NCBI GenBank assembly: GCA_902615715.1
Contig: CACMQA010000004.1
Location: forward strand, 75,814 to 131,602
Length of the DNA: 55,789 nt
Direction: 5' to 3'
DNA from: an uncultured Pelagibacteraceae bacterium
GTDB taxonomy: Bacteria; Pseudomonadota; Alphaproteobacteria; Pelagibacterales; Pelagibacteraceae
A program made the translations under genes and the position numbers. The notes beneath the pieces were generated by a model that did not search any database, was not told where the DNA came from, and saw only the letters and a program-made list of their open reading frames with translations. Shown in pieces: positions 1-55,789 of the stretch. Positions within the stretch are counted from its first letter, which is position 1, and each line of letters opens with the position of its first letter.

Positions 1-735
1 AAGCTTAATTTTAAAAAACCATTTAAAATAGAAAAAAAAGATTCCTCAAAGTATGTTCTAGAATCATTACATCTAGGACATAATTTGGCATTAAATAAAA
101 ATATTGCAGGTATAATAAATTGTCCTATCGATAAACGATTGCTAAGAAGAAAAAATATTGGTGTGACAGAGCTTCTAGCATCAAAATGTAAAATTAAAAA
201 AGACTCCGAAGTAATGATTATAAAAAATGAAAAATTAATAGTGTCACCGTTAACTACACATATAGATATTAAAAATATTACTAAAAAGCTGAGTAGAAAA
301 CTTATTATATCTAAAATAGAAACAATTAATAAATGGTATTTAAAATTATATCAAAAAAAACCGAAAATAGGAATTTTAGGATTAAATCCTCATAATGCTG
401 AACTAAAAAATAATTCTGAAGAAAAAAAAATTATCATACCGGCTATAAATAAACTTCGAAAAAAAAATTTTTTTTTAAAAGGCCCGCTTGTTAGTGATAC
501 AGTTTTTATTAAAGATTATAAAAATTTTGATATTATAATTGGTATGTATCATGATCAAATTCTAACACCTTTTAAAACACTTTATAAGTTTAAAGCTATA
601 AATTTAACTTTGGGACTCAAATATGTGAGAGTGTCTCCAGACCATGGTGTAGCTGTAGATAAAATCTTAAAGAAAAAATCAAATCCAGAAAGTTTATTAG
701 AATGTATCAAGTATATAAATAAATTAAATAAATGA
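1..735 (+). CDS. pdxA: 4-hydroxythreonine-4-phosphate dehydrogenase PdxA, 5' end cut by window edge
   Basis: The frame is open from base 1 and 244 codons are visible. The family is about 330 residues long, so roughly the first quarter lies outside the window. PdxA oxidises 4-phosphohydroxy-L-threonine in the DXP-dependent vitamin B6 pathway, in the cytoplasm. Visible motifs are GLNPHNAE, GPLVSDTVF, the metal-binding GMYHDQ and the C-terminal VSPDHGVAVD. An internal TTG at 85 is not the real start, because the upstream codons continue the family pattern. The stop overlaps the rsmA start as ATGA, the classic pdxA-ksgA linkage. pdxH at 48703-49335 acts later in the same pathway. Confidence 0.93.
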   Translation, partial: KLNFKKPFKIEKKDSSKYVLESLHLGHNLALNKNIAGIINCPIDKRLLRRKNIGVTELLASKCKIKKDSEVMIIKNEKLIVSPLTTHIDIKNITKKLSRKLIISKIETINKWYLKLYQKKPKIGILGLNPHNAELKNNSEEKKIIIPAINKLRKKNFFLKGPLVSDTVFIKDYKNFDIIIGMYHDQILTPFKTLYKFKAINLTLGLKYVRVSPDHGVAVDKILKKKSNPESLLECIKYINKLNK

Positions 736-1517
736 TATTTCCAAAAAAATCACTTGGGCAAAACTTTTTAATTGAAAAAAATGTAGTTAAAAAAATTTTA
801 AATCTTTTAAATCTTGAAAAAAAGATGGTAATTGAGATTGGACCAGGAAAAGGTGCACTCACAGATGAAATATTAAAAGCAAAACCTAAGTCTTTAGTAA
901 TTATAGAAAAAGATAAACAACTTACAAAATTTTTATCCGAGAAATATTCTCTAATCAAAAATATTAAAATTATAAATGCTGACATATTAAAAGTAGATTT
1001 TAAAAAAATTAATACAGAAAAAAATATTTTGATTGGAAACTTACCCTATAATGTTTCTTCTCAAATATTAGTGAAAATACTTAAATATAAAAAACTTGAG
1101 ACAAAATTTAGCGATTTAATTTTTATGTTTCAAAAAGAAGTAGGAGAAAAAATTGTTGCTAAATTTCCTTCAAAACACTATGGCAGATTAACTATTATTT
1201 CTAATTATAACCTAAAAATCATAAAAAAGTTTTTAGTTTCTGCCAATTGTTTCTTTCCAAAACCAAAAGTTACCTCGATGATTATTCATTTTAAGACAAA
1301 AAAAAATGAAATTTTTAATATAAAAAATATCTCAAATTTAGAGAAAATAACAAAAATTCTTTTTTCTAATAGAAGGAAAATGATTAACAAAAAAATTAAG
1401 GAGATACTATCGTATCAAAAAATTAAAAAAATCTCTAAATTAGATTTAAACTTAAGACCTGAAAAAGTCTCTCCAGAAAGATTTTATGAAATTACTGAGC
1501 TTTACGAAAAAAATTAA
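732..1517 (+). CDS. rsmA: 16S rRNA dimethyladenosine transferase RsmA (KsgA)
   Basis: RsmA dimethylates two adjacent adenines in the 3'-terminal hairpin of 16S rRNA during small-subunit maturation. The protein has 261 residues, normal for the family. It opens with SLGQNFL, followed by the SAM-binding VIEIGPGKGALT and the catalytic NLPYNVSS motif of N6-adenine methyltransferases. The C-terminal part keeps SNRRKM and LRPEKVSPE. Its ATG overlaps the pdxA stop (ATGA), so translation is probably coupled. The 3' end overlaps the convergent gmk gene by 26 bases. Confidence 0.96.
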   Translation: MIFPKKSLGQNFLIEKNVVKKILNLLNLEKKMVIEIGPGKGALTDEILKAKPKSLVIIEKDKQLTKFLSEKYSLIKNIKIINADILKVDFKKINTEKNILIGNLPYNVSSQILVKILKYKKLETKFSDLIFMFQKEVGEKIVAKFPSKHYGRLTIISNYNLKIIKKFLVSANCFFPKPKVTSMIIHFKTKKNEIFNIKNISNLEKITKILFSNRRKMINKKIKEILSYQKIKKISKLDLNLRPEKVSPERFYEITELYEKN

Positions 1518-2109
1518 ATTTTTTAGATTTATTATTTAGTATGATCTGTTCTATTTGTTTAAAGCAAATATCGAGGTTTTTATTTATTAATATATAGTCA
1601 TAGTCATTCCAATGCTGTACATCTTCATCGAATGATTTAAATCTTTTTTCTACCTCTTCTTTAGTATTTTGATCTCTTTTTAATAACCTTTTTTTTAATT
1701 CTGCTTTGCTATCAGTTATTAAATAAATCTTAATTAAATTTAAGTTTTTAAAGCTCGATAACTGTTTTGTTCCTTGCCAATCAATATCAAATATAACGTC
1801 ATTTGTTTGAAGGGTTTGATCAACATCTTTCTTGGATGTCCCATAATAATTTCCAAAGATTTTTGCATATTCATAAAATTTATTTTTTTTTATCAAATCT
1901 TCAAATTTTTCTTTTGTAACAAAATTATAGTCTACCCCATCAACCTCGTTTGATCTTGGTGGTCTTGTTGTATGTGAAATTGAAATTTTTAGATTTTGAT
2001 ATTTTTGTTGTAATTTTTTAGTAATCGTAGTTTTTCCAACTCCTGATGGAGAAGATAAAATCACCATTAAATTTTCTCCGTTCGGAGTCATAAGTAATTT
2101 TATTTTCAA
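1492..2109 (-). CDS. gmk: Guanylate kinase
   Basis: Gmk phosphorylates GMP to GDP with ATP and links the guaBA products made at 13848-16906 to nucleotide pools. The P-loop SSPSGVGKTT follows about 15 extra N-terminal residues. SHTTRPPRSNEVDGVDY is the GMP-binding segment, and DIDWQGTKQ and the lid region KRDQN are also present. The first ATG gives 205 residues. In-frame ATG codons at 2091 and 2067 are possible alternatives, the last just before MVILSSPSG. It lies 12 bases downstream of acpP and ends inside the 3' end of rsmA on the other strand. Confidence 0.95.
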   Translation of the reverse strand: MKIKLLMTPNGENLMVILSSPSGVGKTTITKKLQQKYQNLKISISHTTRPPRSNEVDGVDYNFVTKEKFEDLIKKNKFYEYAKIFGNYYGTSKKDVDQTLQTNDVIFDIDWQGTKQLSSFKNLNLIKIYLITDSKAELKKRLLKRDQNTKEEVEKRFKSFDEDVQHWNDYDYILINKNLDICFKQIEQIILNNKSKKFNFFRKAQ

Positions 2110-2121
2110 ATAGCGTAAAAA

Positions 2122-2361
2122 TTAACTTGCTTTACTCTCAATAAATTTGATCGCGTCACCCACAGTTAATATTTTTTCTGCCTCACTGTCCGATATTTCT
2201 GAACCAAATTCCTCTTCAAAAGCCATTACCAACTCTACAGTATCTAAGCTATCAGCACCTAAATCGTCTATAAAACTTGCCTCTTCTGTAACTTTTTCTT
2301 CCTCAATACCTAAATGATCAGCAACGATTTTTTTTATTTTACCTTTTATTTCTTCAGACAT
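2122..2361 (-). CDS. acpP: Acyl carrier protein
   Basis: The product is a 79-residue acidic four-helix protein that carries acyl chains on a phosphopantetheine arm during fatty acid synthesis. The attachment serine lies in the canonical [18 protein letters not shown] motif. Length and composition match bacterial AcpP. A purine-rich AAAGGAATTC segment lies just upstream of the ATG and can serve as ribosome binding site. It follows fabD and fabG in the usual fab order and precedes gmk. Confidence 0.98.
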
Positions 2362-2413
2362 GAATTCCTTTCTATTATATTTATTTTTCTTATTAGATTA
2401 TTCATAAGAATTG

Positions 2414-3145
2414 TCAAGCCATATACATTCCACCATTAACGTGTATGGTTTCACCATTAATGTAGTTAGCTAAATCGGATGCTAGGAAAGCTACACAATT
2501 TGAAACGTCTTCACCGCTTCCTAGTTTTCCAGATGGAATTTTGCTTAACAAATTTTGTTTAAACTCCTCATTTATTTTATCAGTCATCTCGGTTTTTATG
2601 AAGCCGGGTGAAACACAATTAATGCAAATATTTTTTTTTGCATACTCAATAGCAAGGCTTTTTGAGAAAGCTATGATCCCTGCTTTTGATGCAGCGTAAT
2701 TAGCTTGGCCTAAATTTCCTGTGTGACCAACAATTGATGTAATATTGATAATTTTTCCGTATTTTTTTTTTAGCATTTTTTTTATAGCAAATTTACACAT
2801 TAAAAAAGTTGACGTTAAATTTATATCAAGAACTTTTTTCCAATTTTCCTCTGTAAGCCTAATTGATAAATTGTCTAAAGTTATTCCAGCATTATTTACT
2901 AGAATATCTAATCCTCCCAATTTTTCGCTGACCGTTTCTATAAAATTTTCAATCTTATTGTGTTCATCTAATTTGAATTTTTCAATATTAATATTTGGAA
3001 ATTTTTTTTTTAAATTGGTTAATTTATCTTCATTAGTTCCAGTTGCTAATATTGACGAACCCAAATTATTAAATTTTTCAATGAGCGTATTTCCTATGCC
3101 TCCTGTAGCGCCTGTAATTAAAATTTTTTTATTTTTTAAGTCCAT
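2414..3145 (-). CDS. fabG: 3-oxoacyl-[acyl-carrier-protein] reductase FabG
   Basis: FabG is a short-chain dehydrogenase that uses NADPH to reduce 3-oxoacyl-ACP in each elongation cycle. The 243-residue protein shows the Rossmann motif TGATGGIG near residue 11, the NNAG motif, the catalytic Ser in NITSIVGHTG, the YAASK Tyr-Lys pair, and SPGFIKTEMT. Its start overlaps the end of fabD by 17 bases. acpP follows after a 52-base gap. Confidence 0.96.
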   Translation of the reverse strand: MDLKNKKILITGATGGIGNTLIEKFNNLGSSILATGTNEDKLTNLKKKFPNINIEKFKLDEHNKIENFIETVSEKLGGLDILVNNAGITLDNLSIRLTEENWKKVLDINLTSTFLMCKFAIKKMLKKKYGKIINITSIVGHTGNLGQANYAASKAGIIAFSKSLAIEYAKKNICINCVSPGFIKTEMTDKINEEFKQNLLSKIPSGKLGSGEDVSNCVAFLASDLANYINGETIHVNGGMYMA

Positions 3146-4064
3146 CTTGTAAATTTTTAATATCAGTAATTGAGTTAATTGAAAAGGAATTTACGTCTTT
3201 AACTGTTCTTTTTACCATCCCAGTTAATGCCTTACCTGGTCCTATTTCTATAAAATTTTTGACGCCTTCTTCATACATTTTGATAATACTCTCCCTCCAT
3301 CTCACTGTAGAAAAAATCTGATCAATTAATAATTTTTTAATACTATCTGGATTTGTTTCTGAGTTTGCATTTACATTATTAATAATTTTTACCGATGGAT
3401 TTTTAAATTTTATGTTATTAATTTTATTTTCCATAAAACGAGCTGCTGGCTTCATCAATGAACAATGAAAAGGTGCGCTTACTTTTAAAGGAATTGATTT
3501 AATTTTTTTTTCTTTAAGTAGACTTTGAAAAGAGTTTACACTTTCAATGTCTCCACTTACTATTACTTGTCCGTCTGCATTATCATTAGCTACTTCACAT
3601 ACATTTTTATTGTTTACTTTTAATAGATCTTTTATTTCATCAGTTTTCATTCCTAAAACTGCAAGCATGCTTCCTTTGCCCACTGGAACAGCTTCTTGCA
3701 TGGCTTTCCCTCTTTCATGTAATAAATATAGCGCATCTTCATAACTTAATGCATCAGAGCAGACTAAAGCGCTATATTCGCCTAATGAATGACCTGCAAA
3801 AAATTTGATCAATCTTAAATCAAAGTTGAATTCATCTTTTAAAACTTTAAAAATTGAGTAACTAACTGTTAAAATTGCAGGCTGTGTATTTTTTGTTAAT
3901 TGTAATTCGTTTTCTGGCCCTTCAAGAATTAACTTAGTAATTGAAAAATTTAATTTCTCATCAGCTTCTTTAAATATTTTTTTAACAAGGTCAAAATTCG
4001 TGTAAAATTCTGATCCCATGCCGACTATTTGTGAACCTTGTCCTGGAAATAATAAAGCGCTCAT
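3129..4064 (-). CDS. fabD: Malonyl-CoA:ACP transacylase FabD
   Basis: FabD transfers malonyl groups from CoA to AcpP to supply fatty acid elongation. The N-terminal FPGQGSQ motif and the nucleophile elbow GHSLGEYSALV are diagnostic. The catalytic His is in APFHCSLM and the C-terminal EIGPGKALTGM is also typical. At 311 residues the length is normal. It is the first gene of the leftward fabD-fabG-acpP-gmk cluster and is divergent from rpsF across about 100 bases. Confidence 0.96.
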   Translation of the reverse strand: MSALLFPGQGSQIVGMGSEFYTNFDLVKKIFKEADEKLNFSITKLILEGPENELQLTKNTQPAILTVSYSIFKVLKDEFNFDLRLIKFFAGHSLGEYSALVCSDALSYEDALYLLHERGKAMQEAVPVGKGSMLAVLGMKTDEIKDLLKVNNKNVCEVANDNADGQVIVSGDIESVNSFQSLLKEKKIKSIPLKVSAPFHCSLMKPAARFMENKINNIKFKNPSVKIINNVNANSETNPDSIKKLLIDQIFSTVRWRESIIKMYEEGVKNFIEIGPGKALTGMVKRTVKDVNSFSINSITDIKNLQDGLKK

Positions 4065-4094
4065 TTACAACAGTTTATATAACAATTATTAGTA

Positions 4095-4122
4095 TTGATA
4101 TAAATCTTCATTATAGTATAAA
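4095..4122 (+). promoter_or_regulatory. Candidate sigma-70-type promoter for rpsF-rpsR-rplI
   Basis: TTGATA at 4095-4100 (5 of 6 to the -35 consensus) and TATAAA at 4117-4122 (5 of 6 to the -10) are separated by 16 bases. They lie about 45 bases upstream of the rpsF ATG in the divergent gap with fabD. The region is AT-rich, so a chance match is possible. No transcript evidence is available. Confidence 0.45.
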
Positions 4123-4168
4123 CCAGTTTTTATAAATAAATATTAATTGTTTGTTTACATTGAAATTT

Positions 4169-4510
4169 ATGGCTTTTTACGAAAATACCTTGGTGGTAAA
4201 ACAAGATTTAGCTGAAAAAGATCTAAAAGATCTTAGATCAAAATATAATGATCTTATAAACAAGTCTTCAGGTAAAGTAATAAAAATTGAAGACTGGGGA
4301 CTTCTAAATTTGGCTAAAAAAATTAAAAACTACAATAAAGGATTTTTTATTCATTATAAATTTGAAGGAAATGGACAAACTTTAAACGAAATTGAAAATA
4401 AAGCTAGAATTGACGGATCTGTTATCAGGTACTTGACTGTAAAGTATAAAAAGCTAGACACTAATATCGAATATTTTAACAAAAATAAAAAAACTAATGA
4501 AAAGATCTAA
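4169..4510 (+). CDS. rpsF: 30S ribosomal protein S6
   Basis: S6 binds 16S rRNA with S18 in the platform of the small subunit. The ATG at 4169 gives MAFYENT, matching the usual S6 N-terminus, and is preferred over an upstream TTG at 4151. The protein is 113 residues long. Visible family features are the LVVKQDL start, GKVIKIEDWGLLNLAKKI and IRYLTVKY. The last 14 bases overlap rpsR, so the S6-S18 pair is probably translationally coupled. The operon is rpsF-rpsR-rplI, followed by dnaB. Confidence 0.95.
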   Translation: MAFYENTLVVKQDLAEKDLKDLRSKYNDLINKSSGKVIKIEDWGLLNLAKKIKNYNKGFFIHYKFEGNGQTLNEIENKARIDGSVIRYLTVKYKKLDTNIEYFNKNKKTNEKI

Positions 4511-4769
4511 TAAAAAATTTCAAAAAAAAGGTTCTAATTCTTTAAATAAATTAAGTCTTTTTCAAAAAAATGATGGAAAGTTCTCAAAAAAGTGTCCATT
4601 ATCAATAAAAGGCGCTCCAGTGGTAGATTATAAAAATATATACTTGCTGAGAAAATATATTTCAGACAACGGTAAAATATTATCTTCTAAAATTACATCA
4701 GTATCTTTTAACAAACAAAAAAAGCTTACGAGAGAGATAAAAAAAGCTAAAATTTTAGGTCTTGTATAA
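4497..4769 (+). CDS. rpsR: 30S ribosomal protein S18
   Basis: S18 partners S6 in the small-subunit platform. The 90-residue basic protein has VDYKNIYLLRKYISDNGKI and the C-terminal KLTREIKKAKILGLV typical of S18. A lysine-rich N-terminal extension precedes the conserved core. The start lies within rpsF, and rplI starts one base after its stop. Confidence 0.95.
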   Translation: MKRSNKKFQKKGSNSLNKLSLFQKNDGKFSKKCPLSIKGAPVVDYKNIYLLRKYISDNGKILSSKITSVSFNKQKKLTREIKKAKILGLV

Positions 4770-4770
4770 A

Positions 4771-5226
4771 ATGGAAGTTATTTTATTAGAAAATATTCTT
4801 AATTTAGGAAATATTGGAGATAAGGTTTCTGTAAAAAATGGTTTTGGAAGAAATTTTCTTCTAAAGCAAGGAAAAGCATTAAGATTTAATAAAGAAAATC
4901 TAGAGCTAGTTAATAAGAAAAAAGATGAACTTAATAAAAAAAATAATGAAATAAAGATCAAATTCAAAGAAATTGCAAAATTAATAAATAATAAAACTTT
5001 CACTTTTAATAAAGAGAGTAAAGAAAACGGCGATTTGTATGGCTCTATAAAACCTAAAGAAATTACAAATTTAATAAAAGAGAAAGCTAATGCTGATGTA
5101 AGCCCTTCCCAGATCATTCTAAAGGACAATTTAAATAAAATTGGTCTTTTTAAAGTAGAGGTAAGCTTTCACTCTGAAGTAAAAGCTTTTGTTTCGATTA
5201 AAATAGACAAAATACTATCAAAATAA
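4771..5226 (+). CDS. rplI: 50S ribosomal protein L9
   Basis: L9 binds 23S rRNA near the L1 stalk base and influences frame maintenance. The ATG at 4771 gives MEVILLENILNLG, matching the universal L9 start. An in-frame TTG three codons upstream is rejected. GDKVSVKNGFGRNFLL is the conserved N-domain rRNA-binding segment. A lysine-rich central helix and a C-terminal domain follow, 151 residues in all. It ends the ribosomal trio, with dnaB about 66 bases further on. Confidence 0.95.
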   Translation: MEVILLENILNLGNIGDKVSVKNGFGRNFLLKQGKALRFNKENLELVNKKKDELNKKNNEIKIKFKEIAKLINNKTFTFNKESKENGDLYGSIKPKEITNLIKEKANADVSPSQIILKDNLNKIGLFKVEVSFHSEVKAFVSIKIDKILSK

Positions 5227-5292
5227 CTTTTCCACAGATCAAAAAAAATGGTGCGTAACTTTTGCCTTTAAAGCGCTTAGTATTCTCCTATT

Positions 5293-6729
5293 ATGCTTTT
5301 TGTGGAAGAAATAAAAACTATTCAAAAAAACCAAGAAAATAAGCAACCATCAAATTTAGAAGCTGAGCAAGCGCTTCTAGGTTCAATACTAGTAAATAAT
5401 GATATTATCGATGAAGTTTCAAATTTAGTGAGCGCTAATATCTTTTATGACCCAGCTCATATTAAAATTTACGAAGTGATTGAAAGTTTAAATAATAAAG
5501 GAATGATTGCAAATCCAATAACACTAAAAAATTTTTTTGAAAAAGATAATATGCTTACCGAAGTCGGCGGTACCGAGTATTTGGTTAAACTTACTAGATT
5601 TTCAGGATCTATAAAGCAAGCAGTAGATTATGCAAAAATTATTCATGAAATGTATTTAAGAAGAGAATTAGTTCAAATTTCTGATAAATTATCTTCAGAT
5701 ACTTTAAATGCAAGTTCTCAAGAGCAAAATGCAGAAAATATTATTGAGAGCACGGAAAAATCTCTTTTTGATTTAGCTGAGAGAGGAAGTTTTTCTCAAT
5801 CATTTTTAAAATTTAATCAAGCTTTAGATCAGACAATAGAAATGGCTACTCTGGCTATGCAAAATGATCAGGGTATAGTTGGAGTTCCCACAGGACTTTC
5901 AGATTTAGATGAAAAATTAGGAGGTTTACATAAATCGGATTTAATTATTATAGCAGGTAGACCTTCGATGGGTAAAACTGCATTAGCTACAAATATAGCA
6001 TACAATGCTGCTCAACATGTTTTAAAAAGACAGGAAAAATCATCTGTTGCTTTTTTTTCTTTAGAAATGTCATCTGAACAATTATCAACTAGAATTTTAT
6101 CAGAACAAGCAAGAATAAGATCGGATGACATAAGACGTGGTAAAGTTACTGAAGACGAAATAAATAGATATATAGAAACTTCTAGAAATATTTATAATTT
6201 GCCTCTATTTATTGATGAAACTCCCGCGATAACAATTGCCACACTAAGCAATAGAGCTAGAAGAATTAAAAGATTATTTGGGTTAAATCTTATTGTAGTA
6301 GATTACATACAATTAATGAGATCAAGCTCAAATAAAAATGAGGGAAGAGTTCAGGAAATTTCTGAAATAACACAAGGTTTAAAGGCTCTGGCTAAAGAAC
6401 TATCGGTTCCTGTATTGGCACTATCCCAATTGTCAAGAGCGGTTGAACAAAGAGATGATAAACAACCCCAATTAGCTGACTTAAGAGAGTCTGGTTCCAT
6501 TGAGCAAGATGCAGATGTTGTAATGTTTGTATATAGAGAAGCTTATTACCTTGAAAGAAAACAGCCAAAATTAGGTTCTATTGAACACGCGGAGTGGCAA
6601 TCTAAAATGAATGATGTAAATGGATTAGCAGATATAATATTAGGCAAACAAAGGCATGGTCCAACAGGTACTGTTAAAGTAGAGTTTGAGGGTATTTACA
6701 CAAAATTCAAAGATTTGACTAAAAATTAA
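5293..6729 (+). CDS. dnaB: Replicative DNA helicase DnaB
   Basis: DnaB is the hexameric 5'-3' helicase of the replication fork. The 478-residue protein has the N-terminal DnaB domain (NLEAEQALLGSIL near residue 20), a linker, and a RecA-like motor with Walker A GRPSMGKTALA, Walker B LIVVDYIQLM, and the SQLSRAVEQR and ADLRESGSIEQDAD motifs. No intein interrupts the P-loop region. The rplI-dnaB order is common in proteobacteria, and read-through from the ribosomal genes is plausible. Confidence 0.97.
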   Translation: MLFVEEIKTIQKNQENKQPSNLEAEQALLGSILVNNDIIDEVSNLVSANIFYDPAHIKIYEVIESLNNKGMIANPITLKNFFEKDNMLTEVGGTEYLVKLTRFSGSIKQAVDYAKIIHEMYLRRELVQISDKLSSDTLNASSQEQNAENIIESTEKSLFDLAERGSFSQSFLKFNQALDQTIEMATLAMQNDQGIVGVPTGLSDLDEKLGGLHKSDLIIIAGRPSMGKTALATNIAYNAAQHVLKRQEKSSVAFFSLEMSSEQLSTRILSEQARIRSDDIRRGKVTEDEINRYIETSRNIYNLPLFIDETPAITIATLSNRARRIKRLFGLNLIVVDYIQLMRSSSNKNEGRVQEISEITQGLKALAKELSVPVLALSQLSRAVEQRDDKQPQLADLRESGSIEQDADVVMFVYREAYYLERKQPKLGSIEHAEWQSKMNDVNGLADIILGKQRHGPTGTVKVEFEGIYTKFKDLTKN

Positions 6730-6782
6730 GCTTAATTTTTTCTTTAGTTATAAAATAATTAAGATATATCTGAAATAATCTC

Positions 6783-9260
6783 ATGTTAACTAGTATTTAT
6801 AAAAAAATAGTTACCGATTTTTCAAAAATAACACTTTTTTTTCTATCTATTCTGGTTTTTTTTTCTCTTTACCAATCAAAAAATTTTAATCTTGATGCTT
6901 CCTCTGATGCTCTTTTGCTTGAAGGTGATCCAGATTTAAAATATTTGAGAGAAGTAAATGAAACTTATGGTTCAAAAGATTTTTTAGTTTTAACTTACAC
7001 ACCAGTTTCAAGCTTTACAGAAAAAGAAACTATACTTAATCTTCAGCTACTAAAATCCAAAATAGAAAAGCTTACTTGGGTGGATAGCGTAATTACTGTT
7101 ATTGATGTTCCTCTCTTAAAAAGCACTGATGAAGGTTTAATGGAAAGGCTTAAAAATTATAAAACTTTAGCTTATCCGGAGATAGACAGGGAAAGAGGTT
7201 TTGACGAAATTATAAACAGTCCAATTTATAAAAATTACGTTATCAGTGAGGATGGTAAAACATCAGGTATAGTTGTTTATCTAAAGAAAGATAAAAGATT
7301 AGCAGAATATTTAAAAATCAAAGATAAATATTTTAGTCAATCTGTAGAATCAGGTTTGTCAAAAGAAGAAAAAATTAATTATAAAAAATTTATCAAAGAA
7401 TACGAAGATTATAAAAATTTATACAATATTAGAAATCACCAAAATATTACAGAGATAAGAGATGTTATAAGCAAATATGGTGAGAATGCAAAAATCCATT
7501 TAGGTGGTATTCCTATGATTGCTAACGATATGATGAGTTACATTAAAAGTGATATCGTCGTTTTTGGAATAGGAGTTTTTATTTTTATTGTTTTAACACT
7601 TTGGTTTATTTTTAGAAATTTAAAGTGGGTATTAATGCCATTATTAGGATGTGCTACTTCAGTTATAATAATGATTGGCTTATTGGGTTTAATTGGTTGG
7701 AAAGTTACAGTGATTTCATCTAATTTTATTGCATTGATGCTTATATTAAATATGGCAATGAATATTCATCTTACTGTTAGATTCTTACAATTAAAAAAAG
7801 AATTTCCTGAACTTTCAAAAAATGAGTCTATTTTAGAAGCCAGTAAGAAAATGATTTTACCAATACTTTATACAGTTCTTACAACTATATGTGCATTTTT
7901 ATCTTTGGTTTTTAGTGGAATTAAACCAATAATTGATTTTGGTTGGATGATGACTTTAGGATTAATAGTTTCTCTATTAGTTACGTTTTTATTGCTACCG
8001 TCTTTAATAAGTTTGCTTTCTTCAGAAAATGAAATAGGTCTTAAAGATACAGAAAAATCTTTAATAACTTCTTCTTTAGCTTCCTTCACAAAAAAAAGTA
8101 AAATAATTATTTTTGGATCTACTTTTCTTATAATTGTATTTAGTGTTATTGGAATATTTAAGCTTGAAGTTGAAAACAGCTTTATAAATTATTTTGATAA
8201 AGAAACAGAGATTTATAAGGGAATGAAAAAAATTGATGATGATTTAGGTGGAACTACTCCATTAAATGTTATTCTTAAATTTCCCACTAATTCTGAGAAA
8301 ACAAAAGATGTAGATGATGAATTTGATGAATGGGAAGAAGATGAAAATAACAATGAAGATAAATCTAAATATTGGTTTACAAGAGATAAAATGGACAAAA
8401 TTATAAAAGTTCATGATTATCTGGAGTCCCTACCTGAAGTTGGCAAAGTTTTGTCTTTTGGATCTATTCTAAGAGTAGCTGAAGACTTAAATAATAAGGA
8501 GTTACAGAGTTTAGAAATAGCAGTCTTATATAGTAAAATACCTGATGAAATTAAAAAAGAAATAGTATCACCTTATATATCTGTTGAGAAAGATGAAGCT
8601 AGAGTCAGTATTAGAATTAAAGACTCATTAGAGGATTTGAGAAGAAATGATTTGATAGATAAAATTAATATTGAATTGAATAGTAAATTAGGTTTAGAAA
8701 AAAATGAATATAAATTAACAGGTGTTTTAATATTATTTAATAATTTATTACAAAGTTTATTTAAATCACAAATATTAACACTTGGTATTGTAATTTTTGG
8801 TATCTTTTTAATGTTTTTTATTTTATTTAGAAATACTACTCTTTCCCTAATAGGAGTTGTGCCAAACTTCTTAGCTGCTTTTTTTATTCTTGGAATAATT
8901 GGTTTGCTAAAAATCCCCCTAGATATGATGACAATAACTATTGCAGCAATTACAATTGGTATAGCTGTAGATAATAGTATTCACTACATTTATAGATTTA
9001 AAGAGGAATTTAAAAAGATTAAAAGTTATAATAAAACTCTTGATAGATGTCACAGTACAGTTGGTATAGCAATTCTTAATACATCTATCACTATTGTGTT
9101 CGGCTTTTCAATTTTAATTTTATCTAATTTTATCCCAACTATTTATTTTGGTATATTTACTGGTATCGCAATGTTATTAGCTATGATCTCGGTTCTTACA
9201 CTGCTGCCAAAATTAATTCTTACTTGCAAACCTTTTGGAGAAGAAATTGGTAATCTATAA
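6783..9260 (+). CDS. RND superfamily transporter, MMPL/HAE3-like
   Basis: This 825-residue membrane protein has the RND duplication. TM1 (about 15-32) is followed by a large periplasmic loop, then a bundle of five TM helices (about 255-415). A second half repeats this with a TM near 440, a second loop, and five helices near 665-815. MTITIAAITIGIAVDNSIHYIYR resembles the TM4 region of HAE3/MMPL and sterol-sensing RND proteins. The second loop holds a very acidic patch (DDEFDEWEEDENNN, about residue 512). These proteins move lipids, hopanoids or hydrophobic compounds with the proton motive force, but the substrate here is unknown. No membrane-fusion protein is adjacent. The stop overlaps the cvpA start (TAATG). 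Confidence 0.85.
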   Translation: MLTSIYKKIVTDFSKITLFFLSILVFFSLYQSKNFNLDASSDALLLEGDPDLKYLREVNETYGSKDFLVLTYTPVSSFTEKETILNLQLLKSKIEKLTWVDSVITVIDVPLLKSTDEGLMERLKNYKTLAYPEIDRERGFDEIINSPIYKNYVISEDGKTSGIVVYLKKDKRLAEYLKIKDKYFSQSVESGLSKEEKINYKKFIKEYEDYKNLYNIRNHQNITEIRDVISKYGENAKIHLGGIPMIANDMMSYIKSDIVVFGIGVFIFIVLTLWFIFRNLKWVLMPLLGCATSVIIMIGLLGLIGWKVTVISSNFIALMLILNMAMNIHLTVRFLQLKKEFPELSKNESILEASKKMILPILYTVLTTICAFLSLVFSGIKPIIDFGWMMTLGLIVSLLVTFLLLPSLISLLSSENEIGLKDTEKSLITSSLASFTKKSKIIIFGSTFLIIVFSVIGIFKLEVENSFINYFDKETEIYKGMKKIDDDLGGTTPLNVILKFPTNSEKTKDVDDEFDEWEEDENNNEDKSKYWFTRDKMDKIIKVHDYLESLPEVGKVLSFGSILRVAEDLNNKELQSLEIAVLYSKIPDEIKKEIVSPYISVEKDEARVSIRIKDSLEDLRRNDLIDKINIELNSKLGLEKNEYKLTGVLILFNNLLQSLFKSQILTLGIVIFGIFLMFFILFRNTTLSLIGVVPNFLAAFFILGIIGLLKIPLDMMTITIAAITIGIAVDNSIHYIYRFKEEFKKIKSYNKTLDRCHSTVGIAILNTSITIVFGFSILILSNFIPTIYFGIFTGIAMLLAMISVLTLLPKLILTCKPFGEEIGNL

Positions 9261-9805
9261 TGTCAGATATATTTAAAGACCTTATTGATAGCTTTAATAT
9301 GTTAGACATTTTTTTCTTAATTATTCTTTCATATAATGTAATACAATGTTTTTTGAAAGGTTTTTCACTAAGTCTTATTTCATTTATGAAATGGGTGTTA
9401 TCTACTGTGGTAACTATTATCTTGGTTCCAAAGTTACAACCTATAGTTGGTGAATATATTCAATCTGAATTTATTAATAATTTAGGCCTGGGAATAACTA
9501 TTTTTATCTTAACTTTATTTATTGTGATACTTATTGGAAAAACTCTTAGTAAAGCAGTTACATGGACAGGCGTAGGGTCAATAGATAAGGCTTTTGGTTT
9601 TCTATTTGGTTTTTTTAAAGGATATATCGTTTCAGTTTGTTTATTTTCTATTTTTAATTGGTTTTATCCTTATCAAAATTGGGGTATATCAGCTGAAGAT
9701 GCAATTTCATTTAATTTATTAAATAAAGGAAGTGAAATACTTATAGAAGAGTTTCCTTCTAGTGAAGATTTCATTGATACAAAAGAAAAAATTGAAAAAA
9801 TTTAA
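9260..9805 (+). CDS. cvpA: CvpA family membrane protein
   Basis: The protein has 181 residues and four predicted TM helices. The early segment DIFFLIILSYNVIQCFLKGF matches the usual CvpA N-terminus, and GSIDKAFGFLFGFFKGY matches the conserved C-terminal part. CvpA was named for colicin V export and is associated with envelope homeostasis, but its molecular function is not settled. It is immediately upstream of purF, the classic cvpA-purF linkage. It overlaps the RND gene by one base and purF by 14 or more bases. Confidence 0.85.
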   Translation: MSDIFKDLIDSFNMLDIFFLIILSYNVIQCFLKGFSLSLISFMKWVLSTVVTIILVPKLQPIVGEYIQSEFINNLGLGITIFILTLFIVILIGKTLSKAVTWTGVGSIDKAFGFLFGFFKGYIVSVCLFSIFNWFYPYQNWGISAEDAISFNLLNKGSEILIEEFPSSEDFIDTKEKIEKI

Positions 9806-11243
9806 TTTAGACAAGTTAAGAGAAGAGTGCGGGATTTTCGGCATTTCAAATCATGAAGATGCTTCAGCTATGGTAGCATTAGGGCTACATGCTTTACAAC
9901 ATAGAGGTCAAGAGGGTTGTGGAATTGTATCGTATGACGGAAAAAACTATCATTCAGAAAAAAGACAAGGTTTAGTTGGAGATCATTTTACTGAGTCAAA
10001 AATATTGGAAAAACTACCTGGAAAATTTGCAATTGGCCACAATCGATATTCAACAACTGGTGAAACCTCTTTAAGAAATATCCAGCCTTTTTTTGCAGAT
10101 CTACATATCGGAGGGCTGAGTGTGGCCCATAACGGAAATTTAACTAATGCCTTATCATTAAGAAACACGTTAGTTAAAGAAGGTGCTATCTTTAGAACTA
10201 CAAGTGATACGGAAACTATTGTTCAACTTATAGCTAAGTCAAACAGAAAAAAGTTCGTAGATAAATTAATTGATGCTCTTTTTCAAATACAAGGCGGATA
10301 TTCACTTGTTTTAATGACTAATAAAAAATTAGTTGGTGTAAGAGACCCTTTCGGTATCAGACCGCTTATAATTGGTAAATTAAATGACTCTTACATTTTA
10401 GCATCCGAAACTTGTGCATTAGATATTATTGGGGCAAGCTTTATTAGAGAAGTTGAAAATGGAGAAATTATAATTATTGAAAATAAAGTGTTAAAATCTA
10501 TTAGACCATTTCCAAAACAAAAATCTAGGCCATGTGTGTTTGAATATATTTATTTTGCAAGACCAGACAGTTTGATTAATGGTTTATGTGCTTATGAGTA
10601 TCGTAAAAAATTAGGAATACAATTGGCAAAAGAAACAGATATTAAAGCTGATTTTGTAGTACCTGTACCTGACTCCGGTGTCCCGGCAGCATTAGGATAT
10701 GCAGAACAATCAAATAAAAAATTTGAACTTGGGTTAATTAGAAATCATTATGTTGGCAGAACTTTTATTGAACCTACCCAAAATATAAGAAGTTTGGGTG
10801 TTAAACTAAAACTAAGCTCTACTAAAACTATAGTTAAAAATAAGTCTATAATATTAATAGACGACTCTTTAGTAAGAGGTACAACATGCAGCAAAATAGT
10901 AAAAATGCTTTATGAAAGTGGAGCTAAAGAAGTTCATGTAAGAATTGCTTGTCCTGAAATTAAATATCCAGATTTTTATGGTGTAGACATGCCTACAAAA
11001 GAAGAGCTTCTTGCCCATCAAAAAAGCAATCAAGAAATGTGTGATCATATTAAAGCAAAAAGTTTAAAGTTTCTTAGTTTATCTGGCTTGTATGAAGCTT
11101 TAATAGATGGAAAGAGAAATTCTAGTTATCCTCAATTTTGTGATCATTATTTTACAGGTGAATACCCGATTAAGCCTCAGGACAATTTATCTAATATTAG
11201 ATTAAAGCAATTATCTTTGCTAAGCGGAAAATCAAACAATTAG
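9792..11243 (+). CDS. purF: Amidophosphoribosyltransferase PurF
   Basis: PurF makes 5-phosphoribosylamine from PRPP and glutamine, the first step of purine synthesis. The glutaminase domain starts at EECGIFG. Its Cys is the nucleophile and normally becomes residue 1 after a short propeptide is removed. The phosphoribosyltransferase part has VPVPDSGVPAALGYAEQ and the PRPP loop IILIDDSLVRGTT. A TTG at 9792 gives an 11-residue leader plus Glu-Cys. A GTG at 9762 would add 10 residues, so the start is uncertain. Either start lies inside cvpA. The 3' end overlaps the convergent BamB-like gene by 4 bases (TTAG). Confidence 0.95.
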   Translation: MKKFNLDKLREECGIFGISNHEDASAMVALGLHALQHRGQEGCGIVSYDGKNYHSEKRQGLVGDHFTESKILEKLPGKFAIGHNRYSTTGETSLRNIQPFFADLHIGGLSVAHNGNLTNALSLRNTLVKEGAIFRTTSDTETIVQLIAKSNRKKFVDKLIDALFQIQGGYSLVLMTNKKLVGVRDPFGIRPLIIGKLNDSYILASETCALDIIGASFIREVENGEIIIIENKVLKSIRPFPKQKSRPCVFEYIYFARPDSLINGLCAYEYRKKLGIQLAKETDIKADFVVPVPDSGVPAALGYAEQSNKKFELGLIRNHYVGRTFIEPTQNIRSLGVKLKLSSTKTIVKNKSIILIDDSLVRGTTCSKIVKMLYESGAKEVHVRIACPEIKYPDFYGVDMPTKEELLAHQKSNQEMCDHIKAKSLKFLSLSGLYEALIDGKRNSSYPQFCDHYFTGEYPIKPQDNLSNIRLKQLSLLSGKSNN

Positions 11244-12562
11244 TTTACTACAACCAATTTATTTTTATTATTTAAAAATAGAATTGAGTTATTAATATTT
11301 ATTGGTATTGAATTAATTTTTGACGGAAGTTTTTGTTTATTTTTAAAATTTCCATAAATATCAAAAATTAAAATCCTTGAATCATTGAGAAAAATAAAAA
11401 TATTGTTGTTGAGTATCATCATATTTTTATAAAGGTCATTATTTAATTTTTTAATTTCTTTTTTTTTTAATTTACTAATGTCGTAAGAGTATAATATTTT
11501 TTTAGTATCAAGGTTTAATGCTATTAAGAAATTATTTTTTGTCAAAAAAAATGCAAAATTATCTACTACTAATGGTTTTATACTCGAAGAAAAATTAAAT
11601 TTTTTCAGAATTGAGCCAGTGTCTAAGTCTATTAAATAAGTTTTAGAATTAGTTGAGATTATTATTTCTTTATCAGTACTTACAAGTTCTTTACCCAAAA
11701 ATAAATTAGATGGAGATAAGGTAAATGATTTATTAAAATTATTAAACCAATTCACAGACATATTATCTGTATTTATTGAATAAAGTGATCCAAAAGAATT
11801 TAAAAAAAATAACTTATTTTCATCAACAATTGATAAATTGTTAATGAACTTATTTTTAATAAAGGTTTCTTCTGTGGGAATTAATTTAAACAAATCCCCA
11901 GTTTTTTTATTTATTATATATAAGTTATTATTTTGATTCGAAACTGCGATCTTGTTATTAAAAATTTTTAAATTTGAGCTAAATGGAACTTTATAATTTT
12001 TTGCCCAAATAACTCTTTTCAGTTCATAGTTATAGGCATAAAAATAACCAAGATTATCAGCAACAAAAATTACGTTATTTTCAACAATAATATTTAGTTT
12101 TTTTTTTATTTTCTTAAATTTTTTTTTGTAAAAATTATATTTTGAGATAATCCTTTTTTCTTTAATTGAATAAACAATAATATTACCTTTCTCATCATTG
12201 ACAATTAAATTTCCTTTTTCAAATAATTTATACCTATTAAGTGAATTTTTTGAAAGTTTATTACTTTTGAAGATAATTTTGTTTAAGTTATTAAATTTAA
12301 AATTTTTTGTATTATTTTCTGAGCTAAAGTAAATATCATTCCAACTGTTATTTTTTATTGGTTGAGTTAAATTAAAAATGTACTTATCTGAAATAGGAAT
12401 TGTTATATTATAAATTTCCTCTGAATTGGAAATTTCTTTAAATTCTTTAAAAATTTTTTTTTCATAGCTTGAAATATTTTTGTTTTCCCAAATACCACTT
12501 TTATTATCAAACGAACAATTGTTTAATAAGAATAAAATTATTAATGCAAAAAATAATTTCAT
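11240..12562 (-). CDS. BamB-like PQQ-repeat beta-propeller lipoprotein
   Basis: This 440-residue protein begins with a hydrophobic signal ending in a lipobox-like LLNNC (Cys16), so it is probably an outer-membrane lipoprotein facing the periplasm. The rest contains repeated beta-propeller blades, such as VFVADNLGYFYAYNYELKRV and IAVSNQNNNLYIINKKTGDL, typical of PQQ-like repeats. Divergence is high and lysine/asparagine content extreme. The upstream neighbour resembles YfgM, which also precedes bamB in gammaproteobacteria. That supports a role in outer-membrane protein assembly beside BamA. The der gene, often next in other genomes, is absent here. The BamB assignment rests on fold plus context. 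Confidence 0.68.
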   Translation of the reverse strand: MKLFFALIILFLLNNCSFDNKSGIWENKNISSYEKKIFKEFKEISNSEEIYNITIPISDKYIFNLTQPIKNNSWNDIYFSSENNTKNFKFNNLNKIIFKSNKLSKNSLNRYKLFEKGNLIVNDEKGNIIVYSIKEKRIISKYNFYKKKFKKIKKKLNIIVENNVIFVADNLGYFYAYNYELKRVIWAKNYKVPFSSNLKIFNNKIAVSNQNNNLYIINKKTGDLFKLIPTEETFIKNKFINNLSIVDENKLFFLNSFGSLYSINTDNMSVNWFNNFNKSFTLSPSNLFLGKELVSTDKEIIISTNSKTYLIDLDTGSILKKFNFSSSIKPLVVDNFAFFLTKNNFLIALNLDTKKILYSYDISKLKKKEIKKLNNDLYKNMMILNNNIFIFLNDSRILIFDIYGNFKNKQKLPSKINSIPININNSILFLNNKNKLVVVN

Positions 12563-12566
12563 CTTT

Positions 12567-13076
12567 CTATTTTTTAATTATTTTTGTAGCAATGGATTTA
12601 AGTATTGAATTATCCTCTATAAGCTTATTTAATAAATTATACCCACTTTCTACATTATCTATTTTTATTAAATAAAGAGCTTTTTTTAAAATTATCAGAT
12701 CTCTTTGATCTTTAGATGACACAGATGACTCTAAAATTTTAAAGTATTTTAAAATTTTTTCTTTATCTAAAATAAGTTCTTTTTCAACAATAACGTTAAG
12801 AGCTAAAATGGAATAAAATTTATTTTTGCTTGTAATTATTTCCTCATAAAGTTTTTTCGCACTATCTTTATCACTAGAAGATAAAAGTAGACCAGCACGA
12901 ACATATTTTTTTGAAATCAAAATATTTTTTTTTTCATTAATATGATTAATATAAATCAATGAGACAAGAGATAGAACTAAAGCTAATAAAAAAATATATA
13001 TTTTATATCTGTTTACTTTGTAAAAATTAATTAATTTATCTTTTAAATCTAATTTATCTTCTATTTCTTTTTCCAT
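12567..13076 (-). CDS. YfgM-like membrane-anchored TPR protein
   Basis: The 169-residue protein has a charged N-terminus, one TM helix (about residues 25-46), and a helical C-terminal region with TPR-like spacing (AKKLYEEIITSKNKFYSILAL and further helices). This is the architecture of YfgM (TPR_21), an inner-membrane partner of SecYEG and periplasmic chaperones. It lies four bases upstream of the BamB-like gene and overlaps the end of panB by 23 bases, so it belongs to the guaB-to-bamB transcription unit. Sequence identity to known YfgM appears low, and the call leans on topology and neighbourhood. Confidence 0.6.
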   Translation of the reverse strand: MEKEIEDKLDLKDKLINFYKVNRYKIYIFLLALVLSLVSLIYINHINEKKNILISKKYVRAGLLLSSSDKDSAKKLYEEIITSKNKFYSILALNVIVEKELILDKEKILKYFKILESSVSSKDQRDLIILKKALYLIKIDNVESGYNLLNKLIEDNSILKSIATKIIKK

Positions 13077-13848
13077 TTAAAAAATTATTTATAGTCGGAA
13101 ATTTATTTAATTTGACTTCCTTAGTATATTTTTTTACAGCATTTTCAATTATTCTATTAAGATTAACGTATTTTTTTACAAATTTAGGATAAAAGCCACT
13201 TAACCCAAGCATATCATCCGTAACTAAGATTTGTCCGTCGCATAGTGTAGATGAACCAATGCCTATGGTCGGTATATTCAATTCATTTGTAATTAATTTA
13301 GCAGATTTTGGAGATAAACATTCAAGCACAATAGAAAATGCGCCGGCCTCTTGAATTTGTTTCGCTTCTTTTAAAAGCTTCATAGTCTCAAACTTTGTAA
13401 CACCTTCAACTTTAAACTTTTTTTTAAATTGAGGTGTATACCCTATATGACCCATTACAGGGATCTTATTTTTGGTTAATAATTTTATTATTTTAAAGTT
13501 ATTTTTGTTGCTCTCTATTTTAACTGCATCACATCCTGTTTTTTTTATTAATAACTTTGCATTATTTCTTGCTATTTTTAAATTATCGTAACTGCCTTTT
13601 GGCATGTCAACTACAAGTAAAGAATTTTTAATTCCTTTTTTTACACTTGATGTATGTTGAATAATATTTTCCAAGCTTATTCTATGAGTATTTTTATGAG
13701 CATATAGAACATTTGCCATCGAGTCTCCCACCAGCACAATATCAACATATTTATCTAAAATTTTGGCAATGTTTTTTGAGTAAGCTGTTAAACTTACGAT
13801 TTTAGTTTTATTTTTTTTTGCCAAAATCTTTTTTATTTTCTTATTCAT
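13054..13848 (-). CDS. panB: Ketopantoate hydroxymethyltransferase PanB
   Basis: PanB transfers a hydroxymethyl group from methylene-THF to 2-oxoisovalerate to give ketopantoate for pantothenate and CoA. The 264-residue protein shows VLVGDSMANVLY with the metal-binding Asp, VVDMPKGSY, AVKIES, MGHIGYTPQ, and the C-terminal TIGIGSSTLCDGQILVTDD, which are all PanB landmarks. The start overlaps the guaA stop (TAATG). No panC lies in the window. Confidence 0.95.
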   Translation of the reverse strand: MNKKIKKILAKKNKTKIVSLTAYSKNIAKILDKYVDIVLVGDSMANVLYAHKNTHRISLENIIQHTSSVKKGIKNSLLVVDMPKGSYDNLKIARNNAKLLIKKTGCDAVKIESNKNNFKIIKLLTKNKIPVMGHIGYTPQFKKKFKVEGVTKFETMKLLKEAKQIQEAGAFSIVLECLSPKSAKLITNELNIPTIGIGSSTLCDGQILVTDDMLGLSGFYPKFVKKYVNLNRIIENAVKKYTKEVKLNKFPTINNFLNGKRNRR

Positions 13849-15407
13849 TACTCAAGTTCTATGGTGCTGGGTGGTTTTGATGTAATATCATAAACTACTC
13901 GATTAATACCTTTAACGTTATTTATAATTTTATTTGATATATTATCCATAAAATTTTTTGGAAAACTAAAATAATCTGCTGTCATTCCATCTTCTGATGT
14001 TACAGCTCTTAAAAGACAAATATTTTCATATGTTCTTGAATCGCCCATAACTCCAACTGTTTTTATTGGTAGCAATGCAGCATAAGCTTGCCAGATTTTA
14101 TCATAAAGACCACTTTTTATTAATTCTCTAATATAAATATAATCTGCCTCTTGAAGTATCCTTACCCGTTCCGATGTAATACTTCCTACAATTCTAATAC
14201 CCAAGCCTGGACCAGGAAAAGGATGTTTAAAATTAATATTTTTTACTAAACCAAGAGATCTACCCAAAATTCTTACTTCATCTTTAAAAAATTCTTTTAA
14301 AGGCTCAATTAAATTCAAATTCATTTTTTTTGGTAATCCTCCCACGTTATGATGTGATTTTATTTTTGAAGTTTTGCTACCAGTTGAGGATCTGCTTTCA
14401 ATTATATCTGGGTAAAGAGTTCCTTGAGCCAAATACTTAACATTACTATATTTCTTTGACTCTTTTTCAAAAATTTTAATAAATAAGTTTCCAATAATTT
14501 TCCTTTTTTTTTCTGGATTAGAAATATTTTTTAATTTACTAAAAAAAAGATTTGAGGCTTTAATTAATTTTACATTAAGTTTATACTTTTTTTTAAAAAT
14601 TTTATAAGTGTGTTGAAACTCATTTTTTCTCATTAATCCTGTGTCTACCATTATGCAAATAAGATTCTTTTTTATTGCTTTATTGATTAATAATGCTGCA
14701 ACACTGCTATCAACACCACCAGATAAAGCACATATAACTTTATTATCTTTTACTTTATTTTTTATTTCTTCTATTAATCTTTTTTCCTGAGAAGCTGGGC
14801 TCCATTTTTGTTTTATTTTACAAATTAAAAATAGAAAATTTTTAAAAATTTGTTTTCCATTATCAGTATGAGTCACTTCTGGATGAAACTGAACACCATA
14901 AATTTTGTTTTTTGTATTTTCAATTATAGTCAATTTTGAATTTTTTGTTGATGCAACTGTTTTAAAATTTTTAGGAAGTTTTATTACTGCATCTTCATGA
15001 CTCATCCAAACAAGTTTAGAGGTATTGAGATAGTTTTTTGTTAAAAGTGATGTATTTTTTTTTATTAAAATTGCTCTTCCAAACTCTCTTGTTTTTTTTG
15101 AGGGTTTAATTTTGCCACCAAACAATTTTGCTATTAATTGGAGACCATAACATATTCCTAAAATAGGAATTTTTTTTTTAAATATTTCTTTTGGTACAGT
15201 TTGAAATTTTGAAATTGTTACAGTTGATGGACCGCCGGAAAAAATTAAACCTTTTATATTTTTAAAATTACTTAACTTATTTAGTGCTTTAGGTGTAATT
15301 ACCTCTGAATAAACTCCTAATTCTCTTATTCTTCTTGCAATCAGTTTTGTTACTTGAGACCCAAAATCAATTATTAATACTTTTTCTTTATTTTTATGAA
15401 ATTGCAT
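13848..15407 (-). CDS. guaA: GMP synthase (glutamine-hydrolysing)
   Basis: GuaA aminates XMP to GMP. The 519-residue protein contains a class I glutamine amidotransferase domain with nucleophile GICYGLQ (Cys86) and [10 protein letters not shown]. The ATP pyrophosphatase domain carries the P-loop [12 protein letters not shown]. The C-terminal dimerisation domain includes [14 protein letters not shown] and ends [10 protein letters not shown]. It follows guaB after one intervening small TPR gene with zero spacing. It overlaps panB by one base. Confidence 0.97.
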
Positions 15408-15827
15408 TTATTTTTTAGATAAATTTTCAATTTCGGTCTTTAATTTTTCACTTTGACCGCAAAAATTTTTGCAAATCAATTTTAATCTTTTATTTAATTC
15501 TAAACTTTTACTATAATCAGATGAGGCTAGTTTCAATTTTGCTAAATTAAAAATAGCTTCTTCATTTTTTGGATTTAATAAAATTACTGTATATAAATTT
15601 TGTTCCTCTAAATTTTTTTTATTTTGTTTATTAAATATTTTCGACAAATAAAGGTATGATAACTCACTTTTAGGATTAAAAACTATATCTTGTTCAAATT
15701 TAAGTTTAGCATCTTCAAATTTATTTTTATTAAAAAGATTTATTCCTTGAAGAAAAAATTCTGATTTAGCAGATAAATTGCTAGGCAGATGATATAAAAT
15801 AAAAATTGTAATTAAAATTTTTTTCAT
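15408..15827 (-). CDS. Small exported TPR-repeat protein
   Basis: This 139-residue protein has an N-terminal signal peptide (MKKILITIFILYHLPSNLSA), so the mature part is probably periplasmic. Two to three TPR-like helical pairs follow, including GINLFNKNKFEDAKLKFEQD and LNPKNEEAIFNLAKLK. It sits between guaB and guaA with a one-base overlap on one side and no gap on the other, so it is co-translated with them. Nothing in its sequence suggests a purine role. The function is unknown. Confidence 0.75.
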   Translation of the reverse strand: MKKILITIFILYHLPSNLSAKSEFFLQGINLFNKNKFEDAKLKFEQDIVFNPKSELSYLYLSKIFNKQNKKNLEEQNLYTVILLNPKNEEAIFNLAKLKLASSDYSKSLELNKRLKLICKNFCGQSEKLKTEIENLSKK

Positions 15828-16906
15828 TACAATTTAAAGTTAATAGTTTTTTGTGTCATTTCCACGCTGTGAACCATACTTTCGTAGAATCCTGCCTTAG
15901 TTATTTTAACAAATTTTGCTTTTTTATTTATTTCTTTTAAATTTTTTGCACCAATATATCCCATTGATGATCTCAATCCACCTTGTAGTTGATATATTAT
16001 TTTTGATACTTTTCCTTTGTATTCTACTCTTCCCTCAACCCCTTCGGGTACAAATTTAGATTTATCTTTAAAGTTTTTTTGAAAATATCTATTTGCTGAT
16101 CCAGCTGACATTGCGCCTATTGAACCCATGCCTCGATATTGTTTGTAAATCTTTTTCTTAAATTTAAATTTATTTCCTGGACTTTCCTCTGTTCCTGCAA
16201 ATATAGATCCCATCATAATGGCGTCTGCCCCAGCAGCTAATGCCTTTGCAATATCTCCAGAAAATTTGATTCCACCATCAGAAATGATTTTAATTTTTTT
16301 TTTATTTAGTGCCTTTTTGACATCCATAATTGCTGATATTTGCGGCACACCAATGCCTGCTACCATTCTTGTGGTGCAAATAGATCCTGGTCCGATACCA
16401 ACTTTGATTATATCTGCCCCTGAGTTATATAATCTTTTTGCTGCTTCACCTGTTGCTATATTCCCTACACATACAGGTACATCCTTCGATATTTTTTTAA
16501 TTTTGGAAAGCGTATATAAAACTTTTTTACTGTGACCATGGGCTGTATCTATAACTATTAAATCAACACCATTAATTATGAGTGATTTTGCTCTATCAAT
16601 ATCCTCTGAATTAGTACCTATTGCCGCTCCAACAAACATTTTCTTTAACTTAACTTTTTTAACTTCTTCTGATTGATATTTTATGTTCAAATTTCGATGG
16701 ATAATTCCTAATCCTCCTTCTTTACCTATACCGATAGCCATTTTAGATTCGGTCACTGTATCCATTGCTGATGACAAAAAAGGAACTTTTAATTTAATTT
16801 TCTTTGTTAAATTAAGCGAAATATTAGTGTTTGAAGGTAAGACGTTTGAAAATTTTGGCAACAAAAGAACATCATCAAAGGTTAATGCTTCTTTAATTGT
16901 ATCCAT
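15827..16906 (-). CDS. guaB: IMP dehydrogenase lacking the CBS (Bateman) module
   Basis: IMPDH oxidises IMP to XMP with NAD and commits flux to guanine nucleotides. At 359 residues it is about 120-130 shorter than typical bacterial IMPDH. The N-terminal barrel part (LTFDDVLLLP, SSAMDTVTE, GLGIIHRNL) runs directly from EEVKKVK near residue 86 into MFVGAAIGTN, exactly where the two CBS domains are normally inserted. The catalytic loop GIGPGSICTTR (Cys177), SDGGI, YRGMGSIGAM and the flap with Arg273-Tyr274 (ANRYFQ) mark IMPDH, not GMP reductase. The next gene but one is guaA. Confidence 0.94.
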   Translation of the reverse strand: MDTIKEALTFDDVLLLPKFSNVLPSNTNISLNLTKKIKLKVPFLSSAMDTVTESKMAIGIGKEGGLGIIHRNLNIKYQSEEVKKVKLKKMFVGAAIGTNSEDIDRAKSLIINGVDLIVIDTAHGHSKKVLYTLSKIKKISKDVPVCVGNIATGEAAKRLYNSGADIIKVGIGPGSICTTRMVAGIGVPQISAIMDVKKALNKKKIKIISDGGIKFSGDIAKALAAGADAIMMGSIFAGTEESPGNKFKFKKKIYKQYRGMGSIGAMSAGSANRYFQKNFKDKSKFVPEGVEGRVEYKGKVSKIIYQLQGGLRSSMGYIGAKNLKEINKKAKFVKITKAGFYESMVHSVEMTQKTINFKL

Positions 16907-16932
16907 ATAAACTTATATACAATTATTGATAT

Positions 16933-17559
16933 TTATAAAGACTTTAAAAATTCACAATGTAAATAAGTTTCTTTTGACTCCTTTCTGCTAGACTCTGGCT
17001 TAAAAAAATTTACTTGCCTAAATAGGGATTTAGCTAAGTTTTTCACTTCTATGAAGTCTTCACCCATAAACAGTTTCGAGACTAATACACCCTTAGGTTT
17101 AAGAATATTTTTTGCTAAAGTAATAACCTCTAAACATAATTGATTTGTTCTGATTGAGTCTAATGATTTGTTACCAGTCGTATCTGCAGCCATATCTGAA
17201 ATAATTACATCTAATTTTGCATTAAAATAATTCATAATTTTATCCTCAGTACTATCTTTTAAAATATCTCCCCTTAAAAATTTAACATTTTTTATAGGAT
17301 CCATATTCTTTATATCAATAGCCATTATTCTTCCTTTGTTAATAATTTGAGTAGCGACTTGAGACCAACCACCTGGATATGACCCTATATCTAGTAAATT
17401 AGTATTGTTATTAATAAATTTAAATTTCTTATTGAGTTCAATTAACTTGAAAGAGGCTCTAGATCGATAGCCAAGAGTTTTTGATTTTTTAAAAAATTGA
17501 TCTCTTTGTTGCTTGACTCTCCAAGAATTACTTTTTTTTACTCTTTTTGATTTCTTCAT
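16933..17559 (-). CDS. rlmE: 23S rRNA 2'-O-ribose methyltransferase RlmE (FtsJ/RrmJ)
   Basis: RlmE methylates the 2'-OH of a uridine (U2552 in E. coli numbering) in the A loop of 23S rRNA late in large-subunit assembly. The 208-residue protein has YRSRASFKLIELNKKF with the first catalytic Lys, the SAM motif LLDIGSYPGGWSQVA, SDMAADTTG with the catalytic Asp, and VSKLFMGED with the second Lys. It starts inside the last codon of pssA (TAATG). guaB begins 26 bases downstream with no obvious promoter of its own. Confidence 0.95.
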   Translation of the reverse strand: MKKSKRVKKSNSWRVKQQRDQFFKKSKTLGYRSRASFKLIELNKKFKFINNNTNLLDIGSYPGGWSQVATQIINKGRIMAIDIKNMDPIKNVKFLRGDILKDSTEDKIMNYFNAKLDVIISDMAADTTGNKSLDSIRTNQLCLEVITLAKNILKPKGVLVSKLFMGEDFIEVKNLAKSLFRQVNFFKPESSRKESKETYLHCEFLKSL

Positions 17560-18350
17560 TATAAAATATCTTCATGATTTTCATCAGATATTTTTTCAGC
17601 ATTTTTTTTATTTTGATTTTTATAAATTATAATACTAATTGGAATAGATATTAAATATCCTATTCCAAAAATCAAAAGTGTCTCAAGAGTGTAAAATAGC
17701 AAAGCAATCACAATTATACCAATACTTAATAAAAGAAAAACTGTAGTTTTTGGTGAAATTGATATCTTTTTAAGAGCTAAAGTCGGAATTTTGCTTACTA
17801 ATAAAATTGCAATTAATAGTGTTAAATAAGGTGTAAGATATCTTGCATCTACACCCAAATCTAAATTTGTTTGTTCATAGATTAAAGGCATTAAGATTAA
17901 TAGTCCTCCAGCTGGTGAAGGTATTCCTTCAAAAAAATTATTTTTCCAATTTTCTGCTTCATCAATTTTGGTTAAATTAAATCTTGCTAATCTTAATACA
18001 CAGCAAACAGAGTAAATTAGTGTAATTGCCCAACCCAATTTCCCATAATTATTTAATTCCCAAAAATATAAAATAAAAACTGGTGCTATTCCAAAACTTA
18101 CAAAATCTGTTAAGGAGTCTAATTCTTTTCCAAATTCTGAGGTTCCTTTTATTAATCTAGCTATTCTACCATCTAGTGCATCAAGAATAGCAGCAAATAA
18201 AATTAAAGTTACTGCTAAAGTAAAATTTCCATCAATTGAAAATTTTATTGAACTTATCCCAAGACACACTCCAGTTAAAGTTAAAATATTTGGAAGCAAA
18301 TATCTTGTTTTTTTTGATGGAACCAATTTAAATTTTTTATTTTCTTGCAT
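17559..18350 (-). CDS. pssA: CDP-diacylglycerol-serine O-phosphatidyltransferase
   Basis: The enzyme makes phosphatidylserine from CDP-diacylglycerol and serine in the inner membrane. The CDP-alcohol phosphotransferase signature is complete: Asp57, Asp60-Gly61, Ala64-Arg65, Gly74, Asp78 and Asp82, within DALDGRIARL and GKELDSLTDF. Several TM helices run through the 263 residues. It is coupled to psd upstream and rlmE downstream by one-base TAATG overlaps. The psd-pssA pair makes phosphatidylethanolamine. Confidence 0.94.
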   Translation of the reverse strand: MQENKKFKLVPSKKTRYLLPNILTLTGVCLGISSIKFSIDGNFTLAVTLILFAAILDALDGRIARLIKGTSEFGKELDSLTDFVSFGIAPVFILYFWELNNYGKLGWAITLIYSVCCVLRLARFNLTKIDEAENWKNNFFEGIPSPAGGLLILMPLIYEQTNLDLGVDARYLTPYLTLLIAILLVSKIPTLALKKISISPKTTVFLLLSIGIIVIALLFYTLETLLIFGIGYLISIPISIIIYKNQNKKNAEKISDENHEDIL

Positions 18351-18997
18351 TACTCAGAAGCCAATAAACTTTCTCCAGCTACAACGTTTTGGCCAAGTTT
18401 AACCAAAATTTTTTTATTTTTAAAATAAATATCAACTCTACTGCCAAACCTAATCATCCCTATTCTTTCTCCTTGATTTAATTCTTGACCTTGTTCTACC
18501 TCACATACTATTCTTCTTGCAATAAGACCAGCAATTTGAACAATCACTATTTCTTCACCATTTTTTAATTTAACTTTAAAATAATTTCTCTCATTTTCCT
18601 CGCTGGCTTTATCTAGAGATGCATTTAAGAATTTTCCCGGTTTATAAAATATTTCCTCTATTATACCAGACGACGGTATTCTATTCACATGACAATTAAA
18701 TACATTCATAAACACGCTTACTTTAGTAAATGAGGTATTTTCCAATCTAAGTTCTTCCGGTCCAGATTTTTCTGAAATATCTGTTATTAAACCGTCTGCA
18801 GGGCTTACTAGGTAGTTATCATCGTTTATTGAAAACCTCTCAGGATCTCTAAAAAAATAATATACCCAGATAGTAATCAAAATAAATATTATACCAACTA
18901 ATTTTGAGAAGAATAAAACTACGAAAGTAGCTAAAATTGAAATAGCTAAAAACTTATACCCTTCTTTATGTATCTTTGGAAAAATTGTGTTAAACAT
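18350..18997 (-). CDS. psd: Phosphatidylserine decarboxylase proenzyme
   Basis: Psd decarboxylates phosphatidylserine to phosphatidylethanolamine. The 215-residue short form has two hydrophobic N-terminal segments, then VSPADGLI, NCHVNRIPSSG, and the self-processing site in RFGSRVDIYF. Cleavage before the Ser there creates the pyruvoyl cofactor. It is the first gene of the leftward psd-pssA-rlmE set and is divergent from icd across 63 bases. Confidence 0.94.
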   Translation of the reverse strand: MFNTIFPKIHKEGYKFLAISILATFVVLFFSKLVGIIFILITIWVYYFFRDPERFSINDDNYLVSPADGLITDISEKSGPEELRLENTSFTKVSVFMNVFNCHVNRIPSSGIIEEIFYKPGKFLNASLDKASEENERNYFKVKLKNGEEIVIVQIAGLIARRIVCEVEQGQELNQGERIGMIRFGSRVDIYFKNKKILVKLGQNVVAGESLLASE

Positions 18998-19007
18998 AAT
19001 TAATAGT

Positions 19008-19034
19008 TTGATAATTTTTCTTAATATGTATAAA
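19008..19034 (+). promoter_or_regulatory. Candidate promoter for icd
   Basis: TTGATA at 19008-19013 and TATAAA at 19029-19034 are separated by 15 bases and lie 27 bases before the icd ATG. The spacer is shorter than ideal and the region is AT-rich, so this is only a candidate. It lies in the 63-base divergent gap between psd and icd. Confidence 0.33.
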
Positions 19035-19060
19035 AATCACAGTTAATCAATCTATATTTT

Positions 19061-20275
19061 ATGGCAAAAATTAAAGTTAAAAATCCTATTGTAGAGCTAG
19101 ACGGTGACGAAATGACAAGAATTATCTGGTCTTTTATTAAAGATAAGCTAATCAAACCTTACCTTGAAATAGACTTAAAGTACTATGATTTAGGAATGGA
19201 GAGTAGGGATAAAACCGATGACCAAATTACCATTGACGCAGCTAATGCTATTAAGCAGTATGGTGTCGGTGTCAAATGCGCAACTATAACTCCGGATGAG
19301 GCCAGAGTTGAGGAATTCAAGCTTAAAAAAATGTGGAGATCGCCTAATGGTACCATCAGAAACATATTAGGTGGTACAGTATTTAGAGAACCTATAATTT
19401 GTAAAAATGTTCCAAAGTTAGTACCTGGTTGGACGCAACCAATTGTAATAGGCAGGCATGCTTTTGGTGACCAATACCGTGCAACTGATTTTTTAATTCC
19501 TGGTGAAGGAAAAATGGAAGTTAAATGGACATCAAAAAATGGAAAAGATAAGAAGGAATTTGAAGTTTTTAATTTTACTGGACCGGGAACAGCTTTGGCT
19601 ATGTATAATTTAGATGATTCTATTAAAAATTTTGCAAGAGCCTGTCTGAATTATGGTCTTGGCAGAAAATGGCCTGTTTATTTATCTACGAAGAATACAA
19701 TTTTAAAGGCTTATGATGGCCGGTTTAAAGATTTGTTTCAAGAAGTTTTTTTAAAAGAATTTAAAAGTAAATTTGAGTCAGCTAAAATTACTTATGAACA
19801 TCGATTGATCGATGACATGGTTGCTTGTGCAATGAAATGGAATGGTGGTTATGTTTGGGCTTGTAAAAATTATGATGGAGATGTTCAGTCGGATACTGTA
19901 GCTCAAGGATTTGGTTCACTAGGTTTAATGACTAGCGTACTAATGACTCCAGATGGAAAGACGGTTGAGTCAGAAGCTGCCCATGGAACAGTAACAAGAC
20001 ATTATAGAATGCATCAACAAGGTAAAGAAACTTCTACTAATCCTATTGCATCAATATTTGCTTGGACAAGAGGTTTAACCCATAGAGGAAAATTAGATAA
20101 TAATGATGAATTAATTAAGTTTGCATCTTCAATAGAAAAAGTTTGCGTGGAGACTGTTGAAAGTGGAGATATGACAAAAGATCTTGCAATTTTAATTGAT
20201 AAATCCTCTAAATATTTAACTACTAATCAATTTTTAGAAGCTATTGATGGAAATTTAAAGAAAAAAATTAATTAA
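19061..20275 (+). CDS. icd: NADP-dependent isocitrate dehydrogenase, eukaryotic-type dimer
   Basis: The enzyme oxidises isocitrate to 2-oxoglutarate and CO2 in the TCA cycle and yields NADPH. The 404-residue sequence resembles the mitochondrial/cytosolic IDH1/IDH2 type, not the E. coli type. It has [13 protein letters not shown] at the start, the substrate-binding [33 protein letters not shown], and the coenzyme segment [13 protein letters not shown] single gene with its own candidate promoter, it overlaps the convergent alaS by 8 bases. Confidence 0.96.
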
Positions 20276-22943
20276 GTTTTTTTCTGACTACTTCGAAAGC
20301 TTGATGAATTTTACTTTGATCAACTCCACCAGCTTGAGCAAAATCTTTTCTGCCTCCTCCTCCTTTTCCTCCTAAAATTTCTGATGCAGACTTAACAAGT
20401 GTAACGGCATCAAATTTAGTCGTAAGATCTTTAGAAACTCCTATAGCAACTCCTACTTTACCCTCAAAAGTAGAAATGCTTATTATGACACCTGATTTAA
20501 CCTCTTTTTTACCTTGATCAATAATTCCTCTTAATTCTTTAGGAGGAAAATCTTTTAAAATTTGCTCTCGAATTAATATATTTCCAATTTTTTTATTCTT
20601 TATTATATTTTTATTTTTATCTTTCTTAATAATTTCAATTTTTACTTTATTAAGCTGTTTATTCAAATTTTTTAAGTTTTCAGTTAAATCTAAATTATCT
20701 TTATAATCAGCCTTTATTTTTAATTTTTGTAATTCCTCTTTAATTAATTTTATTTCATCTTTTAAATTTGACTCTTTTTGAGATTTAGCTTTTTTAAATG
20801 TTTTTTCATAATCTTCTAATTGTTTATCTCTTAACGCCTCAACTCTCCTTACTCCTGAGGCGATCGAAGACTGACTTATAACTTTAAACTTACCAACTTC
20901 TTTTGTATTTTTAACGTGAGTACCCCCACATAATTCTGTTGAGAAAAAACCGTTATTTTCCTTTCCCATAAAAACCACTCTCACTTCTTCTCCGTATTTT
21001 TCACCAAATAATGCTAATGCACCCATGCCTACTGCTTCTTTTGGGGTCATTATTCTTGTCTGTACATCTGTAGAGCCAACTACAATTTCGTTAACAATTT
21101 TATTTATTTTTGTCATTTCCTCTTTTTCAATGGGCTTATTATGACTAAAATCAAATCTTAGCCTCTCAGGTGAAACTAATGAACCTTTTTGAGTGACATG
21201 TTTTCCTAAGGTTCTTCTCAACGACTCATGTAATAAATGAGTTGCTGAATGATAAGCTTTGGAGTTATTTCTCTTTAAAACATCTATTTCTAAATTAACG
21301 TTTTGCCTAATTGATATTGAACCTTTTTCAATTTTTCCATAATGAACAAATAAATCTCCCATTTTTTTTTGAGTATCATTAATTTTTATTTTACAATTTG
21401 AATTAAAAATATAACCCTGATCACCAACTTGACCTCCCGACTCTCCGTAAAAAGGGGTTTGATTTGTTATAATTTCTACCTCATCTCCAGTGGTAGCTGT
21501 GTCTACAAACTTACCATCTTTTGAAATTTTAATAACAACACCTTCTGCTTTATCAAATTCATAACCTAAAAATTCAGTTGGATTTATTTCTTCTCTTATT
21601 TTGAACCATCTTTCTTCAACAGACCTGTCTCCAGACCCTTTCCAATTAGCTCTCGCTAGAGCTTTACTTTTTTCCATCTCCTTTTCAAAACCAACATTAT
21701 CTACCTTAATTCCCTTTCCTTTTAATATATCGGCGGTTAGATCTAAAGGGAAACCATAAGTATCATATAATTTAAATGCTGTTGATCCTGGAAAGGTTTT
21801 GTTTGAAACTTTAGTCAAATTTTCATCAAGTATTTTCATTCCTCGTTCTAAAAGAGAAGAAAATTTTTCTTCCTCATTTTTTAAAGTCTCAATTATTAAT
21901 TCTTTACCAGTAATTAATTCGGGATAACTACTTTTCATTTCATTTAATAAAACATCAAATAATTTATAAAAAACAGGATCTTTGCCTCCTAAAGAATGAG
22001 CATGTCTCATCCCACGTCTCATGATTCTTCTTAAAACATATCCTCTTCCTTCGTTTGAAGGTAAAATTCCTTCGGCTATTAAAAAACTACTTGCTCTTAA
22101 ATGATCTGCGATAACCCTATGGCTTGCTATTGTTTTATCATTTATAGGTGACTTCAATAAATCAGAAGATGAATTCATAATTCTTTTAAAGTGATCAATA
22201 TTATAATTATCGTGTGTTCCTTGAAGAACAGCTGTCATTCTTTCAAGACCCATCCCAGTGTCTACTGATGGCTTTGGTAAATTTATTCTTTTATCTTTTG
22301 ATATTTGCTCATACTGCATAAATACTAAATTCCATATCTCTATAAATCTATCTCCATCTTCATTTGGACTTCCTGGTGGCCCACCTTTTAATTTTTCACC
22401 ATGATCATAAAATATTTCTGAACATGGGCCGCAAGGACCTGTATCACCCATTGACCAAAAATTATCCGAAGTTGCTATTTTTATTATTTTATTATCATTT
22501 AAGCCTGCTATTTTTTTCCAAAGGCTAAATGATTCTTCATCTTCATGAAAAACTGTAACTGATAGTTTTTCCTTCGGTAATTGAAAATCTCTAGTTAACA
22601 AATTCCAAGCATGAATGATTGCTTGTTCTTTAAAATAATCTCCAAAGGAGAAATTTCCTAACATTTCAAAAAAAGTATGGTGTCTTGGAGTATAGCCCAC
22701 ATTTTCTAAATCATTGTGTTTTCCGCCAGCTCTCACACATTTTTGAGATGTTGTGGCTGTCTTATAATCTCTTTTCTCTAAACCTGTAAAAACGTTTTTA
22801 AATTGAACCATACCTGAATTGGTGAACATCAGAGTAGGATCGTTATTCGGGACTAGGTTGCTAGAATCCACAATTCTATGGTTATTTTTTTTAAAATAAT
22901 CTAAGAATTTTTTTCTAACATCAGTAAGTAAAATTTGGCCCAT
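20268..22943 (-). CDS. alaS: Alanine-tRNA ligase
   Basis: AlaS charges tRNA-Ala and hydrolyses mischarged seryl- or glycyl-tRNA. The 891-residue protein has the class II catalytic core ([31 protein letters not shown]), the editing-site motif [12 protein letters not shown], a second zinc/editing segment [10 protein letters not shown], and a lysine-rich coiled coil. It ends in the C-Ala domain with [16 protein letters not shown]. It is the last gene of the leftward recA-side block, and the stop lies within icd on the opposite strand. Confidence 0.97.
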
Positions 22944-22986
22944 TTTTAATTAAATACAGATATTTTAGAACTTGTCTATAAAGAGA

Positions 22987-23343
22987 TTAATTTGTAGCTT
23001 TTTTACCGTTGTCTACTACAACACAAATTTCAGATTTTGTTAAAAATCTTTGCCCTGTACCATTATCTAAGGAAAACATGCCTCCAATTCCTTTAACTGC
23101 GTCAATCGTTAGATCTGTATGTTTCCATTTTTCATACTGATCCTCATTCATATAAAAAGGAGTTCCGTCTACTTCTCCTAATTTTACATCACTGTTTCCT
23201 ACTTGGTATTCTTTTGCTGGAAAACACATGGGCGCACTGCCATCACAGCATCCGCCAGATTGATGGAACAGAAGATCATCCCCGTGAACTTCTTTGATTT
23301 CACTGAGTAATTTCTTTGCTGATAATGTAAATGATACTTTCAT
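22987..23343 (-). CDS. DUF779 family protein, aldehyde dehydrogenase partner
   Basis: The product has 118 residues from the ATG at 23343 (MKVSFTLSAKK). An ATG at 23361 would add six residues but lies inside a strong hairpin. It carries the DUF779 core: a Cys-rich GGCCDGSAPMCFP, VKLGEVDGTPFYM, and a C-terminal FSLDNGTGQRFLT. Families of this kind are found next to acetaldehyde-type dehydrogenases, as here, where the dehydrogenase gene is directly upstream. The biochemical role is unknown. The clustered cysteines suggest metal binding or redox activity, which is inference. Confidence 0.85.
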   Translation of the reverse strand: MKVSFTLSAKKLLSEIKEVHGDDLLFHQSGGCCDGSAPMCFPAKEYQVGNSDVKLGEVDGTPFYMNEDQYEKWKHTDLTIDAVKGIGGMFSLDNGTGQRFLTKSEICVVVDNGKKATN

Positions 23344-23354
23344 TTCGATATTTC

Positions 23355-23379
23355 GGCCCATGATTCTAAATCATGGGCC
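23355..23379 (-). promoter_or_regulatory. Stem-loop between aldehyde dehydrogenase and DUF779 genes
   Basis: A perfect 10-bp inverted repeat (23355-23364 with 23370-23379, arms GGCCCATGAT/ATCATGGGCC) encloses a 5-base loop. It is much more GC-rich than its surroundings. On the transcribed strand no T-run follows, so it is not a normal terminator. It could stabilise or process the mRNA or attenuate DUF779 expression. It covers the alternative ATG at 23361. Confidence 0.6.
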
Positions 23380-23394
23380 ATTATATATTATTGG

Positions 23395-24948
23395 TTAAAA
23401 GAAGCCTAATTTTTTCTCACTATAAGACACGTGTAAGTTCTTTACTTGCCTGTAATGATTCAACATCATTTTGTGAGTTTCTCTTCCGATACCAGATTGT
23501 TTGTATCCACCAAAAGCTGCGTGAGCTGGGTATGCATGATAACAGTTTGTCCAAACTCTACCTGCCTCTATACCTCTACCCATTCTGTACGCGATGTTTC
23601 CGTCTCTAGTCCAAACACCTGCTCCTAGTCCATAAAGAGTATCATTAGCTATTTCTAATGCTTCTTTCTCATCTTTAAACGTTGTAACTGATACAACTGG
23701 TCCAAAGATCTCCTCTTGGAATATTCGCATATTGTTTTTACCTTCGAAAATCGTCGGTTGGATATAGTTTCCTTTTTCTAGGCCACTATTAATTTTTGCA
23801 GCACTTCCACCACATAGAACTTTGGCACCTTCTTTTTTACCTAAGTCTAAATAAGACTTAATTTTTTCCATTTGTTCTAATGATGCTTGAGCGCCAATCA
23901 TAGTTTCCATTTTTAATGGATTGTCTTGTTTTACAGCTTTAGTTCTCGCAATCGCTTTCTCCATGAATTTGTCATAGATAGATTTTTGAATTAAAGCCCT
24001 ACTTGGACAAGTACAAACTTCTCCTTGGTTAAGAGTAAACATTGCAAAACCCTCTAAACATTTGTCAAAGAAGTCATCATCTTTAGCCATCACATCTTCA
24101 AAGAAAATGTTTGGCGATTTACCACCTAATTCCAAAGTAATTGGTATCAAGTTTTGAGATGCATACTGCATTATCAAACGTCCAGTAGTAGTTTCACCTG
24201 TAAAAGCTATCTTCTTAATTCTTTTTGAAGAAGCTAAAGGTTTACCCGCTTCGAGACCATATCCACTTACAACGTTAACAACACCTGCTGGTAATAGATC
24301 TCCAATAAGTTCCATTAAAAGCATTATTGATGCTGGAGTTTGCTCAGCTGGTTTTAAAACTACACAGTTTCCTGCAGCCAAAGCTGGTGCTAGTTTCCAT
24401 GTAGCCATTAATAATGGGAAGTTCCAAGGTATTATCTGACCAACCACACCTAATGGTTCTGGTATGTGGTAAGAATATTCACTGTTACTAATTTCAGCTA
24501 CTGAACCTTCCTCTGCTCTTATTACTCCTGCAAAATATCTCCAATGATCAATTACCAGTGGTAAATCTGCAGCCATACATTCTCTTATTGGCTTACCATT
24601 GTCCAAACATTCTGCTGTTGCTAAAACGTTTAGATTTTTCTCTATAACATCAGCAATCTTTAAGAGTATATTTGACCTCTCTGTGATTGATGTTTTACCC
24701 CATGCAGGAAATGCTGCATGAGCTGCGTCTAGAGCGAAATCTACGTCTTTCTCGTTCGATCGTGGCACCTTACAGATAACTTCATTAGTGATAGGAGTAG
24801 TATTATCAAAATACTTTCCAGATTTAGGTTCTACAAATTTTCCGTTAATGTAGTTTCCATATTTAGCTTTAAATGGAAATTTAACCTTCAAATGAGAGGT
24901 ATCCAAAGATGAAGACACTTTCGAGTTTGTTGCTTGTTGTGTACTCAT
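23395..24948 (-). CDS. NAD-dependent aldehyde dehydrogenase (AldB/ExaC type)
   Basis: The 517-residue enzyme oxidises an aldehyde to its acid. It has [10 protein letters not shown], the NAD-binding [11 protein letters not shown], the general-base Glu in LELGGKSPN, and the catalytic Cys in [13 protein letters not shown]. This last form is typical of the acetaldehyde dehydrogenase subgroup (AldB, ExaC, AcoD). GPVVSVTTF and the C-terminal [17 protein letters not shown] are also present. A strong AAGGGGG ribosome binding site precedes the ATG, and codon use is less AT-biased than in its neighbours, so expression may be high. The natural substrate is not evident. The DUF779 gene follows. Confidence 0.93.
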
Positions 24949-25072
24949 TTTTCCCCCTTTTGTTCTTTAATGTTAATTAGAACCAATCTTAAATACATTG
25001 TCCATGGTTATTTTAATCACTTTTCACGCGAACCACTAAATATTGATTTGATCAATTTGAAGTTGTTTTGGG

Positions 25073-25098
25073 AAACGGGGAGCTTGCACTCCCCGTTT
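25073..25098 (-). terminator. Terminator-like hairpin downstream of recA
   Basis: The arms AAACGGGGAG (25073-25082) and CTCCCCGTTT (25089-25098) pair over 10 bp around a 6-base loop, 19 bases after the recA stop on the transcribed strand. The 3' arm ends in TTT followed by CCC, so the U-tract is short and termination efficiency is uncertain. It separates recA from the aldehyde dehydrogenase gene. The remaining bases 24949-25072 should hold the dehydrogenase promoter, but I cannot place it securely. Confidence 0.6.
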
Positions 25099-25116
25099 AA
25101 AATGATGGCTGAGGAA

Positions 25117-26220
25117 TTATTCTTCCTCTTTTTTGTCGCTAATTTTTTCGTTAGAGGATGGGTTTCCTTCTAATTCTTTGCTTATAGCAGTTGCTTGGTC
25201 TCTAATAATTTTTTCAATCTCTGCTGCTACGTTAGGGTTTTTTTGTAGATAAATTTTTGCATTTTCTCTACCTTGTCCTATTTTTTCACCTTTGTATGCG
25301 TACCAAGCTCCAGATTTTTCTACCACACCAGCTTTAGTACCAAGATCAATTAATTCTCCTAATTTACTGATCCCTTTTCCATACATTAAATCAAATTCTA
25401 CAACTTTAAATGGTGGGGCAACCTTATTCTTAATTACCTTAACTCTTGTCGAGTTACCAATAATTTGATCTTTTTCTTTGATTGCGCCTATTCTTCTTAT
25501 ATCCATTCTTACAGATGAATAAAATTTAAGAGCATTTCCGCCAGATGTTGTCTCTGGATTTCCGAACATTACACCAATTTTCATTCTAATCTGATTAATG
25601 AAAATAACCATTGTGTTTGATTTAGACACTGAGCCGGTTATTTTTCGTAAAGCTTGACTCATAAGTCTTGATTGTAAGCCAACGTGATGATCGCCCATTT
25701 CACCTTCTAATTCAGCTTTTGGAGTCAATGCTGCAACTGAGTCCACAACCAAGACAGAAATAGATCCTGATTTAATTAGTGTATCAGTTATTTCTAAAGC
25801 TTGCTCTCCAGTATCTGGTTGAGAAATTAAAAGTTCTTCTGTTTTTACACCAAGTTTTTTTGCATAAACTGGGTCCATTGCATGTTCAGCATCCACAAAA
25901 GCACATATTCCGCCTGCTTTTTGAGCTTCTGCTACTACTTGAAGAGCTAAAGTCGTTTTACCTGAAGACTCAGGACCATAAATCTCAACAATCCTTCCTT
26001 TTGGTAAACCACCAATTCCTAGAGCTAAATCTAGGCTTAATGAACCTGTTGAAATAGCTTCGACATCTAGAGCTTGTTGTTGACCAAGTCTCATTACTGA
26101 GCCTTTACCAAAATTTTGGTCTATTTGACTTATAGCGGCTTCTAAAGACTTGCTTTTTTCCTTTAATTCTTTCTGTTTTTTATCGTCTGTTTTTACGATT
26201 TTTAAGTTATTTTTAGTCAT
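25117..26220 (-). CDS. recA: Recombinase RecA
   Basis: RecA forms filaments on single-stranded DNA, drives strand exchange and activates LexA cleavage. From the ATG at 26220 it is 367 residues long. That start is chosen because an AAGGA ribosome binding site lies just upstream, and the 15 extra residues of the longer frame are unlike RecA. Motifs are Walker [10 protein letters not shown] (about 82-90), [13 protein letters not shown], loop L1 [14 protein letters not shown], loop L2 [10 protein letters not shown], and an acidic tail SDKKEEE. Confidence 0.97.
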
Positions 26221-26256
26221 TTTTTGTCCTTTTTTGTTATTCGAATCGTTAATATA

Positions 26257-26284
26257 AATGTACACATTTTGTTCTTTTTATCAA
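26257..26284 (-). promoter_or_regulatory. Candidate recA promoter with LexA-box-like element
   Basis: On the recA strand, TTGATA (26279-26284) and TACATT (26257-26262) are separated by 16 bases. Between and overlapping them lies GAAC-N7-GTAC (26260-26274). It differs by one base from the direct-repeat LexA operator of alphaproteobacteria, GAAC-N7-GAAC, read on this strand. Its position over the promoter fits SOS control of recA. The half-site mismatch and AT-rich context keep confidence moderate. Confidence 0.42.
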
Positions 26285-26310
26285 GAATTTTATTTAATAC
26301 TAAAAAACAG

Positions 26311-27600
26311 CTATTTGATTGACTTTATAGATAGTGATCCCAACTGTTTAGCTAAATCAAATTGTGAAATAATGAAATCTCTCTCAGATCTAGCAAAAGT
26401 GATTCTAGCATCTAATAGCAGGCTTCTAGATTGAATAAGTTCAAGGGTGGTTCTCGTGTTTCCAGAATCATACTCAAGAGTAATGCCTTCATTGGCTATT
26501 TCTGCAGCTTTTAATTGTGACCTAGTTGCCTCTAGTACACTTTTAGAAGACTGATATTTTGACCAAACGTTAGTGATTTCAGTGTTAATTCTGTTTTTTG
26601 TATCTTTTAATATTAATTGATATCTCTGCTTATTATATGAAGATTTCTTTATTGATGAAATATTTTCGCCCCCTTTAATAATTGGCCAAGTTAGAGTTGC
26701 CTTAACAGTTTCTTGATTAGTCTCATCTATAGTAGAACTAAGATCGTTATTTTGTGACTTTGAATAGTTTAATGAAGCTGAAGGAGATAGCTTAGCCCTT
26801 TCAATATTTAAATCTTTTATGGCTATCTCGTAATCTAATTTAGAAATAAGAATATCTACATTGCTTGTGTTGGCTAATTTAAGAGATTCTTCGAGAGAAT
26901 TAGGTAAAATTAAAAATACTTTATCATTTAAACTATCTACACTTGGTGATTTTACTCTTGTTATTCTTTCAAAGTTTGTCTTAGCACTTAGAAGTTCAGT
27001 TTTGGCTTTTATTAAGTCTGCTTTAGCTCCAGCTAAAGAAGACTCAGATTGAGCTAAGTCAGTTAAAGTAACTTCACCTTTTTGAAGCCTGGCATTGTCT
27101 GAATCTACTTGTCTTTCAAACAAATTAACATTTGATAAGTTAAACTTCTCATTCTTAGATTTAAATATTAAGTCGAAGTACACAGAAGAAGTATCAAATA
27201 TAGTTTGGTGCTCAGCTTTTTTAAGAATAAGTTTAGCTTTTTGCAATTCAAGTTCAGATTTTTTAAATGTATTAAGCCCTTTAAACCCAGAAAAAATTTT
27301 TTGTTCTACTTCAATTTTTTTATTTTCAGAGTCTAAATTAGAATCAGCTAAACTTGTTCCGCTTTGATCAGTTCGGTTTGTAGAAGTTGTGCTTATCTGG
27401 TCTCCTGAAAGTGTAATACTAGGTAAAAATTCACTTCTTGAAATATTTTTACTTTGCTTCGCAGATTCAAATTTTTTTCTCTCAGCATTTAATCTTAAAT
27501 TATTATCCAAAGCTTTATCAATATAAAACTTCAGATTATCTTGCGCATAAAGATAATTTGGGGGGAAAAACAAAAGAATTATTATAATATATTTTCTCAT
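26311..27600 (-). CDS. TolC-like outer membrane channel protein
   Basis: The 429-residue protein has a signal peptide (MRKYIIIILLFFPPNYLYA) and two tandem, mostly alpha-helical outer membrane efflux repeats. These include SRSEFLPSITLSGDQ and a second-half counterpart with LSPSASLNYSKSQ. Heptad-rich helices form the periplasmic tunnel in this family. TolC proteins serve as exit ducts for type I secretion and tripartite efflux, but no pump or adaptor is adjacent. The glycerate-kinase-like gene ends one base upstream of its ATG. The symbol tolC is not assigned because paralogues exist in the family. Confidence 0.85.
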   Translation of the reverse strand: MRKYIIIILLFFPPNYLYAQDNLKFYIDKALDNNLRLNAERKKFESAKQSKNISRSEFLPSITLSGDQISTTSTNRTDQSGTSLADSNLDSENKKIEVEQKIFSGFKGLNTFKKSELELQKAKLILKKAEHQTIFDTSSVYFDLIFKSKNEKFNLSNVNLFERQVDSDNARLQKGEVTLTDLAQSESSLAGAKADLIKAKTELLSAKTNFERITRVKSPSVDSLNDKVFLILPNSLEESLKLANTSNVDILISKLDYEIAIKDLNIERAKLSPSASLNYSKSQNNDLSSTIDETNQETVKATLTWPIIKGGENISSIKKSSYNKQRYQLILKDTKNRINTEITNVWSKYQSSKSVLEATRSQLKAAEIANEGITLEYDSGNTRTTLELIQSRSLLLDARITFARSERDFIISQFDLAKQLGSLSIKSIK

Positions 27601-28518
27601 TTAATTAAATTTAATTGATTTTAGCCTATGTTTTTTATCAATACTTATAACTGAATGAGCGGTTTGTGGTAAAACCTTAAGCATATGTTTAGTAAGTCTT
27701 TCGTAATACATTACAAAATTAAAAATTTGTTCGTCACTCATAATTTTTTTTCCTTTGCTTGTAATCCTCAATTTTTTTTCTTGTAACAATCTCCATTTAA
27801 AAACATATTTAAAATTTGGTACTTTTAAAAAAATTAAGTTATCGATTAAACTAAATATCTTTTTATAACTATTTTTAAGTTCAAAGTTAACTTTTTTTCT
27901 CCAAATTTTCTTATTATCTTTTTGTTTTTCTAATTTATTTATTGGATAAATTAAATCTTTTTTTTTCTGAGCTGTTACACCAACGCACCAACCTTCAAAT
28001 ATAACAATGTTAGGTTTTTTTCTAACTTTTAACCATTTATTTTTAGATATTCTATCATCAATGGATTTATCAAATTTTGGGATTATACATTTTTTAAACT
28101 TACTTTTTTTTAAATCTTTTATACAACGATATAACAATTTAGTATCATGTGTCCCTGGCACACCTCTTGTAAAAAACAAAGGACTTATTTTTTTAGACAT
28201 AATTTTTCTTTCATTTAAAGTTTTGTAAAAATCATCAATTGAAAATATAACTGTTTCTAAGTTGTATGCTTCTTTTAAAATAATTTTAAGAATATTTGAA
28301 ATAGTTGACTTTCCTGTTCCTTGTGCCCCTGTCAAACCAATTACTTTTGTTTTTTTCTTTTTGAGGTACTCTTCACTAATCATTTTGCTTAGAGGCAAAT
28401 AAAATTTATTTAATTGACCTAGTTTGTCTCTAAAGGGCTCGGACATAACTTCCTGGGTATTGAGAAATTTTAAATATTTTCTTTTTATTTTAAAGTAATT
28501 AAAACGGTCTTTTTCCAT
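27601..28518 (-). CDS. P-loop kinase of the D-glycerate 3-kinase (GLYK/YggC) family
   Basis: The 305-residue protein carries Walker A GLTGAQGTGKST near residue 60, followed by FSIDDFYKTL and a TRGVPGTHD motif. This combination is typical of plant-type D-glycerate 3-kinase, yeast Tda10 and E. coli YggC. VIFEGWCVG is the Walker-B-like strand. D-glycerate 3-kinase would feed glycerate from glyoxylate or glycolate metabolism into lower glycolysis. The substrate is inferred from family resemblance only. The gene lies three bases after the GFA-type gene and one base before tolC. Confidence 0.75.
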   Translation of the reverse strand: MEKDRFNYFKIKRKYLKFLNTQEVMSEPFRDKLGQLNKFYLPLSKMISEEYLKKKKTKVIGLTGAQGTGKSTISNILKIILKEAYNLETVIFSIDDFYKTLNERKIMSKKISPLFFTRGVPGTHDTKLLYRCIKDLKKSKFKKCIIPKFDKSIDDRISKNKWLKVRKKPNIVIFEGWCVGVTAQKKKDLIYPINKLEKQKDNKKIWRKKVNFELKNSYKKIFSLIDNLIFLKVPNFKYVFKWRLLQEKKLRITSKGKKIMSDEQIFNFVMYYERLTKHMLKVLPQTAHSVISIDKKHRLKSIKFN

Positions 28519-28521
28519 TTT

Positions 28522-28884
28522 TTATTTTTTATCTAATGGGTGATTTAATCCGTCATTTATTAAAATATTTTTAAGATTAAAAGTATCTATTTCATCAATA
28601 CAACCAAGATTGAATCCTGTCATCGCTGGATTAGACCTAGGATTGTGGTGTGTATAAATTCCACAAATTGAGCAAAAATAATGATTAGCGACTTTTGTAT
28701 GAAATTTATAAAGTCTCAATTTGTCTAATCCTTTAGTAATTTTAAAATTTTCATTTTTTACCATAGACATTACAGCTCCTTTTCTTTTACAAAGTGAGCA
28801 ATTGCATCTTAAAATTTTTTCTAAATTATCTGAGGTTTTTATTTCTGCCTCTATTGCACCACAATGACATTTAAATTTTTTCAT
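28522..28884 (-). CDS. GFA/CENP-V fold zinc protein
   Basis: The 120-residue protein shows the zinc-binding pattern of the glutathione-dependent formaldehyde-activating (GFA) fold: KCHCGAIEAE, LRCNCSLCKRKG, HYFCSICGIYTHH and a C-terminal GFNLGCID. Most family members have no established reaction, and the GFA activity itself has been questioned, so no enzymatic role is assigned. An AAGGA ribosome binding site lies upstream of the ATG, just after the stop of a small frameshifted ORF. Confidence 0.8.
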   Translation of the reverse strand: MKKFKCHCGAIEAEIKTSDNLEKILRCNCSLCKRKGAVMSMVKNENFKITKGLDKLRLYKFHTKVANHYFCSICGIYTHHNPRSNPAMTGFNLGCIDEIDTFNLKNILINDGLNHPLDKK

Positions 28885-28892
28885 TTAATCCT

Positions 28893-29019
28893 TTATTGTT
28901 CAAAATTGATTAACCTTACGCATCTTTGGTCTTGTCCACAATACTTCAAAATCTCTGACAAATGTTCATGTTTTGATTCTATTTTGATTCTATAAGGGAC
29001 TCTAATTTCAACTTTTCAT
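28893..29019 (-). pseudogene. Small ORF (about 41 codons) with an apparent one-base frameshift after its start
   Basis: An ATG at 29019 overlaps the GT2 stop (ATGA), the coupling style used elsewhere in this window. After ATG come four A residues. Reading with three A residues gives a clean 41-residue frame ending in TAA at 28893, eight bases before the next gene. As written, the ATG frame stops at the fourth codon. The encoded peptide starts MKVEIRVPYRIKIESK and contains EILKYCGQDQRCVRLI. Explanations are a homopolymer sequencing error, a recent mutation, or a non-ATG start. The family is not recognised. Confidence 0.4.
28971..28992. repeat. Tandem duplication of an 11-base unit
   Basis: TTTTGATTCTA occurs twice in direct succession (28971-28981 and 28982-28992). 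It lies inside the small frameshifted ORF, where it encodes part of YRIKIESK on the minus strand. The unit length is not a multiple of three, so gain or loss of a copy would shift the frame. Confidence 0.8.
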
Positions 29020-29888
29020 TGAATTATCTTTTTTATATTATCAAGATTATGATGGCTATTTATTAAATCTTTTTCCATTTCTCTTTTTGATACAATAAAA
29101 ATTATCAAATTAAATATTACAATTAAAATTTGAAAAATGATCGAGAAGTTTCCTAGGTATGCATTTAAATAAAACAATGCGATAATTATTAAAGTCGATC
29201 TAAGAAAAACTTGGTATCTAAAAACAGCTATAATAGAAAAAGAGTGTATGATCAACTTCATTAGAGACATTTGAGACGGACCAAAGTATCTTATTCCTCT
29301 AATTGAATTTATTTCATTAAGAGAATTAATGTGTTTTTTTACAGAGCCAGAAAAGCTACTCCATAAACTTGGTTTTGAATGTAATTTTTCGACATCATCT
29401 TTGATCAATAAACTGTAATTTCCAAAGTTTATTTTTTTTCCAGTAAAGAAATAGGTGATAAGTTTATGAAGTATATATAATAACTGAAAAAAAGGACCCT
29501 CTGATCTTTTAACTCTTTTTGCTACAATTGATATTTTAGGACTCTCTTTAATTTTCTCAACCAAACTTTTTATCTCCACTGGTCTATCTTCCCCGTCACC
29601 ATCCATAAGTATTAAATAATCAAATTTTTTATTTTGAAAAATATATCTAATTCCAAAAGCATTACATCTTGCATGGCCTCTATTTTCTTTCATGTTGAGT
29701 ATTTCCAAAGAGTCAAAATTAACCGGCTTAGATATCGCTGGTGGTTGATTAGTTGAAGCATCATTTACGATCAAACAATCAAAGTTAATATCGCTAAAAT
29801 ATTTTATATTTTCATTTATTTCCTTTAATAGTATCTCTAATGACTTCCAATCATTATAAACAGGAATTAAAATTATTATTTTTTTCAT
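29016..29888 (-). CDS. Family 2 glycosyltransferase with C-terminal membrane anchor
   Basis: The 290-residue protein has a GT-A nucleotide-sugar domain: ILIPVYNDWKSLEILL, CLIVNDASTN, RGHARCNAFGIRY, and the DXD-like MDGDGEDRP. Two hydrophobic helices near residues 220-265 then anchor it in the membrane. This resembles polyprenyl-phosphate sugar synthases of the DPM1/ArnC class. Its start overlaps the end of an ArnT-like gene by four bases (ATGA). The pair may load a sugar on a lipid carrier and transfer it outside the membrane. The sugar and acceptor are unknown. Confidence 0.82.
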   Translation of the reverse strand: MKKIIILIPVYNDWKSLEILLKEINENIKYFSDINFDCLIVNDASTNQPPAISKPVNFDSLEILNMKENRGHARCNAFGIRYIFQNKKFDYLILMDGDGEDRPVEIKSLVEKIKESPKISIVAKRVKRSEGPFFQLLYILHKLITYFFTGKKINFGNYSLLIKDDVEKLHSKPSLWSSFSGSVKKHINSLNEINSIRGIRYFGPSQMSLMKLIIHSFSIIAVFRYQVFLRSTLIIIALFYLNAYLGNFSIIFQILIVIFNLIIFIVSKREMEKDLINSHHNLDNIKKIIQ

Positions 29889-31258
29889 CTTCTACCTATC
29901 ATGCAATATCCATTTGGCCTAATGGTTCCAAAAACACCTGGGCATATTTTTTTTAGAACTTCAGGATTCCCAGTATATATCACGCCCTGCTCTTTCGTTA
30001 TTTTAGATGTATTATTTTTAAGATCATTTATCCAAGTAGGTCTTGAATTCAGATGGTAAGACAGGTTTCCAGCCGACCATTCATCTCCTACAACAATTTT
30101 AATTTCATTTATAAAATTATCATCCCATTTATTTTGAACAAGTCTTGCAATTTCTTTACCCGGATAATCTGTTCTCTTAGTTTCATCAGTTAATGAAACT
30201 CCCAAATAAGCTACGGGGGATAATATGAAAAAAAATAAAAAGATATAATAAAAATTTTTAATTTTTTTTAATTCAATTTTTTCTTTAAAGACTAGAAAAA
30301 ATAAAGTTCCAAAAAATAAGTAAAATGGTGTCATCCACATTGTTCTAATTTCTGCTCCGGTTAATATTGAGGTCAATAATAAAAGAATAATAGGTACAAA
30401 ATTTATTGAAATTAAAAACAAAGTTTTTTTATCATTTGTATTTATTTTGAATTTTAATTTTTTTATAAGCGTGAACGCCATTATTAAAAATGGAATTAAG
30501 ATAATTATCTGTTTAAATAAAAAAAAAAATGGATTTTTGAAATGATTTATTAAGTTGAAATCTACGATTCCTGATCTATTCAGACCATAAAAAATTGTTA
30601 CAAAATTATTTTCAAATAACCAGAATATATGGGGAATTAATAAACTTAAAGATATTAGAATTGATAAAGAATAATTTTTTACAGATTTTCTATAACTTCT
30701 GAAATTCAAAACAAAAAAAATAAATAAAGATAGAAGAATAAAAATAAATAAATATTTTGATAAAAAACCCAACGCAGAAAAAATTCCTAAAAATATCCAA
30801 TCAATTTTCTTATTAAAATTTAACCCTTTCCAAAAAAAGTATATTGTTAAAGCCCAAAATGGTAATTGGCTCACATTTACGTTAAATTCAGGAGTAGTAA
30901 AATTATAAAAATAAATACCTGATAAAATTAATACTGCTAATAATGAATGAACTTTATTCTCTAGTATCAAATTTGAAAACTTCCAAATAAAGTAGAAAGA
31001 GGTAATAACAAAAATTTGACTTAACAAATAATAAGCCCAATCGTTTCTTCCGAATATATTGTAAAATATTTCAGCAGCAAAAGCACTAAACGGTGGATGT
31101 TTGTTAAAACCCCAATCCAAATTACTTCCCCATGCTAGAGCTTCGATAGTATCTAAGGGTAAATTAATATTTGAATATGTTGGAATTAATGTCCACATTA
31201 ATAAATGCGTAAAAAGAAATAAAAAGAATAATTTATTTATATTTTTTTTTTGTATCAT
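29885..31258 (-). CDS. ArnT/PMT-like integral membrane glycosyltransferase
   Basis: The 457-residue protein has about eleven hydrophobic helices. The first periplasmic loop has acidic residues (LPLDTIEALAWG) and the sequence WGFNKHPPFSAF, typical of GT39/GT83 transferases that use polyprenyl-phosphate sugars (ArnT, PMT). A soluble C-terminal tail ends in GTIRPNGYCMIGRR. The downstream GT2 could supply its donor. Target candidates are lipid A, other lipids or proteins, with no direct evidence. The gene is divergent from dksA across 76 bases. Confidence 0.78.
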   Translation of the reverse strand: MIQKKNINKLFFLFLFTHLLMWTLIPTYSNINLPLDTIEALAWGSNLDWGFNKHPPFSAFAAEIFYNIFGRNDWAYYLLSQIFVITSFYFIWKFSNLILENKVHSLLAVLILSGIYFYNFTTPEFNVNVSQLPFWALTIYFFWKGLNFNKKIDWIFLGIFSALGFLSKYLFIFILLSLFIFFVLNFRSYRKSVKNYSLSILISLSLLIPHIFWLFENNFVTIFYGLNRSGIVDFNLINHFKNPFFFLFKQIIILIPFLIMAFTLIKKLKFKINTNDKKTLFLISINFVPIILLLLTSILTGAEIRTMWMTPFYLFFGTLFFLVFKEKIELKKIKNFYYIFLFFFILSPVAYLGVSLTDETKRTDYPGKEIARLVQNKWDDNFINEIKIVVGDEWSAGNLSYHLNSRPTWINDLKNNTSKITKEQGVIYTGNPEVLKKICPGVFGTIRPNGYCMIGRR

Positions 31259-31290
31259 TTTAATATGAAATTATTACAATTTATAAGCTA

Positions 31291-31318
31291 TTGACACGAC
31301 TAAAATCAAACATATACT
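31291..31318 (+). promoter_or_regulatory. Near-consensus sigma-70 promoter for dksA
   Basis: A perfect TTGACA (31291-31296) and TATACT (31313-31318, 5 of 6) are separated by 16 bases, placing a start site about 10 bases before the dksA ATG. This is the best consensus promoter I found in the window. The very short leader leaves little room for a ribosome binding site. Confidence 0.65.
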
Positions 31319-31334
31319 CGCCAAGTTTAAAAAA

Positions 31335-31760
31335 ATGGTAAAAAAAACCACGACTAAAAAAAAATATATTCCAAACTCTAAGGAAAAATACATGTGCGCT
31401 AAGCATAAAAAATTTTTTACTGAGGAATTGTTAAATTGGAAGAAAGATATCGTTAAAGCAAATAACTTAGGAAATTTGCTAAATTCATCAGATGATAATT
31501 TTTCATCAGCAGATATTGTAGATCAAGCTTCCTCATACACTGATAAATCTGTTGAAATGAAAGCTTTAAACAGAAGTAGAAAATTAATTTCTAAGATAAA
31601 TGCGGCTTTACAAAGAATTAAAGATGATACTTATGGATATTGTGAAGAAACTGGAGAACCAATTGGGTTAAAAAGACTTATGGCTAGGCCTGTAGCTACT
31701 TTATCTATAGAGGCTCAAGAGAGACATGAGAGAGATGAAAAAATTTTCATAGACGATTAA
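31335..31760 (+). CDS. dksA: RNA polymerase-binding transcription factor DksA
   Basis: DksA enters the RNA polymerase secondary channel and works with ppGpp to adjust rRNA and amino acid promoters. The 141-residue protein has a coiled coil whose tip keeps the DxxDxA motif (Asp60, Asp63, Ala65). The C-terminal globular region reads YGYCEETGEPIGLKRL then ATLSIEAQERHE. Only one (Cys103) of the four zinc cysteines remains. This loss is common in alphaproteobacterial DksA, so the fold is presumably zinc-independent. It overlaps the convergent GST gene by 4 bases. Confidence 0.93.
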   Translation: MVKKTTTKKKYIPNSKEKYMCAKHKKFFTEELLNWKKDIVKANNLGNLLNSSDDNFSSADIVDQASSYTDKSVEMKALNRSRKLISKINAALQRIKDDTYGYCEETGEPIGLKRLMARPVATLSIEAQERHERDEKIFIDD

Positions 31761-32383
31761 ACTTTTGGAATTTGCTCTCCTTTATTTAAAAGATCATATC
31801 CCTTCTGCACAGCTTCCCTTTCCGAAATTAATTCATACCATCTTGTTAAATTTTTAAATTTTTTTAACCCAATGTCATGCCACTCATGACGTGCGATCCA
31901 AGGAAAAGTTGCGATATCGGCTATGGTATAATCTTCACCTGCTAAAAACTTAGACTGAGATAGCCTTTCATCAAGTTCATTGTAAATTTTTTCTGCAATT
32001 TTGAAATATCTATTTTCTCCAAATTCACTTTTACCAGGATTGTAATGATGAAATTGATGGTGCTGACCTAACATGGGTCCTACATAAGCCATTTGTCCCA
32101 TTAACCATTGATTGATTATTGTTCTTTGATTTTTGAAATAAAATTTTCCACTTCTTTCTCCTAAATAAATTAATATTGCACCAGACTCAAACAAACTTAT
32201 TTTTTTATCGTGATCAATTATTACCGGAATTTTGCTGAAAGGGCTTAATTTTTTAAATTCAGGTTTAAACTGTTCATTTTTAAAAATATTTACCTTCGTT
32301 ACTTTGTAATCGAATTTAATTTCCTCGAGCATTATAGAGATTTTCTTGCCATTAGGAGTATCGGCAGTAAGTAACTCGATCAC
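31757..32383 (-). CDS. Glutathione S-transferase family protein (YfcG/YghU-like)
   Basis: The 208-residue protein has a thioredoxin-fold N-terminal domain (TADTPNGKKISIMLEE, SPFSKIPVI, and the glutathione-binding LFESGAILIYLGE) and a helical C-terminal domain with AGEDYTIADIATFPWI. The TPNG segment resembles the Nu-class (YfcG/YghU) disulfide-bond reductases, which act on glutathione disulfides more than on electrophiles. It starts with GTG overlapping the reductase stop (GTGA), as the last gene of the ferredoxin operon next to proteorhodopsin. Confidence 0.88.
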   Translation of the reverse strand: MIELLTADTPNGKKISIMLEEIKFDYKVTKVNIFKNEQFKPEFKKLSPFSKIPVIIDHDKKISLFESGAILIYLGERSGKFYFKNQRTIINQWLMGQMAYVGPMLGQHHQFHHYNPGKSEFGENRYFKIAEKIYNELDERLSQSKFLAGEDYTIADIATFPWIARHEWHDIGLKKFKNLTRWYELISEREAVQKGYDLLNKGEQIPKV

Positions 32384-33393
32384 TTTTTTCCTAGTCTATC
32401 TTGAATAGTTTTAGATGATGTAGTGAATTCAAATCTGTATTTTTCATTAGGTCTTGCTCTTTTAAAACACTCAACAGAAGCGAGAGCTACTTCGTGAAAT
32501 CCCGATAGAATTAATTTTAATTTACCGGGATAGCTACAAATATCACCAACAGCAAATATTCCCTTTTTATTAGTTTCAAAATTCTTTGGATTAACTTCAA
32601 TAGTTTTTTTATCCATATTCAGTCCCCACTCCGCAATTGGGCCTAGTTTCATAATTAATCCAAAAAAACCAAGAATGACATCAGTAGGAATTTTTTCAGT
32701 TTTTCCATCATCATATTTAATGGTTATTGATTTTAATTCTTTTTCGCTTTCAAGAGAGTCTATTTGGCAAGGAGTTTTTATAGAAACCTTCCCCTCCTGT
32801 TGTAATTTTCTTATTTCCGATAGTGTATGTTGTGCGCCTCTAAATTCATCTCTTCTATGAATTAATGTGATTTTTGAAAATTTTGAAAGTTCTAAAGCCC
32901 AATCTAAAGCTGAGTCACCACCTCCAAATATTGAAATACTCTTATTTTTAAAATTATCTTTATTTCTTACAGCATAAAATACAGATTTACCCTCAAATTT
33001 TTCGCATTCTTTTAAAGAAATTTTTCTAGGCTCGAATGAACCTACTCCGCCTGCAATTATTATGTTTGGAGCCAAAAATTCTTCATTGTTATTTGTTTTT
33101 ACAATCCAATTATCTTTTTCAGGATAAACTTCCTCAACTCTCTCATTTAAATATAATTCAGTTTTAAAAGGTTTTATTTGTTCAAGTAATCTTTTTGTAA
33201 GTTCTTCACCGGTACACTCTGGCACTGCAGGGATATCGTAGATTGGTTTGTCCGGATACAATTCAATACATTGTCCGCCTGCTTTATCAAGATTATCTAT
33301 GACAACAGCTTTAAGACCTTTTATACCTAATTGATGAACAGCAAAAAGACCTACTGGTCCAGCCCCAATTATTATAACATCTGTTTTTTTCAT
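32380..33393 (-). CDS. Ferredoxin-NADP(+) reductase, thioredoxin-reductase-like type
   Basis: This 337-residue FAD enzyme moves electrons between NADPH and ferredoxin. It has the FAD motif IIGAGPVGLFAV, an NADPH motif IFGGGDSALDWAL and the C-terminal GIFAVGDICSYPGKLKL. The redox-active CxxC of thioredoxin reductase is missing (VFYAVRNKD occupies that place), and a C-terminal extension follows. This fits the YumC-type FNR and not TrxB. The ferredoxin gene directly upstream, joined by a one-base overlap, is the likely redox partner. Confidence 0.92.
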   Translation of the reverse strand: MKKTDVIIIGAGPVGLFAVHQLGIKGLKAVVIDNLDKAGGQCIELYPDKPIYDIPAVPECTGEELTKRLLEQIKPFKTELYLNERVEEVYPEKDNWIVKTNNNEEFLAPNIIIAGGVGSFEPRKISLKECEKFEGKSVFYAVRNKDNFKNKSISIFGGGDSALDWALELSKFSKITLIHRRDEFRGAQHTLSEIRKLQQEGKVSIKTPCQIDSLESEKELKSITIKYDDGKTEKIPTDVILGFFGLIMKLGPIAEWGLNMDKKTIEVNPKNFETNKKGIFAVGDICSYPGKLKLILSGFHEVALASVECFKRARPNEKYRFEFTTSSKTIQDRLGKK

Positions 33394-33713
33394 TAGGATT
33401 GATTTTCTGGCGTCGTAACTTCTAAGCCATCTAATTCATCGCTCACAATTATCTGACAACTTAATCTACTATTTTTTTTGGGTTCATAAGCCATATCGAT
33501 CATATCAACTTCAGCATCTTCTGCTTTTTGTAACTTATTAAACCAAATTTCTTCGACATAAACATGGCAAGTTGCGCAAGCCATTGACCCACCACAATCA
33601 GCATCAATACCCGGAATATCATTTTGGATTGCTCCTTCCATTACTGACAAACCATTTTCTACTTCAATTGTTTTTGAATTTCCTTGTTTATCTTTATAAA
33701 TAATTTTTGCCAT
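33393..33713 (-). CDS. 2Fe-2S ferredoxin (adrenodoxin type)
   Basis: The protein has 106 residues from the ATG at 33713 (MAKIIYKDKQGN). That start overlaps the stop of the preceding microprotein (TAATG) and fits the family N-terminus. Cluster ligands are the Cys residues in ADCGGSMACATCHVY and the distal Cys in SRLSCQI. VEVENGLSVMEGA is also typical. Adrenodoxin-type ferredoxins serve Fe-S assembly or monooxygenases. Here the following gene encodes a matching NADP reductase, so an NADPH-fed electron chain is likely. The terminal acceptor is unknown. Confidence 0.93.
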   Translation of the reverse strand: MAKIIYKDKQGNSKTIEVENGLSVMEGAIQNDIPGIDADCGGSMACATCHVYVEEIWFNKLQKAEDAEVDMIDMAYEPKKNSRLSCQIIVSDELDGLEVTTPENQS

Positions 33714-33844
33714 TAGTGAGCAAGATAAATTGAAATAATAACTATCCAAAAAAAAGCGTAATATAAAATGTAGCCTCTTACCGTAAAAGGCATTTTTTTA
33801 ATTTTACGTTTTCCTTTTCCTTTATATGGTTTTGATAATTCCAT
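33713..33844 (-). CDS. 43-residue single-pass membrane microprotein upstream of ferredoxin
   Basis: Reading the minus strand from ATG at 33844 gives 43 codons ending in TAA at 33713-33715, whose last A is the first base of the ferredoxin ATG. The N-terminal half is strongly basic (KPYKGKGKRKIKKMPF). The C-terminal half is one hydrophobic helix (GYILYYAFFWIVIISIYLAH). A purine-rich AGGAAAGA precedes the ATG. It follows the proteorhodopsin terminator and opens the ferredoxin-FNR-GST operon. I do not recognise the family. The topology suggests an inner-membrane protein with cytoplasmic basic tail. Confidence 0.68.
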   Translation of the reverse strand: MELSKPYKGKGKRKIKKMPFTVRGYILYYAFFWIVIISIYLAH

Positions 33845-33870
33845 TCTTTCCTAAATATAAGTATCTAAAG

Positions 33871-33909
33871 AAAAAGGGCAAGTACGCATAACGTACCCGC
33901 CCTTTTTTT
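33871..33909 (-). terminator. Intrinsic terminator after proteorhodopsin
   Basis: GGGC (33876-33879) pairs with GCCC (33899-33902). After a small internal mismatch, GTACG pairs with CGTAC around a 5-base loop. Flanking A and T tracts (33871-33875 and 33903-33909) give a U-run on the proteorhodopsin transcript. It begins about 16 bases after the stop codon. It is the clearest intrinsic terminator in the window and should make most proteorhodopsin mRNA monocistronic. Confidence 0.85.
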
Positions 33910-33924
33910 ATAAATTATTATCTA

Positions 33925-34695
33925 TTATCTAGATGCTAATCTTGTGTTTTGCATTGCTGCTGCCCAGATAACTAGACCGAAAGCGATCTTATTAACAAAG
34001 TCAGCTAAATTGTAAATTATGTTTAAAGCATTTGCATCAACACCACCAGTTAGGTAACCGAAAATATATCCAAGAGGATATATAGCCCAACCAATAGTTA
34101 CGATTATTCTCATAGCACTGAACGCAGTAGACATTGCTTTGTTACCAGCTTTTGCCGCCATAGTTCCAGCTTCACCTGAGAATATTTCAAACAAGATGTA
34201 AATCCATCCAGCCATTCCAATTACGAAACCTACAAATGGTTGAATATAACCAGCTTCACCTAAGTATCCACCGATTAACATTACTAAAGAACCAATTAAT
34301 AGCTTCCAGAATATAGAAGTTGGCACCTTTCTTACAGCTGCCAAGATTAGATAGAATTCGATCATTTGAAGTGGCACTGTGATTAACCAGTCAATATATC
34401 TGTATACTGTTGGTGTATCACCTGTAGTCACCCAAACTTCTCTCATATACATGTAGTGAACGAATGCAACACCAGTTACAAGTCCAGCTACCGTTAAAGA
34501 TGTTCTCCATGATGCAGCTACTGTGTTTCTTTCTGCAAAGAAAAATACTGTAGTTGCGATCATACCCATTGATACAAGCCAGAAAGATATTCCTACGAAA
34601 TCTCCTGTCTCTAACATAGGGGTTGCTGCATTAGCAGAACCTGTTAAACCCAACACGGCAACGGTTGCTAGTGCAAACATTTTTAATTTACTCAT
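33925..34695 (-). CDS. Proteorhodopsin, blue-tuned proton pump
   Basis: This 256-residue seven-helix retinal protein has a cleavable signal (MSKLKMFALATVAVLGLTGSANA). Key residues, with the standard green-proteorhodopsin numbers in parentheses, are proton acceptor Asp102 (97) in YRYIDWL, proton donor Glu113 (108) in MIEFYLIL, His80 (75) in VHYMYM and the retinal Schiff-base Lys236 (231) in DFVNKIAFG. The tuning position is Gln110 (105) in VPLQ, which is associated with blue absorption. All residues for outward proton pumping are present. A strong GGGAGG ribosome binding site lies five bases before the ATG. Codon use is less AT-extreme than in neighbours, fitting high expression. No retinal biosynthesis genes occur in the window. 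Confidence 0.97.
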   Translation of the reverse strand: MSKLKMFALATVAVLGLTGSANAATPMLETGDFVGISFWLVSMGMIATTVFFFAERNTVAASWRTSLTVAGLVTGVAFVHYMYMREVWVTTGDTPTVYRYIDWLITVPLQMIEFYLILAAVRKVPTSIFWKLLIGSLVMLIGGYLGEAGYIQPFVGFVIGMAGWIYILFEIFSGEAGTMAAKAGNKAMSTAFSAMRIIVTIGWAIYPLGYIFGYLTGGVDANALNIIYNLADFVNKIAFGLVIWAAAMQNTRLASR

Positions 34696-34734
34696 GAAAA
34701 CCTCCCTCGTTTGTTTAGTTTTCTATTTAGTTTA

Positions 34735-34762
34735 TATATAAACTACTCAGACAAACGGTAAA
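34735..34762 (-). promoter_or_regulatory. Candidate proteorhodopsin promoter
   Basis: On the proteorhodopsin strand TTTACC (34757-34762, 4 of 6 to the -35) and TATATA (34735-34740) are 16 bases apart. The -10 lies inside a perfect palindrome TTTATATATAAA (34731-34742). The segment 34696-34880 is shared with the divergent prpE. Apart from this element and the two ribosome binding sites, it shows only T-rich runs and a weak AAAAAC/GTTTTT hairpin at 34833-34848. Confidence 0.42.
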
Positions 34763-34880
34763 TCTAACCGCCACCGAGCAATTGGAGGGAACATAGTAAA
34801 AAACAAAGTTACAGTGAAGCGTTTTTTTTACTAAAAACCCGCGTTTTTATTGGTTTTTTTATTTTTTTTTGGGGATATTT

Positions 34881-36821
34881 ATGAAATACTCTCCAAATAA
34901 TAGAGTTTTAAGGGGGTATGAATTGAATCAAAAATATAACGATATTTATCAAAAATCTATTCAAAATAGAGAAGAATTTTGGAAAAATATTTCTGAAAAC
35001 ATTTTTTGGTACAAAAAACCAACAAAAATCTTAAATTCAGACAAACCTCCATTTTATAAATGGTTTGAGGATGGTGTAACAAATACTTGTTACAACGCTT
35101 TAGATCTTCATATCGATAAAGGTAGAGGAGATAAACTTGCGATCATCTACGATAGCCCTATCACAGGTGTAAAGAAAAAAATAACTTATAATGAATTAAG
35201 AGATAAGGTTGCTTTATTCGCGGGAGCCTTAAAAAATCAAAGTGTTAACAAAGGTGACAGAGTAATTATTTATATGCCAATGATACCTGAGGCAGTGATA
35301 GCTATGCTTGCATGTGGAAGAATTGGAGCAGTTCACTCTGTTGTCTTTGGTGGCTTTGCAGCAAATGAACTTGCAAGTAGAATTGATGACTCTAAAGCAA
35401 AACTTTTAGTCACAGCTTCATGTGGTTATGAACCTGGTAGAACTGTGCACTACAAACCATTAGTAAACAAAGCTTTAGAGCTTGCAAGTCATAAACCAGA
35501 TAAATGTATAATTTTCCAAAGAGAAAAAGATAAAGCAGAGCTTGATTCTAAAATAGATATTACTTGGGAAGATGCTCATAAAGATGCAAAACCTGCAGGG
35601 TGTGAGAAAATGAATGCTAATGAATACGCTTACATACTTTATACTTCCGGAACAACGGGTTTACCAAAAGGAATTGTAAGAGATATTGGTGGGCATATCG
35701 TTGCTTTAAAGTGGACAATGAAAAATATTTATAACATTAATCAAGACGACGTTTGGTGGTCGGCAAGTGATATTGGTTGGATAGTGGGTCACTCTTACAT
35801 AGTATATGCTCCGTTATTTTACGGATGTACTACAGTTTTATTTGAAGGGAAACCAGTTGGAACACCTGACGCTGGAGTTTTTTGGAGAGTAATATCAGAA
35901 CACAAAGTAAAATCACTTTTTACAGCCCCTACAGCAATAAGAGCAATTAAAAAAGAGGATCCCAATGGTGAATTTTTTAAAAAATATGACCTAAGTAAAT
36001 TTGATAAATTGTTTTTAGCAGGCGAGCGGGCTGATCCAGATACAATTAAATGGTTTGAAAAATTATCCAACTCACCTGTAATAGATCATTGGTGGCAAAC
36101 AGAAACGAGTTGGGCAATCACATCTGATTGCACTGGAATTGAATCTTTCCCTGTTAAATATGGATCTGCATTTAAACCAGTGCCTGGTTATGATTTAAAA
36201 GTTTTAAACGCAGAAGGAAAAGAAGTTGGTCCAGGAAAAATGGGAGACATAGTGGTTAAACTTCCATTACCACCAGGGACATTTCCTACACTTTGGGGTG
36301 CTGATAAAAGATATAAAGAAAATTATATGTCTACTTATCCTGGATATTATCAAACCTATGATGCGGGACACATTGATGAAGACGGTTACGTATGGATCAT
36401 GTCTAGAACTGATGACATTATAAATGTTGCTGGTCATAGATTGTCAACTGGAGCAATCGAGGAAGTTTTGGCTGAGCATAAAGATGTAGCTGAATGTGCT
36501 GTCATTGGTATTGCTGATAAATTAAAAGGACAACTTCCTATTGGCTTACTTGCTTTAAAAGCTGGAGTTACAAAAGATAAGAAAGATATAATTGATGAAT
36601 GTGTAAAAATGGTTAGGGAAAAAGTTGGACCTGTCGCTGCTTTTAAAATTGCAATTGTTGTGAAGAGACTGCCAAAAACAAGATCTGGAAAAGTTTTGAG
36701 AGGAACAGTAAGAAAGATTGCTGATAATGAACCCTATAAAATGCCAGCCACAATAGATGATCCTGCTATTCTAGATGAAATAAAAGCAGACTTAATTGAG
36801 AGCAAAATTTTAAAACTTTAG
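34881..36821 (+). CDS. prpE: Propionyl-CoA synthetase PrpE (acyl-CoA ligase)
   Basis: The enzyme activates propionate, and probably other short acids, to acyl-CoA through an acyl-AMP. The ATG at 34881 with GGGGAT upstream gives 646 residues. A TTG at 34869 is less likely. The AMP-binding signature reads YTSGTTGLPKGIVRD; the IVRD ending separates PrpE from acetyl-CoA synthetase. WWQTETSW, the hinge region SRTDDIINVAGHRLSTG and the catalytic Lys in TRSGKVLRG are present. No methylcitrate-cycle genes are adjacent. It overlaps the convergent dihydroorotase-like gene by 12 bases. Confidence 0.92.
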   Translation: MKYSPNNRVLRGYELNQKYNDIYQKSIQNREEFWKNISENIFWYKKPTKILNSDKPPFYKWFEDGVTNTCYNALDLHIDKGRGDKLAIIYDSPITGVKKKITYNELRDKVALFAGALKNQSVNKGDRVIIYMPMIPEAVIAMLACGRIGAVHSVVFGGFAANELASRIDDSKAKLLVTASCGYEPGRTVHYKPLVNKALELASHKPDKCIIFQREKDKAELDSKIDITWEDAHKDAKPAGCEKMNANEYAYILYTSGTTGLPKGIVRDIGGHIVALKWTMKNIYNINQDDVWWSASDIGWIVGHSYIVYAPLFYGCTTVLFEGKPVGTPDAGVFWRVISEHKVKSLFTAPTAIRAIKKEDPNGEFFKKYDLSKFDKLFLAGERADPDTIKWFEKLSNSPVIDHWWQTETSWAITSDCTGIESFPVKYGSAFKPVPGYDLKVLNAEGKEVGPGKMGDIVVKLPLPPGTFPTLWGADKRYKENYMSTYPGYYQTYDAGHIDEDGYVWIMSRTDDIINVAGHRLSTGAIEEVLAEHKDVAECAVIGIADKLKGQLPIGLLALKAGVTKDKKDIIDECVKMVREKVGPVAAFKIAIVVKRLPKTRSGKVLRGTVRKIADNEPYKMPATIDDPAILDEIKADLIESKILKL

Positions 36822-38123
36822 TGGTCTTCCTTTAGACTCTTCAACCACTTTACCATCAGACATTACCAAATGACCATTAACAATTGTTCCTACGGGAAAA
36901 CCTTTAACTTTATAATTATTAAAAGGTGTCCAGCCACATTTGCTTGCTATCATCTCATTTTTTATTGTCACTTTTTTATTCATGTCAGCAATAGTTAAAT
37001 CAGCGTCAAAACCTTCTTTTATATAACCTTTATTTTTAATCCCAAAAATTTTACAAGGATTTTCACACATCAAATTAATCAATTGCTCTAGAGAAAGTTT
37101 TCCATTGTTTACATGGTCTAGCATCACTGGAAAAATAGTCTGAACTCCAGGCATGCCAGAAGGTGTATTTGGGTATTCTTTATCTTTATTCTCTTTTAAA
37201 TGCGGAGCATGATCAGAACCTAATACATCTACAATATTATTTTTAATTGCTACCCAAAGTCGGTCATAATGTTCTTTGGTTCTTAGCGGAGGGTTCATTT
37301 GCGCATAAGTTCCAAGTTTGTCATAACAATCTGGTGCGTACATAGTTAAATGTTGGGGTGTCGTCTCGAAAGTAACATTTTTTTTGTGCATGGCTAAAAA
37401 ATCTACTTCTTCTCTGGTTGTGACATGAAGAACGTGAATTTTTTTATTATATCGCTCTGCAATTTTAACTACTCTTCGAGTAGATGACATTGCTACTTCC
37501 ACATTTCTCCACTCAGCGTGAGAATGAACGTCTCCTTTTTTAATAAATTTTTTTCTTAATTTGATAATATCTTCATCTTCAGAGTGAATAGAAACAATTC
37601 TATCGCTACTGGAAATTACTTTTTCGATATCGGCCTCTTTGTCTACTAATAAGTTCCCTGTTGATGAGCCCGCGAATAATTTAACGCCACAACATCCTTC
37701 AAGATCTTTTAGTTGAGCTAGTTGATCGGTATTGCTAGGCGTTGCTCCGAAATAAAAAGCATAATTACTATGCATTCTTTTTTTAGCTGCTTGCAACTTT
37801 TTATCAAACTCAACCAAATTAGATGTAGGAGGATTAGTATTGGGCATTTCAAATAAAGCAGTTACACCACCTAACACTGCTGCTCTACTGCCGCTTTCTA
37901 AATCTTCTGCATCAGTTGATCCTGGCTCCCTAAAATGTACTTGGGTATCTATAATGCCTGGTAAAACAACTTTATCTGTAGCATCATAGACTTTGGAGCT
38001 ATTTAGTTCAATTTTACCAATTTTTTTTATTTTGTTGCCTGATAAACCAATATCTGTTTTTGTAAGCTTTCCATCAATATAGCAAGATCCATTTTTAATA
38101 ATGAGACTAAAATTATCAGACAT
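36810..38123 (-). CDS. pyrC: Dihydroorotase-family amidohydrolase with Gln in the HxH motif
   Basis: The 437-residue protein aligns by eye with class I dihydroorotases, which cyclise carbamoyl aspartate in pyrimidine synthesis. HFREPG, the carboxylated Lys148 in GVKLFAGSSTG, His180 (VSIHSED), His233 (VLHVTT) and Asp304 (LGSDHAPH) are conserved. The first His of the usual metal-binding HxH is Gln61 (DTQVHF). From memory this QxH form recurs in alphaproteobacteria. Function as the housekeeping dihydroorotase is probable but not certain, and a related cyclic amidohydrolase is the alternative. It is divergent from ygfZ over 38 bases. Confidence 0.8.
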   Translation of the reverse strand: MSDNFSLIIKNGSCYIDGKLTKTDIGLSGNKIKKIGKIELNSSKVYDATDKVVLPGIIDTQVHFREPGSTDAEDLESGSRAAVLGGVTALFEMPNTNPPTSNLVEFDKKLQAAKKRMHSNYAFYFGATPSNTDQLAQLKDLEGCCGVKLFAGSSTGNLLVDKEADIEKVISSSDRIVSIHSEDEDIIKLRKKFIKKGDVHSHAEWRNVEVAMSSTRRVVKIAERYNKKIHVLHVTTREEVDFLAMHKKNVTFETTPQHLTMYAPDCYDKLGTYAQMNPPLRTKEHYDRLWVAIKNNIVDVLGSDHAPHLKENKDKEYPNTPSGMPGVQTIFPVMLDHVNNGKLSLEQLINLMCENPCKIFGIKNKGYIKEGFDADLTIADMNKKVTIKNEMIASKCGWTPFNNYKVKGFPVGTIVNGHLVMSDGKVVEESKGRPLKF

Positions 38124-38130
38124 GATTTAA

Positions 38131-38156
38131 TAAATATATTATACAGTATATATTTA
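38131..38156. promoter_or_regulatory. Inverted repeat between divergent pyrC-like and ygfZ genes
   Basis: TAAATATAT (38131-38139) and ATATATTTA (38148-38156) form a 9-bp inverted repeat with an 8-base spacer, filling most of the 38-base divergent gap. It could be an operator or simply back-to-back -10 elements in AT-rich DNA. Confidence 0.35.
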
Positions 38157-38161
38157 CAAAT

Positions 38162-39043
38162 ATGGAAAAAGATCAAATTATTTTATTAGAAGATCGTGGA
38201 TTAATCTCAATAATTGGTGAAGATACCAAAAATTTTCTTCAAAAAATCATTACAAATGATATTAATAAAGTAAGTTTTTCTTCCTCAATTTTTTCAGCAC
38301 TTTTTACGCCCCAAGGAAAATATTTATTTGAATTTTTTTTGATACAAACAAAGAATGGTTATCTTTTAGATTGTGATAATGAATTTACAAGAGAAATAAT
38401 GAATTACTTATTGAAATATAAATTAAGATCAAAAATTGAAATAACAGATATTTCCACAGAATATGTAATTGGATTAATAAGCTCAGAAAAATTTTTAGAT
38501 ATTCAAGAAAGTGAAAACAAAACTGACGATACGATAGAGTTTAGGGATAGCCCTCTTTTTCTAGATCCTCGAAATAAAAATTTAGGAGCAAGAATATTAT
38601 CCTCATTAGAAAAATTGTATCTTACTATAAAAAAATTAGACTTAAAAATTGTTAAGCCCGACACATATTTTGCAAAAGCTCATTCTTTAGGAATTCCAAT
38701 AAAAGGTATTAAAAATTTAAAAGATCAATTATTTGGATTAGAAGCAAACTTTGAGGAACTTAACGCAATTGATTTTAAAAAGGGATGCTACATCGGTCAA
38801 GAAAACACTGCTAGAATGAAATTAAAAGAAAAATTAAGAAGAAGATTATTACCGATTTCTTCTACCGAAAAATTAAATTTAGGGGAAGAAATTTTTTATA
38901 ATAAGAACAAAATAGGTAAAATACTCATCGAACAACCTTATCCATTTGGTTTGATAAAAGTCATAGATCCAAATATTAAAGACTTTGAAAATAAAGAACT
39001 TTTAGCAAATAACAAAAAGTGTAGAATTTTAAAGAGCGTTTAA
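38162..39043 (+). CDS. ygfZ: YgfZ/GcvT-like folate-binding protein
   Basis: YgfZ proteins bind tetrahydrofolate and help make or repair certain Fe-S enzymes. The 293-residue protein has the GcvT-like fold and the family signature KGCYIGQENTARM (about residue 213), whose Cys is required in E. coli YgfZ. The early LEDRGLISIIGEDTKNFLQ and PQGKYLFEFFL segments also fit. The 3' end overlaps a possible small ORF on the other strand by 15 bases. Confidence 0.88.
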   Translation: MEKDQIILLEDRGLISIIGEDTKNFLQKIITNDINKVSFSSSIFSALFTPQGKYLFEFFLIQTKNGYLLDCDNEFTREIMNYLLKYKLRSKIEITDISTEYVIGLISSEKFLDIQESENKTDDTIEFRDSPLFLDPRNKNLGARILSSLEKLYLTIKKLDLKIVKPDTYFAKAHSLGIPIKGIKNLKDQLFGLEANFEELNAIDFKKGCYIGQENTARMKLKEKLRRRLLPISSTEKLNLGEEIFYNKNKIGKILIEQPYPFGLIKVIDPNIKDFENKELLANNKKCRILKSV

Positions 39044-39148
39044 TAATCTTGAAAGAGAAGCTAATATCCCATAACCGCTCAATTCAATAAAAGCTATAAC
39101 TAAAATTATAAGCACTATTCGTTTATTTTTTTTTAAATAATCAATCAT
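39029..39148 (-). CDS. Possible 39-residue single-pass membrane microprotein downstream of tRNA-Leu
   Basis: An ATG at 39148 opens 39 codons. A basic start (MIDYLKKNKR) is followed by a hydrophobic helix (IVLIILVIAFIELSGYG) and a short tail ending LLNAL. It starts 13 bases after the tRNA-Leu 3' end on the same strand and could share its transcript. No ribosome binding site is visible and AT-rich DNA can mimic such helices, so this is tentative. No family is recognised. Confidence 0.38.
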   Translation of the reverse strand: MIDYLKKNKRIVLIILVIAFIELSGYGILASLSRLLNAL

Positions 39149-39161
39149 AAATAAGCTTTTC

Positions 39162-39245
39162 TGGTGCGGTCGGAGAGACTCGAACTCTCACGGGAAACCC
39201 ACACGCCCCTCAAGCGTGCCTGTCTACCAATTTCAGCACGACCGC
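39162..39245 (-). tRNA. tRNA-Leu (anticodon GAG)
   Basis: The minus strand folds as a class II tRNA. The acceptor stem pairs GCGGTCG with CGACCGC. The anticodon stem is CACGC/GCGTG with loop TTGAGGG, giving anticodon GAG at 39209-39211. A long variable arm follows, then a T arm GAGAG-TTCGAGT-CTCTC. The 3' CCA is encoded (39162-39164). It reads CUC and CUU leucine codons and is divergent from nadA. Confidence 0.95.
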
Positions 39246-39306
39246 AACAATTATGCGACAATAAATGAATGACAATTTAACCTCAAGTTGATAAATTGGA
39301 ATTAGT

Positions 39307-40296
39307 ATGTCTGTACAGCAACGAAATTTAAACGGTTCTAGCGAGATTTACAAAAAAATCTCAAAATTTGTCCCTGAAAATGAATGGAAAGTTCATGCTC
39401 CTTTAATTGAAAAGATTAATAAATTAAAAAAGGAAAAAAACGCAATCATACTTGCTCATAATTATCAAACCCCAGAAATTTATCACGGAGTAGCAGACAT
39501 AGCGGCGGACTCTTTAGCGCTAGCAGTTGAAGCCGCAAAGACTTCTGCAGATAAAATTATTATGTGCGGGGTACACTTTATGGCTGAGACAGCAAAACTA
39601 ATGAACCCAAATAAAAAAGTTTTTTTACCAGACATGCAAGCGGGTTGTTCTTTAGCAAGTTCAATTACTGGAAAAGATGTAAGATTATTAAAACAAAAAT
39701 ATCCGGGTGTTCCAGTAGTATCATATGTTAATACCTCTGCTGATGTAAAAGCGGAAACGGATGTTTGTTGTACTTCTGCAAATGCTGTAAAAGTAGTGGA
39801 GTCTTTAAACGCAGAAAAAGTAATTTTTCTTCCAGACCAATATTTAGCAGATTATGTTGCAAAAAATACGAAAGTAAAAATTATCTCTTGGAAAGGAACT
39901 TGTATTGTTCACGAACAATTTACTAGTAAAGAGATTAAAGATATTAAAAATCAAAACCCAGGTATCAAAGTCATAGCTCATCCTGAATGCCCGCCAGATG
40001 TAATCGAAGCATCAGACTTTGCCGGATCAACATCTGGTATGATTAAATACGTAAAAGATAATCAACCTAAAAAAGTGATGTTAGTAACTGAGTGTTCAAT
40101 GAGTGATAATGTCGAAGCTGATAATCCGGACGTATCTTTCATCAAACCATGTAATCTTTGTCCTTACATGAAAAAAATTGATTTAAAAAAAATCCTAGAT
40201 TGTTTAGAAAATGATACTAATGAAATAGTTTTAGATAATAAAACTATTGAAGCTGCAAGAAAATCTGTAATTAGAATGACCGAAATTGGTCGTTAG
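39307..40296 (+). CDS. nadA: Quinolinate synthase NadA
   Basis: NadA condenses iminoaspartate with dihydroxyacetone phosphate to quinolinate in NAD synthesis, using a 4Fe-4S cluster. The 329-residue protein has AIILAHNYQTPEIY, MCGVHFMAETAK, DMQAGCSLA, AHPECPPDV and the C-terminal Cys pair in FIKPCNLCPYMK. nadC follows, with starts close to or overlapping the nadA stop. The nadB gene that supplies iminoaspartate is not in this window. Confidence 0.96.
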   Translation: MSVQQRNLNGSSEIYKKISKFVPENEWKVHAPLIEKINKLKKEKNAIILAHNYQTPEIYHGVADIAADSLALAVEAAKTSADKIIMCGVHFMAETAKLMNPNKKVFLPDMQAGCSLASSITGKDVRLLKQKYPGVPVVSYVNTSADVKAETDVCCTSANAVKVVESLNAEKVIFLPDQYLADYVAKNTKVKIISWKGTCIVHEQFTSKEIKDIKNQNPGIKVIAHPECPPDVIEASDFAGSTSGMIKYVKDNQPKKVMLVTECSMSDNVEADNPDVSFIKPCNLCPYMKKIDLKKILDCLENDTNEIVLDNKTIEAARKSVIRMTEIGR

Positions 40297-40300
40297 ATCA

Positions 40301-41131
40301 GTGCAAAATTTAAATCAGTCTTATATAAAAAAAGTTGTAATGAAAGCCCTAGAGGAAGACTTGAGGCCTAGAGGTGACATAACTACTGACCTTATAAATT
40401 CGAAAAATAAAATAATTAATGCAAAGATCATAGCTAAACAAAATGGAATTATTGCAGGATTAGAATTCTGTAAAGCGGCCTTTAAATTGATTGGAAAAGA
40501 AACAGTTTTTATCAAAAAAATCTCTGATGGCAAAAAGATTAAAAAAAATAAAATGATTGCTGAAATAAAAGCTAAAACAAAAACAATCTTAATTGCTGAA
40601 AGAACTGCGCTTAACTTTCTTAATCACGCTTCAGGTATCGCAACGTTAACTGGTCAATTTGTAAAAAAAACTAGTAAAAAAACCAAGATATGTTGTACCA
40701 GAAAAACTACACCTAATTTGAGAGCTCTTGAAAAATATGCTGTTAAAAAAGGTGGGGGATATAATCATAGATATAATTTAAGTGATGAAATCCTAATTAA
40801 AGATAATCATATAAGCGCATCTAAAAGTCTTAGGGAATTGGTTAAGAAAGCTGTAAAAACAAAAAAAATAGTTACGGTAGAAATTGAAAATATTAATCAG
40901 CTTAAACAAGTTATAGGTTTAAAATTTAAAAGAATACTTTTTGATAATATGAAAACTTCACAAATAAAAAAGTGTTTAAAACTTTGTAAAAATAGATATC
41001 AAACTGAGTATTCAGGAAATGCATCGCTAAAAAATATCAAACAAATATCAAAAACAGGAATTAATAGAATATCTGTTGGTACAATTACACATAGTGCAAG
41101 ATCGTTTGATACAACTTTATTATTTAGATAA
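40301..41131 (+). CDS. nadC: Nicotinate-nucleotide diphosphorylase (carboxylating) NadC
   Basis: NadC joins quinolinate and PRPP and releases CO2 to give nicotinate mononucleotide. GTG at 40301 (MQNLNQSY) just after the nadA stop gives 276 residues. A TTG at 40286 inside nadA is an alternative. Motifs are EEDLRPRGDITTD, AERTALNFLNHASGIATLT, CTRKTTPNLRALEKYAV, GGGYNHRYNLSDEILIKDNH and the C-terminal RISVGTITHSARSFD. It overlaps ppdK on the other strand by 12 bases. Confidence 0.95.
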   Translation: MQNLNQSYIKKVVMKALEEDLRPRGDITTDLINSKNKIINAKIIAKQNGIIAGLEFCKAAFKLIGKETVFIKKISDGKKIKKNKMIAEIKAKTKTILIAERTALNFLNHASGIATLTGQFVKKTSKKTKICCTRKTTPNLRALEKYAVKKGGGYNHRYNLSDEILIKDNHISASKSLRELVKKAVKTKKIVTVEIENINQLKQVIGLKFKRILFDNMKTSQIKKCLKLCKNRYQTEYSGNASLKNIKQISKTGINRISVGTITHSARSFDTTLLFR

Positions 41132-43780
41132 CTCTGCTTGAGCAGCAGCTAATCTTGCTACTGGGACTCTAAATGGAGAACAGGAAACATAGTTAAGTCC
41201 TGTTCTAGAACAAAATTCAATACTCTTTGGATCACCTCCATGCTCACCGCAAATCCCTAATTTAATATTTTTATTTGTCTTTCTGCCTCTTGAAGAAGCT
41301 ATTTCCACTAGCTCACCTACTCCATTTTGATCGATACTTACAAATGGATCTACATCAAAAATTTTATTATCAATATAATCGTTTAAAAATTTTCCTGAAT
41401 CATCTCGGCTAATTCCTAAAGTCGTTTGAGTTAAATCGTTGGTTCCAAAGCTAAAAAAATCAGCATGTTTTGAAATAGATCTAGCTTGTAAAGCAGCACG
41501 CGGCAATTCAATCATGGTACCAACCATATACTCAAGTTTTAATTTATTTTCTTTTTCTATTTCTCTAGCTATTTTATTTACTAAAGCTCTTAAAATTTTT
41601 AATTCAGACTCAGTTGAAACCAATGGTATCATTATTTCTACAAAAGCTGCTTTTACTTTTTGTTTTTTTAACTCGATTATAGCTTCAAATATTGCTCTGC
41701 ATTGCATCTCGTAAATCTCTGGGAAAGAAATTCCAAGTCTACATCCTCTATGTCCAAGCATAGGATTTTCTTCATGAAGTTCTGCTATTCTGTCTTTAAC
41801 CTCTTTCGCTGATAAATTTAAGGATCTTGCTACTTCCTCTATGTCTTTATCAGCTTTTGGTAAAAACTCATGGAGTGGTGGATCTAATAATCTTACTGTA
41901 ACCGGTAAACCTGACATAACTTTAAATATTTTTTTAAAGTCCTCTTTTTGGTGGGGTAGAAGTTTATCTAGGGCACTATTTCTGTCATCTTTTGATTTAG
42001 ACAAAATCATTTGTCTTACGGATAGAATTCTCTCCTCATCAAAGAACATATGCTCAGTTCTGCATAAACCGATTCCCTCTGCACCAAATTCTCTAGCAGT
42101 TTTACTATCTACCTCTGTTTCGGCGTTTGTTCTTACTTTTAATTTTCTAAATTCATCAGCCCATTTCATTATTGTAGAGAAGTATCCGGAAATTTCCGGT
42201 TGAACAGTAGGAACTAACCCTTTCATTACTTTTCCACTTCCACCATCTATAGTAATAATATCTCCCTCTTTAATAATTATGTCCCCAGCTTTGAATTGTT
42301 TTAACTCATAATCGATTGTTATTTCACTTGAACCTGAAACACATGGTCTTCCCATTCCTCTTGCAACTACTGCAGCATGGCTCGTCATTCCTCCTCTTGC
42401 AGTAAGAATTCCTTTAGCTGCATGCATTCCATGTATATCTTCTGGTGAAGTTTCTAACCTCACCAATATCGTATCTTGCATCATCCCGTTTAATTTCTCT
42501 GCTTCATCAGCGGTAAAAACAACTTTACCACTTGCAGCTCCTGGTGATGCAGGTAATCCCGACGCAATTACTTCTTTCTCAACTTTTTCGTCTAAAGTAG
42601 GATGTAATAATGTATCTAAAGTATTCGGATCAATTCTTTTGATTGCTTCTTTTTTTGAAATTAATTTCTCTTTAACCATATCTACTGCAATTTTAATTGC
42701 AGCTTTAGCAGTTCTTTTTCCAGATCTTGTTTGAAGCATCCAAAGTTTATTATTTTCAACTGTAAATTCGATGTCTTGCATATCTTTGTAATGCCTTTCT
42801 AACTTAAGAAATACTTTTGAAAGTTCTTTATAAACTTTAGGCATAGCTTCTTCCATTGACGGATCTTTGGAACCCGAGTCTTTTTTTGCTTTTTTTGTAA
42901 TATATTGAGGAGTTCTCGTACCCGCTACAACATCCTCGCCCTGCGCGTTTATTAAAAATTCTCCAAAGAATGAATTTTCTCCTGTTGAAGGATTTCTAGT
43001 AAAGGCAACTCCTGTTGAACAGTCATTACCCATATTTCCAAAAACCATAGCTTGAACATTTACAGCTGTTCCCCAATGGTCTGGAATTTGATTTAACTTT
43101 CTATAAGTTTTTGCTCTTTGACTATCCCAAGATAAAAATACAGCATTGATTGCTCCTAATAATTGCTCTTTGACGTCTTGAGGAAAATTAATTTTTTTTT
43201 CTTTTTTAACTAATTCTTTAAAATTAACAATTAAACCATCCCAATCGCTTTCGTCTAGATCTGTATCTAGTAAAACTCCTTTGGTTAACTTGTAATTATC
43301 GATTAGCTCCTCGAACAAATGTCCCTCTACGCCCAAAACTACATTACTGTACATTTGTATAAATCTCCTATAGCTATCTTTTGCAAATCTTCCGTTAGAT
43401 GTTTTATTTTTTAATGAATCAACTGTTTTATCATTTAGACCAAGATTTAAAATTGTATCCATCATACCAGGCATTGAAATTCTAGCCCCTGATCTAACTG
43501 ATACCAGTAATGGATTTTTAAGATCACCAAATTTCTTTTTAGTTTTCTTTTCTATATTTTTCAGCTCTGACTCAATATTTTGTATTACTTTTTTAGGTAA
43601 CTTTTTTTTATTTTTGTAAAATAAGTCACAAACATCTGTCGTAATAGTAAACCCAGGAGGAACGGGTAAACCTAGTCTGCCCATCTCACCAAGATTTGCT
43701 CCCTTTCCGCCCAAAATATTTTTTTTATTCTTTAGCTTTTTGGCGGACTTATCATCAAAGCTAAATACAACTTTTGCCAT
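41120..43780 (-). CDS. ppdK: Pyruvate, phosphate dikinase
   Basis: PPDK interconverts pyruvate + ATP + Pi and PEP + AMP + PPi, giving a reversible or gluconeogenic route. The 886-residue protein has the N-terminal ATP-grasp part (GGKGANLGEMGRLGLPVPPG), the phosphohistidine loop GGMTSHAAVVARGMGRPCV, and a PEP/pyruvate barrel with TEHMFF, GHRGCRLGI and the Cys-bearing GICGEHGGDP. It is coupled to glyS by a one-base overlap (TAATG) and ends inside nadC. Confidence 0.97.
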   Translation of the reverse strand: MAKVVFSFDDKSAKKLKNKKNILGGKGANLGEMGRLGLPVPPGFTITTDVCDLFYKNKKKLPKKVIQNIESELKNIEKKTKKKFGDLKNPLLVSVRSGARISMPGMMDTILNLGLNDKTVDSLKNKTSNGRFAKDSYRRFIQMYSNVVLGVEGHLFEELIDNYKLTKGVLLDTDLDESDWDGLIVNFKELVKKEKKINFPQDVKEQLLGAINAVFLSWDSQRAKTYRKLNQIPDHWGTAVNVQAMVFGNMGNDCSTGVAFTRNPSTGENSFFGEFLINAQGEDVVAGTRTPQYITKKAKKDSGSKDPSMEEAMPKVYKELSKVFLKLERHYKDMQDIEFTVENNKLWMLQTRSGKRTAKAAIKIAVDMVKEKLISKKEAIKRIDPNTLDTLLHPTLDEKVEKEVIASGLPASPGAASGKVVFTADEAEKLNGMMQDTILVRLETSPEDIHGMHAAKGILTARGGMTSHAAVVARGMGRPCVSGSSEITIDYELKQFKAGDIIIKEGDIITIDGGSGKVMKGLVPTVQPEISGYFSTIMKWADEFRKLKVRTNAETEVDSKTAREFGAEGIGLCRTEHMFFDEERILSVRQMILSKSKDDRNSALDKLLPHQKEDFKKIFKVMSGLPVTVRLLDPPLHEFLPKADKDIEEVARSLNLSAKEVKDRIAELHEENPMLGHRGCRLGISFPEIYEMQCRAIFEAIIELKKQKVKAAFVEIMIPLVSTESELKILRALVNKIAREIEKENKLKLEYMVGTMIELPRAALQARSISKHADFFSFGTNDLTQTTLGISRDDSGKFLNDYIDNKIFDVDPFVSIDQNGVGELVEIASSRGRKTNKNIKLGICGEHGGDPKSIEFCSRTGLNYVSCSPFRVPVARLAAAQAELSK

Positions 43781-45834
43781 TACAGACCTTCCAGTTTTGA
43801 AAAATCAATAAAGTTATCAAAAGTATTACAAAACATTTTTAATAACTCTAATCGATTATTTTTAATATCCTGATTTTCATCATTTACTACGACATTGTCA
43901 AAAAAATTATCGGTAGACTCTTTCGTATCAGAAAGCTTTATCAACAAGCTTTCGTAGTCCTTATTGTCATCTTTAACTGTAAAAGCTTTCCTAATCTCAT
44001 TTATTTTTTCATGAAGTATTTTTTCTTCATCCTTTCTAAATAACACAGCATCAGGTCTACCAGTGATTCTCTTTCCAGCTTTATCTAAAATATTCGAAGC
44101 TCTTTTGTACGAGCTGATTGCACTTAGTCCAATACCTTTATTTTTGTATTTATTCATTAAAAGTGTTTTTGCATAAAGTGCCAGGAAATTATCTCCGGCA
44201 TGAGAACTAATTGATGCTTCAATAACATCAGTTTTAATATTTTTCAATTTTAATACGTTTCGCATTCTTTCCTTTATAAATTCTAGAACTTGTTGTTCAG
44301 TTTTTTCATTTTTAATTTCAACACCTTGTTCTTGATAAAGTCTTATAGCGTAACTAATTAAATCTCTAAGTTTAAATGATAATTTATTTTCAATTATTAT
44401 TCTAAGTAATCCAATCGCGGCTCGTCTTAAAGCAAAAGGATCTTTTGAGCTTGTAGGTTTTTCATCAATTACGAAAAAGCCAACTAAGGTATCTATTTTA
44501 TCTACAATTGAAATAGAGTAGCTAAAAGGTTTCTTAGGTAATACTGATGTTAGACCTATTGGTAAATAATGATCACTTACCGAATTAGCTACATCTTCCT
44601 CAAAACCTTGTGCCAACGCGAAATATTTTCCCATAACACCTTGAAGCTCTGGATATTCCCCAACTAAGTCTGAACATAAATCAGATTTAGAAATTGATGC
44701 AGCTACTTGAACTTTTTCTTTATTAATATTTAAGTCGTCTGATAAAAGACTAGCCAATTTTCTTAATCTTTGTGTTTTGTCGTAAATAGTTCCTAGTTTT
44801 TCATAGAAAGTAACTGATTTCAGGTTAGCTATTTGTTTAATCAAATTTTTAGATTTATCTTTATCCCAGAAAAATTTGGCATCTGCTAGTCTTGCTTCAA
44901 CAACCCTTTTATTTCCTTGGGTTATTAATTTTTTTTCGTCTTTTTTATTTGCTATAACAAAAAAGTAATTAGTTAGTCTGTCTTTGCTATCAAAAATTGG
45001 AAAATATCTTTGATGTTTCTCTAAAGTTGATATTATAATCTCTTTAGGTATTTCTAAATAATCTTTATTAAAATTAACATGAAGTAAATTGGGATCTTCT
45101 ACAATATTAACTACCTCTTCTAAAAGCTTGATATTTAATTTCTCTTTATATTGTTTAGATTTAGAAAATGAGCTGATCTTTTTAAGAATGATCTCTTCCC
45201 TTTCCCTGTGATCGACTATTATTCTATTACTTTTTAAAAAATTTAAATAATCTTTAAAATTTTCTATTTTTTTAGTTTTTGTGGTTAAATCTTGTTCTAT
45301 AATTACTTCATCTGTTGTATCAAGATGCTCATATTTAAATGCTAATTTTTTATTGTTATATATTGCAAAAATTGCTCTGAGAGGCCTCCCCCACATCAAA
45401 TTATGATTTGACCACTTCATTGATTTTTTCCAATTGATTGTTCCAATTGCCTTTGGAATAATTTTGATTAATAAATCTTCTACTAAGATTGATTGAGGTT
45501 GTGTTTTAATAAAATAAAATTTTCCTTTATCAGTTCCTTTTTCAATAAGGTTGTTCTCAGAAACATTTTTGGCTCGTAAAAAACCTTGAATAACTTGATG
45601 AGGAGACCCTACTTTGGGTCCTTTAATTTCCTTGGCTTTTGTTTTAATTTTTTCACCAATGTCTTTTATAAATAGCGTTAATCTGGTTGGAGAAGAAAAA
45701 ACTAATAGTTCTTTATATTTTACATTTTCTTCTTCAAAAGTTTTTTCAATAAATTGTTTTATTTGAGATCTGGCTGCTATTTGTAAATGTGGTGGGACTT
45801 CCTCGCTATATAATTCCAATAAAAGTTCTGCCAT
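43780..45834 (-). CDS. glyS: Glycine-tRNA ligase beta subunit
   Basis: GlyS pairs with GlyQ in the alpha2-beta2 bacterial glycyl-tRNA synthetase and contributes tRNA binding. The 684-residue protein starts MAELLLELYSEEVPP, the family opening, and shows MKWSNHNLMWGRPLRAIF, EKHQRYFP, DAKFFWDKD and DPFALRRAAIGLLRI. It lies three bases downstream of glyQ. Confidence 0.96.
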   Translation of the reverse strand: MAELLLELYSEEVPPHLQIAARSQIKQFIEKTFEEENVKYKELLVFSSPTRLTLFIKDIGEKIKTKAKEIKGPKVGSPHQVIQGFLRAKNVSENNLIEKGTDKGKFYFIKTQPQSILVEDLLIKIIPKAIGTINWKKSMKWSNHNLMWGRPLRAIFAIYNNKKLAFKYEHLDTTDEVIIEQDLTTKTKKIENFKDYLNFLKSNRIIVDHREREEIILKKISSFSKSKQYKEKLNIKLLEEVVNIVEDPNLLHVNFNKDYLEIPKEIIISTLEKHQRYFPIFDSKDRLTNYFFVIANKKDEKKLITQGNKRVVEARLADAKFFWDKDKSKNLIKQIANLKSVTFYEKLGTIYDKTQRLRKLASLLSDDLNINKEKVQVAASISKSDLCSDLVGEYPELQGVMGKYFALAQGFEEDVANSVSDHYLPIGLTSVLPKKPFSYSISIVDKIDTLVGFFVIDEKPTSSKDPFALRRAAIGLLRIIIENKLSFKLRDLISYAIRLYQEQGVEIKNEKTEQQVLEFIKERMRNVLKLKNIKTDVIEASISSHAGDNFLALYAKTLLMNKYKNKGIGLSAISSYKRASNILDKAGKRITGRPDAVLFRKDEEKILHEKINEIRKAFTVKDDNKDYESLLIKLSDTKESTDNFFDNVVVNDENQDIKNNRLELLKMFCNTFDNFIDFSKLEGL

Positions 45835-45837
45835 AAT

Positions 45838-46734
45838 CTAACTTTGTAAACTTAACCACAATGCTCCACAACCTTTTGCAAGTTCTCTAATTCTAGTTAT
45901 ATAACCGGTTCTTTCGGCAACACCTATAACTCCTCGAGCATCTAATAAATTAAAAATATGGCTTGCTTTTAGACATTGATCGTAAGCTGGTAATGAGAGC
46001 TTTTTTTCAAGTAAAGATTTACATTCATTTTCAGTATTTTCAAAATTTTTGAGTAAAGTGTCAGTGTTCGCAAACTCAAAGTTATAAGCAGAAAATTCTT
46101 TTTCGGCTTGAAAGAAAACTTCTTTATATTTGATTCCCTCATTGTTCCAATCAAGATCAAAAACATTATTTTTTCCTTGAACAAACATACATAGCCTTTC
46201 AAGACCATAAGTAATTTCTACAGGAACGGGTTTGCATTCAATGCCTGTCATTTGTTGAAAGTATGTAAATTGAGTTATTTCCATCCCGTCACACCAAACC
46301 TCCCAACCTAAACCTGCTGCTCCTAAGGTTGGACTTTCCCAATCATCTTCAACAAAACGAATATCATGATTTTTTACATCTATACCAATAGTAGCTAAAC
46401 TTTTAAGATAAAGTTGTTTAATATTTTTAGGAGATGGTTTTATAATTACTTGATACTGATAATAGTGCTGTAACCGATTTGGATTTTCTCCGTATCTTCC
46501 ATCTGTTGGCCTTCTTGATGGTTGAACATAGGCTGCCTTCCAGGGCTTCGGTCCAAGAGATCTTAAAGTAGTTGCTGGATGAAAAGTTCCAGCTCCAACT
46601 TCCATATCATAAGGTTGTAAAATTACACATCCGTTTTTGCCCCAGAATTTTTGTAGATTCATGATAATATCTTGAAAAGACAAAAAATTTAATTTTTTAG
46701 ATATTTTTTTTGCTACTTTTTTTTTTACTGGCAT
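45838..46734 (-). CDS. glyQ: Glycine-tRNA ligase alpha subunit
   Basis: GlyQ is the catalytic class II subunit. The 298-residue protein has a lysine-rich N-terminal extension, then [48 protein letters not shown]-like [14 protein letters not shown], and [20 protein letters not shown]. It follows the sppA-like gene with no gap and precedes glyS by three bases. Confidence 0.96.
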
Positions 46735-47547
46735 TTATAAACCAAATTTTTGCCACATCGATTTTTCTTCAATAATATTAGCTAGTCTGTCAACGGGATC
46801 TTGCAAAGAGGAAGATAGTTTTCTTGCAATAAATCCTTTGGGCTTTTCAAAGTTTTTAATAACTACTTTATCACCAAATTTTTCTTTTAAAATTTGATCA
46901 GCGTTTCCAATTCCATCAATTAATCCGAGATTTAATGAAGTTTTACCCGTCCAAAATTCACCTGTAAAAATATTATTTTTTTCAGGATCTTTGAGTTTAG
47001 AGCCTCTGCTTATTTCAACAACTTTAATGAAATCAGCGTGTAATTCTAATTGAATATTCTTAAGTCTTTTAACATCTTCCTCTTTCTCGTCCACAAATGG
47101 GTCTAGAGTGCTTTTGTTTTTTCCAGCAGTATAAACTCTTCTCTCAACTCCAATCTTTTTTATCAAATCTTTAAATCCAAATGAAGCTGAAATAACTCCA
47201 ATTGATCCAATAATCGAACTTGAATTTGCATAAATTTCGTCACCAGCACAGGAGATTAAATAACCACCTGATGCAGCAACATCTTCTGCAAATATAATTA
47301 CTTTGACTTTATTTTTTTCTGCTAACTGTCTGATGTAACTATAAATTAAATGCGATTGCACTGGGGATCCTCCAGGAGAGTTAATCGATATAGCAACATG
47401 AGTAATCTTTTTTAATGAAAATGCTTTTTTAAGTATTTCTCTTTGGCCAGCTAGATCTATCCCTTTGTTAAATCTTCCAGCTGAACCAATAACTCCGGTA
47501 AGTCTTACATGTGGTACTATTTTTTTCTTTTTAAATATTGAAAACAT
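46735..47547 (-). CDS. S49 family serine peptidase (SppA/SohB-like) without a membrane anchor
   Basis: S49 enzymes degrade signal peptides or membrane proteins. The 270-residue single-domain protein has SINSPGGSPVQS, the nucleophile Ser93 in EDVAASGGYLISC, SSSIIGSIGVIS, and the general base Lys145 in TAGKNKSTLDP. Unlike SppA or SohB it has no N-terminal TM helix: the start MFSIFKKKKIVPHVRLTGVI is basic and runs directly into the fold. It would therefore be cytoplasmic or peripheral. It leads the sppA-glyQ-glyS-ppdK cluster. Confidence 0.85.
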   Translation of the reverse strand: MFSIFKKKKIVPHVRLTGVIGSAGRFNKGIDLAGQREILKKAFSLKKITHVAISINSPGGSPVQSHLIYSYIRQLAEKNKVKVIIFAEDVAASGGYLISCAGDEIYANSSSIIGSIGVISASFGFKDLIKKIGVERRVYTAGKNKSTLDPFVDEKEEDVKRLKNIQLELHADFIKVVEISRGSKLKDPEKNNIFTGEFWTGKTSLNLGLIDGIGNADQILKEKFGDKVVIKNFEKPKGFIARKLSSSLQDPVDRLANIIEEKSMWQKFGL

Positions 47548-47692
47548 AATTTAGATGATTGTAATTATTCTTATAACAGCAATAAATTAAATTTTAATAT
47601 TTAATTACGCTACTTATAGTTGAATTATAGGTGCGTCACCACGTTACCATTTAAAATTTTATTATTAATAAAATCAATTGTAAGTAAAGTCT
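47548..47692. promoter_or_regulatory. Divergent intergenic region between sppA-like and polyprenyl synthase genes
   Basis: This 145-base gap between two divergent genes must hold both promoters. A perfect TATAAT lies on the minus strand at 47624-47629, 76 bases from the sppA-like ATG, but no convincing -35 accompanies it. A short imperfect hairpin with GGTG/CACC lies at 47631-47640. No small ORF with plausible composition is seen. Confidence 0.3.
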
Positions 47693-48706
47693 ATGGGATC
47701 AGTAATACCACTAAAAAAATCTGCTAACTCAGCATATCTCGACCTAAAAAATATGCTTGGAGCAAAATTGCAAAAAGTTGAAAGCTTAATAGAGCAAAAG
47801 CTTAAGAGTGAAGTCAACTTAATTGAAAAAATGAGCGAACATCATTTGAAGTCAGGTGGCAAAAGATTGAGAGCATTGTTAACTTTAGAGTCTGCCAAGC
47901 TAACGGGTTATAAGGAAGATAATAGAGATATTAATTTAGCTGCTTGTGTGGAGTTAATTCATTCAGCAACGTTATTACATGACGATGTAATAGATGAAAG
48001 TTCATTAAGGCGAGGAGTTAAAACTACAAACTCAATATGGGGGAACCAATCATCAATTTTAGTCGGTGACTATCTTTTGAGCAGGTGTTTTGAAATTATG
48101 GTTCATGATGGTGATCTTGAAGTGTTGCAACTTTTATCATCAACTTCCGCAAAAATTGCACAAGGTGAGGTTCTTCAACTACAGCATAAAGGTGAAGCAG
48201 ATCTTTTAGAAGAAACATACATAGATATTATTAATTTAAAGACTGCTGCGCTTTTTTCTGCAGCAACAAAAACAGGTGCTTGCATTTCTAGAAGCAATGA
48301 AAAAGAAAAAAAAGCATTAGAGTCATATGGAAGAAATTTAGGTCTTGCTTTTCAGATAGCAGATGACGCTCTTGATTATTATGCCAAAGAAAAATTTTTT
48401 GGTAAAGAAATTGGAAAAGATTTTTATGAAGGAAAAGTAACCCTGCCTCTTATAACAATTTTTCAAAAAGGTAATGAGGAGGAAAAAGAATTTCTAACTG
48501 AAATAATGAAAAAAGATAAAAGAACTGAAGAAGATTTTAGTGAAACGTTGGCTTTAATTTATAAATATAAAGCGGTTGAGACAAGTTTAAAAAAGGCAGA
48601 ATATTTTGTAAATGTTTCTTATGACGCTTTAGCAATATTTTCAGAAAGTGAAGATAAAAGAATCTTGCAAAATTTAACTAGCTTTAGTTTAAATAGATCT
48701 TTTTAA
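47693..48706 (+). CDS. Long-chain polyprenyl diphosphate synthase (IspB-like)
   Basis: The enzyme extends farnesyl diphosphate to a long polyprenyl chain, most likely the ubiquinone side chain. The 337-residue protein has GGKRLRALLTL, the first Asp-rich motif LLHDDVIDESSLRRG, AAFSAATKTGA-like ALFSAATKTGA, and the second motif QIADDALDYY. The chain length cannot be read with certainty. FPP would come from ispA at 52371-53246. The 3' end overlaps pdxH by 4 bases. Confidence 0.88.
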   Translation: MGSVIPLKKSANSAYLDLKNMLGAKLQKVESLIEQKLKSEVNLIEKMSEHHLKSGGKRLRALLTLESAKLTGYKEDNRDINLAACVELIHSATLLHDDVIDESSLRRGVKTTNSIWGNQSSILVGDYLLSRCFEIMVHDGDLEVLQLLSSTSAKIAQGEVLQLQHKGEADLLEETYIDIINLKTAALFSAATKTGACISRSNEKEKKALESYGRNLGLAFQIADDALDYYAKEKFFGKEIGKDFYEGKVTLPLITIFQKGNEEEKEFLTEIMKKDKRTEEDFSETLALIYKYKAVETSLKKAEYFVNVSYDALAIFSESEDKRILQNLTSFSLNRSF

Positions 48707-49335
48707 GGATAAAGAAGTTCTTTTTCCCATTTTCCATTTTTATTTTTATAATTTAATCGCTCGTGAATTCTTCCATCTCCATCAACCCAGAATTCAATTT
48801 CATCTGGCAGAACTCTCCAGCCAGACCAATAAGGAGGTCTTGGTACATTGTTTTCATCAGGATATTTTTTTTCAAATTCTTTAATCTTTTCTAAAAAAGT
48901 ATTTCTTTTATCTAACGTTTGTGATTGTGAAGATGCCCAAGCACCTATTCGATTTTTATAAGGTCTTGAATTATAATAATCATCAGCTTCTTTTTTTGTA
49001 ACTTCCTCTACACTCCCAATTACTCTGACCTGGCGTCTTAAACTTTTCCAATGAAAGCACATTGATGCTTTCAGATTTTCCTTTAACTCACTTCCTTTTT
49101 TACTGTTAAAATTTGTATAAAAAACAAAGCCTCTATTACTTAATCCTTTTAACAAAACCATTCTTACACTTGGCTGATTATCTTTATTAGAGGTTGCAAC
49201 AGCTACTGCGTTTGGATCGTTAATTTCAGTCTTCTCAGCCTTATCAAACCATTTTTTAAACAATTCTATTGGATTGTCCAATTCTTCAAAACAACTGTCT
49301 ATACCAAGAGAATTTTTGCCATTTTTTTGATTCAT
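48703..49335 (-). CDS. pdxH: Pyridoxamine/pyridoxine 5'-phosphate oxidase
   Basis: PdxH uses FMN and O2 to form pyridoxal 5'-phosphate. The 210-residue protein has PNAVAVATSNKDNQPSVRMVL, YTNFNSKKGSEL, WKSLRRQVRVIG, SRPYKNRIGAWASSQS and a C-terminal WRVLPDEIEFWVDGDGRIHE then RL. It is divergent from aroC over 34 bases. With pdxA at the window start it covers two steps of B6 synthesis. Confidence 0.95.
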   Translation of the reverse strand: MNQKNGKNSLGIDSCFEELDNPIELFKKWFDKAEKTEINDPNAVAVATSNKDNQPSVRMVLLKGLSNRGFVFYTNFNSKKGSELKENLKASMCFHWKSLRRQVRVIGSVEEVTKKEADDYYNSRPYKNRIGAWASSQSQTLDKRNTFLEKIKEFEKKYPDENNVPRPPYWSGWRVLPDEIEFWVDGDGRIHERLNYKNKNGKWEKELLYP

Positions 49336-49369
49336 ATATTTATTAAAATAAACTATACATTATTTACTT

Positions 49370-50452
49370 ATGTCTTTTAATACTTTTGGAAAAATATTCC
49401 GTTTTACCACTTGGGGCGAGTCTCATGGTCCAGCTATAGGTTGTGTAATTGATGGTTGCCCTCCAAATATACCATTATCAGAAAAAGATATTCAAGCTGA
49501 CTTGGATAGAAGAAGACCGGGACAATCTAAATTTACTACTCAAAGGAAAGAACCAGATAAAGCAATAATTCTATCTGGTATTTTTGAAGGTAAAACAACT
49601 GGAACTCCTATCTCAATAATTATTTATAATGAGGATAAAAAATCAAGAGATTATGAGACAATTAAAAATAAATTTAGACCAGGACATGCAGATTATACTT
49701 ACTTCAAAAAATATGGCATTAGAGACTTTAGAGGTGGTGGCCGTCAATCAGCTAGAGAGACTGCAAGCAGAGTTGCGGCTGGAGCTGTAGCCCGAGTTGT
49801 ATTAAAAAAAATTATTGGTAAAAAATTCAATGTAATAGGTGCTGTAACTCAATTGGGTTTGATGTCTTGTGATAAAACAAATTGGAAGGACTCCGAGATT
49901 AGAAAAAATCCCTTTTTCTGTCCTGATAAAAAATCTGTTAAGCTTTGGGAAAAATACCTTTTAGCTGTAAGAAAAGCTGGCTCCTCTTGTGGTGCGGTAA
50001 TTGAATTAAGAGCTACTGGTATTCCTGTTGGATTGGGTGCTCCTATTTACTCTAAGTTAGATACAGATATCTCTGCTGCTTTGATGAGTATAAACGCTGT
50101 TAAGGGTGTAAATATTGGATCAGGTATGAACGCTGCTTTTTTAAGTGGAGAGGAAAATTCAGATGAGATAAGAAAAAAATCTGGAAAAATAAAATTTAAA
50201 ACAAATCACGCTGGTGGAATTCTTGGAGGAATTTCTACTGGACAAAATATTATTACCTCTTTTGCAGTAAAACCTACTTCATCTATTTTAACTAGCCGTG
50301 AAACAATCGATAAAAAAGGGAATAATACAAAAATTTCTGTTAAAGGAAGGCATGATCCATGTGTCGGAATAAGAGCTGTCCCGATAGGTGAGGCTATGAT
50401 AAATTGTGTTTTACTTGACCACTTATTAATGCACAGAGCGCAGTGTGGTTAA
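49370..50452 (+). CDS. aroC: Chorismate synthase
   Basis: AroC makes chorismate from EPSP with reduced FMN. The 360-residue protein begins [20 protein letters not shown], the family signature with the active-site His. It contains [36 protein letters not shown] (conserved Arg/Ser region, shown in part), [11 protein letters not shown] and [18 protein letters not shown]. It is a single gene on this strand and overlaps dxs by 4 bases at the 3' end. Confidence 0.96.
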
Positions 50453-52371
50453 TTAGAAATTTTATTTATTTTATTTTTTGCCAAAATAATATTTGAATTT
50501 AACGTTTCTTCAACTTTATTAGCTATAGACTTGAAGTCTAAACCAGCGAACTCATACATTTTTTCAGGCGTATCTTGATCAATGAAAAGATCTGGTAAAA
50601 TCATTGATCTAAATTTTAAACCTCTGTCAAATATACCTCTATCAGATAAAAATTGCATAACATGAGAACCAAAACCACCTATAGAACCTTCCTCAATAGT
50701 GATTAAAACCTCATGATTAGAAGCTACTTCAATAATTAACTTTTCATCCAAGGGTTTAGCGAACCTTGCATCAATAATTGTACAGTTAATTCCTTTTTTT
50801 AAAAGCTGATCTGATGCCTTTTTACATTCTTCTAGTCTTGTACCAAAATTAAGTAAGGCTACCTTTTCTCCTTCTTTTATTACTCTTCCTTTTCCTATTT
50901 CCAGAGTCTCGTTGATAGATGGTAATTCAACCCCAATACCGTTTCCTCTAGGATATCTAAAAGCTGAAGGGCGATCATTTATATTTACAGAGGTATTTAT
51001 CATTTTCACTAGCTCTGACTCATCGCTTGCAGCCATTACAACAAAATTAGGTAAAGTAGATAGATATGTTATGTCAAAAGAACCCGCGTGAGTTGGTCCA
51101 TCAGCACCAACTAATCCTGCGCGATCAATAGCAAATCTAACGGGTAAAGATTGTAGGGCAACATCATGAACTACTTGATCGTAAGCTCTTTGAAGAAAAG
51201 TTGAGTAAATTGCAGTATAAGGTTTGTATCCCTCAGTAGCTAATCCTGCTGCGAAAGTTACAGCATGTTGCTCTGCTATTCCAACATCAAAAGTTCTATC
51301 TGGAAATTTTTTTTCAAATAAATTTATACCTGTGCCTGAAGGCATAGCGCCTGTTATGCCAATTATTTTTGTATCTTGTTCAGCGTGTTTTATCAAAGTT
51401 TCAGCAAAAACTTTAGTGTAAGAAGGAATATTTGATTTTGATTTTGTTTGCTCCCCAGTTGAAATATTAAATTTTGATACTCCATGGTATTTGTCTCCCG
51501 AGTCTTCTGCGGGTTTATAACCTTTCCCTTTTTGAGTTCTTACATGGATTAATACAGGGCCTTGATGATTAGAATTTTTTACATTTTCAAAAATTTGAAC
51601 CAAATTATCAACATCATGACCATCTATTGGTCCCACGTAATAAAAACCTAATTCACTAAAAAGGGTGCCTCCTGTAACAATATTCCTGAGTAAATCCTCT
51701 GCTTTGCCGGCCTTTTGACTAAATCTCTTTGAAAAAGAGGATATTAGCATTTTCAATGTTTCTCTAAAACTAAAATACAACTTTCCTGATAAAAGTTTAG
51801 CTAAATATTTGCTCATTGCACCTACTGGTCTTGCGATAGACATATCGTTATCGTTTAAAACAACTATTAGTTTTGATTTTAAAGCTCCAGCATTATTCAT
51901 TGCTTCGTAAGCCATACCTGCACTCATAGCTCCGTCACCAATTACTGCTATTACATTATTATGATTATTTGAAAGTTTCTTCGCGACCGCCATACCTAGT
52001 GTTGAGGAGATTGAGGTTGAGCTATGAGCTGCTCCAAAGGGATCATACTCACTTTCTGTTCGTTTAGTAAAACCTGACAATCCACCACCCTTTCTTAATG
52101 TTTTAATTCTATTTCTTCTTCCAGTGATTATCTTATGCGGGTAACATTGGTGACTTACATCCCAAACCAGTTTATCTTTAGGAGTATCAAAAACATAGTG
52201 AAGTGCAATGGTCAATTCAACTACACCAAGTCCTGCACCTAAGTGACCACCTGTTTCAGAAACAACATCTATTAATTCATCTCTTAATTCATCTGAAATT
52301 TGTTTAAGATCATCTTTTTTAAATTTTCTCAAGTCAGATGGAAAATTTATTTGTTTTATAAGTCTACCCAT
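50449..52371 (-). CDS. dxs: 1-deoxy-D-xylulose-5-phosphate synthase
   Basis: Dxs joins pyruvate and glyceraldehyde 3-phosphate using thiamine diphosphate. It feeds isoprenoid synthesis, and its product DXP is also used for thiamine and B6. The 640-residue protein has [20 protein letters not shown], the TPP motif [20 protein letters not shown], the transketolase segment [10 protein letters not shown], and FRYPRGNG. It is last in xseB-ispA-dxs, coupled to ispA by TAATG. Confidence 0.97.
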
Positions 52372-53246
52372 TAATACTTTCTTTCTAAAATAAATTTAAT
52401 TGTATCAATCAATTCTTTTGCATTTTTTCCATGTTTTTCTAATTTTAGCAATATTTTTCTCTTTAAATTAGTAGCGAACATATAAGCTTTTTTTTCACCC
52501 ATCAATTTTAATAATGTAGATTTACCTTTTTTATTATCTTTTTTTACTGGTTTACCTGTTTTTTTTCTAGATCCTTTAATGTCTAAAAAATCATCGGTTA
52601 ATTGAAAAAGTAAACCTATTTCTTCTCCTAAATTACTTAAAAATTTTTTTTCTTTTGTTTTTTTATTAGCGATTACTGATACAGCATATAAACAAAAATT
52701 GAATAGCCTCCCTGTTTTTTTCTTTTGCATATCAATAATTTGATTAATACTTTTTTTCTTATTTTCAAATTTTAAATCCAATTCCTGTCCTCCAGCAATT
52801 CCAGTATGACCAGAACATTTTGCCAACGATCTTATAATTTCATTTTTAGATTGTGAATTGATATTATATTTTTTATCTGCAATAATTTCAAACGCTAGCG
52901 TTAAAAGTGAGCTGCCTGCTAAAACAGCTGATGCTTCACCAAATTTGATATGAGTTGTAGGCTTGCCTCGTCTAATTTTGTCATCATCCATACAAGGTAA
53001 ATCATCATGTATTAAAGAATAAGAATGAATGCACTCTACTGCAGCGCAAATATTTAAAAGTTTTTTTTCTTTAATTTTTAATAATTTTCCTACATCTAAA
53101 ATAATTGTAGATCTAATTTTTTTTCCTCCAGAAATAACTCCATATTTCATTGGCTTAAGCAATAAAGATGATTTTTGTTTTTTCAAAAAATTGATCAAAA
53201 ATTTATCTATTTTTTTTCCATTTCTAAGTAATTTTTTTTTTATCAT
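52371..53246 (-). CDS. ispA: Farnesyl (geranyl) diphosphate synthase
   Basis: IspA condenses IPP and DMAPP to GPP and FPP. The 291-residue protein has [11 protein letters not shown], the first Asp-rich motif [28 protein letters not shown], and the second motif [18 protein letters not shown]. The extra spacing in the first motif (DDxxxxD) fits bacterial type II FPP synthases. It overlaps xseB by 4 bases and dxs by one base. Confidence 0.94.
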
Positions 53247-53455
53247 TTTTTATTATTTTCTGAAATTTCTCTAAATTTAATTTTAAACAATTCATCTATA
53301 TGTTTGTTAAGCTGGATTAATCTTTGATAATCGCTCATTGACACCTCTAAATTTGTCTCTTGATTTTCTAATTTGCCTAGAATCATATCAATTTCTTTTC
53401 TGGCTTCTTTTAATGATTTACTTTTGATATCAGCTGGAATATTTTGGTTTTTCAT
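53243..53455 (-). CDS. xseB: Exodeoxyribonuclease VII small subunit
   Basis: XseB pairs with XseA in a nuclease that degrades single-stranded DNA. The 70-residue helical protein has SLKEARKEIDMILGKLENQE and LEVSMSDYQRLIQLNKHIDE, typical of the family. It heads the xseB-ispA-dxs cluster, an arrangement known from E. coli. The start is only 21 bases from the divergent tsaC start. Confidence 0.9.
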   Translation of the reverse strand: MKNQNIPADIKSKSLKEARKEIDMILGKLENQETNLEVSMSDYQRLIQLNKHIDELFKIKFREISENNKK

Positions 53456-53476
53456 CTAATAAATAATAATTACATT

Positions 53477-54430
53477 ATGAAAAATAGCTATTCAAATATA
53501 TATTCTTTCAACAAGAAAACACTCAGGAAGACTATCAATTATTTAAAAAATAGTGATGTGGTAGGACTACCAACTGAGACGGTTTATGGGCTTGGGGGAA
53601 ACGCCTATTCCATTAGTTCAATTAAAAAAATATTTAAATTAAAAGGTAGGCCTAAATCGAATCCGCTTATAATTCATTATTTCGATTTAAATGACGCCAT
53701 GAAAGATATAATTGTCAACAGATACTTTATAAAGTTATATGAAAAATTATGTCCTGGTCCAGTTACATTTGTTTTAAGAAAAAAGATTAGTTCTAAAATT
53801 CACCCACTTTCATTAGCAAAATTGAAAACTGTAGCTGTAAGATTTCCAAAACATAAAGTAGTAAGATCAATTTTAAAAGAAATTTCCTTTCCTTTGGCTA
53901 TGCCAAGTGCAAACACATCCTCAAATTTAAGTCCAGTGAATGCCAAAGATGTTTTTGATGAATTCAAACATAAAGTGCGATTTATATTGGACGGTGGAAA
54001 ATCTCGTGTTGGAATTGAGTCAACTGTGATTGATTTAACTGGGTCTCCTAAAATCTTGAGACCCGGAGTAATAGATAAAAATATGCTTGAGAAGATTTTA
54101 AGAACTAGTATTGAGGAAAATAAAAGCAAAACATTAAAATCACCTGGAATGATGAGAAAACATTACTATCCTGGTATACCTGTATTAATAGATCAAAAAA
54201 AATATATAAAGGATAGCGCTTATCTATATCTTGGTAAAAAATATAAACAGAGAAAAAATTTTTTTTCTTTAAGTGAAGATTCTGACTTAGATGAAGCTGC
54301 CTCTAAATTATATAAAACTTTTAGATTAGTAAAAAAAAAAGGATATAAGAGAATTCAAATTAGTGAAATCCCGAATAAAGGTTCTGGAATAGCTATTAAT
54401 GATAGGATAAAAAGAGCATCAAGATTCTAA
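53477..54430 (+). CDS. tsaC: Threonylcarbamoyl-AMP synthase, TsaC/Sua5 long form
   Basis: The enzyme makes threonylcarbamoyl-AMP for the t6A37 modification of ANN-decoding tRNAs. The ATG at 53477 (MKNSYSNIYS) gives 317 residues. The YrdC domain shows VVGLPTETVYGLGGNAYS, KLKGRPKSNPLI, CPGPVTFVL, AMPSANTSSNLSPV and STVIDLTG. The linker SPGMMRKHYYPGIPV and the C-terminal domain place it in the Sua5 long form. An ABC transporter gene begins on the base after its stop. Confidence 0.94.
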   Translation: MKNSYSNIYSFNKKTLRKTINYLKNSDVVGLPTETVYGLGGNAYSISSIKKIFKLKGRPKSNPLIIHYFDLNDAMKDIIVNRYFIKLYEKLCPGPVTFVLRKKISSKIHPLSLAKLKTVAVRFPKHKVVRSILKEISFPLAMPSANTSSNLSPVNAKDVFDEFKHKVRFILDGGKSRVGIESTVIDLTGSPKILRPGVIDKNMLEKILRTSIEENKSKTLKSPGMMRKHYYPGIPVLIDQKKYIKDSAYLYLGKKYKQRKNFFSLSEDSDLDEAASKLYKTFRLVKKKGYKRIQISEIPNKGSGIAINDRIKRASRF

Positions 54431-55165
54431 ATGAAATTAGTTGTAAAAAATCTCTCTAAAAAATTTAATTCTACTATCGCTGTTGATGATATTAGTTTTG
54501 AAATAGAAAAAAATAAAACTTTAGGTCTCCTCGGGCCTAATGGGTGCGGAAAAACCACTTCAATAGGCATGATGTTAGGATTGATTACACCCACAAGTGG
54601 GAAAATTTTCATAAATGAAATTAATTTAGAACCAAAAAATAGAATTGAATTATTAAGATTAATGAATTTTGCTTCACCATATATCGAATTGCCAAAAAAA
54701 TTAACCGTAAAACAAAATCTAGAAGTTTACGCAAGATTATACGGGGTAAAAAAAGTTAAACAAAGAATAGATGAAATGGTTACAGAATTAAATTTACAAA
54801 ATTTTCTGAATAAAAAGACTGGAGAACTTTCATCAGGTCAAAAAAATCGGGTAGCTTTAGCTAAATCTCTTATTAATAAACCAAAATTATTATTTTTAGA
54901 TGAGCCAACAGCAAGTCTAGATCCTGATGTTGGAGATTTTGTAAGAGAATACATTGAAAGATATAAAAAAAGTCATGAACTTACTATACTCTTGGCATCT
55001 CATAATATGAAAGAAGTCGAGCGATTATGTAATAAAGTCATAATGATGAAACAAGGCAAGATTGTAGACAGTGGAACTTGTGATGAATTGATAAAAAAAC
55101 ATGGAAGAGAAAATCTCGAAGATACTTTTTTAAAAATAGCTAGGGGTCAAAATGAATTGGAGTAA
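54431..55165 (+). CDS. ABC transporter ATP-binding protein (ABC-2 exporter)
   Basis: The 244-residue ATPase has Walker A LLGPNGCGKTTS, a Q-loop region NFASPYIELPKKLTV, the signature LSSGQKNRVALAKSL, Walker B LLFLDEPTASLDPDVG and the switch His in LLASHNMKEVERL. It belongs to the CcmA/NodI-like DRA group that pairs with ABC-2 permeases. The permease gene follows with a 14-base overlap. The substrate is unknown. Confidence 0.92.
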   Translation: MKLVVKNLSKKFNSTIAVDDISFEIEKNKTLGLLGPNGCGKTTSIGMMLGLITPTSGKIFINEINLEPKNRIELLRLMNFASPYIELPKKLTVKQNLEVYARLYGVKKVKQRIDEMVTELNLQNFLNKKTGELSSGQKNRVALAKSLINKPKLLFLDEPTASLDPDVGDFVREYIERYKKSHELTILLASHNMKEVERLCNKVIMMKQGKIVDSGTCDELIKKHGRENLEDTFLKIARGQNELE

Positions 55166-55789
55166 AATACATGCTTTGAGTTTAAGACATGTTTATTTAA
55201 TTAAAGGGTCTTTTCCAAGGATTCTTGATTTAATTTATTGGCCTACGATTCAAATTTTTCTTTGGGGATTTATTTCAAAGTTTTTTACCCTGAATTCCTC
55301 TTATTATGAAAATACTGTAGGCGTAATACTAAGTGCAGCTATTCTTTACGACTTTCTATTTAGATCAAGCATAAGTTATAATATGATGTTTCTAGAGGAA
55401 ATTTGGAGCAGAAATTTTACTAATCTTTTTATAGCTCCAATTAAAATAAGTGAAATTATTGCTGCATTAACTTTTACTGCGATTTTTAGAACCTTAATTG
55501 GTTTAATTCCTGCTGCTTTAATAGCAATACCCTTATTTGGCGTTTCAATTTTAAAAATTGGTACTCCACTTATCTTTCTTCTTGTATCTTTATATATTTT
55601 TGGGGTGACCTTGGGTCTTCTTGTGACATCAGGATTAATTAGATTTGGACCCTCTTTTGAAAATATTGCCTGGGCAAGCTTATTTTTTTTAGCTCCTCTC
55701 GGTTGCATTTATTACCCTATCGATATTTTACCAGAGTGGCTTCAATTGATCGCAAAGTTATTGCCATTAGTTCATTTATTCGAAGAAAT
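55152..55789 (+). CDS. ABC-2 type transporter permease, 3' end cut by window edge
   Basis: The ATG at 55152 lies inside the end of the ATPase gene, and the frame stays open to the window end (212 codons). The start MNWSKIHALSLRHVYLIKGS is followed by four to five hydrophobic helices, including ILDLIYWPTIQIFLWGFIS and ASLFFLAPLGCIYYPIDILP. The last matches the conserved ABC-2 segment before the final periplasmic helix. About 50 residues are probably missing. It forms an exporter with the preceding ATPase, and the cargo may be a lipid or polysaccharide (inference). Confidence 0.85.
   Translation, partial: MNWSKIHALSLRHVYLIKGSFPRILDLIYWPTIQIFLWGFISKFFTLNSSYYENTVGVILSAAILYDFLFRSSISYNMMFLEEIWSRNFTNLFIAPIKISEIIAALTFTAIFRTLIGLIPAALIAIPLFGVSILKIGTPLIFLLVSLYIFGVTLGLLVTSGLIRFGPSFENIAWASLFFLAPLGCIYYPIDILPEWLQLIAKLLPLVHLFEE

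Follow-up and report, generated by a model that had tools for sequence, protein, structure and literature searches.

Several membrane complexes of bacteria include a small accessory subunit that crosses the membrane once, such as CydX, CcoQ/FixQ, AcrZ, and KdpF. The two microproteins described here, MpA and MpB, are like them in having about 30-50 residues, one helix, and a short charged tail. CcoQ/FixQ is recognized by the position of its gene inside a cbb3 oxidase operon, whereas MpA differs from it in both sequence and context: the best match to the FixQ model PF05545 has an E-value of 0.49 and comes from one of 25 MpA members (none from the window protein), and no oxidase gene was recognized beside MpA at the sites read, the neighbor labels being model-confirmed for part of these. 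The CcoS model matches one MpB member only (E 0.29). Respiratory small subunits were thus rejected as candidates, their family models giving only chance-level matches. The likeness of MpA to mitochondrial COX7C/Cox8, which comes from the motif of these proteins, was also rejected, as a PDB profile search to E 10 lists none of them and gives one chance match with E 0.61. Finally, the RC1041 family of Rickettsia (NF047981) consists of a short protein to which one MpB member aligns over 33 residues, but its score of 13.9 bits (E 0.032) falls far short of the cut-off, which is 90.

At curated cut-offs, MpA has no match in Pfam, NCBIfam, PHROGs, or PADLOC, and MpB has none in Pfam, NCBIfam, or PADLOC; neither finds a PDB chain at E < 0.001. 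Chance-level library matches of MpA include zf-CCCH_8 (E 0.016) and AimP (E 0.078), each in one of 25 members, and in NCBIfam the best E-value that any MpB member reached is 0.0026, to MG_279/MG_280, with 17.5 bits where the cut-off is 125. Among the titles and abstract openings searched, no paper on the MpA gene was found, and the accessible part of PMC5069720 contains nothing on its locus. PMC11364881 is, according to its accessible part, a catalogue of small proteins. The available text of PMC2704228 states that intergenic regions of HTCC1062 with conserved coding sequence were excluded and placed in the supplement, and MpA or MpB may figure in that list.

The MpA gene and its conservation

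The window, that is, the whole analyzed stretch of 55,789 nucleotides from an uncultured Pelagibacteraceae bacterium, contains the following features around MpA and MpB:

29016-29888, minus strand: family 2 glycosyltransferase
29885-31258, minus strand: PMT_2-type glycosyltransferase; this and the preceding gene flank MpB in 31 of 90 g6 loci
31335-31760, plus strand: DksA-like protein
31757-32383, minus strand: GST; the DksA-like and GST genes flank the usual g6 site of MpA-MpB
32380-33393, minus strand: pyridine-nucleotide disulphide oxidoreductase, thioredoxin-reductase-like (below the NCBIfam cut-off)
33393-33713, minus strand: 2Fe-2S ferredoxin (Fer2), 106 aa, with one base in common with the MpA stop codon
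33713-33844, minus strand: MpA, basic single-helix membrane microprotein of 43 aa (from the ORF, conservation, and AlphaFold2)
33854-33859, minus strand: TATATT hexamer, separated from the MpA ATG by 9 nt; it precedes the ferredoxin ATG in most MpA-less genomes
33871-33907, minus strand: proteorhodopsin terminator hairpin (-24.6 kcal/mol, z -7.1, none of 200 shuffles as good)
33925-34695, minus strand: proteorhodopsin (PR), by model match
38162-39043, plus strand: YgfZ-like protein, its 3' end sharing 15 nt with the oppositely oriented MpB
39029-39148, minus strand: MpB, single-helix microprotein of 39 aa with IELSGYGI; its homologues overlap MpA homologues in g6
39162-39245, minus strand: tRNA-Leu (gag), just upstream of MpB
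39307-40296, plus strand: quinolinate synthase NadA, the other neighbor of the tRNA-MpB unit

The interval 29016-40296 matches many addresses of MpA and MpB in the window's genus (g1) and in g6: PR/ferredoxin, DksA/GST, the glycosyltransferase pair, and YgfZ/nadA.

The minus-strand ORF of MpA encodes MELSKPYKGKGKRKIKKMPFTVRGYILYYAFFWIVIISIYLAH (43 aa), and its TAA (33715-33713) has base 33713 in common with the ferredoxin ATG (33713-33711). Residues 1-23 carry Lys or Arg at nine positions and an acidic residue at one. A membrane segment is predicted at residues 24-42, and the AlphaFold2 model has a single helix at 22-42 (pLDDT 84-96 in blocks from residue 21) and no element in residues 1-20 (pLDDT 56-60). 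The helix is aromatic, with GYxxYY followed by a W/F-rich part in g1. A distance of 80 nt separates the PR stop codon from the MpA ATG, which is just past the terminator hairpin. The hairpin folds strongly and was not listed by the terminator scan. The earlier note had described the main features from the letters, namely a 43-codon frame overlapping the ferredoxin start by one base, a very basic N-terminal half, one hydrophobic C-terminal helix, and a start next to the PR terminator, and the description agrees with the present results. Its view of MpA as an unrecognized membrane microprotein also holds, the coding frame being conserved and curated family models giving no match.

Among 20,000 random sequences of 211 nt and equal composition, 460 contained a closed ATG frame of 43 codons (one strand); the length of MpA alone is thus weak evidence, and its relatives must decide. 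In 37 distinct genes (666 pairs) the pooled pN/pS is 0.141, and the median dN/dS is 0.071 over the 618 pairs with pS < 0.7, leaving 48 pairs out of the median and L109 out of the set due to an indel. The codon alignment has 17, 12, and 40 variable columns of 42 at codon positions 1, 2, and 3, respectively, and the other two frames of the 37 genes contain 116 and 94 stops. The pN/pS of ferredoxin, from the MpA-bearing loci and some further g1 loci, is 0.168. An unconserved frame or a dN/dS near 1 had been named beforehand as grounds for abandoning the gene; with the median at 0.071, it stands. Since the frame is conserved across relatives, we take MpA as a real gene, strongly conserved and under purifying selection. 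The features defining the family (a basic tail, Y-x-x-Y-Y, and one hydrophobic helix extending to the C-terminus) are present in its members. MpA of g6 is related to the window type with an hhalign probability of 95-96%, none of 60 composition-keeping shuffles being as good; the match of the g281 type to the g6 homologue found before agmatinase is weak (42%, one of 60 shuffles as good).

Ferredoxin is present in 80 of 101 relatives, 45 of them in g1 (one partial) and 35 in f2, another family of the same order. A search for the frame itself found MpA in 38 of 61 g1 genomes, all with E-values no higher than 6e-15. The 40 f2 genomes, among them the 35 with ferredoxin, gave no MpA; their best match had E 0.09. 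Where both ferredoxin and thiolase were found in g1, MpA is present in 32 of 34 genomes, G013 and G024 being the exceptions. Across the family, a profile that mostly misses g6-type MpA detected it in 132 of 397 sampled genomes, and in 13 of the 140 with the highest completeness. Retesting with a broader profile left MpA undetected in seven g1 genomes, including G487 and G499 (98% complete); G499 has MpB. The complete g6 genomes G397, G506, G539, and G554 have neither MpA nor MpB at a convincing score. Beyond Pelagibacterales, a search of 385 genomes sampled from the class yielded, besides the own genome, a single fragment with E 0.001 that lies within a frame of 179 codons. The titles of the 80 listed of 106 named relatives all read Pelagibacteraceae, Pelagibacterales, or Pelagibacter. 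Judging from the genomes searched, MpA would so far be known from SAR11 ocean bacteria only. Viral carriage was considered and rejected: none of 138 pattern matches in viral_contigs is a relative. SAR11 genomes are a textbook case of streamlining, and the cells are very abundant; a conserved 43-codon gene outside all family models in such genomes points to a missed function.

Sites of MpA and the ferredoxin start codon

Two sites account for MpA in the 38 g1 genomes: 24 have it between PR and ferredoxin (PR-MpA-Fd), and 14 directly after acetyl-CoA acetyltransferase (thiolase), a neighbor whose identity is supported by a family model. The listed named loci (80 of 106) comprise 62 and 18 of these arrangements, respectively. 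The exact overlap of MpA and ferredoxin is not general, as the 62 PR-MpA-Fd loci, with the ferredoxin start at the position given by alignment, include 12 with an exact TAATG, 10 with an 8-nt overlap, and 40 with a gap of 1-15 nt. At the thiolase site the two genes share a base of TAATG in 13 of the 14 g1 genomes and are one base further apart in G033; among the 18 listed named loci, 17 have the MpA start codon overlapping the stop codon of thiolase. The gene downstream of MpA varies there by genome, being a histone-deacetylase-family gene (a label resting on a model match with a joined query), acetoacetate-CoA ligase, or others. No MpA follows thiolase in the 17 of 24 ferredoxin-site genomes whose thiolase end was read, and 12 of the 14 thiolase-site genomes carry ferredoxin without adjacent MpA. 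In four loci (L114, L115, L121, and L134), thiolase or MpA is followed by another conserved frame of 58-59 codons, M-K/N-TY.C(K/R)KCGLTIP..CS.CDRVVD with paired CxxC, which resembles a small zinc-ribbon protein.

Outside g1, all 11 loci read (of 26 matches) in genera g281, g282, and g286 have MpA after thiolase, although in one of them, G566, the locus is truncated and includes only the last thiolase bases. In four g1 genomes the gene next to MpA is that for formate-tetrahydrofolate ligase, a site where MpA has a neighbor on the opposite strand, and five g6 genomes have a divergent homologue just before agmatinase; each of these neighbors was model-checked in one genome. Weak MpA-like frames beside a DsbD-like gene in G529 and G559 (per-genome E 0.70 and 0.33) gave, as a two-sequence profile, a probability of 96% with none of 60 shuffles as good. 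A membrane protein of 152 aa, MESLKNWMRDTANILFDDSKNDLRSLPKTVRLQ... in L299 (G539) and L302 (G307), gave weak MpA-profile matches with E 0.05-0.3 in several g6 genomes. The coupling of MpA to ferredoxin proposed in the earlier note therefore applies to a subset (24 of 38 g1 genomes) and fails elsewhere, at the thiolase, agmatinase, and MpB sites. MpA as a subunit of proteorhodopsin was rejected, as it is located away from PR in 14 of 38 g1 genomes.

We then compared the sites with a tree of ferredoxin, reductase, and PR containing 47 rows (G001 and G050, in which no ferredoxin was found, were left out). All 24 ferredoxin-site rows fall in one group of 29 (SH-aLRT 99), together with three rows lacking MpA and two thiolase-site rows (G007 and G032). 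The remaining thiolase-site rows are placed outside this group, rootward, on branches with support of 83-89. Three site changes occur on the tree between ferredoxin and thiolase sites, and the ferredoxin label needs five if absence of MpA is counted as a state. Since it was built from that very locus, the tree fits one relocation of MpA with two returns and an exchange of the PR locus equally well. The thiolase site looks ancestral, and the ferredoxin site would fit one derived relocation.

The spacer between PR and ferredoxin has a median length of 76 nt in 19 rows without MpA versus 210 nt in 25 rows with it (one of which, L031, duplicates L001), the difference being about one MpA ORF. Before the first ATG, mostly at a distance of 6-7 nt (9 in the window), the hexamer TATATT occurs in 16 of the 24 leaders of MpA and in 17 of the 19 of ferredoxin, compared with about 2 in shuffles. 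The number of promoter-scan matches such as TTGCCC-16-TATATT (33881-33854) does not exceed chance. Because the spacer is longer by about one ORF and the TATATT leader is common to both arrangements, MpA appears to have been inserted at the ferredoxin start codon, behind the promoter-like leader of that gene. The transcript of PR-MpA-Fd would then be near-leaderless. MpA would be a clean example of a tiny gene placed at the start codon of another gene.

MpB and the MpA-MpB pair

Six loci of g6 have, directly behind an MpA-like frame and overlapping it, another frame of 31-34 codons. A profile of five of these g6 sequences, designated MpB, matches the window genome (E 3.3e-10; 39029-39148, minus strand) and further g1 genomes. 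In 12 aligned sequences the residues I-E, S-G, and G-I of the motif IExSGxGI are invariant. With 36 MpB sequences from several genera, pN/pS comes to 0.247 when every pair is counted; for 38 close pairs the value is 0.026. The protein is predicted to form one long helix. MpB is not an MpA homologue, the hhalign probability being 0.3% with 10 of 60 shuffles as good. Within g1, a search detected MpB in 36 of 64 genomes, and 16 other genomes in the same search gave none; in g6 it is present in 94 of 138 genomes, among them 18 of the 22 most complete. In 337 genomes sampled from the class to look beyond Pelagibacterales, the matches were the own genome, one from g6, and 12 partial ones with E >= 0.006. 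MpB was undetected in all eight tested g281 genomes that carry MpA, in three g6 genomes with MpA before agmatinase, and in G634. At L303 and L305 its neighbor is presumably a TRAP-type permease.

Of the 94 g6 loci, 90 were read (G980, G912, G789, and G907 were left out), and in 52 of these an MpA homologue ends at the MpB start, with a 4-nt overlap in 43, a 1-nt overlap in seven, and abutting ends in two; two of the 90 loci, G515 and G732, contributed sequences to the MpA model that scored them. The pair follows DksA in 44 of the 52 loci, precedes GST beside another or unassigned gene in four, and occupies a different site in four; in G522 it follows carbamoyl-phosphate synthase. The presence of the pair in the DksA/GST region (48 loci), elsewhere (four), and at the G522 site means that it stayed together while its site differed. 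MpB is a more constant companion of MpA than ferredoxin. The other 38 MpB loci lack an adjacent MpA, and 33 of them touch one or both glycosyltransferase genes, a pair located 8-9 kb away from MpB in the window. Both genes are present in 30 of 61 g1 genomes, MpA only in eight, MpB only in six, and neither in 17 (Fisher p 1e-4, confounded by incomplete assemblies); in the assemblies of five of the six MpB-only genomes, thiolase is missing as well.

Possible roles of MpA and MpB

These data comprise the reality of the gene, its distribution in the searched genomes, its alternative sites, and the g6 overlap of MpA and MpB; the helix is a model prediction. MpA and MpB may well form a two-part inner-membrane accessory module of Pelagibacteraceae, its helices packed together and serving a larger complex, a proposal we consider evenly balanced. 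MpA would be a single-pass inner-membrane microprotein with its flexible basic tail most likely in the cytoplasm, and its helix would pack in the membrane against that of MpB, the small residues of MpB facing the aromatic side of MpA. The pair would then assist a larger membrane complex, encoded elsewhere, in the manner of a small accessory subunit or an adaptor, and the place beside ferredoxin would supply MpA with expression, behind the ferredoxin leader, rather than with a functional partner. Somewhat more tentatively, the two may constitute a dedicated two-helix complex of Pelagibacteraceae origin, kept in several genera of this family despite streamlining, with genes that moved together or singly under continued strong selection.

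With the chances for it about equal to those against, we rank the two-helix accessory module above the reading that MpA and MpB work independently, each as a small subunit or assembly factor, in the same large complex or in two different ones (respiratory, for instance), with gene addresses dictated by expression needs alone. Such independence is possible but rather doubtful: MpA without detected MpB in g281 and the many unrelated addresses of MpA are consistent with it, whereas the direct contact of the two genes, by overlap or abutting ends, at 52 of 90 MpB loci in g6, not all of them at one site, argues against it. The module is ranked well above the proposal of the earlier note that MpA serves as the membrane dock of ferredoxin or its reductase next to proteorhodopsin. 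The overlap or gap of at most 15 nt in the 62 listed named loci agrees with such docking, and the basic tail could bind an acidic ferredoxin, but 12 thiolase-site g1 genomes and 35 f2 genomes have ferredoxin with no MpA beside it or no MpA at all, other genera keep MpA after thiolase, and a single relocation can account for the linkage. With ferredoxin so often lacking an adjacent MpA, and MpA so often found by thiolase, agmatinase, or MpB, we regard this docking as improbable and abandon it.

Even less probable is a tether holding acetyl-CoA acetyltransferase at the membrane: the apparently ancestral thiolase site and the start-stop overlap with thiolase speak for it, but MpA adjoins ferredoxin instead in 24 of 38 g1 genomes, the 17 ferredoxin-site genomes read have no copy after thiolase, and the g6 homologues are located elsewhere. 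The least probable role is that of a leader peptide controlling the downstream gene, or of a small toxin. A short, aromatic-rich frame directly upstream of a gene, as in the window, could suggest either, but the downstream gene differs by site and the neighbor is on the opposite strand at the formate-tetrahydrofolate ligase site, selection acts at the amino-acid level, and the defence library gave no match. Function should be read with caution from a famous neighbor, as relocation of one gene can explain the link of MpA to PR and ferredoxin. The MpA-MpB pair offers a concrete unit that is open to testing. The two genes are 5.2 kb apart in the window and 2 kb apart in G491 and G498, and in the window this proximity may be an ancestral relic.
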